From Synechococcus sp. WH 7805 (lineage in GTDB: Bacteria > Cyanobacteriota > Cyanobacteriia > PCC-6307 > Cyanobiaceae), in contig NZ_CH724168.1 in NCBI RefSeq assembly GCF_000153285.1, forward strand, positions 2,457,455 to 2,521,454: a stretch of DNA of 64,000 nucleotides, in the 5' to 3' direction. Of this stretch, positions 1 through 64,000 are shown piece by piece. Within the stretch, counting starts at the first letter, position 1; every line of letters starts with the position of its first letter. The notes below the pieces were generated by a model, which saw only the letters and a program-made list of their open reading frames with translations, was not told the DNA's origin and did no database searches. The position numbers and the translations under genes were made by a program.

Positions 1-70
1 GGTCGGGATGCTCCTCCTCGTGATGTTCGATCTGTTCTTTGATCTGGTCTTGTGGTGTCAAAGACGTCAT
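1..70 (-). CDS. ctaE: cytochrome c oxidase subunit III, 5' end only
   Basis: Only the first 23 codons lie in the window; they read MTSLTPQDQIKEQIEHHEEE and then HPD, an acidic, histidine-containing N-terminus like that of cyanobacterial CoxC/CtaE. The ATG overlaps the ctaD stop codon (ATGA), as expected for the third gene of a ctaC-ctaD-ctaE operon. The identification rests mostly on gene order, because no membrane segment of the protein is visible. Subunit III is a heme-free membrane subunit of the aa3-type terminal oxidase. Confidence 0.8.
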   Translation of the reverse strand, partial: MTSLTPQDQIKEQIEHHEEEHPD

Positions 71-1737
71 TGTCCATTCCTCCAGAGATCACTCCCACTC
101 ACGGAACGAAGGTCGATTTCATCCTCAGGAGTGCCGTAGGCGTAGGGATTGGCGACCAGCGGCGGCTCTCCTTTCCAGTTCTCCACCGGTGGCGGAGAGG
201 TGGTGAGCCATTCGGGTGTGAGGGCATTCCAGGGGTTGTCGCCAGCAATGGCACCCTGGCTGGCGCTGGCGATCACGTTCCAGAGAAAGGGGAGTGTGCT
301 GATGGCCATCAACAAGGCACCCACACTGCTGAATTGGTTGATCAGCTGGAACTGAGGGTCGTATTCCGCGACCCGGCGGGGCATGCCGTTCAGTCCGAGC
401 CAGTGTTGCGGAGCGAAGCAAAGGTTGAACCCAACAAATGTGATCAGGAAGTGAAACCGCCCGAGATGTTCATTCATCAGCCGCCCTGTCACCTTCGGGT
501 ACCAGTGGTAGATCGACGCGAAAATCACAAACACCGAGCCTCCGTAGACGATGTAGTGGAAATGAGCAACAACAAAGTAGGTGTCATGGACATGCACATC
601 GAAAGGCACTTGGGCCAGTGCCACGCCGGTGATGCCGCCGAGGACGAAATTGACGATGAAGCCGCAGGAAAACAGCACGGCGCTGTTGAGGCTGATCTTT
701 CCTCCCCAGAGGGTGGCAAGCCAATTGAAGAATTTAATTCCTGTGGGAACGGCGATGAAGGCCGTGGCAATCGTGAAAAACAGACGCATCCAGGGAGGTG
801 TTCCGCTGGTGAACATGTGGTGGGCCCAAACTACTAAACCCAACCCCACAATTGCCATGATCGAATACACCATGGTGGTGTAGCCGAACAGGGGTTTTCG
901 GCAATGGATTGGGAGAATTTCACTCACCAGGCCAAAGGCTGGAAGCACCATGATGTAGACCGCTGGATGGGAATAAAACCAGAACAAGTGTTGATACACC
1001 ACAACATTGCCGCCCAATCCTGGATTAAAAAATCCGGTGTGAGCCACGATGTCGAAACTGAGCATGATCAACGTTCCAGCCAGCACAGGTGTGGACAGCA
1101 CGACCAAAATGCTGGTCCCAAGCATGGCCCAGCAATACATCGGTAATTGCATCAATTTCAATCCTGGCCGGCGTAGCTTCAGAATCGTGGCAATGAAATT
1201 GATGCCTCCAAAAATGGAACTCCCTCCGAGTAACAACACACTCAGGATCCAGATGATCTGGCCACTCGCTGGTGTCGTGAGGCTGAGTGGTGGGTAAGCC
1301 GTCCACCCGGACTGAGCCGCCCCTGTGATGAAGTAACTGCTGATCAGGAGCAGGCCTGCTGGAGGGATCAGCCAGAAAGCCACAGCATTGAGTCTGGGGA
1401 ACGCCATATCACGTGCGCCCACATAGAAGGGAATCAGATAGTTTCCGAAAGCACCATTCACCACCGGCACGATCCAAAGAAAGATCATCACCGTGCCATG
1501 CAAAGTGAGCACTTGGTTATACACATCCCGGGGCATGAAATCCGAGATGGGGCTGACCAGTTCTGTACGGATCGCACCTGCCAAAGCTCCACCGATTAAA
1601 TAGAAGGCAAATCCGCAGACCATGTACTGCAGTCCGATGACCTTGTGGTCAACACTGAAGCTCAGGTATCGCAACCAGCCCGTTGGTTGCAGGGACTGTG
1701 GAGTCGGTGGTGATTGTTGGGGAACAGTGAGTGTCAT
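67..1737 (-). CDS. ctaD: cytochrome c oxidase subunit I
   Basis: This 556-residue polytopic membrane protein carries heme a, heme a3 and CuB and reduces O2 to water at the end of respiratory electron flow. The HPAVYIMVLP block around residue 255 contains the CuB histidine and the cross-linked tyrosine region, HHMFTSG follows, and VAHFHYIVYGG holds the heme-ligand histidines. Length is normal for the A-type family. The start overlaps the 3' end of ctaC by 4 bp and the stop overlaps ctaE, so the three genes are probably translationally coupled. Confidence 0.97.
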   Translation of the reverse strand: MTLTVPQQSPPTPQSLQPTGWLRYLSFSVDHKVIGLQYMVCGFAFYLIGGALAGAIRTELVSPISDFMPRDVYNQVLTLHGTVMIFLWIVPVVNGAFGNYLIPFYVGARDMAFPRLNAVAFWLIPPAGLLLISSYFITGAAQSGWTAYPPLSLTTPASGQIIWILSVLLLGGSSIFGGINFIATILKLRRPGLKLMQLPMYCWAMLGTSILVVLSTPVLAGTLIMLSFDIVAHTGFFNPGLGGNVVVYQHLFWFYSHPAVYIMVLPAFGLVSEILPIHCRKPLFGYTTMVYSIMAIVGLGLVVWAHHMFTSGTPPWMRLFFTIATAFIAVPTGIKFFNWLATLWGGKISLNSAVLFSCGFIVNFVLGGITGVALAQVPFDVHVHDTYFVVAHFHYIVYGGSVFVIFASIYHWYPKVTGRLMNEHLGRFHFLITFVGFNLCFAPQHWLGLNGMPRRVAEYDPQFQLINQFSSVGALLMAISTLPFLWNVIASASQGAIAGDNPWNALTPEWLTTSPPPVENWKGEPPLVANPYAYGTPEDEIDLRSVSGSDLWRNGQ

Positions 1738-2558
1738 GCCTCTTGCACTGGGGGTTTACGGTTCGCCTGAAGCCAGGTGTTGAAATCGTCAGGGCTTTCG
1801 ACCACAACGGTTGAGCGCATGCCTCCGTGGTACGGACCACAGAGCTCGGCGCAGACGATGGGGTAGCGCCCCGGTCGAGTTGGAGTGAAATCCAGCAGCG
1901 TCGGTTGTCCTGGGATCACATCCTGTTTGAGACGAAATTCGGGTACCCAGAACGCATGAATGACATCTTTTGCTTCCATGCGAAGAGTTACCGGGCGACC
2001 TGCTTGCACATGCAATTCTCCGGACATGATGTCGCCATCTGGGTAATGGAATAGAAATGCAAATTGCATCGCTGTGACTTCAACTGGCAATGGTTGCAAC
2101 GCTGATGCAGCAGGCGTTGTAGAGATTTCTGATGATCCGATGCCTCCCCAGATGCGTTGTTCGGTTTGCATCGATGTCCCATGGTCACCATGACTCAAAG
2201 GCGCCATTCCACCCATTCGTTCATAGATGTCGTAACTAAAAAGACCAACGAAGAGCACCACGATTGCTGGAACGGCAGTCCAGAACACTTCCAATGGGAG
2301 ATTCCCTTCGAGGGCCAAGCCATCTCCAAGTTGGCCAGGACGACGGCGAAAACGCACAAGGCTGAAGATGATCAGACCGACAATGCCGAGAAACAGGATT
2401 GTTCCGATGCTGAAAAGAACACGGAATAGCTCGTCATAGATGGGTGCATTGGTACTGGCGTCAACGGGCAGAAGATTGATGTTCTGGCCGATCCATAGTC
2501 CCCCTAGGACAAGGAGCATCCCCAGTACCAGAGTGACGATCGCAGAGGGGATCTGCAC
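1734..2558 (-). CDS. ctaC: cytochrome c oxidase subunit II
   Basis: This 274-residue subunit accepts electrons from cytochrome c6 or plastocyanin through the binuclear CuA centre. A first hydrophobic segment (residues 5-25) is followed by a second (about 43-66) and then a periplasmic/lumenal cupredoxin domain. The CuA motif CAELCGPYHGGM lies at about residues 236-247, with an upstream HAFWVPEF block. It is the first gene of ctaC-ctaD-ctaE. The 225 bp between it and the divergent ctaA should hold both promoters. Confidence 0.96.
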   Translation of the reverse strand: MQIPSAIVTLVLGMLLVLGGLWIGQNINLLPVDASTNAPIYDELFRVLFSIGTILFLGIVGLIIFSLVRFRRRPGQLGDGLALEGNLPLEVFWTAVPAIVVLFVGLFSYDIYERMGGMAPLSHGDHGTSMQTEQRIWGGIGSSEISTTPAASALQPLPVEVTAMQFAFLFHYPDGDIMSGELHVQAGRPVTLRMEAKDVIHAFWVPEFRLKQDVIPGQPTLLDFTPTRPGRYPIVCAELCGPYHGGMRSTVVVESPDDFNTWLQANRKPPVQEA

Positions 2559-2783
2559 TATGACCTCAACACAGTCAACTTCAGACTATGGAGCTCTGCG
2601 CCATTCACCACGGGGTGATTGTTAAAAACGCCTGAAATTCCTTCGTTTTGACTTGCTTGATCCCTCTCCTGTCAGCGAAATCGCATTAATCAGAAGACTT
2701 GATGTTGTACTCCTGCAAAGAGCGTGTCGTTCTGATTCAAATCGCTACGTTTTGGATATCCCAGGTTTTCCGCGGAGCCGGCG

Positions 2784-3713
2784 TTGACTGCATCGTCCAT
2801 GGGTTCGATCCGACTCCGTCTCGCTCAGCTTGCAGCGCATTTGGTGGTGGCCCTCGTGGCCCTGGTCGTCATCGGTGGTGCCACCCGTGTGATGGAGGCC
2901 GGTTTGGCCTGTCCTGACTGGCCTCTCTGCTACGGGACGTTTCTTCCAGGTCGGCAGATGAATCTGCAGGTTTTTCTGGAATGGTTTCACCGGCTCGATG
3001 CGTTTGTGGTGGGCGTCGCTCTGCTTGTGCAGCTCGCTGTTGTTGGGTGGCATCGACGCAATCTGCCGGCCTGGCTTCTTCCCTTCAGCGGTCTCCTCGT
3101 GCTGATGGTTGCTCTGCAGGGAGGCCTGGGGGCTCTCACCGTGCTTCAGCTCTTGCCGTCGGCCGTCGTGACGGCCCATCTGGCACTCGCGTTGACCCTT
3201 GTGATCTCTGTGAGCGGCCTAACCCAAGTTTTATTGAACGACTCCGAAGCTGCTTCTGCCCCGCGTTGGTGGCCCTGGCTCGGGGGGATGAGCGTGTTTG
3301 CTGTCACCGCTCAGAGTCTTCTCGGGGGGCGGATGGCAACGTCCTGGGCAGCGCAGCGCTGTCTTGAGGCTGGTCAGTCCTGCCAATGGCTGCACTGGCA
3401 TCGATCCTTTGCAACTCCTGTGGCAACGACCGTCGCTCTGTTTGTTGTCGTGGCCCTGCTCGCCGGTGGCTGGGCCCGGCAGCAGTGGCCGCTGTTGCTC
3501 ATGGCGCTTTCTCTGGTGGCAGCCCAGGTCGCTCTCGGGGTGTCGACGTTGCGCATGGGCTTGGCCCAGCCGGCATTGACTGTGGGACATCAGCTCGTGG
3601 CCTGTCTTTTGGTGGCCGTGCTTTCCGCCCTCACCTGCCGTCGTCCTCCGGCGTCATCGGCACACCGTCCTGTCGTTCTCGACTCATCAATTCTGGAGAC
3701 TTGTCATGGCTAG
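2784..3713 (+). CDS. ctaA: heme A synthase (CtaA/Cox15)
   Basis: The protein converts heme O to heme A for the oxidase encoded divergently next door. It is a 309-residue membrane protein with about eight hydrophobic segments and the family's conserved histidines in [23 protein letters not shown] and GHQLVA. A TTG start at 2784 has GGAG six bases upstream; an ATG five codons later (2799) is the alternative and lacks such a site. The 3' end overlaps ctaB by 8 bp, so heme O and heme A synthases are coupled. Confidence 0.92.
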
Positions 3714-4707
3714 TTCATCCGCCACAGCAGTCCCGCTCACTCGGGAGCAGGTTGTTCCCTCGAGAAAACGTATCAAGCTTCCTCCCTGGTTGGAGGTGGC
3801 CAAGCCACGCCTGATTCCTCTTCTGCTGGCCACCACCCTTGGGGGAATGGCGCTCACGGAAGGTTGGCCGCTGTCGTCGCCTCGGCTTGTCTGCACCCTG
3901 GGTGGAGGTGCCCTCGCTGCTGCAGCTGCCGGTGTTCTCAACTGTCTTTGGGAGCAAGAGCTCGACGGCCGAATGCAGCGCACCAGTGGACGAGCCCTGC
4001 CATCGGGTCGCCTGTCTCCCTCAGCGGCATTCGCAGGCGCGGTCTCCTGCGCACTAGCCGCTGCAACCCTGCTGGTGAGCGGTGTGAACTGCCTTGCTGC
4101 GGGACTTTCGCTACTGGGGCTATGCAGCTATGTGCTGCTCTACACGGCTCTCCTCAAGCCTCGGACACCTCAAAACATTGTGATCGGAGGGGTGGCTGGG
4201 GCGATTCCACCGTTGGTCGGAGCCGCTGCAGCTACCGGACATGTCGGCCTCGGTGGTTGGTGGTTGTTCGCCTTGGTGATGGTGTGGACTCCTGCCCATT
4301 TCTGGGCTCTCGCCTTATTGCTGCGCGATGACTACCGCGCCGTAGGCATCCCCATGTTGCCGGTGGTGAAAGGGCCGCTTGTGACGGCGCGGGCAATTCG
4401 TCGTTATGGGTGGGCAACGGTGATCATCAGCTTTTTGGGAGTTTGGGCTCTCCCTGAAGGGGGCTTGTTGTACGGCCTGCTTCTGCTTCCTTTCAATGGA
4501 AGGCTGTTGCAAATGGTTGAACGGCTCGCTGATGAGCCCGACAGCACCGAGCGCGCCAAGGGCCTGTTCCGCTGGTCGATTCTCTATCTCTTCGGGATCT
4601 GTCTGCTCCTGATCTTCAGCCGTCAATCAGGTGCTGCATTATTTGACCTACAGCTAAGAAGCTGGATTGCCTCCTTCCCGAGCGGCTTCCCCGGCATTAG
4701 TGCCTAG
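3706..4707 (+). CDS. ctaB: protoheme IX farnesyltransferase (heme O synthase)
   Basis: This UbiA-superfamily membrane prenyltransferase farnesylates heme B to heme O, the substrate of CtaA. The first Asp-rich motif appears as [15 protein letters not shown] (about residues 81-95) with the typical [11 protein letters not shown] that follows. About eight to nine hydrophobic segments fill the 333 residues, normal for CtaB/CyoE. It overlaps the end of ctaA and lies only 29 bp upstream of an ABC transporter gene, so read-through is possible. Confidence 0.95.
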
Positions 4708-4736
4708 ATTTTGCCCCACGTGTTTCCTAGGACGGG

Positions 4737-5750
4737 ATGTCACTGATTGAGCTGGATCATCTGGTGAAGTCCTACGGGATGGTTCCGGCTCTGACGGATC
4801 TCACTCTCGCTGTTCCTGAAGGCTGCCTCTACGGATTTCTCGGTCCCAATGGGGCTGGTAAAACCACGACATTGCGCATCCTCGCCACGCTGCTGTCACC
4901 CGATCACGGTCGGGTGATTGTGGCCGGAGTCGATGCGTTGCAGAACCCCCGTCAAGTACGACAGATCCTTGGGTACGTGGCCCAAGAGGTGGCGATCGAC
5001 AAAATCCTCACAGGTCGTGAACTTCTGGCTTTGCAGGGCGATCTTTATCACCTGCCCAGAATGGACAGGAATCAGCGCATCGATGATCTGATTCAGCGTC
5101 TTTCGATGGGGGATTGGATTGACCGGCGCTGCGGAACCTATTCCGGTGGAATGCGGCGCCGGTTGGATCTTGCTGCTGGTTTATTGCATTCTCCACGCCT
5201 TTTGGTGCTTGATGAGCCCACCGTTGGCCTTGATCTCGAGAGTCGCGCCGTGATCTGGGATGTGCTTCAGGACCTCAGGGACCAAGGCACAACCATCCTG
5301 CTCAGCAGTCATTACCTCGAGGAGGTTGAGGCCCTGGCCGAACGCATGGCGATCATCGACGCTGGTCGGGTGATTGCTGAGGGGTCCCCCGAAGAGCTGA
5401 AATGTGCCCTTGGAGGCGATCGCGTCACGCTGCGTGTGCGTGAATTCAGTAATCAAACCGAGGCGGAAAAGGTCCGTGAGCTTCTGGATGCCGTTGAAGG
5501 CGTGCGCAGGATCGTGATCAACAGGGCTCAAGGACATTCCTTGAACCTTGTTGTGGATGGAGACCATGTCCTCCCCCGCCTCAAGCAGCGCCTGGGTGAA
5601 AGCGATCTTCCCGTGTTCTCCCTGGCCCAGAGTCGACCAAGCCTGGATGATGTCTACCTGCAGGCGACGGGCCGCACCCTGATGGATGCCGAACTTGCGG
5701 TGGTCGGTCAGCGTGATCCCAAGCAGGAGCGTCGACAGTCGATGCGTTGA
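4737..5750 (+). CDS. ABC transporter ATP-binding protein, DrrA/CcmA type
   Basis: This is the nucleotide-binding subunit of an ABC-2 type exporter. It has Walker A GPNGAGKTTT (about residues 36-45), signature YSGGMRRR, Walker B LLVLDEPT and a switch histidine in LLSSHYLEE. After the roughly 230-residue ATPase domain comes a C-terminal extension of the DrrA kind (to residue 337), where the family pairs with one separate permease. The permease gene follows at 5789. The substrate cannot be read from sequence; relatives export drugs, lipids or polysaccharides. Confidence 0.9.
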   Translation: MSLIELDHLVKSYGMVPALTDLTLAVPEGCLYGFLGPNGAGKTTTLRILATLLSPDHGRVIVAGVDALQNPRQVRQILGYVAQEVAIDKILTGRELLALQGDLYHLPRMDRNQRIDDLIQRLSMGDWIDRRCGTYSGGMRRRLDLAAGLLHSPRLLVLDEPTVGLDLESRAVIWDVLQDLRDQGTTILLSSHYLEEVEALAERMAIIDAGRVIAEGSPEELKCALGGDRVTLRVREFSNQTEAEKVRELLDAVEGVRRIVINRAQGHSLNLVVDGDHVLPRLKQRLGESDLPVFSLAQSRPSLDDVYLQATGRTLMDAELAVVGQRDPKQERRQSMR

Positions 5751-5788
5751 AGCTTCAACACGGTTGCTTTTTTTCGTTGTTCTGATTC

Positions 5789-6646
5789 ATGACCAACCCT
5801 GCTTTCGATCTCTCCACCCCACGGCAGTACCAACGCTCCGCCATGTCTGAGCTTGCCCAGGAGACAGGCGCTCTCACCCGCAGGCTGTTCGTCCAACTTC
5901 AGCGGCGACCGTCCACCCTGGTGGCGGGGATCCTTCAGCCTTTGATCTGGCTGGTTCTGTTCGGCGCTTTGTTTTCCAGAGCTCCGGAAGGCCTTCTGCC
6001 CGGCGGTGTGAGTTACGGGCGGTTCCTGGGTGCTGGGGTGATTGTGTTCACAGCGTTCAGCGGAGCTCTCAATGCCGGCTTACCGGTGATGTTTGATCGG
6101 GAATTCGGTTTCCTCAATCGCCTGCTTGTGGCTCCATTGCGCAGTCGTAGTTCGATTGTGCTCGCCTCTGTGATCTACATCACCACCTTGAGCCTTGTGC
6201 AGAGTCTGGCAATCATGATCACGGCCTCACTTCTCGGATACGGCTGGCCAGGAGCGGCAGGTCTTGTTCTCGTGATGGTCACGCTTCTGCTGCTGGTGTT
6301 TGCTGTGACCGCCTTGAGCCTGGGGCTCGCCTTCGCGCTTCCCGGTCATATCGAGCTGATCGCCGTGATCTTCGTAGCGAACTTGCCTCTCTTGTTCGCC
6401 AGTACCGCCTTGGCTCCCCTTAGTTACATGCCTCCCTGGTTGGGCTGGCTAGCAGCGCTGAATCCCCTTACCTTCGCGATAGAACCCATTCGTGCCGCCT
6501 ATGCCGGTCCGTTGGATCTTTCTTCCGTTCTTCTGGAAGCTCCCTACGGGGATGTGACCGGCACCACCTGTCTGCTTGTGCTTTCTCTGCTGACAGCCGG
6601 CCTGTTTCTTCTCATTCGCCCCCTGCTCAATCGCAAGCTCGCCTGA
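5789..6646 (+). CDS. ABC-2 type transporter permease
   Basis: The 285-residue protein has six hydrophobic segments between about residues 45 and 280, with the ABC-2 fold pattern of a cytoplasmic N-terminus and a reentrant-like stretch near the first extracellular loop. It contains NRLLVAPLRSRS, the cytoplasmic coupling region common in DrrB-like permeases. It forms an exporter with the ATPase just upstream (38 bp gap). The next gene starts 4 bp after its stop, so the three are probably cotranscribed. Confidence 0.88.
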   Translation: MTNPAFDLSTPRQYQRSAMSELAQETGALTRRLFVQLQRRPSTLVAGILQPLIWLVLFGALFSRAPEGLLPGGVSYGRFLGAGVIVFTAFSGALNAGLPVMFDREFGFLNRLLVAPLRSRSSIVLASVIYITTLSLVQSLAIMITASLLGYGWPGAAGLVLVMVTLLLLVFAVTALSLGLAFALPGHIELIAVIFVANLPLLFASTALAPLSYMPPWLGWLAALNPLTFAIEPIRAAYAGPLDLSSVLLEAPYGDVTGTTCLLVLSLLTAGLFLLIRPLLNRKLA

Positions 6647-6650
6647 TCCC

Positions 6651-7349
6651 GTGACTTTCTCTCCTTACCAGCATCAGGACCCTCGCCAGATCTCCTTGCA
6701 GCGTCAGATCGAGCAATCGCGGCAGGAGGGTGATATTCGGCGATTACAGCGTCTGGAACTTCAATGGGTTCACCGTTACGGAGTGGCCTCTTTGCCTGGT
6801 GCTGCTCAGACCATGATTCAGTCGGAGGTCCCTCAGGACAATCCAGAGCTACCTCCTATAGAGGTGTCTCAAGATGAGGTGGACCGCATCCTGGGTCTAG
6901 GACAGGCAGGCGCGGAGCTGAAGGAGCAGGAGCCGTTAGAGCTGAAGGAGCAGGAGCCGTTAGAGCTGAAGGAGCAGGAGCCGTTAGAGCTGAAGGAGCA
7001 GGAGCCGTTAGAGCTGAAGGAGCAGGAGCCGTTAGAGCTGAAGGAGCAGGAGCCGTTAGAGCTGAAGGAGCAGGAGCCGTTAGAGCTGAAGGAGCAGGAG
7101 CCGTTAGAGCTGAAGGAGCAGGAGCCGTTAGAGCTGAAGGAGCAGGAGCCGTTAGAGCTGAAGGAGCAGGAGCCGTTAGAGCTGAAGGAGCAGGAGCCGT
7201 TAGAGCTGAAGGAGCAGGAGCCGTTAGAGCTGAAGGAGCAGGAGCATTCAGTGCCTGCTTCTGTTGTTCCTGTTCCCATCGCTGGCCCTCACCGACTGCG
7301 CCGCTGGCTCAAGCCGCTCCCCCTCCCTGAATCCCACAAAGCATCCTGA
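6651..7349 (+). CDS. unknown protein with perfect octapeptide tandem repeats
   Basis: No family is recognised. The GTG-initiated 232-residue product has an N-terminal part (residues 1-88) rich in Gln/Arg and probably helical, including QISLQRQIEQSRQEGDIRRL. Then come 13 exact copies plus a partial copy of ELKEQEPL (residues 89-198), and a short basic, proline-rich tail (PHRLRRWLKPLPLP). There is no signal peptide or membrane segment. The repeat is Glu/Lys-rich and would form an extended or coiled charged rod. It sits 4 bp after the ABC permease and overlaps nanE by 1 bp (TGATG), arguing for a real, translated gene. Confidence 0.8.
   Translation: MTFSPYQHQDPRQISLQRQIEQSRQEGDIRRLQRLELQWVHRYGVASLPGAAQTMIQSEVPQDNPELPPIEVSQDEVDRILGLGQAGAELKEQEPLELKEQEPLELKEQEPLELKEQEPLELKEQEPLELKEQEPLELKEQEPLELKEQEPLELKEQEPLELKEQEPLELKEQEPLELKEQEPLELKEQEPLELKEQEHSVPASVVPVPIAGPHRLRRWLKPLPLPESHKAS
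6915..7244 (+). repeat. in-frame 24-bp tandem repeat (13 full copies plus 18 bp)
   Basis: The unit GAGCTGAAGGAGCAGGAG followed by CCGTTA recurs with exactly 24-bp spacing from 6915; the last partial unit begins at 7227 and ends at 7244. All copies read identically at the DNA level, including synonymous positions, so the array expanded recently or is homogenised. Because 24 is divisible by three, copy-number change leaves the downstream reading frame intact. Confidence 0.97.
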
Positions 7350-8065
7350 TGACTTCGTCTGGCGGCGCTGGGTTCAATCGGCAGCAACTCAACCATGGAC
7401 TGATCGTGTCCGTTCAGGCGCCTGAGGGCTCACCGATGCGTCATCCCGATGTCATCGCCGCCATGGCCGAAGCCTCATTGCGAAACGGTGCCATCGGCGT
7501 CAGGTTGGAGAGTCCTGAGCACATCGGTGCAGTACGCGAACGTTGTCCGAACGCTCTGATTATTGGACTTTGGAAGCGTTCTTGGGCAGATAGCTCGGTT
7601 TACATCACGCCGCGCTGGCACGAAGTGAAAGCTGTCTGGGGGGCTGGTGCTGATGTGGTGGCGCTCGATGCAACTGATCGGTCTAGGCCCAATGGTGAGG
7701 ACTTAGAGAGCCTGGTGAAACGGGCCAAGGATGATCTCGGAGCGCCGTTGATGGCCGATGTCGACAGCGTGGAAAACGGCTTGAGAGCCGCGGCCTTGGG
7801 ATGCGACTGGATTGGCACCACCCTGTTTGGCTACACCGAACAGACCAAAGAGTCGAGACCGCCCGGCTTGCATCTTTTGAAGCCGTTACGCGCTCAGCTT
7901 TCAGCGGAAACAATGTTGATCTGTGAGGGAGGTATCGCGTCTCCGCAGACCGCTAGCGAAGCCATCGCCGAGGGGGCTGATGCAGTGGTTGTGGGCACCG
8001 CGATTACGGGTGTGGATCTTCAGGTGGCGTCTTATCACCGACACATCACCAGGCAAACTGATTGA
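7349..8065 (+). CDS. nanE: N-acetylmannosamine-6-phosphate 2-epimerase family protein
   Basis: This TIM-barrel enzyme is predicted to interconvert ManNAc-6-P and GlcNAc-6-P. Family blocks are visible: GAIGVRLESPEHI, the catalytic-lysine region IGLWKR, VVALDATDRSRP, MADVDSVENG, GCDWIGTTLFGYT, ICEGGI and a phosphate-binding GADAVVVGTAIT near the C-terminus. Length (238) fits NanE. The start overlaps the stop of the repeat protein. No other sialic-acid or ManNAc kinase gene is in the window, so the physiological substrate is uncertain. Confidence 0.87.
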   Translation: MTSSGGAGFNRQQLNHGLIVSVQAPEGSPMRHPDVIAAMAEASLRNGAIGVRLESPEHIGAVRERCPNALIIGLWKRSWADSSVYITPRWHEVKAVWGAGADVVALDATDRSRPNGEDLESLVKRAKDDLGAPLMADVDSVENGLRAAALGCDWIGTTLFGYTEQTKESRPPGLHLLKPLRAQLSAETMLICEGGIASPQTASEAIAEGADAVVVGTAITGVDLQVASYHRHITRQTD

Positions 8066-8083
8066 GTCCTGTGAGACTCGGTC

Positions 8084-8266
8084 GTGGCTCGCCTGGTTGT
8101 CCTTCCAGTTTTGATGACTGGATTTGTGTTCGGGCTGCCGATGGCAAGTCTGCCGATGGGAGAGCTTCAAGCTCTCAACCGGGAGTTGGGGCAGCTTTGC
8201 AGCAAGCCACCTCGAGAGGCGTTGGCGGTGTGCCGTATTCACGCCCGCCTGATTCGTGCGTTCTGA
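8084..8266 (+). CDS. small secreted or membrane-anchored protein, unknown
   Basis: A GTG-initiated 60-residue frame begins 18 bp after nanE. Residues 1-25 (MARLVVLPVLMTGFVFGLPM) look like a signal peptide or single membrane anchor. The remainder, ELQALNRELGQLCSKPPREA, is polar with two cysteines. No family is recognised. Support comes from position, strand and plausible composition; there is no motif evidence. Its 3' end overlaps the left arm of an inverted repeat. Confidence 0.5.
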   Translation: MARLVVLPVLMTGFVFGLPMASLPMGELQALNRELGQLCSKPPREALAVCRIHARLIRAF

Positions 8267-8296
8267 TCATCGGATCATGCGCATCAGACGGGCGTG
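8240..8296. repeat. long inverted repeat between convergent genes
   Basis: CACGCCCGCCTGAT (8240-8253) and ATCAGACGGGCGTG (8283-8296) form a 14-bp stem with one mismatch. The loop contains a second small hairpin, TGATC-ATCG-GATCA (8263-8276). It covers the 3' end of the small gene at 8084 and the space before the groEL2 stop. There is no T-run on either side, so it is not a classical intrinsic terminator, though it may stabilise 3' ends or separate the two convergent transcripts. Confidence 0.75.
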
Positions 8297-8303
8297 AGTG
8301 CAA

Positions 8304-9974
8304 TCACATCATTCCGGGCATGCCCATGCCGCCCATGCCGCCCATTCCGCCCATTCCTCCCATACCGCCCATGGGGTCGCCAGCAGGTGCAGGAGCTGCA
8401 GGAGGTTCGGGCTTATCGGCCACCACCACTTCGGTCGTAATCAGCAGCGACGCGATGGAAACCGCATCCTGCAGGCCCAGTCTCACCACTTTGGCGGCGT
8501 CAAGGATGCCAGCTTCCAGGAGGTTTTCATAAGCACCAGAGAGTGCATTGAAGCCCTGGCCGGTGCGCTGCACCTGCTCGACAACCACATCGCCATTGGC
8601 CCCTGCATTGATCGCGATCTGCCGCAGAGGTGCACTCAGAGCACGACGCACAATCTCGACCCCGGTGCGCTGATCACCGTGCAGTTGCTCAGCCAGCCCG
8701 TTCAAGGATCCGGCTAGTTGGATCAATGTGCTGCCACCGCCGGCCACGATGCCTTCTTCAACGGCGGCTCTGGTGGCATTCAGGGCATCTTCGATCCGCA
8801 GTTTGCGGTTCTTGAGCTCGGTTTCCGTCGGAGCTCCGACCTTGATCACGGCCACACCGCCGGCGAGTTTGGCGATTCGCTCGTTGAGCTTCTCGCGGTC
8901 GTACTCGGAGTCGGTGTTGTCCAATTCCCTGCGGATGGATGCCACGCGCTCAGCGACGGCATCACGGCTGTCTTCGCTGGCGACGATGGTGGTTTCTTCC
9001 TTGCTGATGGTGATGCGGCGGACGCGGCCAAGATCCTCCAGGGTCACCTTGTCGAGCGTCATGGCTCGGTCTTCGCTGATCACGGTTCCACCGGTGAGGA
9101 TGGCGATGTCGGCAAGGGCCGCTTTGCGGCGCTCGCCGAAGGAAGGTGCACGCACAGCGGCCACCTGCAGCACGCCGCGGTTTTTGTTCACGACCAGGGT
9201 TGCCAAGGCCTCTCCATCGACTTCCTCGGCCAGGATCACCAGGGGAGATCCGGTTTTTTGAACCGTCTCAAGAATCGGCACGAGATCAGCCACGGCACTG
9301 ATCTTGCGATCGGTCAGCAATAGCAGGGCATTTTCGAACTCACAGATCTGACGATCACCATCGGTGACGAAATAAGGCGAGCTGTAACCCCGATCGAAGG
9401 CCATTCCTTCGGTGACCTCCAGCTCCGTGGCCAACGACTTTGATTCCTCGACGGTGATCACCCCATCGACGGTGACCTTGTCCATGGCTTCAGCCACCAT
9501 GTGGCCAACTTCTTCATCGCCTCCGGCACTCACTGTGGCCACCTGCCGGATGGCATCTCCACTGACGGACTGGCTGCGCTCGGCGAGACCGTCAACGATC
9601 AGAGCGACAGCTTTCTCCATGCCACGACGGAGCTCGATCGGGCTGGCACCGGCTGCGGTGTTGCGTAGACCTTCCTCCACCATGGCCTGCGCCAAAACGG
9701 TCGCAGTCGTCGTGCCATCACCGGCTTTGTCCTTCGTCTTCGACGCCACCTGTTGAATCAGTTTGGCACCGATGTTTTCAAAAGGGTCTTCGAGTTCAAT
9801 TTCCTTGGCGATCGTGTCGCCGTCATTGACGATATCGGGAGCTCCGAAGCTTTTCTCCAGCACTACGTTGCGTCCACGGGGGCCGATCGTGACGCGCACG
9901 GCATCGGCGAGAGCATTCATGCCTCGCTCCAGTGCGGCGCGAGATTCATCCGAAAAACTGAGAAGTTTGGCCAT
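8304..9974 (-). CDS. groL2: chaperonin GroEL, second (groES-less) paralogue
   Basis: This 60-kDa chaperonin subunit has [13 protein letters not shown], the ATP-site [15 protein letters not shown] and [14 protein letters not shown] near residues 83-96, and ends in a (GGM)n-type tail, here [18 protein letters not shown]. No groES lies beside it; cyanobacteria commonly have a second groEL gene on its own. I chose the ATG at 9974, giving [12 protein letters not shown]; a GTG three codons upstream is also open. I found no CIRCE element in the about 130 bp upstream. Confidence 0.95.
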
Positions 9975-10103
9975 GAGTGACACTTACCCGTTGGTCAATG
10001 TCCCACAGCGGCAGGGCGCCTCGGGCGGTTCCTGAAGTGGGGAAAGCCGAATCTTTCTCTGCTCAGGCCCACCAGAACGAAGACTGCTCGGTAGCGTTGA
10101 ACC

Positions 10104-10292
10104 ATGAACGATTCAGGCGCGCTGTTCTTCGTTCTGATGACCGGTCTGGCCGGGATCATGGCGCTGGTCTACGTGCCACTGCGGATCTTTCTCACAGCGA
10201 CAGAGCGAAGACGGCGGTACAAGCTGCTGCAGAAAATTCGCAGGCTCAGAGATGAGCTGGTGCAGCCCATTGAACCGGGAACAACCCCTTGA
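10104..10292 (+). CDS. small single-span membrane protein, unknown
   Basis: This 62-residue protein has one hydrophobic segment (about residues 7-31, including FFVLMTGLAGIMALVYVPL) followed by a strongly basic helix, TERRRRYKLLQKIRRLRDEL. That layout suggests an inner-membrane anchor with a cytoplasmic basic tail. No named family is recognised. It starts with ATG, lies divergent from groEL2 and convergent with fabG (28 bp gap), and fills an otherwise empty interval. Confidence 0.7.
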   Translation: MNDSGALFFVLMTGLAGIMALVYVPLRIFLTATERRRRYKLLQKIRRLRDELVQPIEPGTTP

Positions 10293-10320
10293 AATCTGTG
10301 ATCGAACCGAGGGATTGAGC

Positions 10321-11073
10321 TCAACCCATCACCATGCCGCCATCCACCTGAAGAACCTGCCCGGTGATGTAAGCCGCGGCCGAATCTGCGGCAAGGAAGC
10401 GCACCGCCCCTGCCACCTGCTCCGGGGTCCCGAACGTCCCAAGCGGGATAGCCGTGAGAATGCCCTCGCTGTCAAGGTCCTTGGTCATGTCGGTGGCGAT
10501 GAATCCCGGGGCTACGGCATTCACCGTGATACCTCGGCTTGCCATTTCCTTCGCAGCACTGCGGGTCAGGCCCACGACACCGGCCTTGGCAGCGGCGTAA
10601 TTAGCCTGCCCTGCATTGCCCATCAGTCCAACGACTGAGGTGATGTTGATGATCCGACCGCTTTTTTGCTTGAGCATCGGCCGGGTCACAGCGCGGGTGC
10701 AGAGAAACACCCCGGTGAGATTGAGATTGATCACCGCGTTCCAGTCGGTGGATTTCATCCGCATCAGCAGCCCATCGCGCGTGATGCCCGCGTTATTGAC
10801 TAGTACATCGATGCGACCGCTGCGCTCAAGCACCGTTTTGATCAGTGCGTCCACGGCGTCTTCATCGCCCACGTCGGCCTGAAGGGCATAGCCCTTTTGC
10901 CCCATGCTTTCGATCTCCTTCACCACGGCTTCGGCCGCATCCGGGGAGCTGGCGTAATTCACCACCACTTCCGCGCCGCATTCAGCCAGGGCCAGAGCCA
11001 CGGCACGCCCGATTCCCCGGCTGGCACCGGTCACAAGGGCGGTTTGACCATCGAGGGTCCGGGTTGGGTTCAT
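10321..11073 (-). CDS. fabG: 3-oxoacyl-[acyl-carrier-protein] reductase
   Basis: This classical short-chain dehydrogenase performs the NADPH-dependent ketoacyl reduction of type II fatty acid synthesis. The cofactor motif [16 protein letters not shown] lies at about residues 14-29, [14 protein letters not shown] follows near 90, the catalytic Ser falls in [12 protein letters not shown] and the YxxxK in [15 protein letters not shown]-terminal [13 protein letters not shown] is typical. At 250 residues it is normal for FabG, and the TRDGLLMRM block favours FabG over other SDRs. Confidence 0.95.
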
Positions 11074-11135
11074 CCGATCTCTGCAGCCGAACGATCGTAA
11101 GCATCAGCCCCAGCCACGCTGAATTCAGAGATCGG

Positions 11136-12242
11136 TCAATCCTTAGGAGTGACTCCGCTCATGGTTTCCACGGTGTCGATGGCGTCTCCCAGGATCGTCC
11201 TGAACGCAGTCAGTTGATCTTGGCTGCCCATCACCACAAGCATCTGTCCCGGTGCCAGGGTCATGCTGCTGCTGGGATTGGCGATCAGTGTGCTGTTCTC
11301 GCGGATGGCAAGCAGCATGGCCCCACTGCGACGATCGAGCGCCAGTTCCGCGAGGCTCCGATTGCAAAGCTGGTTCATCACGAGAGGATCCTGGCTCAAT
11401 CGGAACTCCTCGATTTCGCAGTCAGAGCCTGCCAGTAGATCCATGAAGTCAACGCCGATGGGCCGCAGGGCCGTGGCTGCCATGACCCGGCCTCCGGCGA
11501 CGTAGGGACTCACCACCACGGAGGCTCCGGCGAGTTCCAGTTTGGAGGCGGCCTCATCACTGTCGGCTCTGGCGATCAGCCGGCAGTTGTTCCGCAGGCC
11601 TCTCGCGCTGAGAATCACATAAAGATTGGCGGCATTGCTGGGTAGTGCCGTCACCAGGCTTCGGCAGCGGTCAAGCCCTGCCTCCAGGAGCGTTTCATCA
11701 AGGGTTGCATCGGCTTGAAGCACCTGTAGTCCTCGTTCCTGCGCGGCTCTCTGTCGTTTTGGATCCATTTCCACCACGAGAACCGGAACGTTCTCAAGCA
11801 GCAGCTGCTCACCGATCTCCTTACCGATCCGGCCATATCCACAGAGAATCACGTGGTCGTGCATGCGCCGCAGCATCCGACGGAATCGAATATCCCGCAC
11901 TTGGCGGAAGTAGCCGGATTGTGACAGTCCCAGCACCCGTTGGATCGTGAGCTGGACCACCAACAGTCCGCCGGCGATGATCAGCACGGTGACCAGACGT
12001 CCTGCCTGGGACAGTGGCTCCACCTCGCCGTAGCCGATGGTGCTGATGGTGATCAGTACCATCCACAGGCAATCACCCCAGTCCCAGCCTTCGGTGATGC
12101 GGTAACCGATAGCGCCACTGAGAATCACGGCCGTGAGCGCCAATACCGGCAGCAGCCATGGGCGGGCCAGGAGCTGTAGTTGGCGGCGACGCTGGCCAGT
12201 TTTCAATCGGCGCGAGACTTGTTGGCGTCGCGGTTTGTTCAT
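11136..12242 (-). CDS. ligand-gated K+ channel with RCK (TrkA-N/TrkA-C) domains
   Basis: The 368-residue protein has a basic N-terminus, two membrane helices (about 29-48 and 78-98) flanking a pore loop with selectivity filter TIGYGE (68-73), then a Rossmann RCK domain starting HVILCGYGRIGKEIGEQLL (about 129) and a C-terminal TrkA-C-like domain. This is the MthK/Kch-type 2TM plan: a tetrameric K+ channel gated from the cytoplasm by nucleotide or ion binding. It starts 1 bp inside the stop of the upstream GT9-like gene, so the two are coupled. Confidence 0.9.
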   Translation of the reverse strand: MNKPRRQQVSRRLKTGQRRRQLQLLARPWLLPVLALTAVILSGAIGYRITEGWDWGDCLWMVLITISTIGYGEVEPLSQAGRLVTVLIIAGGLLVVQLTIQRVLGLSQSGYFRQVRDIRFRRMLRRMHDHVILCGYGRIGKEIGEQLLLENVPVLVVEMDPKRQRAAQERGLQVLQADATLDETLLEAGLDRCRSLVTALPSNAANLYVILSARGLRNNCRLIARADSDEAASKLELAGASVVVSPYVAGGRVMAATALRPIGVDFMDLLAGSDCEIEEFRLSQDPLVMNQLCNRSLAELALDRRSGAMLLAIRENSTLIANPSSSMTLAPGQMLVVMGSQDQLTAFRTILGDAIDTVETMSGVTPKD

Positions 12243-13069
12243 TAGAAACCGAGGGCTTTCATCACCTCCTCGGTGCTCAGGCCCCGTCGATCGCCAGGTA
12301 GGACCCGGATGACGTCCCTTGAGGGCAGGGCATCGGTCGAGGATCCCATCGCCACCAGGGCAACGCCGCAGTATGCCGATAGCAGTTGGGTGATCGCGCA
12401 GCTGCTCAGAACAACATCGGCGCAGGCCACAGCTGCCGCACGTTGAGCGAACGGTGCTTGGGGGGTGAGAACCTCGCAGCGCAGCTGTGGCAAGCGCTCA
12501 CGAATTTTCTCGGGCAAAGACTGCCAACGCTCTTCGGGCCAGTCATTGGCGGAGTCATCCGGTGCCAACAGCAGGAGCGGTCCCTCTCCGGGTGGTTGTC
12601 GCTGACGGGCGGCCTCCATGGCTTCGGCCGGCAGGCTGAGGCGAAAATCGTCCGCTTTCAGGGACAGGCCCAGGGGTTTGAGAAACGATGCGAATCTCTG
12701 GGGTTTCCATCCTTGGTCAGTGGACACCAAGGCGGTGCTGGAGAACCCCTCAGTTGCCACACGAACGGGGATATGGCTCATCGAAAGCATCAGGTTGACC
12801 TGACGTCCGGTCGCAAAATTCAGACAGGCTTGGAAATCGGGTTCGCGCACAAGCCCAAGAAGATTGGCCCATTCAGCGAGATTGGGATCTCCCGCAAAGG
12901 GGAAGGGAATCACTTTTTCAACAGCAGGAAGCAAGGTCCACAGCGCTCGATGGGCCGGCTCGCAGGCCACCTGGATCTGGGCTTCGAGCTGTTCGGCGAC
13001 GGCTGCGAGGGCAGGAAGTCGCTCCAGCTGCTGCTGCAGGCTTCCGGGGCTGATGGCAAGAACGCGCAT
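12242..13069 (-). CDS. GT9-like (heptosyltransferase-type) glycosyltransferase
   Basis: The 275-residue product resembles the GT-B fold of family 9 LPS heptosyltransferases: an N-terminal [21 protein letters not shown], a middle linker, and a second Rossmann half with [18 protein letters not shown] and a region around [17 protein letters not shown] where family 9 binds sugar nucleotide. It is shorter than most GT9 enzymes (about 320-350) and the usual D-T-G-hP motif is not evident, so it may be a divergent or non-catalytic member. It overlaps the K+ channel start by 1 bp. Confidence 0.65.
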
Positions 13070-13141
13070 GAAGCGGCAGCACAGAGGGTGCTAGCTGATT
13101 GTATGGAGGCCGTTTCAGCCTGCTATCAGCAGGAGTCGCTT

Positions 13142-13813
13142 GTGCATCTGTTGATTGCTGCAGCGGGCAGTGGCCGGCGCATGGGGGCGGATCGCAACAA
13201 ACTTCTGCTTCCTGTGAATGGTCGCCCGGTCCTCGCCTGGACCCTCGAGGCCGCCTTCGCAGCTGAGTCCATCCATTGGATCGGCGTGATCGGCCAACCT
13301 GTGGACCAACCCGCCATGGCTGCCTTGTTCGCCCAGGCCCCGCAACCGGTGACCTGGATTGAAGGAGGTAGTACCCGGCAGGAGTCGGTGGAGCGAGGCT
13401 TGCAGGCCCTACCCCAGGACGCACGCCAGGTGCTTATTCATGACGGTGCCCGATGCCTTGTGGCTCCGCAGGTGTTCAATCGCTGTACTGAGGTGCTCAT
13501 TCAGGGCGGTGCGGTCATCGCTGCAACCCCTGTGAGTGACACCATCAAGCGTGTTGACTCCCAGGGCGTGATCACTGACACTCCCGATCGTTCTGAGCTA
13601 TGGGCCGCCCAGACGCCCCAGGGATTCTCAGTGTCAGAACTGCGCGAAGGTCATGCCCAGGCGAGAGCTCGCAACTGGGTGGTCACCGACGATGCCTCGT
13701 TGTTTGAGCGTCTTGGCTGGGCGGTGCGGGTACTCGACGCAGGGCCAGGAAACATCAAGGTGACCACACCGTTCGATCTCACTGTGGCTGCTGCGGTCTT
13801 GGCTCAGCGCTGA
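13142..13813 (+). CDS. ispD: 2-C-methyl-D-erythritol 4-phosphate cytidylyltransferase
   Basis: This MEP-pathway enzyme makes CDP-methylerythritol for isoprenoid, carotenoid and phytyl synthesis. The nucleotide-binding [18 protein letters not shown] is at the N-terminus, followed by [21 protein letters not shown] and WAAQTPQGF, all IspD hallmarks. I chose the GTG at 13142 because AGGAG lies six bases upstream and gives a 223-residue protein of normal length; an in-frame ATG at 13103 is possible. The frame stays open far upstream across the antisense of the GT9 gene, which is not coding here. Its 3' end overlaps the LD-carboxypeptidase by 10 bp. Confidence 0.93.
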
Positions 13814-14724
13814 TCCGGCAGGTCGAGGCTCAGGATTCCCCGGTTGGCATCCAGGCAGGCTGGAACGCCCACTGGCAGGGCTGCATTGCCTCCTGGGCCA
13901 TGCCCGACCGGCAACCCGGAAATCACGGGAATGCCCAGATCGACAGTGCGTTCCTTCAGGACTTGCTCCAGGCTGAACGTTTCTTCCGCGCTCGCTGAAA
14001 GGTTGGGATCCTCGCAGCCGCTGAACCGTCCCAGCCCCAGGCCTGCCAGACCCTGAAGACTGCCCGCCAGGCGCCAATGCGTCAGCATTCTGTCGAGGCG
14101 GTAAGGCGCTTCACCGACGTCCTCGATCACGAGGATCATGCCCCTCATATCGGGCAGATGGGAACTGCCCAGCAGGTGAGATGCCACGGTGAGATTGGCG
14201 GTGAGCAGTGGACCATGCGCTTTCCCGCCCACCCAGGTCTCCCCGTTGAGATCGGGTGCCATCCGATCAAAGAGCAGTTCCTGGAGGCGTTGCTGGCTCC
14301 AGTCGGGTTCATCGGCCAGGGTTGTCACCAAAGGACCGTGCACGCCTCCTCCGACGCCCTGGGCGAGCCTTGAACAGAGCAAGGCCGTGATGTCGGAGAA
14401 TCCGAGGAGCCAGCCAGCGCTCCAGGACCAGGATTGTTCGAGCAGTCGTGCTGCTCCCCAACCACCGCGGGCGCAAGCCAGCAGGGGTGGGGTCGGTCGC
14501 TGATCGAGGTCGGCTCTGCGTTGCTGGTCGGTTCCAGACAGATATCCCCAGTGCCGCGCATCAAGCTGATGGGGTTGCACTTTGAGTCCCCAGGATTCGA
14601 GCACGGCGATTCCGCGTTTCAGGCTGTCGTCATCGCGTAGAGCCGAACTGGGTGCCGTGATGGCAACAGCATCGCCGCGCCTAAGTGACGGCGGTTGAAC
14701 AACGGGGGCCTTGATTCGTGGCAT
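13804..14724 (-). CDS. LD-carboxypeptidase (peptidase family S66)
   Basis: The product matches muramoyltetrapeptide carboxypeptidase LdcA, which removes the terminal D-Ala from murein tetrapeptides during recycling. Visible are [16 protein letters not shown] at the N-terminus, [27 protein letters not shown] with the nucleophile-side loop, [14 protein letters not shown] with the catalytic Ser region, GGNAALPVG and the C-terminal GHGPGGN. The ATG at 14724 is preferred to an upstream extension because it overlaps the prenyltransferase stop by 1 bp and gives 306 residues, normal for S66. Confidence 0.9.
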
Positions 14725-15650
14725 CAACCCAACCGGCTGAGGATGACCCCGGCGAGCAACAGAGTGCCGATTTGCACTTGCCTGGCGAAGTGTTTGGCGT
14801 ACACAGAGCCAGCTTGCTGTTCTTCCGCCTTCAGGGGGAGGGTTGAACGCCAGAGGCCGATGCAGGCAACACTCCAAAAGATCCAGAAGATCACCCCCGA
14901 TTGCATCGCAGAGGCTGCAACAGCGATCCCTGCAGCTGTCAGCCCATACCCAGCGCGTACAACCTTCACGGCGGAATCCCCGAGGGTCAAGGCGCTGCTG
15001 TGGAGCTTGAGCTTGGCGTCGTCAGGGCGGTCCGCCATCGCGTACACGGTGTCGAAACTGAAGGTCCAGCAGAGTGTTGCCCCCCAGGTGGCAACCAGCG
15101 GCAGGCTGAGACTCAGGGACCCAGTGGCTGCAGCCCATGGAATCAGGACAGCGAAACCCCAGCACAGAGCAAGCACGGCCTGTGGAAAGGGAAACCAGCG
15201 CTTGGCGGAGGGGTAAAGGAGGATCGGAGGTAAGGCTAAAAACGCTAATTGGAGGCAGAGAAGTCGCACATCTCCAGGCAGGCTGATCACCACCATCAGC
15301 GCCAGCGTCAGCAGGACGGTGAGCAGAGTGAAGGCCTGCACACGGTTGAGATCGCCACGGGCTAACGGCCTTTGACTGGTGCGTGCCACCTCACGGTCGA
15401 TTCTTTGGTCCCAGAGGTCGTTGGCAATGCAGCCTGCTGCACTGACGGAGAGCCCTCCGATCAGGATTTGCAGGATGAGCTGCAGGGATGGAGTTCCCGA
15501 TGGATTCAGCCAGAGGCTCCATCCGGCGGGTATTAAAAGGATTAAACGGCCACTGGGTTTGTTCCAGCGCAATAGGGCCACCCAGGGGGACGTGAGGCGG
15601 GAGGAGAGCGTGCCGGTCACGGACTGGGTTGAATGGATTGAATTTCTCAA
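14724..15650 (-). CDS. 4-hydroxybenzoate polyprenyltransferase (plastoquinone pathway)
   Basis: This UbiA-family membrane enzyme, called PlqA or UbiA in cyanobacteria, condenses a solanesyl chain onto 4-hydroxybenzoate on the route to plastoquinone. The first Mg-pyrophosphate motif is NDLWDQRIDREVART (about residues 77-91); the second is DTVYAMADRPDDAKLK. About eight hydrophobic segments fill the 308 residues. It is the upstream member of a coupled pair with the LD-carboxypeptidase and is transcribed divergently from ppx. Confidence 0.92.
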   Translation of the reverse strand: MRNSIHSTQSVTGTLSSRLTSPWVALLRWNKPSGRLILLIPAGWSLWLNPSGTPSLQLILQILIGGLSVSAAGCIANDLWDQRIDREVARTSQRPLARGDLNRVQAFTLLTVLLTLALMVVISLPGDVRLLCLQLAFLALPPILLYPSAKRWFPFPQAVLALCWGFAVLIPWAAATGSLSLSLPLVATWGATLCWTFSFDTVYAMADRPDDAKLKLHSSALTLGDSAVKVVRAGYGLTAAGIAVAASAMQSGVIFWIFWSVACIGLWRSTLPLKAEEQQAGSVYAKHFARQVQIGTLLLAGVILSRLG

Positions 15651-15750
15651 ACCTTAATCAGCGCATGGGGCCCCTGGTGCCGATGGCAAAGTGGGCGTGT
15701 TTCCATCACGGTGCTCCATGCCAGGTGCCGAGCCTTTTCTTGAGACTGCG

Positions 15751-17379
15751 ATGGACCAGAACAGCCGGCAGCTCAATCATGAGATGTCCGAAAGCTCTCC
15801 ATCGGCTCAACGCCTGCGGAAGATTGCAGCCATCGATGTCGGCACGAATTCCACCCACATGCTGGTGGCATCAGTGGATGCCTCACTGAGGACGTTCAGC
15901 ATTGAACTGGCGGAGAAATCAACCACCCGGTTGGGTGAGAAGGATCCGGACACAGGCCAGCTGACGCCTGAAGCGATGGATCGAGGACTTGAAAGTCTTC
16001 GTCGCTTCAAGGAACTGGCGATCAGCCACCAGGTGGAACAGATCGTGATCGCTGCCACCAGTGCTGTTCGTGAAGCTCCCAATGGTCGGGATTTCCTGCA
16101 GACGGTGCAGGATCAGCTCGGGCTTGATGTGGATCTGGTGAGCGGTCCCGAGGAGGCTCGCCTGATCTATCTCGGGGTTCTGTCCGGGATGCCCTTTGGC
16201 GATCGTCCCCATCTCGTGCTGGACATCGGCGGTGGATCCACTGAGTTGATCCTGGCGGATGGTCGTGATGCGCGTGCTCTGACCAGCACCCGGGTGGGTG
16301 CGGTGCGTTTGCAGAGAGATTTCGTGAAAGATGATCCGATTCCGCCGAACCGGCGATCGTTCCTTCAGGCATTTATTCAGGGATCACTCGAGCCTGCCGT
16401 CGATAAGGTTCACAGGCGGATCAAACCGGGTGAGAAGCCCGTTCTGGTTGCTACCAGCGGTACAGCCATGGCCATTGGTGCTCTGGCAGCCACTGAGGAC
16501 GATCGGCCGCCGCTGAAGCTGCATGGATACAAGGTCTCCAAGCAGCGCTTGGATCGCGTTGTGGAGCGGTTAGTGGTGATGACTCCTGCGCAACGCCGAG
16601 ACCTGGCGCCGATCAACGACAGACGGGCGGAGATCATTGTTCCTGGTGCTTTGATTCTTCAAACCACCATGCAGATGCTGGGTGTTGGAGAGCTGGTTCT
16701 CAGTGAAAGGGCACTGAGAGAAGGCTTGATTGTGGACTGGATGCTGCGCCACGGGCTACTGGAGGATCGCTTCAGCTTCCAGAGCAGCATCCGTCAGCGC
16801 ACGGTGTTGCATCAGGCCCAGCGATTCGCAGTGAACCGTGTCCGTGCTGAACGGGTTGCCACTCATGCTCTCAGTCTTTACGACAGCACCAGGGGGCGAC
16901 TGCATCAAGACGATGGCTCAGGTCGTGATCTGCTGTGGGCTGCCTCCTTGCTTCATGCCTGTGGCCAGCACATCAATCTCAGCGCGTATCACAAGCATTC
17001 TTGGTATCTGATTCGGCATGGAGAACTGCTCGGCTACTCAGAATCCGAGCATTTAATGATTGCTGCGATCGCTCGCTACCACCGCCGCAGCTTGCCGAAG
17101 AAACGGCATGAGGCCTGGCAGGCGCTGCAGACACGGCACAACCGCCGCACTGTTTCAGAGATGGCTCTGTTGCTTCGATTGGCCGCAGCCCTTGATCGAC
17201 GTCCTGACCCTGTCGTGGAGACTCTTGAGGTGGAAATTACAGCTAGCTCAATCATCCTGAAGCTGGTTCCTGAACGTCTCAATCAGAATCTCAGCCTTGA
17301 ACAATGGAGCTTGGAAAGTTGTGAGGACATTGTCAGGGAGGTCACCGGACTCAACCTGAAGGTCAGGGTTCAAGAGTGA
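15751..17379 (+). CDS. ppx: exopolyphosphatase / guanosine pentaphosphatase family (Ppx/GppA)
   Basis: The enzyme processively releases phosphate from polyphosphate chains. The sugar-kinase/Hsp70 actin fold shows as IAAIDVGTNSTHMLVA (phosphate-1), IAATSAVREAPN, VLDIGGGSTEL (phosphate-2) and VATSGTAMAIGALA, followed by a C-terminal HD-like helical domain with LHACGQHINLSAYHKHSWYLI. Start choice is uncertain: the frame is open from 15691, and ATGs at 15751 and 15784 both precede the conserved core with weak ribosome sites. The 3' end overlaps the convergent RodZ-like gene by 17 bp. Confidence 0.93.
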   Translation: MDQNSRQLNHEMSESSPSAQRLRKIAAIDVGTNSTHMLVASVDASLRTFSIELAEKSTTRLGEKDPDTGQLTPEAMDRGLESLRRFKELAISHQVEQIVIAATSAVREAPNGRDFLQTVQDQLGLDVDLVSGPEEARLIYLGVLSGMPFGDRPHLVLDIGGGSTELILADGRDARALTSTRVGAVRLQRDFVKDDPIPPNRRSFLQAFIQGSLEPAVDKVHRRIKPGEKPVLVATSGTAMAIGALAATEDDRPPLKLHGYKVSKQRLDRVVERLVVMTPAQRRDLAPINDRRAEIIVPGALILQTTMQMLGVGELVLSERALREGLIVDWMLRHGLLEDRFSFQSSIRQRTVLHQAQRFAVNRVRAERVATHALSLYDSTRGRLHQDDGSGRDLLWAASLLHACGQHINLSAYHKHSWYLIRHGELLGYSESEHLMIAAIARYHRRSLPKKRHEAWQALQTRHNRRTVSEMALLLRLAAALDRRPDPVVETLEVEITASSIILKLVPERLNQNLSLEQWSLESCEDIVREVTGLNLKVRVQE

Positions 17380-18166
17380 TCTTGTGCCAGCGAACATCGC
17401 TGATGTCGCCGAGTGGTTGAGGGGGCTTGTCTCCATCGCTGAATAGAACGAGATCTGGGCGTCCTGCATAAATCTCGTCCCCGGGATTGACAGTTAATCT
17501 CTTCTCCTTATCGAGCATTCCCTTGTAGACCGTCTCGCGCTCGGCGTTTCGGACCTCCAGCCAGCTGGGTTCTCGACTTGTGATGGTGATAGCGGAGGGC
17601 TTGGATCCGAGGTCCTCAGACATTGGCCGCTCAGTGGGCACAACTTGCTCGGATTCAATTAGCGGAACTGGACGTGAGGTTGCCTCGGTCGCAAGGGTCG
17701 GGGGGGGAGTTTGTTGCTGTTTGGTGAATGCAAAAGCACTGACGACACCGATCCCGGCCAGTACGGCAATGGTGGCCGTGGTCTTCCAGAAGGCTGAGAT
17801 GTTGGTCAACCTGGAAGGTGATGTCGATGGAGATGGTTGAGAGGTTGACCGTTGAGGTTTCAGAGACCCCATCTTTTGTGAAGCTGCATCTCTTTCTGTG
17901 AGTGCGATTGACAGTTCACGAATGAGAGGGTCTGAATCAATCTGTAGTTTTGCTGCGACACGCCGAGTCATGGCTTTGATGAAAACCGGTTCTGGTAATC
18001 GGTCTCTGTCCCCCTTCTCCAGTGCGTCCAGCTGCTCATGACCCATGTGCAGGGAATCAGCCAGTTCCATCGCACTGAGTCCAGCATTTTGCCTTGCTGT
18101 CAACAGGCATTTGCCGACGTTCTTCAAACCTGATTCTGTTTGATCAGTTGACTCGTCGGAGTGCAT
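17363..18166 (-). CDS. RodZ-like protein: HTH domain, one membrane span, DUF4115-like domain
   Basis: The 267-residue protein has an N-terminal helix-turn-helix (about residues 18-85) with LTARQNAGLSAMELADSLHM and LPEPVFIKAMTRRVA, a Ser/Pro-rich linker, a membrane helix (about 130-150, TTATIAVLAGIGVVSAFAF), another Pro/Thr-rich linker and a C-terminal beta domain, SWLEVRNAERETVYKGML. This is the architecture of RodZ, which links MreB filaments to the membrane. No mreB is nearby. The linkers are low complexity. Its promoter probably lies in the AT-rich 107 bp up to tRNA-Val. Confidence 0.82.
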   Translation of the reverse strand: MHSDESTDQTESGLKNVGKCLLTARQNAGLSAMELADSLHMGHEQLDALEKGDRDRLPEPVFIKAMTRRVAAKLQIDSDPLIRELSIALTERDAASQKMGSLKPQRSTSQPSPSTSPSRLTNISAFWKTTATIAVLAGIGVVSAFAFTKQQQTPPPTLATEATSRPVPLIESEQVVPTERPMSEDLGSKPSAITITSREPSWLEVRNAERETVYKGMLDKEKRLTVNPGDEIYAGRPDLVLFSDGDKPPQPLGDISDVRWHKITLEP

Positions 18167-18273
18167 TGGTCTCCTGATCTATGACGTCGTCGGATAATAA
18201 TGCTTGCCTGTGGTTTTTTACGTAAAATTACTTACTATCGACTCTAAGAAAAAATTAAGATTTTGATGAATCA

Positions 18274-18345
<72 letters not shown>

Positions 18346-18377
18346 GCACAACGTAATCTTAAACCACCAACTGCGAC

Positions 18378-19145
18378 TCAGTCTCCGCCGCGCGGTCTGA
18401 ACAGGTGGTCGTGCTCGGGAGAATAGAGACGCGACCGCTCGGAACCGTTTCGTTCCCGAAGTGCAGGGCTGATCACATACAGCGTGGTGCGGATCAGCTT
18501 TCTTGCCCTTGTTGCATCGGCCATCGCCTTAAGCGGCACCACATCGATTGACTGATCGGGCCAGCTCACCCTGTAGCCGATCGCGACAGGTGTGTCAGCT
18601 GGGTAATGCTGGAGAAGCGTGGACTGAACCTCATCAACATGACGCGCACTGAGATATAGGCAAAGCGAAGCTTGCAATCTGGCGAGATGATCCAGCTGTT
18701 CTCGCTCAGGAACCCCTGTGCGGCCGCCGGTGCGACCAAGCACGATCGTCTGTACCACGCCGGGAATGGTCAGCTCCGCATTGATGGCCGCAGCGGTGGC
18801 TTGATAGGCGCTGATCCCAGGCACAACCTCGACTGTGATACCAGCATCGGCAAGTGCGCAGATTTGTTCGTTCAGTGCGCTGTAGAGGCAGGGATCGCCG
18901 TCATGCAGGCGGACAACACGCGACCCCTGGCTCGATCGATCGATCATCAGGGGGATGACCTGCTCGAGCGTGAGTGTGCTGGTACGAATTTGTTCGCAAT
19001 GGTCCGATGCCAAGGCGGCAATCTGGGGTGACACAAGGGAATCGGTCCAGATCAGTACATCCGCCGATTGAATTCTCTGTTCGGCTCTGCGGGTGAGCAG
19101 GTCGGGAGCGCCGGGCCCGGCTCCAACGATGGAGATGGTTGTCAT
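18378..19145 (-). CDS. cobM: precorrin-4 C11-methyltransferase
   Basis: This SAM-dependent tetrapyrrole methyltransferase acts in corrin (pseudo)cobalamin synthesis. The N-terminal [18 protein letters not shown] loop, [30 protein letters not shown] and [11 protein letters not shown] are typical of CobM/CbiF. Length is 255 residues. The ATG overlaps the lgt stop as ATGA, placing cobM at the end of a petC-petA-lgt-cobM run on the minus strand. Confidence 0.93.
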
Positions 19146-20017
19146 GAAGGGTCGACCCGGCGGAGACCTGGATCAGGTAGAGATGCGTGGCGTCCATAGA
19201 GCCAAAACAGCCCAGCCGAGGCGACGGCCATCAGCGCGAGGCTCATTAACTGGGCGATCCGCAGGCCCCCTTCGCAAAAGGGTGGTTGCCCCCCAAGGCA
19301 GAGGGGATCGATGCGCAGGCCCTCAATCCAGATCCGTCCGAGGCTGTATCCGAGGAGATAAAAGCAGCTCAAGGCGCCAGATGGCAACTGAATTCGACCT
19401 CGCTGCCCAAGTCTGAACAAAACAATGAGCCCAAAAAAAAGAGCCAGATTCCAGAGAGATTCGTAGAGGAATGTGGGGTGAAAGAACTCCGAATCCGCGA
19501 AAACTTTCGGCCGGTTGGCAAAAGGAACCAAGAGTTTCCAGGGAAGATCGGTAGGAACTCCGAAAGCTTCTGAGTTAAAAAAGTTGCCCCATCGACCGAT
19601 GGCCTGCCCGAGAATCACAGAGGGCACCAACACATCCAGAACATCCCAAAAGGGAACGCGTCGCCATCGGCAGAACACGATCACCGAGAGCGTTCCCGCG
19701 ATCAAGGCTCCATGGATGGCAATCCCTCCCCGCCAGATGGCAAAAGCTTCCCACCAAGAACTCTGATACGACCGCCACTCAAAGGCCACGTAGTACATCC
19801 GCGCTCCGACAACAGATGCGAGCACGAGAATGGGTAAGAGGTCACTGATTAATGATCCATCAAGACCACGTTGACGGGCCAGCCAGCTGGAGAGATTCAG
19901 GCCAATCAGCACGGCTAGGGCAATGAGAAGGCCATACCAGCGAAGAACGAAAGGCCCGAGCTGAAAGAGCTCGGGCCCAGGGGAGGTGAAGACGGCAGGA
20001 ACCAACACCGAATTCAA
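19142..20017 (-). CDS. lgt: prolipoprotein diacylglyceryl transferase
   Basis: Lgt transfers diacylglyceryl from phosphatidylglycerol to the lipobox cysteine of pre-lipoproteins in the cytoplasmic membrane. Seven hydrophobic segments and the family blocks [47 protein letters not shown] (the Lgt signature with invariant Arg) and [11 protein letters not shown] are present. The TTG start at 20017 overlaps the petA stop and has GGAGG four bases upstream, inside the last petA codons; a GTG at 20008 is an alternative lacking that spacing. Confidence 0.94.
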
Positions 20018-20946
20018 AAGCCCTCCGCAGCCTGCACTTTTTCAAACTGCTTTTTCTTCAGCACCAGCATGATCTGGGCTAGGGCCACGGCTGCGAAGAA
20101 GGCCAGCAGGCCATAGATCCTCACAGGGTTCTGGAGAACGACTTCGGTATCGAGCTGACCAAAGCCACCCACATTGGGATCATTGGTGATTGGAGCACCC
20201 GCTTCAACGGCATCGCCGACGGACACGATCAATGCCGGTCCAACAGGAACGGTTTCAGACAGCTCACTGCCATCTGCTGAAGCGATGGTCACCACGCTCG
20301 CTCCGTTCTCACCCGCCTCGATGGAACTCACGGTTCCGGTGGACGGCGCTGTGAATACGGTGTTGTTGCTCTTTTCACCCGTGGGGTACACCTGGCCACG
20401 GCCACGGTTGCCCCCCACGTGAATGGAGTATTTGCCGAAATGGATGTTGCTGTCAGTGGCAGGATCTGGTGACAGAACTGGGAAGACGATCTCCTGGTGC
20501 TGATCACCGGGGATCGGACCGACAAGGATCACATTGGGCTGATCGTCGCTGTATTCACTGAAGTAGACGCCTTCGGTTTCTTCTTTGATGTCATCCGTCC
20601 AGCGGTCTTGCGGTGCCAGGGTGAAACCATCGGGAAGCATCACCACAGCGCCGACTTGGAGGGGCACTTCACTGCCGTCGGCACCGATCTCGGGAACGGC
20701 TGTGTCATAAGGAATCTTCACGACAGCTTTGAACACGCTGTCGGGCAAGACCGCCTGGGGTACCTCGGCTTGGGTGAGTTTCTGGGCAAGATGGCAGTTG
20801 GCGCAAACGATCTTTCCAGTGGCTTCCCTTGGAGAGTCGTAATTCTGCTGAGCCCAGAAGGGGTAGGCCCAACTGGCGTTGGGGGCGGTCAGCACGGTGA
20901 TGCCCACGATCAGGGCGGCGAATAAAGGCGAAAGGAGGCGACGCAT
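20014..20946 (-). CDS. petA: apocytochrome f
   Basis: Cytochrome f is the c-type heme subunit of the cytochrome b6f complex and passes electrons to plastocyanin or cytochrome c6. The 310-residue precursor has a signal peptide cleaved at SWA|YPF, leaving Tyr28 as the N-terminal heme ligand, the heme motif CANCH (48-52), a large beta-rich lumenal domain and a C-terminal anchor ([19 protein letters not shown]). The start at 20946 is set by the signal peptide, although the frame stays open upstream through petC. It is 41 bp downstream of petC and overlaps lgt. Confidence 0.97.
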
Positions 20947-20987
20947 TGGTGGCTGGAAACGGAAAGGGGCGGAGAAAGCGAGAGTGA

Positions 20988-21524
20988 TCAGGCCCACCAG
21001 GGCTTGTCGCCCGTGCGGAAATCGGTGTCCGTCCATTGGCTCACGAACACGTTGTCGTTTTCGACGCTCACATTGGCCAGGGCGAGCGACAGGGGTGCGG
21101 GACCTCTCACGACTTTGCCTGTGGCGTCGTACTGGCTGCCGTGGCAGGGACACATGAATTTGTTCGCTCCACCGTTCCAGGGCACAACACAGCCAAGGTG
21201 TGTACAGATGGCGTTGATGCCGTAACTGCCGATGGCGTCGTCGCCTTCCACAATCAGGTAGGTGGGATCGCCCTTCAGGCCCTGGACGAGGCTTCGGTCT
21301 CCGGCTGGGTGCGAGCTCAACCAACCGCTAGCAGTGACTGCGTTTCCGAGTTCATCCTTAGCGCTGGTACCGCCACCGCCGCCTGCCGCGCGGGGAGGGA
21401 TGAAATAGTTCACCACCGGGTAGAGAGCGCCAAGCGCAACACCAGTGACCGACCCGAAGGTCAGCAGATTCATGAACTGCCTGCGCCCCATTCCGGGCAC
21501 ATCACCTGCTGGCATTTGGGTCAT
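20988..21524 (-). CDS. petC: cytochrome b6f Rieske iron-sulfur protein
   Basis: PetC carries the high-potential 2Fe-2S cluster that oxidises plastoquinol at the lumenal side. The 178-residue protein has one N-terminal membrane anchor (about 17-42), a Gly-rich hinge, and cluster motifs CTHLGC and CPCHGSQYD near residues 107-130. The N-terminus [10 protein letters not shown] has a twin-arginine-like GRRQFM, consistent with Tat insertion; tatC lies 400 bp away on the same strand. petC and petA form the usual operon. Confidence 0.97.
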
Positions 21525-21609
21525 GACGGACTGTCAATTGGCACGGGTTGGCGATCATTATGGACGCATTGGGTCCTGTCAGTCTTTGCGGCGACTGGGA
21601 TTTTCATCG

Positions 21610-21975
21610 ATGTTCAAGGACGACTCCGTGATTCCCCAGGCTGCTTCGCCGATACCTGCCGCACCGCTCAGTGCTGAAGAGGTCGTTGCCCTCTTTCGGT
21701 CCCGCTGGCAGGCCAGTTACGACATGCAGATCGTGACCCGTCGTCGTCGCTTGTACGTGCAGGTGATGTGGGCTTATCTCGAACAGCAATCCTTTCCCCT
21801 GACTGAGGACGCTTATCGAGAGCACCTGTCCGAGGTTCTTGAAGTAGTGAACAGGCTTGGGGAAGCCGGAGCCGTACGGGACTGGTTGCAGACAACAAAA
21901 GATCGCCCCCGGCTTGGCAAAGCCCTCAGCCTGCAGTTGCCGGGGGAGGGTCGACTGGAGGAGTTTCTGCTTTGA
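21610..21975 (+). CDS. DUF3067 family protein
   Basis: This 121-residue soluble protein is conserved in cyanobacteria and chloroplasts. It has an N-terminal Pro/Ala stretch and then a helical domain, LSAEEVVALFRSRWQASYDM, WAYLEQQSFPLTEDAYREHL and the C-terminal RPRLGKALSLQLPGE. I recall DUF3067 genes lying next to petC in other cyanobacteria, which would fit a photosynthetic assembly role, but function is not visible from sequence. I used the ATG at 21610; an upstream open extension lies over the petC promoter region. Its 3' end overlaps tatC by 50 bp. Confidence 0.85.
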   Translation: MFKDDSVIPQAASPIPAAPLSAEEVVALFRSRWQASYDMQIVTRRRRLYVQVMWAYLEQQSFPLTEDAYREHLSEVLEVVNRLGEAGAVRDWLQTTKDRPRLGKALSLQLPGEGRLEEFLL

Positions 21976-22675
21976 AGCGCTGCACAACCGCCACCAGCAA
22001 GACACCGATGAGGAACAGCGCTGTGATCGCTCCTCCTAGGAGCAGCATGGTGATCGGGTCTGTGGAGGGTGTCAGCACAGCACCGGCCAGGGCAGAGGTG
22101 AGCACGACCCAACGCCAGGCCGACAACATCCGCCGCCAATTCACCAAGCCAAAGGCGCCAAGCAGCAGTTGGAGGACCGGCAACTGAAAGGCCAGTCCTG
22201 TCGACAGCATCAAAAGCAGCACGAAATCGAGGTAGCGCTCGATTGACCAGATCGGTTCCACCACGTCGGCTCCATAGCTCACTAGAAAACTGAGAGCTGC
22301 AGGCACAAGAGCCCACCAGGCAAATGCCAGTCCGGCCATGAACAACACCGCCGACCCGGCAACCGCGGGGGCAATCAGGCGACGTTCGTTGCGCGTGAGT
22401 CCAGGGAGAACGAAGGCCAGTCCCTGATACAACACGTAAGGAAGCGCCAGGGTGAGCCCGGCATAGCCAGCCACCTTGAACGACACGAACAGGAACTCCC
22501 CAGGAGCGAGTTGGAGAAAGCGGATCGATCCTGCGGGTTCCTCTAGCAGTCGGACCAACGGTCTTACGGCCAGCAGGCAGGCAAGAGCGCTGACTGCAAC
22601 AGCGAGAAGACTGCGCAGCACCCTCTGCCGGAGCTCCTCAAGATGGTCCACCAGTGGCATCTCAACGTCATTCAT
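21926..22675 (-). CDS. tatC: Sec-independent protein translocase TatC
   Basis: TatC is the membrane receptor for twin-arginine signal peptides, acting on folded substrates such as the Rieske protein. The N-terminal MPLVDHLEELRQRVLRSL is the classic TatC signature, six hydrophobic segments follow, and the second-loop ALPYVLYQGLAFVLPGLTRNERR with the conserved P/E residues is present. I chose the ATG at 22675 (MNDVEMP); an upstream start at 22696 adds seven residues. The last 50 bp overlap DUF3067 on the other strand. Confidence 0.95.
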   Translation of the reverse strand: MNDVEMPLVDHLEELRQRVLRSLLAVAVSALACLLAVRPLVRLLEEPAGSIRFLQLAPGEFLFVSFKVAGYAGLTLALPYVLYQGLAFVLPGLTRNERRLIAPAVAGSAVLFMAGLAFAWWALVPAALSFLVSYGADVVEPIWSIERYLDFVLLLMLSTGLAFQLPVLQLLLGAFGLVNWRRMLSAWRWVVLTSALAGAVLTPSTDPITMLLLGGAITALFLIGVLLVAVVQRFKAETPPVDPPPATAG

Positions 22676-22773
22676 CGCGTCGCCCCTTGCCGTCACCTTG
22701 ATCGGTGGTGGCGGTGGAAGAACGGTGGATTCGTTGGGGTCGGAGGGCTTCAGATCATGAATCTGTTCAACGT

Positions 22774-24489
22774 TCAGGCTAGGAGTTCTCTGCCCTCAAG
22801 TTGTCGTCTAGCCCGGTCAGGCTCAGCCCAGAGCAGTTCTCCATTGCGATGACGCACGGTTCCAGGGAGTGCTCCGGGAATGCGCTGAAGGGCATCGACC
22901 GCCGCCATCACCACGGGGACGGTGCGATTGCCGCGGGCACGACTGAACCACGCAGCCAGATCTGCAGCTTGTTGAATCGCTTCCTCGGAAGCCGGCGCCA
23001 TCGAGGCTTTCAACACCACATGGCTACCTGGACATTCCTGTGCGTGGAACCAGAGATCGCCGGCTCGGGCTTGACGGAAGCTGATCCATTCGTTCTGGCG
23101 GTGATTGCGGCCCACCTGGATCTGCAGACCATCACTGGTGTTGACCTCAAGAGGCTGAGGCTGCCCCGTTGGTGAACCGCTACGTCGACGTCGCTGCCTC
23201 GGTGCCATCAACTCTTCCAGCTCTTGATGGAGATCTTTCAGCTGAAGAGTGCGCTCATCGGGGTTGTCCCAGTCAGCACGGGTGAGATCCTCCAAGAAGC
23301 TTTCACTTCCTTCGATCAGCATCAGTCGCTGGTCGTGATGTCGGAGGCGCTCTTCGATCAGGGGAACCGCGCGTCGCAGGCGCCGGGCCTGGTGATAAAG
23401 CTTTTGCGCGCGGGTGATCGTGTCGCGGTCTGGAGCTGGTTGACACAACAGCTGGTCCGCTTGCGATTGAAGGGTCGCGGCACCAGCCGTGTCCTGCAGC
23501 CGTTGTTTCTGTTCGTCGCGTTGGGCCTGTTCCCGTTCGCGGCACTGTTGGAGTCGCTGTTGCAGGTTGCCGATCTCCCGCGACAGTCGGCGCTTGGTCA
23601 CATGGTCTTGGTAGTAGCAACCCAGCCTGAGGCTGAGCACGCCCTGATCTCCGCTCGCAACGGGTGGTTCGTTCCACACTCGGAAGCCGCTCTCCACCAG
23701 CTGCAGAGAAAACGTTTCTTCGTTGAGATGGCGCAGCCAGCAGCACCAGCGCTCATGGAGGCGTTGCCATTGGGATTCGTGAATGTCGCTGACAAGTTGT
23801 TCTTTCAAGGGCTGCCCATGGCTGTCGAGCGACCCGGGGAAGGTGGTGAGCTGGGTCGCTAACGCTGGGCTGATTCCCTGATAGGTCTCGCGAAGTGCTT
23901 TTCCGAGAGGAATCGGAAGCAGGGAGAGGCGTCGCTGCCACTGAGCAAAAGGCTCATCACGGCTTGGTGGTAAACCCTGAAGCGGTGGTGGTGGGGTATA
24001 GAGATCACCAGTGCTGAGTGGGCGGATCCTGGACTGGTGTTGCCGTACCTGACGGCCGATTGCGGTGATGCGTTTTTGTTCGTCGAGGAGCAACAGGTTG
24101 CTGTGGCGTCCCATCAGTTCAAGAACCAACGTTCGTACGGGGGGGCTGCCCGGGCGAGGCGCCAGATGAAAGAACACAACACGTTCGAAGTCGTGCTGTT
24201 CGAGCTCCACTAGAGCCAATTGCCGTAGGCCGTGCTGAATCTGCTGGGCCAGGGTGCTCCCTCCGCCATGACGCCGTGGGGCGTTGATCTGCACCAGCCT
24301 TGGGGCTTCTGCCTGCCAGCTGAGCTCGAGCCACACCATGCCTTGCAGGGTTCGAAAGCCGAGCTGGAGCGCGTGGGCATCAGGTTGCTGCGCCTTCTCG
24401 AATCGGCTCGGCAACACCCGGTCGCGCAGATCTTTCAGCACCGCTTTCAGAGCGGTCAGGTCCATCACCTGGAGCGTGCTGGTGGCCAT
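22774..24489 (-). CDS. NFACT family protein (Rqc2/RqcH-like, fibronectin-binding A domain)
   Basis: The 571-residue protein has the NFACT-N domain at the start (MDLTALKAVLKDLRDRVLPS, a DNA-glycosylase-like fold), a central coiled-coil (roughly 310-420, rich in Gln/Glu/Arg) and a C-terminal NFACT-R (DUF814) domain with ISFRQARAGDLWFHAQECPGSHVVLK. RqcH homologues bind stalled 50S subunits and recruit tRNA-Ala to add C-terminal tails for degradation. Start candidates are ATG 24489 and 24465; an open extension to 24549 reaches almost to the divergent gmk and is unlikely. Confidence 0.9.
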   Translation of the reverse strand: MATSTLQVMDLTALKAVLKDLRDRVLPSRFEKAQQPDAHALQLGFRTLQGMVWLELSWQAEAPRLVQINAPRRHGGGSTLAQQIQHGLRQLALVELEQHDFERVVFFHLAPRPGSPPVRTLVLELMGRHSNLLLLDEQKRITAIGRQVRQHQSRIRPLSTGDLYTPPPPLQGLPPSRDEPFAQWQRRLSLLPIPLGKALRETYQGISPALATQLTTFPGSLDSHGQPLKEQLVSDIHESQWQRLHERWCCWLRHLNEETFSLQLVESGFRVWNEPPVASGDQGVLSLRLGCYYQDHVTKRRLSREIGNLQQRLQQCREREQAQRDEQKQRLQDTAGAATLQSQADQLLCQPAPDRDTITRAQKLYHQARRLRRAVPLIEERLRHHDQRLMLIEGSESFLEDLTRADWDNPDERTLQLKDLHQELEELMAPRQRRRRSGSPTGQPQPLEVNTSDGLQIQVGRNHRQNEWISFRQARAGDLWFHAQECPGSHVVLKASMAPASEEAIQQAADLAAWFSRARGNRTVPVVMAAVDALQRIPGALPGTVRHRNGELLWAEPDRARRQLEGRELLA

Positions 24490-24552
24490 CCGCGCGTGCT
24501 GTTCCGGTGAGGTAGGTGCCTTCCTACCCTGCAGCCTGACTGCAGACAAGCC

Positions 24553-25122
24553 ATGGCATCGTCACAAGCCACTGCCCGGCTCGCGTTGCTCACCGGACCA
24601 AGCGGAGTCGGTAAAGGCACGTTGGTCGCCCGCTTGCAGGAGCGCCATCCCAGCCTGTGGCTGTCGGTGTCGGCCACCACACGGGCTCCCCGGGCGGGTG
24701 AGCAGGAAGGTGTTCACTACTTCTTCAAAACACGTCGAGACTTCGATGCTCTCGTCAGCAGCAACGGGTTATTGGAGTGGGCTGAATTTGCCGGTCATTG
24801 CTACGGCACTCCACGTCAGCCCGTGGAGGAACGCTTGGGCGCAGGGACTCCCGTTCTTCTGGAGATTGAACTGGAGGGCGCCCGCCAGGTCAGGAAGAGT
24901 CTTCCCGAAGCCCTGCAGATCTTTCTGGCGCCACCGAGCTTCGAGGAACTGGAACGTCGCATCAAGGGGCGAGCCACTGAGTCAGCCGATGCGATTCAAC
25001 GTCGGTTGGATAGAGCGCGCACCGAACTGGATGCTCAGTCTGAATTTGACGCCATTGTTGTGAATGACGATCTCGATACAGCACTCTCTGAGCTTGAAAA
25101 CTTAATGGGTCTTGCGGTCTGA
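24553..25122 (+). CDS. gmk: guanylate kinase
   Basis: Gmk phosphorylates GMP to GDP. The P-loop [17 protein letters not shown] is at residues 13-29, [20 protein letters not shown] binds GMP, and [12 protein letters not shown] and [18 protein letters not shown] complete the family pattern. The length of 189 is standard. It is transcribed toward psaJ-psaF and separated from them by a minus-strand terminator. Confidence 0.96.
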
Positions 25123-25143
25123 AGCGGGTTGAGCTTGCTCAAT

Positions 25144-25166
25144 AAAAAAGAGGGCTGATGCCCTCT
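25144..25166 (-). terminator. intrinsic terminator of psaF-psaJ
   Basis: On the minus strand AGAGGGC and GCCCTCT (25166 to 25149) form a 7-bp stem with a four-base loop, followed directly by a run of six T (25149-25144). It lies 23 bp past the psaJ stop. The plus strand side has no T-run, so it mainly ends the minus-strand transcript. Confidence 0.88.
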
Positions 25167-25188
25167 AGTCATTCATTAATGAAAAAGA

Positions 25189-25308
25189 TCAGGCGAGTGG
25201 GTGAAACAGGAGGTCAGGAAAAAATCGATTCCACTCGATCAGAATACCGGCGGTGAGAGTGAACCAAATGGCTGCTACGACGGGAGCAGTGGTGAGGAAT
25301 TTCTGCAT
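25189..25308 (-). CDS. psaJ: photosystem I reaction centre subunit IX
   Basis: This 39-residue protein begins [20 protein letters not shown] and ends [11 protein letters not shown], the single-span PsaJ pattern with an Asn-Arg-Phe-Phe-Pro motif on the lumenal side. PsaJ stabilises PsaF in photosystem I. It lies 38 bp downstream of psaF in the same direction, the usual cyanobacterial arrangement, and is followed by a strong terminator. Confidence 0.95.
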
Positions 25309-25346
25309 CGATCAAAAAATTTAGAAATTGTGGGAATCGAATGAGA

Positions 25347-25826
25347 TCAGCGGGGAGACACCGTGATCTTGTCATCGCTTTCGAGCATTTTTCCGCTCGT
25401 GAATTCACCAAAGGCTGCAATGGGCCATGTGGCAGCAGCGATGCAGGACTTCAGTGCCAAGGGGAGATCGATCTGAATCTCTTTTGTGTACTGCTCCTTG
25501 GTTCCGCGGGTGGCTTTCAGATATTCACGGCCAGCCCAGCCGATGCAGCCGGCGATGTACAGGAACATCAGGCCAGGGAAAACAAAATCACCAGCATGGT
25601 CCCAACGGCCATCAACGATGAGGTGGGGCAGGCCGTCCTCACCACACACGGCTTGGCTGTACATCTCAAAACGGGCTTTGGCCTGAGGCGTGGTGGCAGC
25701 ACTGGCACGCTGCTGGAAACGGGCGCTTTCGGAGCAGGGGGTCAGGCCAGCAACATCAGCCTTGGCGACTGGTGCAAAGCCGAACACCAGCAGGGCCGAG
25801 AGCGCAAGAGCGAAAAAACGACGCAT
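25347..25826 (-). CDS. psaF: photosystem I reaction centre subunit III
   Basis: PsaF is the plastocyanin/cytochrome c6-side subunit of PSI. The 159-residue precursor has a cleavable signal peptide (MRRFFALALSALLVFGFAPVAKA), the lumenal CSESARFQQRASAATTPQAK, paired cysteines (C31 and the one in AVCGEDG), and a membrane helix in FVFPGLMFLYIAGCIGWAGR. The start at 25826 is fixed by the signal peptide; the reading frame stays open upstream across tsaD antisense but that is not coding. It forms an operon with psaJ and is divergent from tsaD. Confidence 0.97.
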   Translation of the reverse strand: MRRFFALALSALLVFGFAPVAKADVAGLTPCSESARFQQRASAATTPQAKARFEMYSQAVCGEDGLPHLIVDGRWDHAGDFVFPGLMFLYIAGCIGWAGREYLKATRGTKEQYTKEIQIDLPLALKSCIAAATWPIAAFGEFTSGKMLESDDKITVSPR

Positions 25827-25902
25827 CGGAACGGTTCCTGTTATGCCTGCCCCGGAGCGGCAGGATGTCACATGGGGACAGTAGTGGAGGCTTTCTGCCT
25901 GA

Positions 25903-26973
25903 ATGCCCAAGGTGCTTGCGCTCGAAACAAGTTGTGACGAGTCGGCTGCTGCTGTTGTGGAGCAGCGTGCCGATCGACTGATGGTTCTGTCCCACCGCAT
26001 TGCCTCCCAGGTCGAGGAGCATGCCCAGTGGGGAGGTGTCGTCCCAGAAATTGCCTCGAGACGGCACGTGGAGGCTTTGCCGCACCTCATCGGCGCGGTG
26101 CTGGACGACGCAGGTCAAGCGGTGGCTGACATGGATGCCGTTGCTGCAACCGTGACACCGGGGCTGGTGGGGGCCTTGATGGTGGGTTCGGTGACAGGGC
26201 GTACCCTCGCTGCCCTTCATGGCAAGCCCTTCATGGGCGTGCACCACCTGGAAGCGCACCTTGCCTCAGTGCGTCTGGCTTCATCGCCTCCCGAGCCTCC
26301 CTACCTGGTGCTCTTGGTCAGTGGAGGACATACCGAGTTGATTCTGGTGGGGATCGACGGCGGACTGCAGCGTCTTGGGCGCAGCCATGACGATGCGGCT
26401 GGAGAAGCTTTCGACAAAGTGGCTCGTTTGCTAGGGCTCGCCTACCCAGGTGGACCTGCCATCCAGATGGCCGCCAGGGAGGGCGATCCCAAGCGGTTTT
26501 CGCTCCCCAAGGGACGCGTGTCCCGTCCGGAGGGTGGGTTTTATCCCTATGACTTCTCGTTCAGCGGTCTCAAGACCGCCATGCTGCGGCAGGTGGAGAG
26601 CCTGAGAGCCCAAAGTGATGTGCTTCCCCTTGAGGATCTCGCTGCAAGCTTTGAGCAGGTTGTGGTGGATGTGCTGGTAGAGCGCAGCCTGCGGTGCTGT
26701 CTTGATCGGGGCCTGTCCACACTCGTGATGGTGGGCGGGGTGGCTGCGAATGTCAGATTGCGTGAGCAAATGGAACGGCGTGGCCGCGAGCACGGGGTTT
26801 GCGTTCATCTCGCGCCTCTCGAGTTTTGTACCGACAACGCTGCAATGGTTGGTGCCGCTGCACTCGGTCGGCTCCAATCAGGATGGGGGGCCAGTTCCAT
26901 CAGGCTTGGGGTCTCGGCCCGATGGCCTTTGGAGCGCGGAGGAGATCTTTTCACACAAGATCCACAGTTTTAA
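25903..26973 (+). CDS. tsaD: tRNA N6-threonylcarbamoyladenosine transferase
   Basis: TsaD (formerly Gcp) transfers the threonylcarbamoyl group to A37 of tRNAs reading ANN codons. The N-terminal [35 protein letters not shown] and the metal-binding [11 protein letters not shown] are diagnostic, followed by [10 protein letters not shown] and [13 protein letters not shown] in the actin-like ATPase fold. The 356-residue length is normal. It is divergent from psaF with a 76-bp gap. Confidence 0.96.
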
Positions 26974-27012
26974 GAAATTCGGGAATAATGTTGGCCGAAG
27001 AGCTTTCTGGTG

Positions 27013-27207
27013 ATGATGGTCGAATCTGAGTCCCAGCAACAGCAGCCATCACAGCCTGTTGATCCCGGTGAGCTCAATGAATGGCGTCGCGGGTTTACCC
27101 CTCAGGCTGAGATCTGGAATGGGCGTCTGGCCATGCTTGGCCTCTCACTCGGCTTGATGATGCTCATTCTGGTGAGATTCTTCAGCACGGGAATGTCCGC
27201 CAGCTGA
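27013..27207 (+). CDS. hli: high-light-inducible protein (HLIP, single-helix CAB-like)
   Basis: This small protein has a Gln/Glu-rich N-terminus and the chlorophyll-binding CAB/ELIP motif AEIWNGRLAMLGLSLGLMM, in which E and N/R bind chlorophyll between paired helices. HLIPs protect nascent and stressed photosystems, and many are induced by high light. Tandem starts occur (GTG 27010, ATG 27013, ATG 27016). It lies 36 bp after tsaD, so it may be partly cotranscribed. Confidence 0.93.
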   Translation: MMVESESQQQQPSQPVDPGELNEWRRGFTPQAEIWNGRLAMLGLSLGLMMLILVRFFSTGMSAS

Positions 27208-27227
27208 AGGTATCCAGCCTTCGCAGG

Positions 27228-28409
27228 TCAAGTGCTCCTTCCCCGGATGGCTTGCGACAGTTCATTGGGTTTGAGGCTGACGGCAATTGCGTCCTGAGGG
27301 TCAACCCGTTCGGCTTTGACGAGTTCCAGGAGTGATTGGTTGCTGGTCACCATTCCATCGAAGCCGCTGCGTTCCATGATCTCCTCCACTTCATCGAGCG
27401 CGCCCCGCTGGATGTAGTCCTTGCAGGCCTCCGTGTTGATCAGGATGTCGTGATACGCAGCTCGTTTGCCATCGTTGGTTCTGATTAATCCCTGGGCAAT
27501 CACGCCCAGTAGGGATTCAGAGAGCGAGCGACGAATGCTGTCTTGATCCTCAGGGGCGAAGAGTCCAAGGACGCGCTCAACGGTTTTCACCGCCGAATTG
27601 GTGTGGAGGGTTCCGAACACGAGGTGGCCCGTCTGGGATGCCTCCAGAGCCGTGCTCAGGGTTTCTCGGTCTCGGATCTCACCCACCAGGATCACGTCTG
27701 GATCCTCTCTTAGTGCCGCTCTCAGAGCGTTGTGGAACTGCAACGTGTGTAGTCCCACTTCCCGGTGCCTGATCAGGGAGCGTTGACTCTGATGAACAAA
27801 CTCCACAGGGTCCTCAATCGTGAGGATATGGCGTGTCTGATGGCGGTTAATCCAATCAATCATCGCCGCAAGGGTGGTGCTTTTCCCTGATCCAGTGGGA
27901 CCGGTCACTAACACCAGTCCCTTCGGACGTGACGAGAGATCCCGCAGCACCTCGGGAAGTTTCAGATCCTCCAGCGTGAGGATGGTTTGAGGAATCAACC
28001 GCAGAACCATGGCGGGTCCCAGCAGTGAATCCAGCAGGTTGATCCGAACCCTGACAAATGGGAACGCATGGGAGCCGTCGAATTCCTTCGTCTGTTGAAA
28101 GAGATCAACTTGCTGGGGCGTGAGGATTTCCCTAAGCCAGCGATGAAAGGTGCTCGGATCTGTGACCGGCCACTCTGTTTGCAGCATCTCTCCGCGGGCG
28201 CGGAAACGCGGGACCTCCCCCACGCCGAGGTGCACGTCGGAGTGCCCCTTGTCATGGGCCATCCGCACGATGTCCTCAAGGCTTGGTAGTCCTTTGGGTG
28301 ACGGGGTTGGTGAAGGTGTCAGCGCAGCTGGCGTGGAGGAAGCGGGGCTATGGGCGGGGACCGCAACAGGTTGGGACGCAAAACCCGGGGGAAAGATCGG
28401 TTGCTTCAT
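27228..28409 (-). CDS. pilT: twitching motility ATPase PilT
   Basis: PilT is the hexameric ATPase that retracts type IV pili. After a Pro/Ala/Ser-rich N-terminal tail of about 40 residues come LEDIVRMAHDKGHSDVHLGV, the Walker A GPTGSGKSTTLAAM, the Asp-box/His-box TIEDPVEF and LREDPDVILVGEIRD, and the HLVFGTLHTNSA block. The C-terminal AIRGRS tail is conserved in PilT. The protein is 393 residues, about 40 longer than typical, owing to the N-terminal tail. No other pilus genes are in the window. Confidence 0.92.
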   Translation of the reverse strand: MKQPIFPPGFASQPVAVPAHSPASSTPAALTPSPTPSPKGLPSLEDIVRMAHDKGHSDVHLGVGEVPRFRARGEMLQTEWPVTDPSTFHRWLREILTPQQVDLFQQTKEFDGSHAFPFVRVRINLLDSLLGPAMVLRLIPQTILTLEDLKLPEVLRDLSSRPKGLVLVTGPTGSGKSTTLAAMIDWINRHQTRHILTIEDPVEFVHQSQRSLIRHREVGLHTLQFHNALRAALREDPDVILVGEIRDRETLSTALEASQTGHLVFGTLHTNSAVKTVERVLGLFAPEDQDSIRRSLSESLLGVIAQGLIRTNDGKRAAYHDILINTEACKDYIQRGALDEVEEIMERSGFDGMVTSNQSLLELVKAERVDPQDAIAVSLKPNELSQAIRGRST

Positions 28410-28522
28410 CGGCTTCTGCCACGTTCTTGCTTCAGCTTCGCCATTGCTGCTGCCGTGGCAAGTGAGGGTCGGCTGGGAGCTCGCTGAATCACGCTTAGGA
28501 TCCCGCCATCGATCCTGCGTCT

Positions 28523-29635
28523 ATGGCGGCCAAGCCTCGTGTCACCATCGTGCTGGGCACCCGGCCGGAAGCCATCAAACTGGCTCCGGTGATTCAGGAA
28601 TTTCGAGCTTGCTCGGCACTGGAAACCCGCGTTGTACTCACCGGTCAGCACCGGGAGATGGTGACCCAGGTGATGGATCTGTTCCAGCTCACCGCCGATC
28701 AGGATCTCGACCTGATGGCCCCCCGTCAGACGCTGACGCACGTCACCTGTGCGGCATTGCAGGGGCTTCGCGACGATTTTCAAGCGTTCCCTCCGCAACT
28801 GGTGTTGGTGCAGGGAGACACCACCACGGCCTTTGCGGCGGCTCTTGCTGCGTTTTATGAGCAGATCCCTGTAGGTCATGTGGAGGCAGGTCTGCGCACC
28901 GACAACCTCCTGGATCCGTTCCCTGAAGAAGCCAATCGCAGGCTGATCTCCCAGGTGGCTCAGCTGCATTTCGCTCCGACGCAGCGTTCCCAGGCCAATC
29001 TCGAGGCCTCCGGGGTTGTGGGTCGAGCCATGGTCACCGGCAATACGGTGATCGATGCGCTGCTGCGTATGGCTGAGCGCGCCCCTGAGCTCACTGACCT
29101 GCCCATCGACTGGGCGAAGCAGCGCGTCATCCTTGCCACGGTGCACCGCCGCGAGAACTGGGGGGATCGCCTGCGCAGCATCGCTGAAGGAATGCTTGAG
29201 GTGCTGGAGTCCCATCCCGACACCACACTCCTGCTGCCGCTGCACCGGAATCCCACTGTGCGTGAGCCCCTTCAGGACCTGCTCGGTGACCATCCACGTG
29301 TGGTGCTCACCGAACCTCTCGACTACGACCGGTTGGTGGCGGCCATGAAAGGTTGCACTCTTCTGCTCACCGATTCCGGTGGCTTACAAGAGGAGGCTCC
29401 TGCTCTCGGTAAGCCTGTTCTTGTTCTCAGGCGCACGACCGAGCGTCCGGAAGCTGTGGATGCTGGAACAGCGAAGCTGGTAGGGACGGACAGCGCATCC
29501 ATCGCTCAGGAAACAGCCCGTCTCCTTGATGACCCAGTGGCTTACGACCAGATGGCCCGTGCGGTCAATCCCTTTGGGGATGGTCTCGCCAGCGGGCGCA
29601 TCCTCCAGGCCGCCCTTGATCTGCTGGTCACCTGA
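28523..29635 (+). CDS. wecB: UDP-N-acetylglucosamine 2-epimerase (non-hydrolysing)
   Basis: The enzyme interconverts UDP-GlcNAc and UDP-ManNAc for surface polysaccharides. Family blocks are VTIVLGTRPEAIKLAPVI at the N-terminus, LVLVQGDTTTAFAAALAAFY, VGHVEAGLRTDN, FPEEANRRLIS, HRRENWG and LLTDSGGLQEEAPALGKPVLVLR. The length of 370 is typical. The following gene starts within its last 20 bp. It is the only nucleotide-sugar enzyme of its kind in the window. Confidence 0.95.
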   Translation: MAAKPRVTIVLGTRPEAIKLAPVIQEFRACSALETRVVLTGQHREMVTQVMDLFQLTADQDLDLMAPRQTLTHVTCAALQGLRDDFQAFPPQLVLVQGDTTTAFAAALAAFYEQIPVGHVEAGLRTDNLLDPFPEEANRRLISQVAQLHFAPTQRSQANLEASGVVGRAMVTGNTVIDALLRMAERAPELTDLPIDWAKQRVILATVHRRENWGDRLRSIAEGMLEVLESHPDTTLLLPLHRNPTVREPLQDLLGDHPRVVLTEPLDYDRLVAAMKGCTLLLTDSGGLQEEAPALGKPVLVLRRTTERPEAVDAGTAKLVGTDSASIAQETARLLDDPVAYDQMARAVNPFGDGLASGRILQAALDLLVT

Positions 29636-30161
29636 CGCATCCTTCAGCAGGTGCGGCCAGTACCGCTGGTTCCTGCAACGTGCTCTCGTGGAGCCACTGC
29701 AGGCTGAAGTTCCGCGAACGCTGATCTTTGTGGGTTTGAACCCTTCTCGAGCCAGTCAGCATCGCGATGATCCAACGCTGCGTCGTCTCTCGGCGTTTGG
29801 TACGCGGTGGGGGTATCACCAGCTTGTGGTGATCAATTTGTTCGCGCGGATCTCTCCATCACCAGGGGCGTTGCGGCACTGCAGCGATCCGATCGGTGAC
29901 AAGACCGATGCTGTTCTTCAGCACTGGATGGAGGATTGGGCTGACCATCCGTCCTGGGATCTCTGGCTGGGCTGGGGGAACCGAGGGACTCTGTTGCAGC
30001 GGGATCAGACGGTGGTGACCTGGCTTGCGCTCTGCCTTCGGCGTCGTAGGGCTGGGGCTGGCCCTTTGATCCTGGGAACCACGCGCAGCGGACAGCCGCG
30101 CCATCCCCTCTATGTTCCAGGGGATCGAGTTCCGACTCCCTGGGCCTGTACGGTTCGCTGA
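29616..30161 (+). CDS. DUF1643 domain protein
   Basis: The core reads TLIFVGLNPSRASQHRDDPT followed by RRLSAFGTRWGYHQLVVINL and later LWLGWGNRGTLL and PLILGTTRSGQPRHPLYVPG, which match the DUF1643 family of small soluble proteins with unknown role. The start is unclear: the frame is open from inside wecB, with an ATG at 29580 and a TTG at 29616; I chose the TTG because it minimises the overlap (20 bp). Its stop overlaps the next start (TGATG). Confidence 0.75.
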   Translation: MICWSPDASFSRCGQYRWFLQRALVEPLQAEVPRTLIFVGLNPSRASQHRDDPTLRRLSAFGTRWGYHQLVVINLFARISPSPGALRHCSDPIGDKTDAVLQHWMEDWADHPSWDLWLGWGNRGTLLQRDQTVVTWLALCLRRRRAGAGPLILGTTRSGQPRHPLYVPGDRVPTPWACTVR

Positions 30162-30406
30162 TGTCCCGTCAACCACGCCGCTATCGCATTTCTCTCCACC
30201 TGTCGGGAGGTCAGACTGAGGTGGTGCACTTCCCAACGCTCGAGACCTTTCAGGAGTGGTACCAAGGCCTTGTGAACGGCGGCCAGGGTCAGGCATTCGT
30301 GAATGTCCCTCTGGGTGAGCTCGAGGGGGAATATCTGGTGATCCGCCCGGATGCGGTGATCGGACTGCGTGTGGAACCGCAATACGCTTCCATCGATGAC
30401 GCCTGA
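30161..30406 (+). CDS. conserved small protein, unknown
   Basis: The 81-residue product is soluble and mostly beta-like: RRYRISLHLSGGQTEVVHFP, FQEWYQGLVNGGQGQAFVNV, then EGEYLVIRPDAVIGLRVEP. The pattern resembles a small Sm/SH3-type barrel, which is inference only. No named family is recognised. It is sandwiched by overlaps: 1 bp with the DUF1643 gene and 11 bp with the antiporter gene, so it is almost certainly translated as part of a four-gene run from wecB. Confidence 0.75.
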   Translation: MSRQPRRYRISLHLSGGQTEVVHFPTLETFQEWYQGLVNGGQGQAFVNVPLGELEGEYLVIRPDAVIGLRVEPQYASIDDA

Positions 30407-31646
30407 GCGGCTGGGATTGCTCTGGGGCATCACGGTGTTCGCCGGTGCTGGAGCAAGGCTGCTGTCCGCTCTATCCGGTCTTCCAGGCGTTGTTCTGCTG
30501 CTTCTCTCCGGACTGCTGATTGGTCGCTCCGGTTTGGGCTTGGTGGAGCCGCTGGACCTCGGCCAGGGGTTGGAAACCACGGTGGGTCTTCTGGTCAGCC
30601 TGGTGCTGTTTGACGGTGGCCTCAATCTTCGTCTTCCCGGTGACACCATCAAGGCGACGGTGCTGCGGATTTCTCTGATCCGCCTGCTGCTGTCTCTCGG
30701 GGCCGGGGTGCTGGCTGCACACTGGCTGGCGGGACTGGGCTGGTCGGTGGCTGCCGTCTACAGCGCGATTGTGTTGGGCACGGGGCCGACCGTGGTCACT
30801 CCGATCGTTCAGCAGATCCGTCTGGCCTCGCCGCTGGGGGATGTGCTGGAAGCTGAGGGTCTTGTGCTCGAACCGGTGGGGGCGGTGCTGGCTCTGTTGC
30901 TTCTCGAATTGCTGCTGGGGGATCTTCACGGCTGGCGTGAGCTGGCGATCGGGCTGATGTCCAGGCTTGGGGGTGGCGTGCTGATTGGTTTGGCCGTGGG
31001 CTGGTTGCTTTCGGAAGTGCTGCGGCGATTGCCTTCTGAGCATTCCGTGGGGCTGAGGCTTCAACTCACTCTGGGCGTGCTGTTTCTGATGTTTTCGATC
31101 ACGGAATGGCTGCTTCCGGAGTCAGGACTTCCTGCTTCGGTGGCCGCAGGTGTGGTGGTGGGGCGTCGCCCGTCCACCCAGGCAGTCCAACTGGATGAGT
31201 TGATCAGGGAATTGGCCCGTCTTGCCATCACCATGCTCTTTCCATTGCTGGCGGCCGATGTGTCTTGGGCAGAGCTCAGTCCTCTCGGATGGGGCGGTAT
31301 CAGCTGTGTGCTCGTGCTGATGCTTGTGGTTCGTCCTGCAGCCGTCAGTGTCGCCACAGTGGGTCTCCCCCTGAACTGGCGGCAACGTCTGTTCCTGGGA
31401 TGGCTTGCTCCGCGGGGAATCGTGACGGCAGCTGTTGCTTCTTTGTTCGCGATCAGGCTCGAGCAGGCCGGTGTGCTCGGAGCAGGACGACTGCAAGGCC
31501 TGGTGTTTCTCACCATCCTGATGACTGTTGGTCTTCAGGGTCTCACCGCCCAGCCCCTCGCCAGGGTTCTCGGTCTGATCGATCTGACTCCCGACGCGTC
31601 CAAAGACGCTGCAATGCCTGTGGAACCGTCAGAGGCAGCGCCGTAA
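30396..31646 (+). CDS. Na+/H+ antiporter, CPA1 (NhaP/NhaS) family
   Basis: About twelve hydrophobic segments fill 416 residues. [14 protein letters not shown], the family's fifth-helix motif, appears near residue 70, and [15 protein letters not shown] and [21 protein letters not shown] carry the ion-site region (the usual ND/DP-type acid is here in EAEGLVLEP). A late [15 protein letters not shown]-like stretch and [20 protein letters not shown] are also characteristic. It probably exports Na+ in exchange for protons. The ATG at 30396 overlaps the preceding gene by 11 bp; the 3' end overlaps gltX by 18 bp. Confidence 0.9.
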
Positions 31647-33059
31647 ACGAGGGAGATCCTGACCGATCTTCGCTAGGAGAGACCAGGTGGTGAGGAGGTC
31701 TGGTCCCTGCAGTCGGCCCAGTAGGGCTGCCCTGAGGCTTTTCATCAAGACCCCTTTCTTCACTCCTGCGGTGGTGGCAGCGCTTTTCAGGATCTCCTGG
31801 GCTTGGTCCATGGAGTCGCCAGGCCAGGGTGCTTGATCCAGGGTGCTTAGAAGGGCCTGTAGACAGGGTTTTGCACCCTCTTGGGCGAGCTGTTTGAGGG
31901 CGTCCTCCTCCAGAGCAGGTTCCATGAAAAAGGGTCTGGCCTGATCCACACCATCGTTCAGGAGTGTCAGAGATGGCCCGAGCAGCTCCACCAAGGACAG
32001 TGCCCATCCATTGGGATCGGGGATCGTCCAGCCTTGATCGGCCCAGAGCGGTGAGAGCGCGTTTAAAAGCCTGGAAGGCTCCCAGCCGTGGAGAACCTGG
32101 GCATTCAGCCAGTTCAATTTGTCCCAGTCGAACTTGGCGCCGGCTTTGTTGACGCGATCGAAATCGAAGACCTTGGCGGCTGCGTCGAGCGTGAAGATCT
32201 CATTCATGCCCTCAGGAACCGACCAGCCCAGCAGGGTCATGTAGTTCGCAAGTGCTTCCGGGGTATAACCCATCTCACGGAAGTCGTTGATGGAGGTGAC
32301 CCCATCGCGTTTCGACAGCTTGCGCCCCTCGGGATTGAGGATCAGGGGTGCATGGGCGAATGCCGGGATCTGCAAGGACAGCGCTTCGTAGAGAAGCAGC
32401 TGTTTGGCGGTATTGGCAATGTGATCTTCCCCTCGGATGACATGACTGATGGCCATCGAGGCGTCGTCAACCACGACCACCAGGTTGTAAAGCGGATCTC
32501 CGATCCGATCGGCAGGAGCCCTTCTGGCCACCACCATGTCACCACCGAGGTCGGCACCACGCCAAAGCATCGGACCACGCACGAGATCATTCCAGCGAAT
32601 GTCGCGATGTTCATCGATGCGGAAACGGATCACGGCTTCTCGCCCTTCGGCCTGGAAGGCTGCTTCCTGCTGCGGCGTGAGATTGCGATGCCGATTGTCG
32701 TATCGGGGGGCCTGGTTGCTCGCTTTCTGCTGGGCACGCATGACCTCCAGTTCCTCTTCGCTGGCGTAGCAGCGGTAGGCCAACCCTTGATCCAAAAGAC
32801 TTTGAATCGCGTTGCGATGGTTTTCGGCTTGCTCGCTTTGGATCACCGGGTCGCCGTCCCAGTCAATGCCTAGCCATTGGAGGCCCTCGAGGATGTTCTG
32901 GGTGAATTCCGGCTTGGATCGTTCCTTGTCGGTGTCTTCAATGCGAAGCAAAAACCTGCCGTTCTTGTTCCGCGCGAATAACCAGTTAAAGACTGCGGTA
33001 CGGGCCGTGCCGATGTGAAGCGTTCCCGTAGGGCTGGGAGCCAGACGTACGCGAACCAT
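31629..33059 (-). CDS. gltX: glutamyl-tRNA synthetase
   Basis: This class I synthetase charges tRNA-Glu, the donor for translation and also for tetrapyrrole synthesis through glutamyl-tRNA reductase and HemL. The HIGH-type motif is [20 protein letters not shown] at the start and the KMSKS-type motif is KLSKRDG near residue 240. The length of 476 is standard. The ATG at 33059 is chosen because the open extension upstream runs into tRNA-Asp. It lies directly downstream of tRNA-Asp on the same strand. Confidence 0.96.
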
Positions 33060-33080
33060 GCGAAGTCTCGAGTCATAAAA

Positions 33081-33154
33081 CGGGACCGACGGGATTCGAA
33101 CCCGCAACTTCCGCCGTGACAGGGCGGTGCTCTAACCGGTTGAACTACGGTCCC
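33081..33154 (-). tRNA. tRNA-Asp (anticodon GTC)
   Basis: The minus strand has acceptor GGGACCG pairing with CGGTCCC, a D arm with AACCGGTTAGAGC, anticodon stem CCGCC/GGCGG with loop CTGTCAC (anticodon GTC), T arm GCGGGTTCGAATCCCGT and discriminator G as expected for tRNA-Asp. CCA is not encoded. It is 22 bp upstream of the gltX start. Confidence 0.97.
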
Positions 33155-33293
33155 AAGTTGACCAACGGATATCTCAATCCGATCGGCTGACCTGTGTCGC
33201 CTGCGCGACCAAATCAGTATCAACCTTAGCCCTGCCCTCCGTCAACAGTTGAAAGGCAAACGTTCGGATGAGCCTGAGTGGCAGTCGCTGATA

Positions 33294-33321
33294 AAAAACC
33301 CCACCGATTGGTGGGGTTTTT
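33294..33321 (-). terminator. strong intrinsic terminator after the PSHCP gene
   Basis: CCCCACC-GATT-GGTGGGG (33299-33316) gives a 7-bp GC stem with a four-base loop, flanked by A-runs and T-runs (33294-33298 and 33317-33321). In the minus direction the stem is followed by six T, ending the rplS/tRNA-Trp/PSHCP side; the plus strand also carries five T, so it could work both ways. tRNA-Asp and gltX beyond it would therefore need their own promoter in 33155-33293. Confidence 0.92.
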
Positions 33322-33344
33322 AGGGAACTTCAGACAATGCTGAA

Positions 33345-33533
33345 TTAGGGACGGAAACCTGCGGGCTCGATGAGCCGAACTTGATTGCCGCGGGCTGTAA
33401 ATTCGCGACCTTGATCGCTCTGAACAACGACACGACCACCAGATTTGACACGAATCACACGTGCTCGAACCCAGCCTAGTGCGGCTGATTCGAGCACCTT
33501 GACCACATCACCAGGTTGAAGATCCAACTCCAT
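33345..33533 (-). CDS. picocyanobacterial hyper-conserved protein (PSHCP), Tudor-like
   Basis: The 62-residue product starts MELDLQPGDVVKVLESAALG and ends VRLIEPAGFRP, with the basic beta-rich middle RARVIRVKSGGRVVVQSD. Size and sequence agree with my recollection of the protein reported as identical across Prochlorococcus and marine Synechococcus, described as a Tudor-fold RNA-binding protein and linked by pull-down to ribosomal protein L2, PsaD and a Ycf48-like protein. The ATG at 33533 gives exactly 62 residues; the open frame upstream runs into tRNA-Trp. Its position between tRNA-Trp and tRNA-Asp, near rplS, fits an RNA-related job. Confidence 0.87.
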   Translation of the reverse strand: MELDLQPGDVVKVLESAALGWVRARVIRVKSGGRVVVQSDQGREFTARGNQVRLIEPAGFRP

Positions 33534-33569
33534 GCTCGAACTCAGGAAACTGCAGTAGGGGCCATCGGA

Positions 33570-33642
33570 CGCGCCGTGGAGGACTCGAACCCCCGACATC
33601 AGGTTTTGGAGACCTGCGTTCTACCAACTGAACTAACGGCGC
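33570..33642 (-). tRNA. tRNA-Trp (anticodon CCA)
   Basis: Acceptor GCGCCGT pairs perfectly with ACGGCGC, the D arm contains AGTTCAGTTGGTAGAAC, the anticodon stem CAGGT/ACCTG encloses loop CTCCAAA with anticodon CCA, and the T arm is GGGGGTTCGAGTCCTCC. The discriminator is G, as required for Trp. No CCA is encoded. It lies 63 bp downstream of rplS and 36 bp upstream of the PSHCP start on the same strand. Confidence 0.97.
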
Positions 33643-33705
33643 AAGGCGATGACCCCCTCGACCATCGCCGTAGCGATGGCATTTGGATTGAACGAGGTCG
33701 AAACC

Positions 33706-34200
33706 TCAGCGATCGAAGCGCTGCTTCACGCGGGTGGCCTTGCCCACCCGTTCCCGCAGATAGAAAAGCTTCGCCCTCCTTACTTTACCGCGACGTTCAA
33801 CCTTGATGGAGGCAACCTGCGGACTATGCAGCATGAAGACTCTTTCGACGCCAATACCCTGGAAAATCCGGCGCACAGTAATGGTTTGATTCAAGCCGCC
33901 ATGGCGCTTGGCAATCACCACGCCCTCGTAAGGCTGAACACGTTCCTTATTGCCCTCGCTGATCCGCACACCGACACGAACGGTGTCGCCAACGTAGATC
34001 TCAGGGAGATCGGTTTTCAGCTGAGCTGTTTCGAATTCCCGGATCAGCTCCGCCGGCTTAAGGCGAACCGTGCTCACCGTGGGTGATGACTCTTTTGTCG
34101 ACTCTGCAACTGCAGTATCAGCACCGTTGTTCTCGACAGCGCCATCCGTCGTCGCTGTTGCGCTCTCCTTTGCAGAAGTGTCGTTGGGATCCGCTGCCAT
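33706..34200 (-). CDS. rplS: 50S ribosomal protein L19
   Basis: L19 sits at the 30S-50S interface. The conserved body ([56 protein letters not shown] and [16 protein letters not shown]) occupies residues about 55-160. It is preceded by a roughly 50-residue Thr/Ser/Glu/Ala-rich extension absent from most bacterial L19 proteins. I used the ATG at 34200, giving 164 residues; an open frame to 34227 adds nine. It is the upstream gene of an rplS, tRNA-Trp, PSHCP block. Confidence 0.95.
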
Positions 34201-34232
34201 CCAGCTCCGGGTAATCACGCCAAACAACCAGC

Positions 34233-34556
34233 TTACCCTGCCGTCTCTCCCCCTTTAGACCATCTCTTCAGTGCAGAAACCCAGCTTTGCAGGAGCATGC
34301 CCCCTCCGGTGAACAACATCCAAATCACCCCCAAGGCGTTGAGAAGAACCACGACAGGTTCGAGTTCTGGTCCAAGCCACTCACCTTCGTGCAGGCTCAT
34401 CAGCCAATGCGCCTGATCTCGACTCAATCCACCCCAATCCCGCGCTAATCGATAGGTCAGTCCAGTGATGACAGAGGTGAGCAGCGGCAGCAAAACGAAC
34501 GGAGCAATCCATCGATGCCAGCGCCTGATCTGCGCCATCCAACGCATCACCGTCAT
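34233..34556 (-). CDS. PepSY-associated membrane protein
   Basis: The 107-residue protein has two hydrophobic segments (about 15-38 and 70-92). The first follows [17 protein letters not shown], and [10 protein letters not shown] lies in the loop before the second; both resemble the short PepSY-associated TM proteins of cyanobacteria. The histidines in WHRW and LHEG recall metal/heme-reductase-like members, but no function can be assigned. It is 32 bp upstream of rplS on the same strand and divergent from map. Confidence 0.72.
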
Positions 34557-34617
34557 TCCCTGAGCACGATTGATAGCGTGACATCAAGACGTCGGGAATG
34601 GCCCGAAGGAACGACCG

Positions 34618-35457
34618 ATGAACTTGTTCGCAGATCTTCTGGCCTCAGCCCAGAGCGGCTCCGTCACAGCGACAGGCCCACGCATTCAGCAGCGCCGAGG
34701 GGTGGAGATCAAATCGGCACGCGAACTCAAGATCATGGCGAAAGCCAGCCGAATCGTGGCCACGGTGCTCAGGGAAATCATGGACCTGGTGGAACCAGGC
34801 CAGACCACTGGCGATCTCGATGCCCATGCCGAACGGAGAATTCGCGAGATGGGCGCTACCCCAAGCTTTAAGGGGTATCACGGCTTTCCCGCCAGCATTT
34901 GCGCCAGCATCAACAATGAAGTCGTTCACGGCATTCCCAGCAGTAAGCGGGTGATCAAGGCCGGAGATCTCCTGAAAGTGGATACAGGGGCTTTTTTTGA
35001 GGGTTACCACGGCGACAGCTGCGTCACCATCTGTGTGGGTGACGTCAGCGAGGAAGCAGCCACCCTGAGCCGTGTCGCCCAAGAATCACTTCTGGCTGGA
35101 CTCGCGCAGATCCGTGCCGGCAACACCCTTCTCGATATTGCCGGAGCGGTCGAAGACCGTGTTCGTGAAGGTGGCTTCAGTGTTGTGGAGGACTACACGG
35201 GGCACGGCGTTGGTCGCAATCTTCATGAGGAGCCGTCCGTTTTCAATTTCCGAACCGACGCCCTGCCCAATGTGAAGCTCAGGCCAGGAATGACGCTTGC
35301 CGTTGAACCGATCCTCAATGCCGGTAGTAAGGATTGCCGCACCCTCAAGGATCGCTGGACCGTGGTGACCCGTGATGGACGAATGTCGGCCCAATGGGAA
35401 CACACCATCGTGGTGACTTCAGACGGTTGTGAAATTCTTACGGATCGGGGTGATTGA
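34618..35457 (+). CDS. map: methionine aminopeptidase, type I
   Basis: Map removes the initiator methionine cotranslationally. The dinuclear metal site residues lie in [20 protein letters not shown] (Asp), [17 protein letters not shown] (His) and VEPIL and QWEHTIVV (Glu). A roughly 25-residue N-terminal segment precedes the catalytic core, which begins near [14 protein letters not shown]. The protein is 279 residues, consistent with MetAP1. The 3' end overlaps the convergent SDR gene by 20 bp. Confidence 0.95.
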
Positions 35458-36205
35458 TCCTCAAGGTTCTGTTGTAAAGCCAGCGGCCAAGCTCTGTTAA
35501 GGGCATCACCACATAGGTGAACGGATTCGGTGAGACCACGATGAGTGGAAGCCCTAGTTGCACTTGAACAAGAACCTGTTTAGCCACGAAGGCAGCTGAC
35601 AACACACCGATTGGATTGAGGGTCGAGCGAAAAGGCCCAAGCACCAACTTCCGGAGGAGAGGGAGGCCCGATTGACGGCGTTCGGGGACACTCCAGCGCA
35701 GGCTGACCAACTGTCCGATCAGCCTTTTGCTCAATTCATAGCCGGGACTGAGAGCTGGTTGGATTTCAGCTTCTGAGGTGTTGACCCACAGTTCCCTTGG
35801 CCGTAGGGAGTCTTCGACACAAATCTGCTCGAAACGCTGGATCAGGCGCCAATGGCTGAGGGCATTGATCTCCAGCGCCTTGGTCAAGATTTCAGGAGCC
35901 TGATCCCCACCAGGGTTGATGCCATGGTTGAGCACCAGCACATCCAGATCTCGCAGGGTCGGATCGAGAGCCGCTTCCTCACCACTGCACCAGCACACCC
36001 AATCTTGTGCAGCCTGCAGTGGCGAATGTGTCTCGACTCTGGCGCGGTGACTGATGCCAACCACCCATGCACCGCGTGCCCTCAATTGCTCTGTGAGGGC
36101 GCGCCCCAGTTCACCGTTCGCGCCGGTGATTCCCACCCGTTTCCCTTGCCACCCCTTGGGACCCACACCGATCTGAGGAGAGGTGTTGTTGGTCTGTGCC
36201 ATCGC
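35438..36205 (-). CDS. short-chain dehydrogenase/reductase-like protein
   Basis: The Rossmann motif [21 protein letters not shown] and the NHGIN segment ([12 protein letters not shown]) identify an SDR. The catalytic tyrosine-lysine pair appears as YELSKRL within [14 protein letters not shown]. The C-terminal part, [20 protein letters not shown] and [18 protein letters not shown], includes a hydrophobic, membrane-associating stretch. Substrate unknown. Start is uncertain: ATGs at 36205 and 36223 both lack clear ribosome sites, and the upstream open frame collides with the divergent gene at 36241. Confidence 0.82.
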
Positions 36206-36240
36206 GATGAACTGGGGCATGCTTGAGGCACACCGACGGT

Positions 36241-36621
36241 ATGACCTTGTCTGGCCTGTCCTGGGAGGCTCAGTTGGCGCTCTTTGCTCCCTACTGCGGG
36301 GGGCTGGAGATGGAGTCATCGCTCCGGGAGGCGCTGGTCCTGCTGCCGTCAGGGGAGCATGTCGGTGAACGGACGCTGGTTGGTGCCCCCGCGCATCGGT
36401 TTTCTCTTCGCTGGGATCCAGTGCAGGCTCCGCTGGAGCTCACTCGCTGCGTTCTTCAGTTTGAGAACCATCCCGAGGTTGACTATCGATTCGAGTGTCC
36501 AGCCCATCATCTGTTGAACTGGTTGATGGAAGGACCGCTGCAGGGTCGAGGAACTGATCTTCCTGACAGCTTTTGGCAATGGCTCCTTCTCAAGAGGCTC
36601 GCGGACGAGAGACCCCTTTAA
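36241..36621 (+). CDS. conserved protein, unknown
   Basis: The 126-residue soluble protein starts MTLSGLSWEAQLALFAPYCG and contains RFSLRWDPVQAPLELTRCVL, FENHPEVDYRFECPAHHLLN and FWQWLLLKRLADERPL. It is rich in Trp and Leu with no signal peptide or membrane segment. No named family is recognised. A TTG six codons upstream (36223) is possible. It lies 28 bp before the BioD/DRTGG gene and is probably cotranscribed with it. Confidence 0.72.
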   Translation: MTLSGLSWEAQLALFAPYCGGLEMESSLREALVLLPSGEHVGERTLVGAPAHRFSLRWDPVQAPLELTRCVLQFENHPEVDYRFECPAHHLLNWLMEGPLQGRGTDLPDSFWQWLLLKRLADERPL

Positions 36622-36649
36622 ATTGCAACAAGAACCACTAATTTCCCGT

Positions 36650-37738
36650 ATGGGCTCCACGCTGCTGATCGGATCCTGTGAACCCTTCAGTGGCAAATCA
36701 GCCCTTGTGTTGGGCCTGGCACGCCACCTGCTCTCTGCAGGAGAGCGCGTTCGGTTTGGGAAACCCCTGGCCACCAGTTTCGATTGGGTGCCTGAACAGG
36801 GTGACTTGCCTGATCCTCTGATTGACGACGATGTGCGTTTCGTGGGCGAGACCCTTGGTCTTGAAGATCAGGAGCTAATTCCTTCGCTGCATCTTCTGTC
36901 GCCGTTCACAGCAGAGAACCGTTTGGCGCAGGGCATGTTGACCGCTGGTGATGGCTTGGATCATCTCCGCAAGCAACTCCTTGGTTTTGACGGTGGGGTG
37001 ACCCTCCTTGAGGCTGCAGGCAACCTGCACGAAGGACTTCTGTATGGCTTGAGCCTCGTACAGCTGGCCAATGAACTCGATGCTCCTGTGGTGCTGGTGC
37101 ATCTGTGGCAAGACAGCTGCAGTGTGGATGCTCTCCTTGCCGCTAAAACGCAATTGGGGGATCGCCTGCGTGGGGTGGTTCTGAACGCTGTCACCCCCGA
37201 CGAAGTGGAGGGACTTGAGCGCGAGGTGGTGCCAGCTCTTCAGGGGCTGGGACTCACTGTGTTCGGGGTCATGCCCCGTTCACCTCTGTTACGCAGCGTC
37301 ACGGTGGGAGAGCTGGTCCGTCGATTGGATGCGCGGGTGATCTGCTGCCCCGAAAAGCTTGAGTTGCTGGTCGAAACCCTCAGCATCGGTGCCATGAATG
37401 TGAACTCAGCCATGGAGTTCTTCAGGCGTCGCCGCAATATGGCTGTTGTTACAGGTGCTGACCGCACCGACATTCAGCTGGCTGCCCTGGAAGCTTCCAC
37501 CCAGTGCCTCATCCTCACGGGAGCCGGCGAACCTCTGCCGCAGCTGATTAATCGGGCTGATGAACTCGAGGTTCCTTTGCTCAAGGTGGAACACGACACT
37601 CTGGCCACTGTTGAAGTGATTGAGCAGGCTTTCGGTCACGTTCGGCTGCATGAGGCGGTCAAAGCCACGTATGCCTTTCGCCTGGTGGAGGAACATTGCC
37701 GGTTGAGCGATCTCACCAAGGCGGTAGGGCTCGCGTAA
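36650..37738 (+). CDS. BioD-like ATPase with DRTGG domain (phosphotransacetylase-N-terminal-like)
   Basis: The 362-residue protein matches the COG0857 type: an N-terminal BioD/AAA_26 P-loop domain (LLIGSCEPFSGKSALVLGLA; then LLEAAGNLHEGL and VVLVHLWQDSC) and a C-terminal DRTGG domain from about residue 205 (GVMPRSPLLRSVTVGELVRR to NMAVVTGADRTDIQLAAL). In other bacteria the same module precedes phosphotransacetylase and is thought to bind nucleotides. There is no Pta catalytic domain here. An upstream TTG at 36623 is open but I prefer the ATG. Role unknown. Confidence 0.83.
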   Translation: MGSTLLIGSCEPFSGKSALVLGLARHLLSAGERVRFGKPLATSFDWVPEQGDLPDPLIDDDVRFVGETLGLEDQELIPSLHLLSPFTAENRLAQGMLTAGDGLDHLRKQLLGFDGGVTLLEAAGNLHEGLLYGLSLVQLANELDAPVVLVHLWQDSCSVDALLAAKTQLGDRLRGVVLNAVTPDEVEGLEREVVPALQGLGLTVFGVMPRSPLLRSVTVGELVRRLDARVICCPEKLELLVETLSIGAMNVNSAMEFFRRRRNMAVVTGADRTDIQLAALEASTQCLILTGAGEPLPQLINRADELEVPLLKVEHDTLATVEVIEQAFGHVRLHEAVKATYAFRLVEEHCRLSDLTKAVGLA

Positions 37739-37768
37739 TCACTGCTAGTTTTTAAACACGCATGCGCG

Positions 37769-38287
37769 TTGCCATTGAGCCGATCCCTTGATCTTCCTGC
37801 ACTGGACAAGGTCGACACCCTTGCACAGGAATTGGCCTTGCTTCAGGACAAGGGGCAACGACGCATTGCGATTCTTGGCAGCCGCCATGTTCCAGTGGTG
37901 GCAATCCATCTCATTGAACTCATCGCACGCTCCCTTGCTCAGGAGGGTCACTCCCTCTTGACCTCTGGAGCTCAGGGCGTGAATGCTGCTGTCATCAGAG
38001 GAGTTCTTGCTGTTGACGCTTCAAAGCTCACGGTTCTTCTTCCTCAGAGTTTGAGCCGCCAGGTGCCAGAGATTCAGAATCAGTTGGATCAAGTACTGCA
38101 TCTGATTGAAAAGCCAGAGCACGACGATCTGCCTTTGCCGATGGCCAGCAGTCTCTGCAATCAGGACATCATCACGCGCTGTGATCAGTTGATATGCCTG
38201 GCGTTTCATGACAGCGAAACGCTTCTTGCGAGTTGCCGCAATGCTGAAGATATGGGGAAAGTGGTGAGTCTTCTTTATTTCGACTGA
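37769..38287 (+). CDS. DprA/LOG-like Rossmann protein
   Basis: The 172-residue protein has the nucleotide-binding-like GQRRIAILGSRHVPVVAIHL, then GHSLLTSGAQGVNAAVIRGV (as in the DprA pattern of G-S-R and S-G-G/A-x-G) and TVLLPQSLSRQVPEI. It is shorter than DprA (about 300-370) and lacks the C-terminal winged helix, so it is a DprA-related stand-alone Rossmann protein of unknown role. It starts with TTG at 37769; no ATG in frame precedes the conserved core. It sits 30 bp after the BioD/DRTGG gene. Confidence 0.74.
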   Translation: MPLSRSLDLPALDKVDTLAQELALLQDKGQRRIAILGSRHVPVVAIHLIELIARSLAQEGHSLLTSGAQGVNAAVIRGVLAVDASKLTVLLPQSLSRQVPEIQNQLDQVLHLIEKPEHDDLPLPMASSLCNQDIITRCDQLICLAFHDSETLLASCRNAEDMGKVVSLLYFD

Positions 38288-38290
38288 TGA

Positions 38291-38734
38291 TCAGCGCAGG
38301 GCTGTGATCGGAAGAACCTGAAGATGGGTTCCTTCACGCCCCATCACTAGAACCTGATCTCCTGGAGCCAGAGGCCGCTCCAGATCAAGGGAACTGGCTG
38401 CCCAACTCTGGCCATGCCAACGCACTCGGCCTTCCCCACCTGGACTGATAGAACCAAGGACTTCAGCCATGTCTCCGTTCAGCCTGTGGCGGCTTGGAGA
38501 CGGCGTGCGTCCGGAGGACCAGCGGCTGAGCCAGACGGTCCCCGTTACGGTGATCAAAAGAAAGAGGCTGAACTGGAGCCAGATCGGCACAGGGGCCAGA
38601 GCCGTGAGCACCGAAAGGATCAGTCCTCCCAGTACGGCAACCATCAGACCATCGAAGCTCGGTTGTGATAACTCGATCGCCAGCAAAAGTCCTGCCAGCA
38701 GGAGCCAAGCCAGGGGGACTCCAAAGGGAAGCAT
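38291..38734 (-). CDS. NfeD family membrane protein
   Basis: This 147-residue protein has N-terminal membrane helices (about 5-25, 29-48 and 50-70) and a C-terminal OB-fold (residues 86-147), with LNGDMAEVLGSISPGGEGRV and PGDQVLVMGREGTHLQVLPI, the short NfeD1b type. NfeD proteins are thought to act with stomatin/SPFH proteins in membrane microdomains. The SPFH gene lies divergently 56 bp away. Confidence 0.88.
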   Translation of the reverse strand: MLPFGVPLAWLLLAGLLLAIELSQPSFDGLMVAVLGGLILSVLTALAPVPIWLQFSLFLLITVTGTVWLSRWSSGRTPSPSRHRLNGDMAEVLGSISPGGEGRVRWHGQSWAASSLDLERPLAPGDQVLVMGREGTHLQVLPITALR

Positions 38735-38790
38735 GGAACGCGACAGACTTTCTTCACTTTGGCGGTTATTTTCGATAGAAACGCATTTTT

Positions 38791-39705
38791 ATGGAAGCGC
38801 TTTTCGGTCTGCCTGCCCTTGTTCTTCTGGCGATTTTAGGAACCGGCAGCGTCAAGGTCACCAGCGGAGGTCGATCCAGACTTGTTGAACGCCTTGGAAA
38901 ATTCGATCGCGAGCTTCAACCGGGCCTCTCCATTGTGATTCCCGTGGTGGAAAAGGTTGTCAGCCATGAATCACTCAAGGAGCGTGTGCTGGATATTCCT
39001 CCCCAGCTCTGCATCACTCGAGACAACGTGTCAATCGAGGTCGATGCGGTGGTGTATTGGCAACTTCTTGAACATTCTCAGGCCTATTACGCCGTTGACA
39101 ATCTCCAGGCGGCGATGGTGAATCTGGTGCTGACCCAGATCCGCGCTGAAATGGGCAAGCTTGACCTCGATCAGACATTCACCACACGCAGTGAAGTGAA
39201 TGAATTACTCCTCAGGGAACTCGATGAGGCTACGGATCCCTGGGGTGTGAAGGTCACCCGTGTGGAAATGCGGGATATCAATCCCTCCCCTGGTGTAAAG
39301 CAGGCAATGGAGGCTCAGATGACGGCTGAACGGGAAAAACGGGCAGCGATTCTGCGTTCCGAGGGAGAGAAGGAAGCTCAGCTCAACGAAGCACGGGGCC
39401 GCGCTGAGGCGCTTGTCCTTGATGCCCGAGCGCAGAAAGAAGCGCTTTTGCTGGAGGCGGAGGCCCAGGCCAATCAGCAGAGCGTTCTTGCTGAAGCGAA
39501 ATCACAAGCAGCTCTTGTTGTGGCCAAAGCACTCGCTGAGAGTCCGCAAACGGAGGAAGCGATCCGTTTGATGCTTGCCGAAAATTGGATGGCGATGGGG
39601 CAGCGCATGGCGGATTCGCCAGCGGGAAGTGTATTGATGGTGGATCCCCAGTCCCCGGCATCGCTGTTGGCAGCCCTGAAACAGTTCCAGCAGGGAGATC
39701 GCTAA
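38791..39705 (+). CDS. SPFH/band-7 (stomatin-like) protein
   Basis: The 304-residue protein has a short N-terminal membrane segment (LPALVLLAILGTGSVKVT), a band-7 domain beginning GGRSRLVERLGKFDRELQPG through DIPPQLCITRDNVSIEVDAV and TVRSEVNELLL-like stretches, then a Glu/Ala/Arg-rich coiled coil (about 180-255, MTAEREKRAAILRSEGEKEA). It belongs to the stomatin/Slipin type. It oligomerises in membranes and probably works with the NfeD protein encoded on the opposite strand. Confidence 0.9.
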   Translation: MEALFGLPALVLLAILGTGSVKVTSGGRSRLVERLGKFDRELQPGLSIVIPVVEKVVSHESLKERVLDIPPQLCITRDNVSIEVDAVVYWQLLEHSQAYYAVDNLQAAMVNLVLTQIRAEMGKLDLDQTFTTRSEVNELLLRELDEATDPWGVKVTRVEMRDINPSPGVKQAMEAQMTAEREKRAAILRSEGEKEAQLNEARGRAEALVLDARAQKEALLLEAEAQANQQSVLAEAKSQAALVVAKALAESPQTEEAIRLMLAENWMAMGQRMADSPAGSVLMVDPQSPASLLAALKQFQQGDR

Positions 39706-40175
39706 GCCGTTGCAATCAGCGCTCGCAGCCCCTCCAGGTACAAGATGCCCGTGCACAACAAGGCTCCAGCCCAACAAAGACTCCTCACCGCTGGAACGTT
39801 GGCGACATAGGCCGGTAAGTACACGAGCCTGAGCAGGGGGTGGAGCAGTGCGGCTGGAATAGCCAGTCCACCCAGGGGACCCGTTTGCATGACTGCCAAC
39901 AGCGCCAGAAGTGCTGCGGGTGCATGCAAGGTGAAGGATTCAAAACTGTTCTGATGGGCCCAGCTGGCTCTCTGCCCCCACGCGGGAAGACGCTCGAACA
40001 TGGCTCGTGGCGCCTTCATGTCGCTCAGGGTGTAGTCGGCCTGGGATCGGGCCGCGCCAAGGGGCACGATGCTGACGATCACCACGCCACCAGACAGCAC
40101 CAGTGACCAGGCGTAGGGGGCCACAGAAGCTTGAGTCAGGAGGTCGATCAGATTCACGGCCAAGAGCGCAATCAC
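39702..40175 (-). CDS. MAPEG family membrane protein
   Basis: This 157-residue GTG-initiated protein has four hydrophobic segments and the MAPEG-like loop RSQADYTLSDMKAPRAMFER followed by ASWAHQNSFESFTLHAPAAL, in which the Arg and Asn/Glu correspond to the glutathione-site region of the family. MAPEG members are trimeric glutathione-dependent peroxidases or transferases; activity here is inferred. Its stop overlaps the SPFH gene by 4 bp. Confidence 0.82.
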   Translation of the reverse strand: MIALLAVNLIDLLTQASVAPYAWSLVLSGGVVIVSIVPLGAARSQADYTLSDMKAPRAMFERLPAWGQRASWAHQNSFESFTLHAPAALLALLAVMQTGPLGGLAIPAALLHPLLRLVYLPAYVANVPAVRSLCWAGALLCTGILYLEGLRALIATA

Positions 40176-40471
40176 TTAGACGATAGGAATCGACCGGATT
40201 GCAATGCGCTCCGTTCGCTCTGGCTGATTCTTCGTGGATGAGCACTTAGCCGTTCTTGCTTGATTTCAAAAACACTGCTTCTGCGCACCCCCCCTGTTCG
40301 AACGAATTGGAGCCCGACGGCTCACAGATCCGTGTCTATCTCTGTCGAGGATCTCAAGGCCTGAATGGGACCCAAGCCATGATCAATCAATACTTCGAAC
40401 CATACCGAATAAAAAATTCAGAGGAATGTTGCTGCCCCAGCGCTAGAATACGCAAAGAAAGAATCTGATCG
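40176..40471. other. intergenic region without a convincing gene (296 bp)
   Basis: This interval between the divergent MAPEG and yajQ genes is AT-richer than its surroundings toward the right. It contains an open frame at 40256-40468 whose product (Cys- and Ser-rich, no recognisable fold) does not look like a protein. The TAGAAT at 40444-40449, about 23 bp before yajQ, could be a -10 element, but no well-spaced -35 box is apparent. Confidence 0.5.
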
Positions 40472-40966
40472 ATGGCAACGTATTCCTTTGATGTGGTTTC
40501 TGATTTCGATCGACAGGAGCTGGTTAATACCCTTGATCAGGTTCGCCGTGATGTTGGGCAGCGTTACGACCTTAAGGACTCCAAGACAGATATTGAGCTT
40601 GAGGATGCAGCAGTCGTGATTACAACCGCTAGTGATATGACCTTGCAGGCTGTTGAGGATGTTCTCCGTGCCAAGGCGACCAAACGCAATCTGTCTTTGA
40701 AAATCTTTGATTTTCAAGCTCCTGAGGCGGTTGGAGGTAACCGCGTTAAGCAGGTCATTCAACTCAAGAAAGGACTCAGTCAAGAGCTGGCAAAGAAAAT
40801 GAGCAAGATCGTGCGTGATGAGCTTAAAAAAGTCACGGTGGCTATCCAGGGTGAAAGTCTTCGTGTTACAGGCAAAAGTAAAGATGACTTGCAACAGGTG
40901 ATTCAGTTGTTGCGGTCCAAGGAGGATGAGCTTGATGTTCCTCTTCAGTTTGAGAACTATCGCTGA
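40472..40966 (+). CDS. YajQ family nucleotide-binding protein
   Basis: This 164-residue soluble protein has the YajQ pattern: ATYSFDVVSDFDRQELVNTL, DLKDSKTDIELEDAAVVITT, ASDMTLQAVEDVLRAKATKR and KMSKIVRDELKKVTVAIQGE. Family members are twin ferredoxin-like-fold proteins that bind nucleotides, in some species cyclic di-GMP; a role here is not evident. It converges on the porin gene with only one base between the two stop codons. Confidence 0.92.
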   Translation: MATYSFDVVSDFDRQELVNTLDQVRRDVGQRYDLKDSKTDIELEDAAVVITTASDMTLQAVEDVLRAKATKRNLSLKIFDFQAPEAVGGNRVKQVIQLKKGLSQELAKKMSKIVRDELKKVTVAIQGESLRVTGKSKDDLQQVIQLLRSKEDELDVPLQFENYR

Positions 40967-40967
40967 T

Positions 40968-42215
40968 TTATAGATTCAGATTGAGCTGAACTCCACCGGC
41001 CCAGATCCCTTGAACTTTGCCTTCACCGCCTGGGTTGATCACCCACTGCAAGACTGGTTGTAGCTGAACTGTTTCGGATAAATAAATTGAATAATTGAGC
41101 TCAATCACACCTTCATACGTAGTTCCGGGAGAAAGGTTTGGGCTGAAGCTGGTTCGGCTCACACCAAGTGCCAGAACATCACGCGGACGATGGCTCAGAA
41201 TTCCCTGGGACAACCATCCGCCTCCAAGGTAGGAGGGGAAGGGATTATTCCCTGGATCGAGACTGATGCGTCCTGCGGCCCAAAGTCGGTTGTCCATTCC
41301 TAGGGGAAGTTGCAATGGCCAGGTGAGCGAGCCGTAAATCCCACGATTCCGGCCTGAACCCACATCTCCCGTTCGATTTGTTGGGAGCTGAGTGGAGGCG
41401 ATGTAGCCCCCGAGTTGTGCTTCCGGGGCAGGCAAGGTTCGCTCAACGGTGATGCGGCTGTTGCCTAGAGGAATCGGTTCAAGAAGATCCTGGCGTGATC
41501 TCAGTGGATTGGTGCTCCACTGCATGGCCTGGACGCTCCCCCTCACCTGTGGCTGCTCAGGGTTGACTCCCAGGCTGGAGGCGATCGATGTTTCTGGATC
41601 GAGATAGAAATATCCATAGGTGAATGAGCCCATGCTCTCCGAGTGAGCCGCCACTTTCACCCCAGGGGTAACCAATGGATTGATGGGCAGGCCAACCACC
41701 AGAAGGTTGAGTGTGTTGTTGAGGGTTGAATTGATGTATGCATTCATCGCCGGCGTGACCAGAAAATCTGGATCCATCGACAGCAAGCCGGCTGATGCGC
41801 TCCACCAACTTTGGCCGCGATTGCGTTCCACACTGGCGGCCGTAATCCAGGTGCCAACCGGGTTCACCAAGGTTTGAAGAGTGAATTCTGAGCCGAGCTC
41901 CGTGTTGAGGTTGGGGTTCCCTGCTTGATTGGTGAGTTCGAGATTCACCTGCCAGTGATCCAGTTCCTTCCAGGTTGTTTCTGGCTTGTGAAAGCCGCTG
42001 CCTACGCTCAGTCCCACCACCGTGTTTTGAAACCAGCTGCTGGCCGAGGGGTCGAGGCCTCCTTGAATGCCACCTATCGGCTCAGCGGTGAACTGAATGC
42101 TGAAGTCAACCCAGTTCGGGAGACCGAGCAATGTCTGAAAAGGACCCGCTTTAAGAGGTGCGCCCAGCACCACAAACAACGTGGCAGCGCCGATGCACCT
42201 GATCGCGGAAGGCAC
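40968..42215 (-). CDS. OprB-type carbohydrate-selective porin
   Basis: The 415-residue precursor has a signal peptide (MPSAIRCIGAATLFVVLGAP LKAG region) and then a beta-barrel rich in alternating aromatic/polar strands: WVDFSIQFTAEPIGGIQGGL, QNTVVGLSVGSGFH and the terminal VQLQPVLQWVINPGGEGKV and GVQLNLNL strands. It is an outer-membrane channel. Unlike the large cyanobacterial SLH-OprB porins it has no SLH domain. The GTG start lies 5 bp after the hemL stop, so it is likely cotranscribed with hemL. Confidence 0.84.
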   Translation of the reverse strand: MPSAIRCIGAATLFVVLGAPLKAGPFQTLLGLPNWVDFSIQFTAEPIGGIQGGLDPSASSWFQNTVVGLSVGSGFHKPETTWKELDHWQVNLELTNQAGNPNLNTELGSEFTLQTLVNPVGTWITAASVERNRGQSWWSASAGLLSMDPDFLVTPAMNAYINSTLNNTLNLLVVGLPINPLVTPGVKVAAHSESMGSFTYGYFYLDPETSIASSLGVNPEQPQVRGSVQAMQWSTNPLRSRQDLLEPIPLGNSRITVERTLPAPEAQLGGYIASTQLPTNRTGDVGSGRNRGIYGSLTWPLQLPLGMDNRLWAAGRISLDPGNNPFPSYLGGGWLSQGILSHRPRDVLALGVSRTSFSPNLSPGTTYEGVIELNYSIYLSETVQLQPVLQWVINPGGEGKVQGIWAGGVQLNLNL

Positions 42216-42220
42216 TGGTG

Positions 42221-43537
42221 TTAGGCGATGTCAGCGAATGACTCGCGGAACGCTTGAAGTGTTGCTTCGATATCACCATCGGAATGCGCCAGGGATGTGA
42301 ATCCGGCTTCAAAAGCGGAAGGTGCCAGGTAGACACCCCGTTGGAGCATCGCCCGATGCAGCTTGCCGAAGCGTTCAGCATCTGTGGCTTTCGCTTCTTC
42401 GAAATTGCGCACCGGACCCTCACAAAGGAAGAATCCGAACATTGCGCTGACGCTGCCCCCGGTGATCGGCATGCCGGCGGCTGATGCAGCTTCCTTGATT
42501 CCAGTGATGAGTTGTTCTGTTGCCGTGGTCAGCTTTTCGTAGGTGCCTGGCTGACGGAGCAGTTCAAGTGTCTTGATGCCAGCGGTCATGGCCAGAGGAT
42601 TGCCGCTCAAGGTGCCCGCTTGGTACATCGGACCTGCGGGAGCCACCATCTCCATGATCTCGCGGCGTCCGCCGTAGGCACCTACGGGCAGACCGCCACC
42701 GATCACCTTGCCCATGGTGGTGAGGTCCGGAGTGACACCGAAATGTGCCTGGGCTCCCCCGTAACTGATACGGAATCCGGTCATCACCTCGTCGAAGACC
42801 AGCAAGGCTCCATGCTCCTTGGTGAGCTCTCGCAGACCCTCGAGAAAGCCTGGTTCGGGTTGGATGAAACCGGCATTGCCCACAATGGGTTCAAGGATCA
42901 CTCCAGAAATGGCATCTGGATTTTCAGCGAACAGCTGCTTGACCGCTTCCAGGTCGTTGTAAGGAGCGGTGAGGGTGTTGGCTGTGGTGCTCCTGGGAAC
43001 GCCAGGGGAGTCGGGGAGTCCGAGGGTGGCGACTCCAGAGCCAGCCTTCACGAGGAACATGTCCGCGTGCCCGTGGTAACAGCCCTCAAACTTGATTACC
43101 TTGTCGCGACCAGTGAAGGCCCGCATCAGACGCAGCACTGCCATGCAGGCCTCTGTGCCGCTGTTCACGAAGCGGACCATCTCCACGCTGGGTACAGCGT
43201 CGATCACCATCTCCGCCAGGGTGTTTTCGAGTGCACAGGGAGCTCCGAAGCTCGTGCCCTTCTCGATGGCTTCCTGCAGGGCACTGATCACTTCGGGATG
43301 GGCATGGCCGCAGATGGCAGGCCCCCAGCTGCCGATGTAATCGATGTATTTATTCCCATCCACATCCCATGCATAGGGACCCTTAACCCGATCGAAAACG
43401 ATGGGTTGCCCCCCCACGGACCGGAATGCCCTCACCGGAGAGCTCACGCCACCGGGCATCAGAGCCTGCGCGGCACTGAACAACTCCTGTGAGCGGGTGG
43501 TGTTGAGAGTGGGTGCAGTCACGGGGGCGGAAGCCAA
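42221..43537 (-). CDS. hemL: glutamate-1-semialdehyde 2,1-aminomutase
   Basis: HemL is the PLP enzyme that makes 5-aminolevulinate, the committed precursor of chlorophyll, heme and bilins. [20 protein letters not shown], the [16 protein letters not shown] block, [20 protein letters not shown] and the PLP lysine in [18 protein letters not shown] are all visible. The TTG start at 43537 gives 438 residues; a GTG five codons later (43522) is also plausible, and no ATG is in frame upstream. Confidence 0.95.
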
Positions 43538-43612
43538 TGGGCCGATGCAAACCGTGCCACATCCTGCCCCAAGAATGGCCCGAATCGCCGGAACTGTGTC
43601 GGAAGACAGAGT

Positions 43613-45130
43613 TTGACTGTGTTGCTGACTAGGTTAAGGGCGTCTTGCAAACCGGGAGTGGTTCACGACTGGGCAGCACTTGAGCGAGATCTGAAGCGTT
43701 TTCTCAGTCCTAAGGCTGTGGTTTCGCGCCGAGAGGAACTTCTCGTTTACGACTGCGACGGGCTCACCATGGATCGCCATGCGCCGCCTCTCGCCGTTCT
43801 TCCCAGAAGCACTGAAGAGGTTGCGGCGATCGTGGCCGCCTGTCATCGGTATTCCATCCCCTTTGTCGCCAGGGGAAGCGGGACTGGGCTCTCTGGGGGG
43901 GCTCTGGTGGAGGAGGACGCGCTCTTGATCGTGACCAGCCGAATGCGCAGGATCCTCGACGTGGATCTCAGCAATCAGACCATCACCGTGGAACCCGGTG
44001 TCATCAACAGCTGGGTGACCCGTGCCGTCGCAGGCGATGGCTTCTATTACGCGCCTGATCCTTCCAGCCAGGTGGTCTGCAGCATCGGTGGGAATGTTGC
44101 TGAGAACTCTGGTGGCGTTCACTGCCTCAAATATGGAGTCACGAGCAATCACGTGTTGTCGATGCAGGTTGTGTTGCCTGATGGCCAGGTGATGCAACTG
44201 GGACGGGACCTCTCAGAGACCTGCGCCATCGATCTGCGCGGAGCGTTCATCGGCAGCGAAGGCACGCTTGGCATCGCGACGGAAATCACGTTGCGTTTAT
44301 TGCCAGCCCCTCAGGAGGTTGCTGTGCTCCTTGCTGACTTCCCCTCTATGGAGGCAGCTGGTGAGGCCGTAAGACGCATCACATCAGCTGGAGTACTGCC
44401 TGCCGGTCTGGAGATCATGGACCACACCTGCATCGAAGCTGTCAATGCTGCCTTCGCCGAGGAGGAATACCCCCCGAACGCTGGAGCTGTTCTCTTGATT
44501 GAGCTGGATGGCCAGGCTCTTGAAGTGAAGGAGGCAGTGGAGCTGGCCAGATGCCTTTGCCGCGAAGCGGGAGCGGGACGGGTTCGGGAGGCTTGGGATG
44601 AGACCGAACGGGCGAGGCTCTGGAGGGGCCGAAAAAGTGCGATCTCGGCTCTGGGGCGTCAGTGCCCCAGCTACTACCTGCAGGATGGCGTCGTTCCGCG
44701 AACGGCCCTCCCATCCGTTCTGGCTGCCATTGATCGCCTCAGCACTGATCATGGCCTTGTGGTGGCCAATGTGTTTCACGCCGGTGATGGCAACCTCCAC
44801 CCGCTCATCCTTTATCGGGCCTCTGACCCTGGTGTGAACGAGAAGGTCAAGACCCTGGGTGCAGCCATCATGGAGCTTTGTCTTGAGGCAGGGGGAAGCA
44901 TCAGCGGGGAACATGGCGTGGGCAGCGACAAGCGTTGTTTCCTTGATCGCATGTTCAGTGAGGATGATCTCGCAACAATGAAACGACTGCGCTTGGCCTT
45001 TGATCCTGATGGTCTGGCCAATCCAGGCAAGATCTTTCCGACTCCGAAGAGCTGTGGCGAATCGCAGCGGCGTTTCGTTGCGTTGCAGAGCTCCGGCCGT
45101 CGGTTACCGAACGAGGCCGTTGTTTTTTAA
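43613..45130 (+). CDS. glcD: FAD-linked oxidase, GlcD type (glycolate dehydrogenase subunit)
   Basis: The protein has the PCMH FAD-binding domain, [20 protein letters not shown] followed by LSGGALV, and [20 protein letters not shown], and a C-terminal FAD-oxidase domain with [16 protein letters not shown] and [14 protein letters not shown]. It fits GlcD, which oxidises photorespiratory glycolate to glyoxylate. The start is uncertain: TTG 43613 has GGAAG seven bases upstream, while GTG 43658 lies nearer the conserved core. Partners glcE and glcF are not in the window. It overlaps xth by 4 bp. Confidence 0.88.
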
Positions 45131-45957
45131 CAGCTTTCCTCCGCCTCTTCATCCTCTTCAAGATCCCAGGCCAGATCAACCATCACAGGGGCATGGTCGC
45201 TCGGTTGCTCTCTGCCCCGTTCCTGTTTGTCGATGCTGCAGCTTCTGGCCAGTTCCTGCAGATCTCTGCTCAGATAGATGTGATCGATCCGCCAACCGCT
45301 GTCGCGGTTCCAAGCTCCACTGCGGTAATCCCACCAACTCCAGTGTCCACTTCCTGGCTCAAACAGGCGAAAGGCGTCGCCCAGATTGGAACCCAGCACT
45401 TGATGGAGAGCCTCCCGCTCTGCTTCTGAGGCCATGATTCCTCCAGTCAGTCGATCCGGGTCGTGGAGATCTCTCGCTTCCGGTCCGATGTTGAAGTCAC
45501 CCACCACGCAGAGTGGTTCATCCCTGGCTTCCGCTGACCGTAGATAGCGTTCCAGGCAGCCCAACCAGTTCAGTTTGTAGCTGTACTTCTCTGAACGCAG
45601 GCTGGAACCATTCGGTACGTAGAGATTCACTACCCTGACGCCATCCACCAGAGCACTGATCACGCGCTTTTGAGCACCGAGCGCTTCAGCGTCTGCGTCA
45701 CCAGGTAATTCTCCAGTCAAGCCAAGGCGCACATCCTCTAATGGCTGCCGACTGATCAGAGCGACGCCGTTGTAAGACTTCTGACCGTGGATGCTGACGT
45801 CGTATCCCCTCTCCCGGAATGGTTCCAAGGGAAAAAGAGGATTGTCGACCTTGGTTTCCTGAAGCGCGAGCACATCGATGGTGTGCCGATCCAACCAGCT
45901 GAGAACATGTCCCAGACGAGTCCGCACTGAGTTGACGTTCCAGCTGGCGATCTGCAC
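45127..45957 (-). CDS. xth: exodeoxyribonuclease III
   Basis: ExoIII is the AP-endonuclease/3'-exonuclease of base excision repair. The EEP-fold shows as QIASWNVNSVRTRLGHVLSW, LALQETKVDNPLFP (metal Glu), VVNLYVPNGSS, CVVGDFNIGPEARDLHDP and the C-terminal DSGWRIDHIYLSRDL and QPSDHAPVMVDL (His/Asp). I used the GTG at 45957 (276 residues, normal); the frame is open to 46056 but would overlap the divergent small gene. Confidence 0.92.
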   Translation of the reverse strand: MQIASWNVNSVRTRLGHVLSWLDRHTIDVLALQETKVDNPLFPLEPFRERGYDVSIHGQKSYNGVALISRQPLEDVRLGLTGELPGDADAEALGAQKRVISALVDGVRVVNLYVPNGSSLRSEKYSYKLNWLGCLERYLRSAEARDEPLCVVGDFNIGPEARDLHDPDRLTGGIMASEAEREALHQVLGSNLGDAFRLFEPGSGHWSWWDYRSGAWNRDSGWRIDHIYLSRDLQELARSCSIDKQERGREQPSDHAPVMVDLAWDLEEDEEAEESC

Positions 45958-46016
45958 AGAATCTGTTAACGACGGCCAATGACCCTTAGCATCGACGTCC
46001 TTAGCGGAGTCGATCC

Positions 46017-46334
46017 ATGCCCTCTCTGTTGAAGTTCGGAGCACTGGCGGTGGCATGGTCCGCGCTGCTGGCAGCTCCCCAGCCAGGAGTCGCTCAGACC
46101 TCCCTCTCGGAGTCCAGCTCTGGTTTTGAAATGAACAGCGACCGAGACATTTTCAACACGATTCAGGGGGATAGCGATAAAGGATCGGTGCTGGATGCCA
46201 CCAATCCGATGGAGCTTATGCAGCGTCTGCGTCAGGCCACATCCCTCAACGACGCCACCGCTCCTTCTGATGCGATCGATGCTGCACTCAGGGCTCTCGA
46301 GCAGCCAGATCCCGCTGCTGGGACTCTTCCCTGA
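46017..46334 (+). CDS. small secreted protein, unknown
   Basis: The 105-residue product starts with a clear signal peptide (MPSLLKFGALAVAWSALLAA, cleaved near PGVAQ) and continues with a polar, Asp/Ser-rich domain, FEMNSDRDIFNTIQGDSDKG and PMELMQRLRQATSLNDATAP. No family is recognised; it looks like a periplasmic or exported helical protein. The 3' end overlaps the convergent TPR gene by 47 bp. Confidence 0.72.
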   Translation: MPSLLKFGALAVAWSALLAAPQPGVAQTSLSESSSGFEMNSDRDIFNTIQGDSDKGSVLDATNPMELMQRLRQATSLNDATAPSDAIDAALRALEQPDPAAGTLP

Positions 46335-47043
46335 TCATCGGACTTGGGGTGCTCTCGTTGTTGCGCGCCGCCTCAAGTGCCCAGTTCAGTGTGATGGACG
46401 AGAGATTGTTCGTATTAAGACGTTCACCGTCTCCCAATCGTTCAGCTTGGTTTAACAGGGCTAAAGCCTGATCGCCCTTTCCTTGATCTCGATTCAATAA
46501 GGCCAAGGCTAGAAGTGGCCCAACTCGGCTTGGGTCGTCTTTGATCAACCGTTCATAGGTTGAAGTGGCTGCTTTGACGTCCCCGTCTTGCCGCTGAAGA
46601 TCTGCAAGGAGCAAGCCCAATTCCAGACGCTGTTTCGGAGCGGACTGTTGGAAGAGTTGGCTCACCTGATCGAGAGCCGGTTGAACGGAACCCGTCTCAA
46701 GGGACAGAAGGCTGTTGAGTGAGATCACCTCCAGACGGTTGGGATGAAGCGTCTGGAGGCGTTTCAAAGTGATTGCCGCAGCTTGACGATCCCCCTGGCT
46801 GAGCTGGGCTCTTGCCAGCAGTACCGACCATCGCCAGTCACGCGGATTGAACGCCACCTGCTCCTGGATCAGAGTCAGGCTGGAGGGAGATGAGGTGGCC
46901 TTGGGCTCATCATGACGGAGACTCCGTCTCGGCTGAAACTCTTCGTCGACTACGACCCATCCAAGTAACAGGCTTAGGCCGATCCCAATCATCAGCAGAT
47001 GGGAGGGCCGGATGGGTTGGCGGCGGAACCGTGCCAAGGACAT
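46288..47043 (-). CDS. tetratricopeptide-repeat membrane-anchored protein
   Basis: The 251-residue protein has an N-terminal membrane anchor (about 15-34, HLLMIGIGLSLLLGWVVVDE) and then TPR-like helix pairs from about residue 60: DWRWSVLLARAQLSQGDRQA, RLELGLLLADLQRQDGDVKA and LLALALLNRDQGKGDQALAL. The anchored TPR domain would hang in the periplasm or face the cytoplasm; a scaffold role is inferred. Its last 47 bp overlap the small secreted-protein gene. Confidence 0.8.
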   Translation of the reverse strand: MSLARFRRQPIRPSHLLMIGIGLSLLLGWVVVDEEFQPRRSLRHDEPKATSSPSSLTLIQEQVAFNPRDWRWSVLLARAQLSQGDRQAAAITLKRLQTLHPNRLEVISLNSLLSLETGSVQPALDQVSQLFQQSAPKQRLELGLLLADLQRQDGDVKAATSTYERLIKDDPSRVGPLLALALLNRDQGKGDQALALLNQAERLGDGERLNTNNLSSITLNWALEAARNNESTPSPMIREESQQRDLAAREP

Positions 47044-47107
47044 TCGAGATCAAGCAACAGTCTGAGGGGAATCCCTCGCGCTGGCTAGAGTCCCCGCGGG
47101 CTAGTGA

Positions 47108-47770
47108 ATGCCCTTAATACCGATGCGCGACCATCCTATTCCCGCGGTGACTGAGCCGCTTCAGTACAGGGCCATCGGTGTCGTGCGCGGAGAGTTCCGT
47201 GCGGACTCTGATGAGAAGTCCACGCGCGGACAGCTGATTGATTCCGATGGCCAGGCCTTGGAGTGTGTGGTGCTGGGACGGATGCTCACGTTGATGCGCC
47301 GTCATTTGGATATGAGTCAGCCCCATCTGTGGGTTGTGTATCCCCGCTGCCGAGAACAGGAGCATCTGCATCTTCAAATTGCCGGGATTTGGGAACCCAG
47401 CACGCTGTCTCGCTCGGATGACCTTGAAGGAAGTGCTCCCGCCGAAGACTCGTTGCCTGAAGGTGATGACTACTTTTCCATCCGAGGGGAGCTTGTCTAC
47501 ACCAAGGCCGAGACGGCGGATGTGGTGGTGAAGGTGCGTCAGCAACCCCGCGCCGATGGCTTTCGGCCTCTTCCTTTCAAGCTTCAGCTGAAAGGTCAGC
47601 TTGCTCTGGAGCATCTGCGGCATTTCGTCAGCCTTGATGTGCGCCGACAGGGCCAGTTGCTTCAGATCGAATCTTCAGAAGTGATTGCTCCGATGCCAAC
47701 ACGCGGCGGCAAGGGGCGAGGTGGTGCAGCCCGTCGTGGTGCCTCCAGCACGCGACCGGTCAGTAGCTGA
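47108..47770 (+). CDS. conserved protein with basic Gly/Arg-rich tail, unknown
   Basis: The 220-residue protein has a beta-rich domain (LQYRAIGVVRGEFRADSDEK, LIDSDGQALECVVLGRMLTL, HLWVVYPRCREQEHLHLQIA) and a C-terminal tail, PTRGGKGRGGAARRGASST, that is strongly basic and Gly/Arg-rich, suggesting nucleic-acid or membrane-phosphate contact. No family is recognised with certainty. Its stop overlaps the start of the HEAGH protein (TGATG), and it heads a run of four genes. Confidence 0.76.
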   Translation: MPLIPMRDHPIPAVTEPLQYRAIGVVRGEFRADSDEKSTRGQLIDSDGQALECVVLGRMLTLMRRHLDMSQPHLWVVYPRCREQEHLHLQIAGIWEPSTLSRSDDLEGSAPAEDSLPEGDDYFSIRGELVYTKAETADVVVKVRQQPRADGFRPLPFKLQLKGQLALEHLRHFVSLDVRRQGQLLQIESSEVIAPMPTRGGKGRGGAARRGASSTRPVSS

Positions 47771-48408
47771 TGGCGTCGTCGCCTGTTTCATCCACCACTG
47801 CGGGTCTTGCCGTCGCTGGCTGCACAGCTTTGGCTGTGTTTGGGCCCCTTGTCGGGGTGTCTCCGGCTTGGATCGCCCTTCTCATCGGTGGTGGATTGTT
47901 GGGACTCACGGTGGATGCCTCCCAGCTCGAAGGGATGGGCGGGCACCTAGTGGCCGAAGCTCTGCCGGGGGGGAAAGCCCGGTTGCGCCGGGTGGCACGC
48001 CATGAAGCCGGTCACTGGCTCGTGGCCCGCGACGAGCAGCTGGGTGTGAAGCGCGTGCTGGTTGGAACGCGGGCCTGTCTTGAAGCCGGTTTGCGCTGCA
48101 ACGGGGCGACCGAGTTCACGCTTCCTGATCAAGCACGTCTGCCCCTTGAGGAGCTTCGCCGCTGGAGTCGAGTGCTGCAGGCCGGCATTGTGGCTGAAGT
48201 ATTGCTCGAGGGAGCAGCGCGGGGCGGCGAGGACGACCGGGCTTTGCTCGGGCGGATCTGGGGTCTGTCTGGTCAGGATGTGGAGACAGCACAACGGGAG
48301 CAACGCCGGGCACGGCGAGAGGTGGAACAATTTCTTCGCCATCACCGCGATGATCTTGAGGCTGTGGCCGAACGGCTGCTGGAGGGCCTGGAACCGGAGG
48401 CGGCATGA
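47770..48408 (+). CDS. FtsH-peptidase-like HEAGH protein without AAA domain
   Basis: This 212-residue protein has one or two N-terminal hydrophobic segments (VAGCTALAVFGPLVGVSPAW, LLIGGGLLGLTVDA), then RVARHEAGHWLVARDEQLGV, which carries the HExxH zinc motif of peptidase family M41 (HEAGH as in FtsH), and helices resembling the FtsH protease domain: LRRWSRVLQAGIVAEVLLEG and DRALLGRIWGLSGQDVETAQ. No ATPase domain is present. It may be an ATP-independent membrane protease or a regulator; catalytic function is unproven. Confidence 0.85.
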   Translation: MASSPVSSTTAGLAVAGCTALAVFGPLVGVSPAWIALLIGGGLLGLTVDASQLEGMGGHLVAEALPGGKARLRRVARHEAGHWLVARDEQLGVKRVLVGTRACLEAGLRCNGATEFTLPDQARLPLEELRRWSRVLQAGIVAEVLLEGAARGGEDDRALLGRIWGLSGQDVETAQREQRRARREVEQFLRHHRDDLEAVAERLLEGLEPEAA

Positions 48409-49625
48409 CCTCCCTGTTTGTTGACTGTCCCACCGGTCTCGCCGGAGACATGCTTCTGGCGGCTTGTTTGGATCTCGGTGTTCCCGAGGAGGTGATCCAT
48501 GAGCCCTTGCGCCAGCTTGGGTTCGCTCATGCCTACGCCCTCAGCGTTGAGGAGGCGTCCAGCGGCGGTCTGCGTGGCTTAAGGCTTGTCGTTGAGAGTA
48601 CGGAAGACGAGCCGCCCCATCGGCACTGGCGTGAGCTGCGTGATCGCATCAGCGCCTCCCCCCTGTCTGCGCCGTTGCGCCAGCGGATCCTTTCGGTGTT
48701 TGAAGCCCTTGCTGAGGCTGAGGCAGCGGTGCATGGCACCGACCCCGAGGCGGTTCATTTCCACGAAGTAGGAGCCATCGACAGTCTTGTCGATGTGGTG
48801 GGGGTTTGCGCTGCCCTGGAGCATCTGCAGGTCAGTTCCTTGCTTTGCCAGCCCCCACCAGCAGGTCGGGGCACGGTGACCACGGCCCATGGCGTGTTGC
48901 CCGTTCCCGTTCCTGCGGTTCTGGAGTTGGCCAGGCGGCATGGGCTGACCCTGCTCGGCGGCATGGGGTGGCCTGAGGCCGAACTCACCACACCCACAGG
49001 ATTGGCACTCATGGCCCTGCAGGCTGATGGATTTGGCTGGCCATCGGTTCTTCAACCGGTCGCTACAGGGATCGGACTGGGGCATCGCCAACTTGATCGT
49101 CCCAACCTGTTGCGTCTAATCCAGGTGCAGCCCGCTCAGTGTTCTGCTTCTGATCAACCCCAGTGGCAGGAGCTGGTGGTGCAGGAGGCCTGGATTGACG
49201 ATGCCTCAGCTGAAGCCATTGCCTGGTTGGTTGAGCAGCTTCGTAGCGGTGGGGCCCAGGATGTTGCCTGTGCACCCATTCAGATGAAGAAAGGCCGGGC
49301 TGGTACGGCCGTGACCGCCCTGGTGCGAGCAGACCATGCTGACGCGCTGAGGCGGATCTGGTGGCGAGAGAGTCCAACTTTGGGGCTAAGGGAACGGCAC
49401 CAGGGGCGCTGGGTGCTTCCCCGGCGCAGGGGAATGCTCTCCACGTCCTGGGGGCACCTGGCTGCCAAGCAGGCCCGGCGTCCGGATGGACAACTTGAGG
49501 TCAAGCCGGAACGTGATGCTCTGCAGCAGCTGGCCGACAAGTGTGGACTGACACCTTCCCGTCTGCTCAGCCAGCTGCGGCTGGATGGTGAGGGGTTCGA
49601 GCCGTGGGAGGACTGGCGATGCTGA
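48405..49625 (+). CDS. larC: LarC family nickel-pincer-cofactor insertion protein (DUF111)
   Basis: LarC inserts nickel into the pyridinium-dithiocarboxylate pincer cofactor of lactate racemase-type enzymes. DCPTGLAGDMLLAACLDLGV is at the N-terminus and VHFHEVGAIDSLVDVVGVCA around residue 117 is the conserved metal-site region. The 406 residues correspond to LarC1 plus LarC2 joined in a single frame, unlike Lactobacillus where a programmed frameshift joins them. No larB, larE or larA homologue is in the window. It overlaps the HEAGH gene by 4 bp and the next gene by 7 bp. Confidence 0.9.
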   Translation: MTSLFVDCPTGLAGDMLLAACLDLGVPEEVIHEPLRQLGFAHAYALSVEEASSGGLRGLRLVVESTEDEPPHRHWRELRDRISASPLSAPLRQRILSVFEALAEAEAAVHGTDPEAVHFHEVGAIDSLVDVVGVCAALEHLQVSSLLCQPPPAGRGTVTTAHGVLPVPVPAVLELARRHGLTLLGGMGWPEAELTTPTGLALMALQADGFGWPSVLQPVATGIGLGHRQLDRPNLLRLIQVQPAQCSASDQPQWQELVVQEAWIDDASAEAIAWLVEQLRSGGAQDVACAPIQMKKGRAGTAVTALVRADHADALRRIWWRESPTLGLRERHQGRWVLPRRRGMLSTSWGHLAAKQARRPDGQLEVKPERDALQQLADKCGLTPSRLLSQLRLDGEGFEPWEDWRC

Positions 49626-50584
49626 AGCTGCGCCGCTTGCAATGGCCTGTCTACCTGCCCGGTGGCCTGAAGCTGTGGGTGACGCTGCTGACCCTTTCCT
49701 TCGTCGCCTGGGCGCTCAAAGGGCATGCTGCGGGCTTGCGCAGCCTCACGATTTCGGCCCTGGGCTGGTGGTGGCTGATGCTGGCCATCGGGCTGAGTTG
49801 GCTCAGCTTGGTCGTGAATGCTGTCAGTTGGAGAGTCCTTGTTCTCTGGCTGGGCCATGGCACTGGCCAGACCCCTTTGTTGCCGCTCTATCTCAGCAGC
49901 AATCTTCTCAAGTACCTCCCCGGTGGGATCTGGCATTTCGTGAAGCGCGTGAGGGCATTAGCCCCCTCCATCGGCACGGGCCCGGCTCTGGTTTCCGTGT
50001 TGCTGGAGCCCATGCTGATGGCTGTCGCCGCACTGCTCTGGGTGCCCTTCGGGGGCTTTCAGGGCGGACTCGCGCTGCTCGCTCCTCTGCCGGCCCTGCT
50101 TCTCCTGCCTCGCTGGCGGGAGCCGCTTCTGCGTCGCCTCGAGCGTCAGCGGCTGCGCCAGCTCAACCGGGTGCAGGACGATTCGTCAGGTGTTTTGACT
50201 GAACCCGAGCAGTACGGAAGCGGCCGTGATGGCTACCCATGGAGCCCCTTGCTGGCTGAGCTGCTGTTTGTGGCCTGCCGTTTCTCAGGATTTTGGGCCT
50301 GCCTGCAGGTGTTTGGCCTCAATCAGGTGCTGTCGATCACCGCTTGGCTGGCGGCCTTCGCCCTGGCCTGGACGGCCGGATTGGTGGTGCCGGCAGCCCC
50401 AGGAGGCTTGGGTGTCTTTGAGGCGGTGCTTCTGCTGAGGCTGGGGCAGTCGGTTCCTGAGGCGCCGCTTTTGGCTGTGGCGTTGAGTTACCGCCTGGTG
50501 GTCACCTTGGCGGATGTCTTGGCTGCCGGGGGCGTGGGGGCGGATAGGGCTCTGTCGGCGCGTTGGCTGGCCTCAAAGGCCTAA
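49619..50584 (+). CDS. flippase-like integral membrane protein (UPF0104/LPG_synthase_TM type)
   Basis: About eight hydrophobic segments span the 321 residues: LKLWVTLLTLSFVAWALKGH, WWWLMLAIGLSWLSLVVNAV and FALAWTAGLVVPAAPGGLGV are examples, the last resembling the PxGxG block of the lysylphosphatidylglycerol-synthetase transmembrane family. LLKYLPGGIWHFVKRV matches the conserved K-Y-hP-G-x-W motif of that superfamily. Likely a lipid or lipid-linked sugar translocator; substrate unknown. The ATG at 49619 overlaps the larC stop by 7 bp. Confidence 0.8.
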   Translation: MLKLRRLQWPVYLPGGLKLWVTLLTLSFVAWALKGHAAGLRSLTISALGWWWLMLAIGLSWLSLVVNAVSWRVLVLWLGHGTGQTPLLPLYLSSNLLKYLPGGIWHFVKRVRALAPSIGTGPALVSVLLEPMLMAVAALLWVPFGGFQGGLALLAPLPALLLLPRWREPLLRRLERQRLRQLNRVQDDSSGVLTEPEQYGSGRDGYPWSPLLAELLFVACRFSGFWACLQVFGLNQVLSITAWLAAFALAWTAGLVVPAAPGGLGVFEAVLLLRLGQSVPEAPLLAVALSYRLVVTLADVLAAGGVGADRALSARWLASKA

Positions 50585-50688
50585 CCGATCCATGGTGTGT
50601 CTGGTGGCAAACACGTCTTGGCTGGGTGCAGTGATCACTTGGCTGTCTCGCATCGAAGCCAAGGGCCTGGATATGGAGAGCCTCTGAG

Positions 50689-53600
50689 ATGGAGACACCG
50701 CCCACGGCCGCTCAGGTGTTGCCCTGTCCACTCGCTGCTGGTTGGGAGCTGGTGCGCACGATTCCCCTGCCGCGTACGGGCTCTGATGGACAGCCGATGG
50801 GGGGCTTCTCAGCGGCGGCCTATGACCAGGATGATGATCGGCTCTGGCTTCTGAGTGATGCCCCCCGAGGGCATCTGGTGCCGTTCAGCGGTTTGCGGGC
50901 AAAGGTGACTGGCAGAGGTGCTCTGCGAGCCGGCCCCCGCTTACTGCTCAGGGACGGTGCGGGTGAACTGCTGCCTGAAGGGTTTGATGGTGAAGGCCTG
51001 GTGCTCGCCGGAGACGAGGCCTGGATCGTCAGTGAAGGCCGCCGCACCCAGGAGCGGCGCGCGAGGCTGCAGCGTCATTCCTTGCGCAACGGTCGTCTTC
51101 TGGAGGAGCGCTCGCTTCCCGCACCCTGGCAGGAGTGGCCTGGGCAGGGATTGAGGGCCAACAAAGGTCCTGAATCGCTCACGCGCACACCGGCCGGTGA
51201 TCTGGTTCTGGCCGCCGAAGCTCCCCTGGTGCAGGACAGCCCTCTGGCGGACCAAGATCTGGTGCCACTGGCGGTTCAGGCAACCGGTGAGCCGCCGCGC
51301 AACTTGGGGCGGATCACGCTCGGCCCTGCGGGGGCCGCGGCATCCCGCTCACTGGGCCTTACGGAGCTTCTGGCCTTGGATGCTCCACCGGCTTTGCTGG
51401 CTCTTCTGCGCAGTTATGTGCCGCCCCAGCGTTGGACTGCGCAGCTGCAAGTGCTGCCCCTGCCCACGTCCCCTCTGGAGGAAGCGCCGCCCTTGGTCCC
51501 CTCCCAAGGCTGGGATCTGCTGGAGGCCGGCTTGCCTGCCGATAACTGGGAAGGGATGGCCTGGGGGCCCCAACTCGATGACGGCCGGGTCGTGCTTGTG
51601 CTGGTGGGATCCCGGCCCCGGGGCCAGACCGCTGCGGCTGCTGATTCAGGGGTGCCTGTTTCGTCTGAATGGCCTTTCAAGCCGGTGCCGACTCCACTGC
51701 CGGTGGACAGTGATGGCCTGACGGCTGCGCAGCAGCAGCAGGTGTATAGGCGCATTGCGGTGGAGGACCGCTTGGTGGTTCCCGAGGGGTATCGCGCCGA
51801 TCTGATCGCGGCCTGGGGAGATCCGATGCCCCAGGGGCGCTTCGGCTTCAACAACGACTATCTCGGCTTTGTGTCCCGCGGATCGGACGATGCTCTGCTC
51901 ACGGTGAATTTTGAGTACATCAGTGCCTTGCCCTGGACCGAGGGCTTCCGCGAGGTGGTCGGCCGCCCACTGCCCTGGCAGCAACTGGTCGCAGCTCTCG
52001 CCTCCCGCGACGGGGTGATCGATTGCACTGCGTTGCAGGGCAATGAGCGTTTGCTGGCTTTGATTCGCTCCGTCAGCGATGAAGCCATGGCGGATCTCGG
52101 GCTGGGGGTGATCGCCATCAGCCGGAATGGCGATGGCCAGTGGGCACGCCGCAGCGATCCTGTGGAGCGTCGGGTGGATGGTTTGGCTGGCTGGACTGAT
52201 CCCTCCCAGCGCTTGCAAAGCACCGGGCCTGCGGCCGCGGTGTTTCGCCGCTCCGAGCGGATGGGCTACGACGATGGCCTCGGTGATCAGGTGATCGGTA
52301 CCTTTGCCAACTGCGCAGGCGTTACCACGCCCTGGGGCACGGTGCTCAGTGCGGAGGAGAACTTTCAATCCCAGGTGCCGGAGCCGGTGTTCGCCGATGG
52401 CAGCGCGGTGTCTCCCTCCGAACGTCCCTTCGTCTGCCGGCAGACCCGGCTGGGGGGACTGGGCAATGTGTATGGCCTGGCTGGCAACAAGTACGGCTGG
52501 ATGGTGGAGATCGACCCGGCAGCCCCCGAAACGCCAGTGCGCAAGCACACGGCGCTGGGGCGTTTCCGCCACGAGGCAGTGGCGCTTCGCGCTGAAGCGG
52601 GTGCTCCGCTGCGGGTTTACTCCGGCTGTGATCGCCGGGGCGGCCATCTCTACCGTTATGTCAGCGCCGAGCCTGTGACAATCCCTCGCGATCCAGGTAA
52701 CTCGCGGTTGCTCGAGAACGGTGAGCTGCAGGTGGCCCGCTTCCATGTGGATGGAACCGGTGAATGGCTCCCCCTGCGTAGCAGATTCACCAGTGCGGCC
52801 GTTCCTGCCCAGCCGCTTCACGCAGGCGGGCCTGCGTTGCCCAGTGGAGCTTCCCCATTCCGATCGCCGGCGTGCCGGTGCGGAGTTCTTTCGCGAGGAC
52901 GCCGCGGTGCAGGCCTACGCGAAGCGCTTCCCGACGCTGGGCAGTCTTTATTCGGGGGAAGGAGAACTCCTACAAGGAGCCATCCTGGTGGATGCCCACC
53001 TGGCGGCCCGAGCGGCAGGTGGAACTCCCACCGCCCGCCCTGAAGACACGGAGATCGATCCGTTAACGGGAGACCTACTGGTCGCCTTCACTTCGGGCTA
53101 TCCCAGCACCACCGGTGGTCCGGACCCCGCCATCTTCCGCGGGCCCAATGGGGAAGCGATCTGGGGCCATGGCTGGGTGATGCGTCTATCGGATGATCCG
53201 GCCCGCAGCGGCGAGGCCAGTGGTGGCGCATTCCGTTGGCGCATGGCGGCCACCGGCGGAGAACCCTGGACTGGCGGTCTGGGTTTTACCAATCCCGACA
53301 ACCTGGCGCTCGATGGCCAAGGCAATCTCTGGATCGTGACCGACCGTTCGGCCAAATCCTCGGCCAGCGATCAGTTCGGCAACAACAGCTGCTGGTTTGT
53401 GCCCCGAACCGGCGATAGCGAGGCCGAATGGGCCGCCTGCTTTGCGACCGGGCCGATGGAGTGTGAGCTTTGCGGACTCAGCCTGGATGACCAGGAGAGG
53501 GCCCTGTTTCTGGCCATTCAGCACCCTGGTGAAGTCCACGGTGCCCGGGGGCCCAGGGACCAGGAAATGCAAGTGCACACGTTGCGTGACCGTGATGGAG

Positions 53601-53728
53601 GGGTGATCGAACAGTTGCGCACGGTCGCGATGGGCTCGAACTGGCCGGCCCAGGCACCCGGCCGCCCCCCTCGCCCTGGCGTGGTGGCGGTGCAGCGACG
53701 CAACGGTCAGCCGCTGCTGGAGGGCTGA
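50689..53728 (+). pseudogene. phytase-like esterase + PhoX (DUF839) fusion, broken by a +1 frameshift
   Basis: Two adjoining reading frames together encode one protein of about 1012 residues. Residues 1-340 look like the esterase-like domain of phytase (MGGFSAAAYDQDDDRLWLLS). From about 352 a PhoX/DUF839 phosphatase domain follows, with VPEGYRADLIAAWGDPMPQG, FANCAGVTTPWGTVLSAEEN (the Fe-binding Cys region) and, in the second frame, PEDTEIDPLTGDLLVAFTSG and GFTNPDNLALDGQGNLWIVT. The frame changes by one base near the C5 run at 52770-52774 (residue about 694). The first frame alone would end at 53043. It has no visible signal peptide. This may be a sequencing error, a genuine mutation or recoding. 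The 3' end overlaps futB by 22 bp. Confidence 0.85.
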
Positions 53729-55299
53729 TCTGTTTCTCGACTGAGCTTGGGAATCAACGCTGTTGCAGCCAGCAATCCCAGGGTGAGGATCATGAGGGCT
53801 GGCCAGAGGGCGGCGGCGAGGCGTTCGTCACTGGCGTACTGAAACACTCGGATGGAGAGTGTGTCGAAGTCGAACGGACGCACCGCCAGGGTGAGGGGGA
53901 GTTCCTTCACGGTGTCGACAAAGACCAGGAGGCTTCCCACCAGCAGCGGTCCACGCAGCAGGGGTAGATGCACGCGGCGGAGCACGGCGGGCCAGCGCAG
54001 TCCGAGGCCCGTTGCCGCTTCGTCCAGGGTTGGAGAGAGCCTCTCCAGGGCGGCGTCCAGCCCCCCTTTGCCTACGGCCAGGAAGCGATCGCTGTATCCC
54101 CAAAGCAGCAGGAGGATCGGGGAGAGTTGCCAGGGGCCGCCCAGCAACAGCAGCGCCAGGGCAAGAACGGCACCTGGAATGGCATAGCCCATTCCGGCGA
54201 GGAAGGTCACGCTCCCCAGCCATCGGGAGCGACTCCAGCGCTTGGCGATGGCGAGCAGTAAGGCCGCTAGGCCCGTGAGCACTGCGGCTGTGAGGCCAAG
54301 GGTGAGGCTGCGCGCCGTGAGCAGCAGCAGTTCCGGTTGCCAGCCGGCGGCTAGTTGCCCAAGGTTGTGGCACGCCCAGATCAATGGAATCCCAAGGCTC
54401 AGCAGCGGATGGATGCCCCCTAGCACCTGAGCCAGCACGGCTCGGAGTCCCTCCAGGTGCCAGGCGGGGGATTCACCGCCGGCCACGCCCTCTGCCCAAC
54501 GGCGGCTGCGCCGGCGCAAGCGCCGTTCTCCGAACACCAGAAGCATCACGATGCAAAGGGTGATCAGTGCCAGCCCCACGGCCCCCGCGGGATTGCCGTC
54601 CATTTGCCAGGCCTGAAGGATGCCAGCTGAAAGACTGGGAATCCCTAACAGCTGAACGGCCCCGTAGTCGTTCACCACTTCCATCCCCATCAGGGCAACG
54701 CCGGCCCCGATGGCCGGCAGGGCCATCGGCAGTGCAATGCGGCGGAAGCTGTTCCAGGGGCCGACACCGAGGCATCGACAGGCCTCGAGTTGTCGACGTC
54801 CGCAAATGGTGAAGCTTTCGGTGCTCAGCAGGAACACATAGGGGTAGGTGCTGAGGGCCATCACGGCCACCCCCCAGCTCAAGCCATGGATGCGCAGGCC
54901 ATGAAGGCTTCCCAGATCCACCAGCGTGGCGGCCAGCAAATAAGAGGGACTGGCCAGGGGCAGCAATTGGGCGATCCGCAGCCAGCGGCGACCAGGGAAC
55001 CGGCAGTTCGCCAGAAGCCAACCATTCACGGTTCCGAGCAGACCTCCTGCGAAGCCAGTCCCCAGAAGAAGCACGAGGGTTCCGCGCAGCTGGCTGACAC
55101 CGTCTGAGCCGAGGCTGGCGTTGCCGTTTCTCAGCCCCTGCAGGCCTTCCCCCACAAGTCCGAGCACCGGCAGCAGCGCCAGGATTGCAACCAGCAGGGC
55201 ACCGGCCACCAGCAAGCGCCGGCCTGGAACCCATCGACTGCCCCGTGGGCTTGTGCACTGGGGCAGGGGACAGGGAATGGAGGGACTGATGCTCTTCAC
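53707..55299 (-). CDS. futB: iron(III) ABC transporter permease
   Basis: FutB forms the membrane pore of the ferric iron importer with FutA. The 530-residue protein has two homologous halves of about six helices each, with coupling-helix segments RRQLEACRCLGVGPWNSFRRI and, in the second half, LDEAATGLGLRWPAVLRRVH, characteristic of the FbpB/SfuB type. Two start codons are possible, GTG at 55299 and GTG at 55326; I used the first because it avoids overlapping futA. The ATPase (futC) is not in the window. It follows futA on the minus strand. Confidence 0.92.
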   Translation of the reverse strand: MKSISPSIPCPLPQCTSPRGSRWVPGRRLLVAGALLVAILALLPVLGLVGEGLQGLRNGNASLGSDGVSQLRGTLVLLLGTGFAGGLLGTVNGWLLANCRFPGRRWLRIAQLLPLASPSYLLAATLVDLGSLHGLRIHGLSWGVAVMALSTYPYVFLLSTESFTICGRRQLEACRCLGVGPWNSFRRIALPMALPAIGAGVALMGMEVVNDYGAVQLLGIPSLSAGILQAWQMDGNPAGAVGLALITLCIVMLLVFGERRLRRRSRRWAEGVAGGESPAWHLEGLRAVLAQVLGGIHPLLSLGIPLIWACHNLGQLAAGWQPELLLLTARSLTLGLTAAVLTGLAALLLAIAKRWSRSRWLGSVTFLAGMGYAIPGAVLALALLLLGGPWQLSPILLLLWGYSDRFLAVGKGGLDAALERLSPTLDEAATGLGLRWPAVLRRVHLPLLRGPLLVGSLLVFVDTVKELPLTLAVRPFDFDTLSIRVFQYASDERLAAALWPALMILTLGLLAATALIPKLSRETDQPSSSG

Positions 55300-55306
55300 G
55301 CGTTGA

Positions 55307-56350
55307 TCATTGCCAACCGTTGGCACTCATCAGTTCCACAGCCTTGCCATTCAGTTCACCGAGGCGAGCGGCAGACACATCAGCTTGGCGGAAGGAGCCC
55401 CAGGCTTTGAGGACTGGATCCACTCCCATGCCCTTGATGGGGTACTCGTGGTTGGCCGCGGCATAGCCCCCCTGGTTTTCGCTAGAGACCAGGAAAGCCA
55501 GGAAGCGAGCAGCGGCTTCGGGATTGCGACTTGAACGGGTCACACCGCCGCCGGTGATGTTGACGTGAACCGGTTCGGGCCAAACCACGGTCACCGCTTC
55601 ACTGAGCTTGCGGTCAGTTTCCCCTTTGTCGCCAGCCTGCAGACGTCCGAGGTAGTAGCTGTTGGCGAGCGCCACGCCGCACTTGTTCTGGGCCACGGCC
55701 CGAATCATTGGGGTGTCACTGCTGAAGACCGGTTGGGCGAGATTGTCGACCATGCCGCGGATCCACTGGGCGGTTGCTTCTTCTCCTTCCCGGTCGAGCA
55801 TGAAGGCCACCAGCGACTGGTTGTACACGCTGCGGCGATTGCGCAGGCAGAGGCGACCTTTCAAGGCCGGAGCAGCCAGCTTCTGGTATTGATCAACCTC
55901 TTCGGGTTGCACCGATGCGGTGTTGATCATGGGGGTGCGCAGCCTGCGGGTGAGTCCGAACCATCGCTGCTTGGGATCGCGCAGCTCTGCGGGGACCGCA
56001 GCATCTAGTTGCTTTGAACGCACAGGTTGAAAGAGATCAAGATCGGCTGCCTGGTCCAGACGTGCGGCGTCGGCAAGAATGAGCACGTCGGCCGGTGAGG
56101 TGTCGCCTTCGGTTCGCAGCCGCTGAATCAGGGCATCATCCTTGGCCTCCAGCAGCTTGACTTTGATGCCTGTTTTGGCGGTGAAGCGGTCGTAGAGCTT
56201 TTGGTCAGTGTTGTAGTGGCGGCCGGAATACACCCCGATTTCAGGCTGCTGATCCTTTTGGCTGCAGGCGGCCAGGAGAGCTGTTGACGCCAGAAGGAGT
56301 GAAAGGCCGAATCTTCGGCCGCGGTTCCAGACCAATTGAAGCTTGCGCAT
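55307..56350 (-). CDS. futA: iron(III) ABC transporter substrate-binding lipoprotein
   Basis: FutA/IdiA captures Fe3+ outside the cytoplasmic membrane. The lipobox LLAAC ends at Cys29. The mature protein starts EIGVYSGRHYNTDQKLYDRF and contains the Fe-coordinating tyrosines in the SVYNQSL region and NSYYLGRLQ near residues 229-231, as in ferric-binding proteins. The length of 347 is normal. A Fur-type palindrome lies about 20 bp upstream of the start, so iron repression is likely. Lgt, encoded at 19142, would lipidate it. Confidence 0.94.
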   Translation of the reverse strand: MRKLQLVWNRGRRFGLSLLLASTALLAACSQKDQQPEIGVYSGRHYNTDQKLYDRFTAKTGIKVKLLEAKDDALIQRLRTEGDTSPADVLILADAARLDQAADLDLFQPVRSKQLDAAVPAELRDPKQRWFGLTRRLRTPMINTASVQPEEVDQYQKLAAPALKGRLCLRNRRSVYNQSLVAFMLDREGEEATAQWIRGMVDNLAQPVFSSDTPMIRAVAQNKCGVALANSYYLGRLQAGDKGETDRKLSEAVTVVWPEPVHVNITGGGVTRSSRNPEAAARFLAFLVSSENQGGYAAANHEYPIKGMGVDPVLKAWGSFRQADVSAARLGELNGKAVELMSANGWQ

Positions 56351-56370
56351 GGATGAGCAATTAATTGAAT

Positions 56371-56387
56371 TTGAGAATCGTACTCAA
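56371..56387. promoter_or_regulatory. probable Fur operator upstream of futA
   Basis: TTGAGAATCGTACTCAA is a perfect interrupted palindrome (TTGAG-7-CTCAA) in an AT-rich stretch 20 bp upstream of the futA ATG. Its GAGAAT half-site resembles the cyanobacterial Fur box, and futA/idiA genes are known Fur targets. No binding data can be inferred beyond this match. Confidence 0.65.
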
Positions 56388-56436
56388 TAAGGGAGGTTTG
56401 CTTTTTGCCGCCTTGGTTCGGGCCGTGCTCATCCAT

Positions 56437-56462
56437 AAAAAAACCCCCGATCGCTGCGGGGG
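56437..56462 (-). terminator. intrinsic terminator after the 47-residue membrane protein
   Basis: On the minus strand GGGGG-type stems CCCCC (56444-56448) and GGGGG (56458-56462) enclose a nine-base loop, followed by seven T (56443-56437). It lies 24 bp past the stop of the small gene and separates it from futA's regulatory region. Confidence 0.9.
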
Positions 56463-56485
56463 CAATGAGAGCTCTTGACTGCTGA

Positions 56486-56629
56486 TCAGCGGTCTGTGCG
56501 CCGCACAGGAATCGGAACAAGGGTGGGTTCCATCAAGCCGCCTCCGCCGTTGTCATCGTCGGAATCAAGGAGAAGCCAGAAGGCAAGCCCTAGAGCAATG
56601 AGCAGGCTGCCCGCTGCAAGAAGTTCCAT
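56486..56629 (-). CDS. 47-residue single-span membrane protein, unknown
   Basis: The ATG at 56629 is preceded by a strong ribosome site (GGAG then AAGGA within 12 bases). The product reads MELLAAGSLLIALGLAFWLL, then an Asp-rich patch (LDSDDDNGGGG), then LMEPTLVPIPVRRTDR: one membrane helix followed by an acidic, Gly-rich linker and a short basic tail. It resembles the class of tiny cyanobacterial photosystem subunits in size only; no family is recognised. A terminator follows at 56437-56462. It lies between cobW and futA. Confidence 0.8.
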   Translation of the reverse strand: MELLAAGSLLIALGLAFWLLLDSDDDNGGGGLMEPTLVPIPVRRTDR

Positions 56630-56684
56630 CGTTCCTTCTCCACGTTGGTTGTCAGCCTAATCACATTGGCAATAAGTGGTGAAA

Positions 56685-57752
56685 TCACGCGAATCCTTGA
56701 CCGGCATGCTTGGCCACGCAGGCCTGGAGTTGCTGACGCAGGGTGTCGTGGTCGAGATCACGACCGATTAAAACCAGCTGGTTTTTGCGCTCGCCAGGCC
56801 AGTCGCTGTCGTCGATGGAAAAGCGCTTGCCAGCTAGGTGGAAGACGTGCCGGCGCTCACTTTCGTTGAACCAAAGAATTCCCTTGGCCCTGAACACACT
56901 TTCAGGAAGCTGATTGTCAAGAAAATTCTGGAACTTGCGCAAGCCAAAGGGCCCATCACTGCGGAAGGACAGGGAGGTGAAGCCTTCGATCGCGAGGTGA
57001 TCAGCGGATTCATGCTCGTGATTGTGGCCATGATCATGGCTGTGCCCGTGCCCATGGTCGTGCCCATGGTCATGGTCGTGAGTGTGGCTGTGCCCATGGT
57101 CGTGATCCTCAGCCGCGCTCACAACGCGATCCGATTCGAACAGGCCAACGCTCAGGAGGAGCGGCAGGGGAACCTCCCCCTTCTCTGAGCGCAGAATCCG
57201 CGCATCGGTCTTCACTTCCCTCAGCCTGCTTTCAATGGCTTCGAGGCGCGCTGCGTCGACTAGGTCGGTTTTGTTGAGGAGAAGGATGTCTCCATAGATC
57301 ACCTGGGAGCGCCCCACTTCGCTGGCGAGAATCTCCTCGCTGAAATTCTCCGCATCAATCAGGGTGATGATCGAATCAAGGCGCGTCTGATCTCGCAGTT
57401 CACTGCCTAGGAATGTCATGGCAACGGGCAGGGGGTCGGCCAGCCCGGTGGTTTCCACCACCAAATAATCCAAATCTCTGGATTGTTCGAGGATGCGATC
57501 AACGGTTTCAAGCAGCTCGCCATTGATCGAGCAGCAGATGCAGCCGTTGCTGAGCTCCACGATGTCGTCGCTGGTGCTCACCACAAGATCGTTATCGATC
57601 CCGATTTCACCGAATTCATTCACCAGCACGGCTGTCTTGAGGCCGTCCTGATTGCTGAGGATGTGATTGAGCAGCGTGGTTTTCCCAGCTCCGAGAAAGC
57701 CTGTGAGGATGGTTACTGGCACGGTGCTGGCCGACTGAGCTGTGCCTGTCAT
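56685..57752 (-). CDS. CobW/COG0523 family metal GTPase with His-rich loop
   Basis: This P-loop GTPase is a metallochaperone candidate for zinc or cobalt. Walker A is TGFLGAGKTTLLNHIL (about residues 17-32), the CXCC motif is CICCSI (72-77), Walker B lies in ETTGLADPLP, and a His/Asp-rich insert spans residues about 216-248 (DNA 57009-57106). A C-terminal CobW domain follows, ILWFNESERRHVFHLAGKRF. The metal is not identifiable; COG0523 members with His-rich inserts often deliver Zn2+. It is 37 bp downstream of the pterin dehydratase. Confidence 0.92.
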   Translation of the reverse strand: MTGTAQSASTVPVTILTGFLGAGKTTLLNHILSNQDGLKTAVLVNEFGEIGIDNDLVVSTSDDIVELSNGCICCSINGELLETVDRILEQSRDLDYLVVETTGLADPLPVAMTFLGSELRDQTRLDSIITLIDAENFSEEILASEVGRSQVIYGDILLLNKTDLVDAARLEAIESRLREVKTDARILRSEKGEVPLPLLLSVGLFESDRVVSAAEDHDHGHSHTHDHDHGHDHGHGHSHDHGHNHEHESADHLAIEGFTSLSFRSDGPFGLRKFQNFLDNQLPESVFRAKGILWFNESERRHVFHLAGKRFSIDDSDWPGERKNQLVLIGRDLDHDTLRQQLQACVAKHAGQGFA

Positions 57753-57789
57753 TCAGAGGTTTCTGCACGTCACTCCATCGTGGCAGCTG

Positions 57790-58071
57790 TTAGCTGAGGC
57801 CGTCGATGCATCGGGCCAGCTGAACATCCAGATCACTGAGCCCGCCAAGATCGTGCGTCGTGAGTTCGATCGACACCCGGTTGTAGACGTTGCTCCAGTT
57901 GGGGTGGTGCTGCATCGTCTCAGCCAGGAGCGCCACCCGCGTCATGAAGGCGAACGCTTCGCTGAAATCTTTGAATCGCCACTCCCTCTTCAGTCGATCA
58001 CCTTCCACTTGCCAGTGGAGAAGAGAGGAGCTGAGTGCATCGAGCTCCTCTCTTCTGAGACGTTCTGCCAT
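57790..58071 (-). CDS. pterin-4a-carbinolamine dehydratase
   Basis: This 93-residue protein has the family pattern [40 protein letters not shown] and [20 protein letters not shown], where the HHP histidines form the active site. The enzyme dehydrates 4a-hydroxytetrahydropterin; in bacteria it may serve folate or molybdopterin pathways as well. The ATG at 58071 is clean. It is 37 bp upstream of the CobW-family gene, and the two are probably cotranscribed. Confidence 0.93.
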
Positions 58072-58186
58072 GGACTGCGAGAGCGATTGAATTCCACTGT
58101 GATCGCGCCAGCATCGAATGCAATCAAGATGTGACTAACGCAGCACTCAGCGTGCTTCCTATCCTTTGGCTGAACGCCGTAGAAGC

Positions 58187-58429
58187 ATGGGCTCATTGCG
58201 AATCCTGACCGGAGTTGTTGTCGTCTTGAATCTTGTTGGCATTGATCGCGCCCAGGCTCAGAGGGTTGTGAAGAAACTGACCGCTCAATGCCCTACGGGT
58301 TACGTCAATACTGGACAGGGAAGCTGCAGTGCCTTGGGGCTGATGACTTACACCCTTAGGCCAACGATGGATAAGCCTTGCTCACGTGGATGGTCATCCG
58401 TAGGCGGTGGTTATTGCCGCAGGGACTAA
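58187..58429 (+). CDS. small secreted Cys-rich protein, unknown
   Basis: The ATG-initiated 80-residue precursor has a signal peptide (SLRILTGVVVVLNLVGIDRA QA region) and a mature domain with four cysteines in Gly-rich context: CPTGYVNTGQGSCSALGLMT and PCSRGWSSVGGGYCRRD. The cysteine spacing suggests two disulphides. No family is recognised. An upstream TTG adds seven residues. The stop overlaps the convergent small gene by 4 bp. Confidence 0.68.
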   Translation: MGSLRILTGVVVVLNLVGIDRAQAQRVVKKLTAQCPTGYVNTGQGSCSALGLMTYTLRPTMDKPCSRGWSSVGGGYCRRD

Positions 58430-58701
58430 GAGTCGTTGTCTTCGATTGGCAAATCGATGGTATTGATTAATGTTCCGTAACGCTGATTGATGTCATAGAT
58501 CGTTCGACTCATCCACTTGGCTCGAAATCTCAGGTAATCGTATTCCTGAAGAGTTAATTGTTTTTGATTGATGGCGACCCAGCTTCGTGCAATCAGCTTG
58601 GCTTTACGGCCTCCCCGTACTCCTGCGGCCAAATCAGCTTCAAGCTGAGTATTGAATGTAATGTCTGTTTTGGAATAACTTTTGCGAATGATAATAGTCA
58701 A
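58426..58701 (-). CDS. hypothetical protein, unknown
   Basis: The 91-residue frame uses a TTG start at 58701, with no ATG in frame that would preserve most of the product. Residues include FNTQLEADLAAGVRGGRKAK, then LIARSWVAINQKQLTLQEYD, then AKWMSRTIYDINQRYGTLIN, a plausible mixed alpha-helical soluble protein. No family is recognised. Evidence is limited to composition and tidy packing (4-bp overlap with the secreted-protein gene). Confidence 0.48.
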   Translation of the reverse strand: MTIIIRKSYSKTDITFNTQLEADLAAGVRGGRKAKLIARSWVAINQKQLTLQEYDYLRFRAKWMSRTIYDINQRYGTLINTIDLPIEDNDS

Positions 58702-58780
58702 GATTCGCTCGCTTGCTCGACGATTGTTTTTATTTTCTAAGATTATTTTTGTCTATTGATGAGAGTCTCCTGAGAGTTCT

Positions 58781-58975
58781 TCAAGGAACTCCCTCAATGC
58801 AAGCAGGATCGTCCGACCGACCAGGAAGGAATTGAAGTTGGGATTCGCAACGTATCAAAGCGATGAACCCGATCAGGAGTCCAACCAAGGCAAGGGAGGC
58901 GGGGATCAGAATCCATTGAATGGTCTGCTGACGCATCACTGAGATGTTGGTCTGAATGCGGCCAGTATCGACCAC
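58781..58975 (-). CDS. small single-span membrane protein, unknown
   Basis: The 64-residue GTG-initiated frame has one membrane helix (about residues 20-41, IQWILIPASLALVGLLIGFI) followed by a short tail with two cysteines (CESQLQFLPGRSDDPACIEG). An internal ATG at 58936 could also start it. No family is recognised. It is divergent from the carboxypeptidase gene. Confidence 0.52.
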   Translation of the reverse strand: MVDTGRIQTNISVMRQQTIQWILIPASLALVGLLIGFIALIRCESQLQFLPGRSDDPACIEGVP

Positions 58976-59041
58976 TCTTCCGGTTCTGGTTGGGTTGTGC
59001 TTTTCGTTGACTCAATCGGTTTGTCATGCTGATACCGGATC

Positions 59042-60568
59042 TTGGACGACAACGACGTGAGCAGTGCAACGGCTTGGGTGCGACTAGGCCGCTATCTCAA
59101 GGAAACTCAGCTGTTGGGTTCGATTCAAAGCACGCTCTATTGGGATCAAAACACCCGCATGCCGGAGGGAGGAGCGCGTTGGCGAGGTGAGCAGCTCGCC
59201 CTGCTGGCCCGTCAGCTGCACTCCCGCCAAAGTTCGCAGTGCTACTCAGATCTGATTAAGGAGGCGAGAGACGAGTGGCGTCAGCAAAGTGGCCTTGACG
59301 AGCAATCTGCAGCACAAAGTCGCAATCTTGATCTTCTTGAACAGGAGTTGTCTCGCCAGCAGGCATTAGACCCTGATCTTGTCAGCGCATTGGCGACTGC
59401 AAAATCTGAGGGGTATGACCTTTGGCAAAAAGCCAGGCGAGCTGACGATTTCGAGATGTTCGCTCCGGCGCTGCGGAACATGATTGCTCTGCGCCAAGAG
59501 CAGGCCCGTCAACTACAAGAACCTCGAGGCTGCTGGGAAACCCTGGCACAACCTTTTGAACCGGATCTCACCCTGAAGAGCCTGCAGGAGCTTTTTGCAC
59601 CCCTGAGGAAACGTCTGCCTGAATTGCTCGGTCGGATCAAGGGTGGACCACGTCCTGGATCCCTCAGCTGGGATTTGCCGGTGGCCGTTCAACAGAACCT
59701 CAGGAGTCAGCTGCTTCAGGACTGGGGACGCAACGAAGCAATCACCTGTGTTGCTGAGTCGCCACATCCTTTTTCCATCACACTTGGACCCTCTGATTAC
59801 CGCATCACAACGCGCGTGGTGCCTGGTCAGCCGCTCTCCTGTTTTCTGGCGACGGCCCATGAATGGGGACACTCTTTATATGAACAGGGGCTTCCTGATA
59901 TCAGCCATCAATGGTTTGCCTGGCCTCTTGGGCAAGCCACATCCATGGCTGTGCATGAAAGCCAGTCCCTGTTCTGGGAAAATAGGGTGGCACGAAGTTT
60001 GCCGTTTGCAGAACATTGGTGGCAACGTTTTGCAGCTGAAGGGGCACCGTTGGATTCAGCGCATGATTTTTGGCGGGAGATGAATCCCATGGCACCCGGT
60101 TGTAATCGCGTGGAAGCTGATGAGCTCAGCTACGGATTGCATATTCTGATCCGCATGGATCTCGAGCTAGCTTTGCTTGAACAGGGTCTGCCGGTTGAAG
60201 ATCTGCCGGACCAATGGAACAAGCGTTATCAAGAGCTTCTGGGTGTGACACCAATCAATGATGCGCAGGGGTGCTTGCAGGATGTGCACTGGAGTGAGGG
60301 CTTGTTCGGATATTTCCCTTCTTATCTCCTTGGCCATCTGATCAGTGCTCAGTTGAGTGAAGCGATGGAAGCCTCGATCGGAGAGCCGGAGGTCCATATC
60401 CGGGACGGAAGTATCGATGTGATGTTGAATTGGTTGCGGCAGCATGTGCATCCAATTGGTCGGGCTCTGAACGCTGCGCAGTTGGTGGAGAAGGTAAGTG
60501 GCAGGCCTTTATCTGCAGAGCCTTTCTTGAAATATCTTGAAGAAAAAATTGATAATTTTACTCGCTGA
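59042..60568 (+). CDS. carboxypeptidase Taq (peptidase family M32)
   Basis: This zinc metallocarboxypeptidase removes C-terminal residues broadly except proline. The catalytic HExxH is in FLATAHEWGHSLYEQGLPDI near residue 280, with the third zinc ligand in MAVHESQSLFWENRVARSLP, and a start-of-fold TLYWDQNTRMPEGGARWRGE. The 508-residue length is normal for M32. A TTG at 59042 or a GTG at 59057 may initiate it; neither has a clear ribosome site. A terminator overlaps its stop. Confidence 0.92.
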   Translation: MDDNDVSSATAWVRLGRYLKETQLLGSIQSTLYWDQNTRMPEGGARWRGEQLALLARQLHSRQSSQCYSDLIKEARDEWRQQSGLDEQSAAQSRNLDLLEQELSRQQALDPDLVSALATAKSEGYDLWQKARRADDFEMFAPALRNMIALRQEQARQLQEPRGCWETLAQPFEPDLTLKSLQELFAPLRKRLPELLGRIKGGPRPGSLSWDLPVAVQQNLRSQLLQDWGRNEAITCVAESPHPFSITLGPSDYRITTRVVPGQPLSCFLATAHEWGHSLYEQGLPDISHQWFAWPLGQATSMAVHESQSLFWENRVARSLPFAEHWWQRFAAEGAPLDSAHDFWREMNPMAPGCNRVEADELSYGLHILIRMDLELALLEQGLPVEDLPDQWNKRYQELLGVTPINDAQGCLQDVHWSEGLFGYFPSYLLGHLISAQLSEAMEASIGEPEVHIRDGSIDVMLNWLRQHVHPIGRALNAAQLVEKVSGRPLSAEPFLKYLEEKIDNFTR

Positions 60569-60592
60569 TTGAGCGAATCAGTTTTATTTTTG
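60565..60592 (+). terminator. intrinsic terminator of the carboxypeptidase Taq gene
   Basis: CTGATT (60565-60570) pairs with AATCAG (60576-60581) around a five-base loop, followed by TTTTATTTTT. The TGA stop codon (60566-60568) lies within the left stem, so termination is nearly contiguous with translation end. Confidence 0.85.
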
Positions 60593-60715
60593 TCTTTTGA
60601 CAACCGCTTTCTTCTCTGAAGTATCTAGTTGTCGACATCGATCGTTTGATTGCCATGTCTGCAGCGACCTATTGAGGCCATGCTCAGTTGTTGGTGAAAC
60701 GCATTGGCGTCAATG

Positions 60716-60730
60716 AGAATGATTCATTCT
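60716..60730. promoter_or_regulatory. perfect 15-bp palindrome upstream of ppa, possible regulator site
   Basis: AGAATGATTCATTCT is fully palindromic (seven-base arms around a central T) within an AT-rich segment 108 bp upstream of the ppa start. The GAGAATGATT context resembles Fur half-sites, as also found at futA, but no consensus match is complete. A repressor or other dimeric regulator site is inferred. Confidence 0.4.
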
Positions 60731-60837
60731 TGTCAATCAAGGCATGAAATAGGTCGTTGTCATGTAGATGTTGCCAGGACTACCCCAGGGGATCTGCAGG
60801 GGGGCTCGTAAGATTGTTGCGCCGAATGCCTCTTCCC

Positions 60838-61425
60838 ATGGCCAATCTCGACCAAGCTCCCAGTCGCAGCATGCCCAACCTGCTGCACGTGCTTCCGGCG
60901 TTCGCTGATGAGTCTGAGCTGCGTCTGAACACGATCGTTGAGCTCAATTCCAACACGATCAACAAATATGAGTTGATCACGGAAACAGGCCATCTGAAGC
61001 TTGATCGTGTCGGTTATTCCTCGCTGGCCTATCCCTTCGCCTATGGCTGCATTCCTCGTACCTGGGATGAGGACGGCGATCCGCTGGATATTGAAATCGT
61101 CAACGTCACCGAACCCCTGATCCCTGGATCAATTGTTGAGGCCCGCATCATCGGCATCATGACGTTCGATGATGGCGGTGAAGTTGATGACAAAGTGATT
61201 GCTGTGCTGGCTGACGACAAGCGCATGGATCACATCAAGAGCTTTGAGGATCTTGGTGACCACTGGAAGAAGGAAACGACCTATTACTGGGAGCACTACA
61301 AGGATCTCAAGAAGCCAGGAACCTGCACAGTGAATGGTTTCTTCGGCACTGAGAAAGCCGTTGAAATCATCAAGACCTGTGAGGCTAGGTATATGACGGA
61401 GATCGATCCCAAGCTCGTTGACTGA
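60838..61425 (+). CDS. ppa: inorganic pyrophosphatase, family I
   Basis: This soluble enzyme hydrolyses PPi from biosynthesis. Family I blocks are YPFAYGCIPRTWDEDGDPLD (residues about 60-80, with the Mg-binding acidic cluster), IGIMTFDDGGEVDDKVIAVL and HYKDLKKPGTCTVNGFFGTE. The 195-residue length is typical, with about 15 extra N-terminal residues. I used the ATG at 60838; the open extension upstream is probably untranslated. It ends at an intrinsic terminator. Confidence 0.95.
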   Translation: MANLDQAPSRSMPNLLHVLPAFADESELRLNTIVELNSNTINKYELITETGHLKLDRVGYSSLAYPFAYGCIPRTWDEDGDPLDIEIVNVTEPLIPGSIVEARIIGIMTFDDGGEVDDKVIAVLADDKRMDHIKSFEDLGDHWKKETTYYWEHYKDLKKPGTCTVNGFFGTEKAVEIIKTCEARYMTEIDPKLVD

Positions 61426-61469
61426 ATCGATGCGATGGTCTGAGGCGTCTCAGATCTACTGCATCCTTG

Positions 61470-61503
61470 ATGCCGCTCGCTTGATGGTGAGCGGCATTTT
61501 TAT
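61470..61503 (+). terminator. intrinsic terminator of ppa
   Basis: ATGCCGCTC (61470-61478) and GAGCGGCAT (61489-61497) form a nine-bp stem with a ten-base loop, followed by TTTTTATTGTTTG. It lies 45 bp past the ppa stop, before the convergent Coq4-like gene. Confidence 0.9.
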
Positions 61504-61516
61504 TGTTTGATATTGC

Positions 61517-62524
61517 TTAGGGTTTGAGCAGTAAGGGGGCGTCCGTTGCTGGGATGTTGTACTTCACCCTCAGATCCACAACGGGTTGATCAGCGACCGC
61601 CCAGAAATCAAGGTCTTGAATGAGGTTCACGGAGCAGGCCAAGCCTTTTTCATATCCAGCCATGGCTGCATCAGGAATGAATTGACCAGTTTCTGGTGGG
61701 ATGATGCTGTTGCTTGTGCTGAAAGCCTTGCCGAGGTGAAAGTCGAGAATCACCTCCAGCAGGGATTCAAATCCGAAGCCATCGGTGAACAGACCTGCCT
61801 GAAAGGCCGCCACATTCATCTCTCCAGGGCTGTCTGTGTTGAATCCTCCAAGGATGTGGCAGCAGTCGTGATTCACCAGAAGCTCTGAGGTGCTTTTGTG
61901 CTCTCCTGGCAGAGCCCAGCCGCGGTCGCGGTACCAGTGAAAAAACGTATGGCCGAGGGTTCCCTCAGCGAAGGTGTCGAGAGTGGCATATCGGCTGGCA
62001 ACGGACGCATCTCCGATGGCCTGATGGACGGCCGTGATCACACCACGAACGAAGCGAGAGGGGCTGTCGAGACCTAAAAATTCAGCCATGCTTCTGCGCC
62101 CGTAGTCGAGAAGCAAGCGCCTGAGATGGTTGTCCCTCACCTGGTGCAGGTCTCGCAGAGTTTGGGGCGCGATCTCGAGGAATGATGCGAAATCGTCCAC
62201 TACGCCCACCATGCGTGCATCCACTTTCATGTCCACATAGGGAATGAGCACGAGGATCTGAATCAGCTGTTCCCGCTTGCTTCGATCCGCAATGAGCGCG
62301 GGGTAATCAGGAGGATGGCGAATCTCTAGGGATTCGAGATCCACTGAGGAATGCAGAACATGGCGCTGAATGGCCTCCATCATTTCCAGCGTGATCGGCT
62401 CTAGTGAAAGCACGCCTCCCGCCGTTCCCACTGTTTTGATCGCCTGCAGAAAGAGGCGTGCTTCCGTTTCCGTCCACTGAAGCTGCTGGGGCATGGGTCG
62501 CGTTGCGGTGCTCCGATTTAGCAC
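61517..62524 (-). CDS. protein with Coq4-like HDxxH-x11-E motif
   Basis: The 335-residue protein has a helical N-terminal half (residues about 18-170) reminiscent of TerB-like domains: LFLQAIKTVGTAGGVLSLEP and LVLIPYVDMKVDARMVGVVD. Its second half carries LLVNHDCCHILGGFNTDSPG followed by E, which is exactly HDxxH-x11-E, the zinc-ligand pattern of Coq4. The residual similarity to Coq4 is otherwise weak and the TerB assignment is tentative. Starts: GTG 62524 (AGGG five to six bases upstream) or ATG 62494. Confidence 0.72.
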   Translation of the reverse strand: MLNRSTATRPMPQQLQWTETEARLFLQAIKTVGTAGGVLSLEPITLEMMEAIQRHVLHSSVDLESLEIRHPPDYPALIADRSKREQLIQILVLIPYVDMKVDARMVGVVDDFASFLEIAPQTLRDLHQVRDNHLRRLLLDYGRRSMAEFLGLDSPSRFVRGVITAVHQAIGDASVASRYATLDTFAEGTLGHTFFHWYRDRGWALPGEHKSTSELLVNHDCCHILGGFNTDSPGEMNVAAFQAGLFTDGFGFESLLEVILDFHLGKAFSTSNSIIPPETGQFIPDAAMAGYEKGLACSVNLIQDLDFWAVADQPVVDLRVKYNIPATDAPLLLKP

Positions 62525-62653
62525 TCATGCCCTGGATGACGCCGTTGTTGTGCTGACCCGCTGTGCAGTTTCTTCAGAAAGTCCTCCGATGGTGGACGGT
62601 TTTTGCTCTGGCCAATAAATAGCTTGAGACCAGTAAGTCTTGGGTGTCTCGAG

Positions 62654-63163
62654 GTGAAACGTCTTTGTTTTGGGCGGGGAGTCTGCTGCGCTACCGCTGT
62701 CACCGCAGTGTTCCTTTGCGGCGCTGCTCCCGGTTCGGCCTCGATGGCATCTGCTCCGGCCGTTGAGGATACGCATATTCATCTCGATCTGAGACAGCGG
62801 CGCATCAGCGTGATCCGCAATGGTCATCGCATTGGGCCCTGGCCTGTGGCCATCGGAGACCCAAGGACTCCCACGCCGACCGGCGTGTTTCAGGTTGAGA
62901 ACAAGCGCGTGAATCCTCAGTACGAAAGTACCAAGTCAGGTCGTGTTCATCCTGTGACTGGACCCTCCAGCCCCCTGGGCCATCGCTGGATTGGTTTTCT
63001 TCGGCAGGGGCCCAACCAATTCGGGATTCATGGAACTCCCTGGCCCCATTGGGTGAAGATCCGCGCAGCAGTCTCCAATGGGTGCGTGCGCATGCTCAAC
63101 GCCCATGTGCAAAAGCTCTATGAACTTGTTGATGTGGGCACCCCGGTGAAGATCACGCGCTGA
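62654..63163 (+). CDS. L,D-transpeptidase (YkuD family)
   Basis: The 169-residue precursor has a signal peptide (CATAVTAVFLCGAAPGSASM region) and a YkuD domain: THIHLDLRQRRISVIRNGHR, VAIGDPRTPTPTGVFQVENK, FGIHGTPWPHWVKI and the catalytic SNGCVRMLNAHV, where His and Cys form the active site. YkuD enzymes make 3-3 peptidoglycan cross-links or attach lipoproteins. The GTG at 62654 is chosen over an open upstream extension because it places the signal sequence at the N-terminus. Confidence 0.88.
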   Translation: MKRLCFGRGVCCATAVTAVFLCGAAPGSASMASAPAVEDTHIHLDLRQRRISVIRNGHRIGPWPVAIGDPRTPTPTGVFQVENKRVNPQYESTKSGRVHPVTGPSSPLGHRWIGFLRQGPNQFGIHGTPWPHWVKIRAAVSNGCVRMLNAHVQKLYELVDVGTPVKITR

Positions 63164-63197
63164 TGCCCAGCTCCCTCAACAGAGGGGAAGACTGCGG

Positions 63198-64000
63198 TCA
63201 GGCTTCGGGGCGAACCGCCTCGAAGATCTCCTGAAGGATTTCCCCTGCACCGCGGGATTTCAAGTCTGCGGCTAGGGCTCGTCCGATGGCTTCAGGATCG
63301 GTGAGGCTCCCTCGGCGCTCGTCACGGATCAGGCGCAGGCCATCCAGGCTGGCCACCATGCCAGTGAGGATCAGTTCCTGCCCATCGATGCGGCTGTTCA
63401 CACCGATCGGAACCTGGCATCCTCCTTCCAGTTCACGCAGAAAAGCCCTTTCAGCCAGGCAGCGTCCGGCTGTGGGTGCATGCTCGAGTACCTGAATGAT
63501 CTTCAGCACCTCAGGCCGATCACAGACGCACTCGATTCCAAGAGCACCCTGCCCAACGGCATGCAGGGAGATATGGCCAGGGATGATCTGGTGGATGCGG
63601 TCCCCGAATCCCAGCCGGCTCAGGCCTGCGGCCGCGAGAATCAAGCAGTCGTATTGACCTGCATCGAGTTTCTCGAGGCGGGTGATCACATTTCCGCGGA
63701 CATCTTTGAATTGGAGATGGGGGAAGTGATGGCGCAGCTGGGCCAATCTGCGTAGAGAGCTTGTGCCAACCACCGAGCCTTCTGGAAGGGTTTCCAGGGT
63801 GTGGTCAGCGTTTTTGCTGTTGACCACAAGGGCGTCTGCAGGATCTTCTCTCTCGGTGATGCATCCCAGCATCAGCCCTTCAGGGAGGTTGGTTGGCAGA
63901 TCCTTCAAGGAATGGACGGCGATCTCTGCCCTGCCCACAAGCATCTGCGCTTCAAGTTCTTTGGTGAACAGGCCTTTGTCACCGATCTTGGCGAGGGCCA
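63198..64000 (-). CDS. hemC: porphobilinogen deaminase, 5' end beyond the window
   Basis: HemC polymerises four porphobilinogens into hydroxymethylbilane for all tetrapyrroles. The visible frame begins [20 protein letters not shown] and continues [59 protein letters not shown] and [15 protein letters not shown], where the last cysteine carries the dipyrromethane cofactor. Only roughly the first 50 residues are missing. The start codon lies outside the right edge. Confidence 0.95.

Follow-up and report, generated by a model that had tools for sequence, protein, structure and literature searches.

The window, which is the whole stretch of 64,000 nucleotides of DNA that was analyzed, carries a real and unusually perfect coding minisatellite that is ordinary in kind and stands out through its perfection and its length. 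The array lies in the acidic linker of a conserved operon protein that has no Pfam or NCBIfam match above cut-off, and in this protein family the ends are conserved and the linker has been rebuilt in several lineages. The gene family is a more useful lead than the array itself. We hold it to be rather probable that the array arose when replication slippage or unequal recombination recently expanded a single octapeptide in an acidic linker that is disordered and weakly constrained, and that the protein serves as a flexible tether. The features discussed below are collected in Table 1.

Table 1. Positions of the array-bearing gene, its parts and the neighboring genes in the window.
Feature	Position	Strand	Evidence or remark
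ABC transporter ATP-binding protein (NCBIfam DrrA, TIGR01188)	4737-5750	+	315.7 vs cut-off 312.45 bits
ABC-2 permease (PF01061; best NCBIfam drrB, below cut-off)	5789-6646	+	Pfam, NCBIfam, synteny
Array gene, 232 aa	6651-7349	+	GTG start, TGA stop; computed pI 4.6
Conserved N-terminal domain, 49 aa (...LELQWVHRYGV.SLP)	6651-6797	+	Alignment A1; AlphaFold2
13 identical 24-bp units GAGCTGAAGGAGCAGGAGCCGTTA, (ELKEQEPL)13	6915-7226	+	Script count, Tandem Repeats Finder
14th unit, partial, 19 bp GAGCTGAAGGAGCAGGAGC	7227-7245	+	Enters native linker (EQE-HSVPAS)
Conserved C-terminal motif GPHRLRRWLKPLPLPESHKAS	7284-7346	+	Orthologue alignments
NanE, putative N-acetylmannosamine-6-phosphate 2-epimerase	7349-8065	+	ATG overlaps array-gene TGA
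GroEL	8304-9983	-	GGM-rich C-terminus, seen as short repeats at 8322-8373

The repeat array and its age

Tandem Repeats Finder (TRF) delimited the array at 6915-7245, with a period of 24, 13.8 copies, 100% matches and a score of 662. The thirteen identical copies and one partial copy described in the initial annotation were thus recovered, as was its start position, whereas the end it gave, 7244, fell one base short. The repeat is read in frame with the ORF 6651-7349 (+) and has a computed net charge of -2 per unit. The defining features of a coding minisatellite, tandem near-identical units of about 10-100 bp inside an ORF and a period that keeps the frame, were both found.

The octapeptide ELKEQEPL can be encoded in 4608 ways, and a single encoding is used throughout. 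The number of synonymous differences between units is zero, as had been reported, and this identity of codons argues that the units were copied at the DNA level. Allowing up to 3 mismatches, the unit matched 14 sites in its own genome, every one inside the array, and a reversed control pattern matched none. Among 400 Cyanobiaceae genomes, 251 of which are at least 90% complete, any match was obtained in four: the own genome, with its 14, and three others in which a single site matched, with 3 mismatches. An array of the unit was not found at this tolerance in the 399 other genomes, which rules out that the unit was imported from any of the relatives searched. The identical units, the absence of another genomic copy and the absence of the array from the 399 relatives bear out the earlier claim of a recent expansion at the DNA level.

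Ranked by the DNA upstream on the permease side, G022 and G010 are the nearest relatives; at 89% identity they differ by about 11%, and both are without the array. An array dating from that split and not homogenized since would be expected to show ~18 substitutions in its 331 bp; none was observed. A rough sequence-based estimate, which ignores constraint and ongoing turnover, would put the age of the array at no more than roughly a sixth of that split. The seed of the array was probably resident in the linker: the orthologue of G020 reads TLDGQEPSAP where the repeat of the array protein ends in ELKEQEHSVP, a weak match. The linker of another orthologue (L026, G019) contains EQEPLQQEPLQ and MELKE, and 12 bp of its DNA (GAGCTGAAGGAG) agree exactly with the array unit; this agreement may reflect either shared ancestry or coincidence.

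The 331 bp of the array are short enough to fit within a single Sanger or long read. Furthermore, the unit is present nowhere else in the genome, the assembly comprises 2,627,046 bp in 3 contigs with a completeness of 99.99%, and the assemblies of other species carry arrays with other units. We consequently regard it as quite improbable that assembly collapsed or inflated the copy number. Perfect tandem arrays are known to cause assembly errors, as reviewed in PMC6868369, and such an error can affect the array count but hardly its existence.

The position of the array inside an operon, and the overlap of the array-gene stop with the NanE start, through which a frameshift would hit both genes, could point to a phase-variable contingency locus controlling the array gene or NanE. 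However, such loci work through a shift of frame or an altered promoter spacing upon copy change, and neither is found here: the array starts 264 bp into the gene, and with a period of 24 no copy number disturbs the frame. Since copy changes cannot switch the gene on or off, only graded effects remain, and we judge a contingency locus to be very improbable. The initial annotation had proposed a phase-varying element, and on/off switching is contradicted by the in-frame period; its statement that copy changes with a period divisible by three alter only the length is correct.

It is scarcely credible that the DNA repeat itself is the functional entity, as protein-binding sites, origin-like iterons or a CRISPR-like array. 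Perfect direct repeats with regular spacing would suit such a function, but the open frame is continuous, the units have no spacers, the 399 relatives have no array of the unit, other units are seen in relatives in the corresponding part of the protein, and no notable single-strand structure was seen (z of 0.36 and 1.13). A CRISPR array was ruled out because the units are contiguous, and a DNA hairpin as the driver because both strands fold no better than shuffles. The minus-strand gene at 6869-7279 was also rejected, being a mechanical complement of the array.

The TRF sample of the own genome covered 444 kb (the window plus 19 further stretches, each 20 kb long) and yielded 8 rows with a score of at least 100. 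Among its rows with a score of at least 50, the array was the sole one that combined a period of at most 100 with 5 copies or more and 100% matches. The top-scoring row of the sample was a 378-bp tandem repeat with 6.4 copies and 92% matches (L160, 11481-13885; G000:C2, about 1453122-1455526). A perfect 101-bp tandem duplication was seen in L149 at 10647-10849 (G000:C2); it would break the frame if coding, since 101 is not a multiple of three. The window also holds a degenerate 18-bp repeat with 3.2 copies at 57024-57080 and, within it, a perfect 12-bp repeat (57047-57071).

The gene family, its operon and the protein architecture

The first 89 residues of the array protein matched in 30 of the 31 genus genomes, the own genome included; in the remaining one, which is 93% complete, a search for the permease was likewise negative. 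Each of the 30 genus orthologues has its GTG at the matching position. A1, a profile built from residues 1-49, matched 203 of 300 Cyanobiaceae genomes and gave no match in 97, and in a phylum-wide draw it matched 31 of 292 genomes, all within Cyanobiaceae. The family is fast-evolving, and in these sequence comparisons it was matched only in Cyanobiaceae. Published work on the gene family or its repeat peptide was not found in the literature searched.

Twenty family genomes without a profile match were inspected, and 15 of them contain the permease. Behind it, a diverged ORF of the same architecture was recognized by eye in 8 (G038, G048, G054, G062, G064, G073, G076 and G083), with a possible ninth in G078. 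Four genomes (G053, G055, G059 and G060) showed none or a mere remnant among the printed ORFs of at least 60 aa behind the permease, and two (G052 and G069) showed no family motif there. The array protein may be dispensable in some lineages, because 4 of the 15 permease-bearing genomes show no ORF or a remnant. The ORF of G078 (L180, from 2353) has a family-like start followed by a stretch that looks helix-turn-helix-like by eye, and is possibly a fusion.

The GTG of the array gene sits 4 bp past the stop of the ABC-2 permease. In 89 of 90 loci the gene directly follows the permease (30/30 in the genus and 59/60 in the family), and the sole exception begins at a contig end. NanE lies downstream in 28 of 30 genus loci and 40 of 60 family loci. 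Of the 22 loci without NanE, 5 are also without GroEL (2 genus, 3 family), all on stretches that are cut short; in the other 17, all from the family set, the gene is kept between the permease and GroEL. The ABC transporter is thus the most constant neighbor of the array gene (permease 89/90 versus NanE 68/90), and this synteny suggests a functional link between the two. The gene does lie between an ABC exporter and NanE, as originally placed, with NanE as the less constant neighbor. The description as an unknown protein stands for the function, whereas the gene itself belongs to a conserved Cyanobiaceae family adjoining an ABC permease.

In 86 of the 90 loci the gene is present up to the stop codon, and these genes share a three-part layout, recognized by script in 84 and by eye in 2. 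An N-terminal stretch that closes with WVHRYGV.SLP or a similar sequence is followed by a linker whose length varies greatly and by an RLRRWL...KAS-like C-terminal motif. Linker counts leave out 6 of the 90 loci, 4 cut by contig ends and 2 not parsed. In the array protein the linker has 155 aa and 34 more acidic than basic residues, compared to a median length of 76 aa among the 27 parsed genus members. It is the second-longest of these 27 in a genus range of 32-162 aa, and the unparsed L008 is about as long. Across the family, parsed linkers extend from 32 to 551 aa, and 82 of 84 are net acidic, a bias that could be the default for hydrophilic linkers. Very long linkers occur in L086-L091 (G080, G112, G154, G111, G105 and G066), whose stop-to-stop frames have 445-691 aa; they stand between the usual N- and C-terminal signatures of the family.

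AlphaFold2 was confident for the array protein solely in a predicted helical hairpin formed by residues 11-26 and 29-43. The array itself was modeled without helix at a pLDDT of about 45-54, from an alignment of 15 sequences and with the caveat that low pLDDT is not proof of disorder. The lack of helix in the model agrees with the proline that recurs every eight residues and is at odds with a rod. The model thereby speaks against the charged rod proposed at first and suggests that the array-bearing linker is disordered. The model of the WH7803 orthologue, which has a short linker, showed the same hairpin and a low-confidence helix at 82-103; by eye, the sequence of that segment is absent from the array protein and from the G020 orthologue.

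The highest 19-residue mean hydropathy of the array protein was 0.31, with no transmembrane-like stretch, compared to 2.85 for the permease as control, and none of the 30 genus orthologues exceeded 1.6. A signal peptide or membrane segment, as would mark a surface protein, was not seen in the array protein by hydropathy, which was the sole criterion applied. The only Pfam match of the array protein was Cornifin, at 27.9 bits versus a cut-off of 34.8; membership in that family was ruled out, as the match is below cut-off and lies on the array only. Searches of 6 orthologues against Pfam gave one weak HpuA match alone (E 0.13), and NCBIfam gave 0 matches for the array protein and 4 orthologues. 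Against the Protein Data Bank, a profile of the N-terminal domain had a 'Tunable symmetric protein' as its best hit, with an E of 0.019.

Linker repeats in relatives and in control genes

The 90 loci examined for repeats consist of 30 genus and 60 family loci; the first 26 family loci were chosen chiefly because of their long frames, and the remaining 34 were hand-picked from better E-values and for genus spread. Because of this hand-picking, the family-wide repeat rates are not those of a random sample. A TRF score of at least 50 was reached in the gene of 36 of the 90 loci (genus 6/30, length-picked family 19/26, other family 11/34), and the period of the best gene repeat was divisible by 3 in all 36. 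Thirty of these 36 best repeats are net acidic and the other 6 have no net acidic charge; gene repeats in some other genera are rich in Pro, Ala and Ser and not acidic. Scores of at least 80 were found in the gene of 16/90 loci and in the flanks outside the GroEL tail of 0/90. At a score of at least 50, such flank repeats occurred in 9/90 loci (listed by hand), among them a 23-bp repeat at 600-644 in L093 and L095. The GGM tail of GroEL, which carries TRF repeats in 81/90 loci, served as a built-in positive control.

Twelve of the 90 loci, spread over 7 genera of the family list, have gene repeats with a score of at least 100. Their units mostly differ from locus to locus, except that the units within genus g5 resemble each other and that one unit is common to G227 and G251. 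Examples from the linkers of other lineages are AEEEVVAEEEVV and IEHSEVVEEETVEAITSLED. In-frame linker arrays were found with periods of 36 bp (7.6 copies; L102, G034), 60 bp (2.9 copies; L104, G149), 84 bp (2.8 copies; L106, G057) and 24 bp (L107, G089), and in L104 and L106 the units match each other to 100% at the DNA level. As for the orthologue alignment proposed at the outset, the genus orthologues lack the array, and other lineages bear different in-frame repeats in the linker. A change in copy number may be captured between G227 and G251, whose upstream permease-side DNA is 97.2% identical and whose genes differ by 78 bp, the local repeat period. In G222 (L092, 1621-2463 of the oriented locus), a 429-bp direct duplication (2.0 copies, 99% matches) doubles the linker and the C-terminal motif, resulting in a protein with two conserved C-termini.

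Two other genes of the genus served as controls. For IF-2, the N-terminal region examined reached at most 1500 bp upstream from the profile match and came from 29 of the 31 genus genomes (41.3 kb); it showed TRF scores of at least 50, 80 and 100 in 10, 6 and 2 of the 29 genomes. The corresponding numbers for the array gene are 6, 3 and 1 of 30 genomes. At a score of at least 50, the rate per kb of the array gene is 1.7 to 2.5 times that of IF-2 (6 loci over 14.2 kb of gene, or over 9.8 kb without the N-terminal domain); per gene it is not higher. FtsZ, which is mostly folded, gave no score of at least 50 in 29 genomes (35.7 kb). Repeat growth is thus common in low-complexity coding regions of the genus (IF-2 10/29, array gene 6/30, FtsZ 0/29), and the repeat propensity of the linker is ordinary, since the disordered N-terminus of IF-2 in the genus also often carries tandem repeats. 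The array had been called unusual, which is right for a perfect array within its own genome but not for repeats in this linker or in the N-terminus of IF-2.

The tether reading and comparison with known systems

In the reading that we favor, replication slippage or unequal recombination would have multiplied a resident octapeptide of the linker, which would thereby have grown to its 155 aa versus the genus median of 76. The two ends of the protein, the N-terminal helical hairpin and the C-terminal LRRWL motif, may each bind a different partner, while the acidic linker would determine how far they reach and would keep them soluble and apart. Such a linker would have to keep its frame, charge and flexibility and would be under little sequence constraint, and the extra length would be tolerated rather than selected. 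The protein may act within the DrrAB-like ABC exporter operon. A functional role has been argued for low-complexity regions in prokaryotes (PMC6821194). The family offers a natural series of linker lengths on one scaffold, which helps to ask what a disordered linker must keep, and the array is a candidate strain marker.

Alternatively, a longer and more acidic linker could have been favored in this lineage, with an easily changed copy number being useful, in line with the tunable spacer suggested at first. The acidity of 82 of 84 linkers despite differing sequence, the in-frame recurrence of repeats in several genera and the rank of the G000 linker near the top of the genus, with L008 about as long, are consistent with this adaptive tuning. 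On the other hand, repeats in the IF-2 of 10/29 genomes indicate that growth requires no special selection, and linkers of 32-162 aa all occur in the genus, so that we consider such tuning unlikely. A bolder proposal, to which we likewise give little weight, is that the protein is a Cyanobiaceae-specific accessory or subunit of the DrrAB-like exporter in which only linker length, charge and frame are selected, the array being the newest tuning step. If this were true, lineages would repeatedly rebuild the linker of an exporter protein from new tandem units in a continuing adjustment of length and charge in marine picocyanobacteria.

Flexible tether or not, the array shares with bacterial coding minisatellites and VNTR loci the in-frame, DNA-identical units, the low-complexity surroundings, the period divisible by three and a unit private to its lineage. 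However, the array protein is no evident surface antigen or adhesin, and no hydrophobic segment was seen in it. The comparison covered one genome per species, and the nearest case to a copy-number difference is that of one 78-bp unit between the close species G227 and G251.

TonB is membrane anchored and spans the periplasm. Its X-Pro repeat spacer resembles the array in that charged, Pro-containing repeats act as a spacer, and an orthologue of the array protein, L013 (G030), bears an EP repeat. In contrast to TonB, the array protein is without a transmembrane-like stretch.

The C-terminal linker of FtsZ, the best-studied analogue encountered, also invites comparison, with a conserved end, a hypervariable charged linker that is probably disordered and a short conserved C-terminal motif. 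Conserved ends and a variable linker predicted to be disordered, the marks of an FtsZ-type tether, were likewise found in the array-gene family. According to PMC9939409, what matters in this linker is its length, net charge and flexibility, not its sequence. The likeness is architectural and no sequence relation is claimed; the N-terminal part of the array protein is merely a helical hairpin. Moreover, the longest parsed linker of the family has 551 aa, versus 68-104 residues for the tails of the FtsZs considered in PMC9939409, and the FtsZ of the genus, unlike the array-gene family, has no TRF repeats of the scores considered here (at least 50; 0/29).

The N-terminal region of IF-2 in the genus is similar to the linker as a low-complexity coding region with frequent tandem repeats. 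It differs in being basic and rich in Pro and Ala in the two sequences compared, and its top array score was 456, versus 662 for the array.
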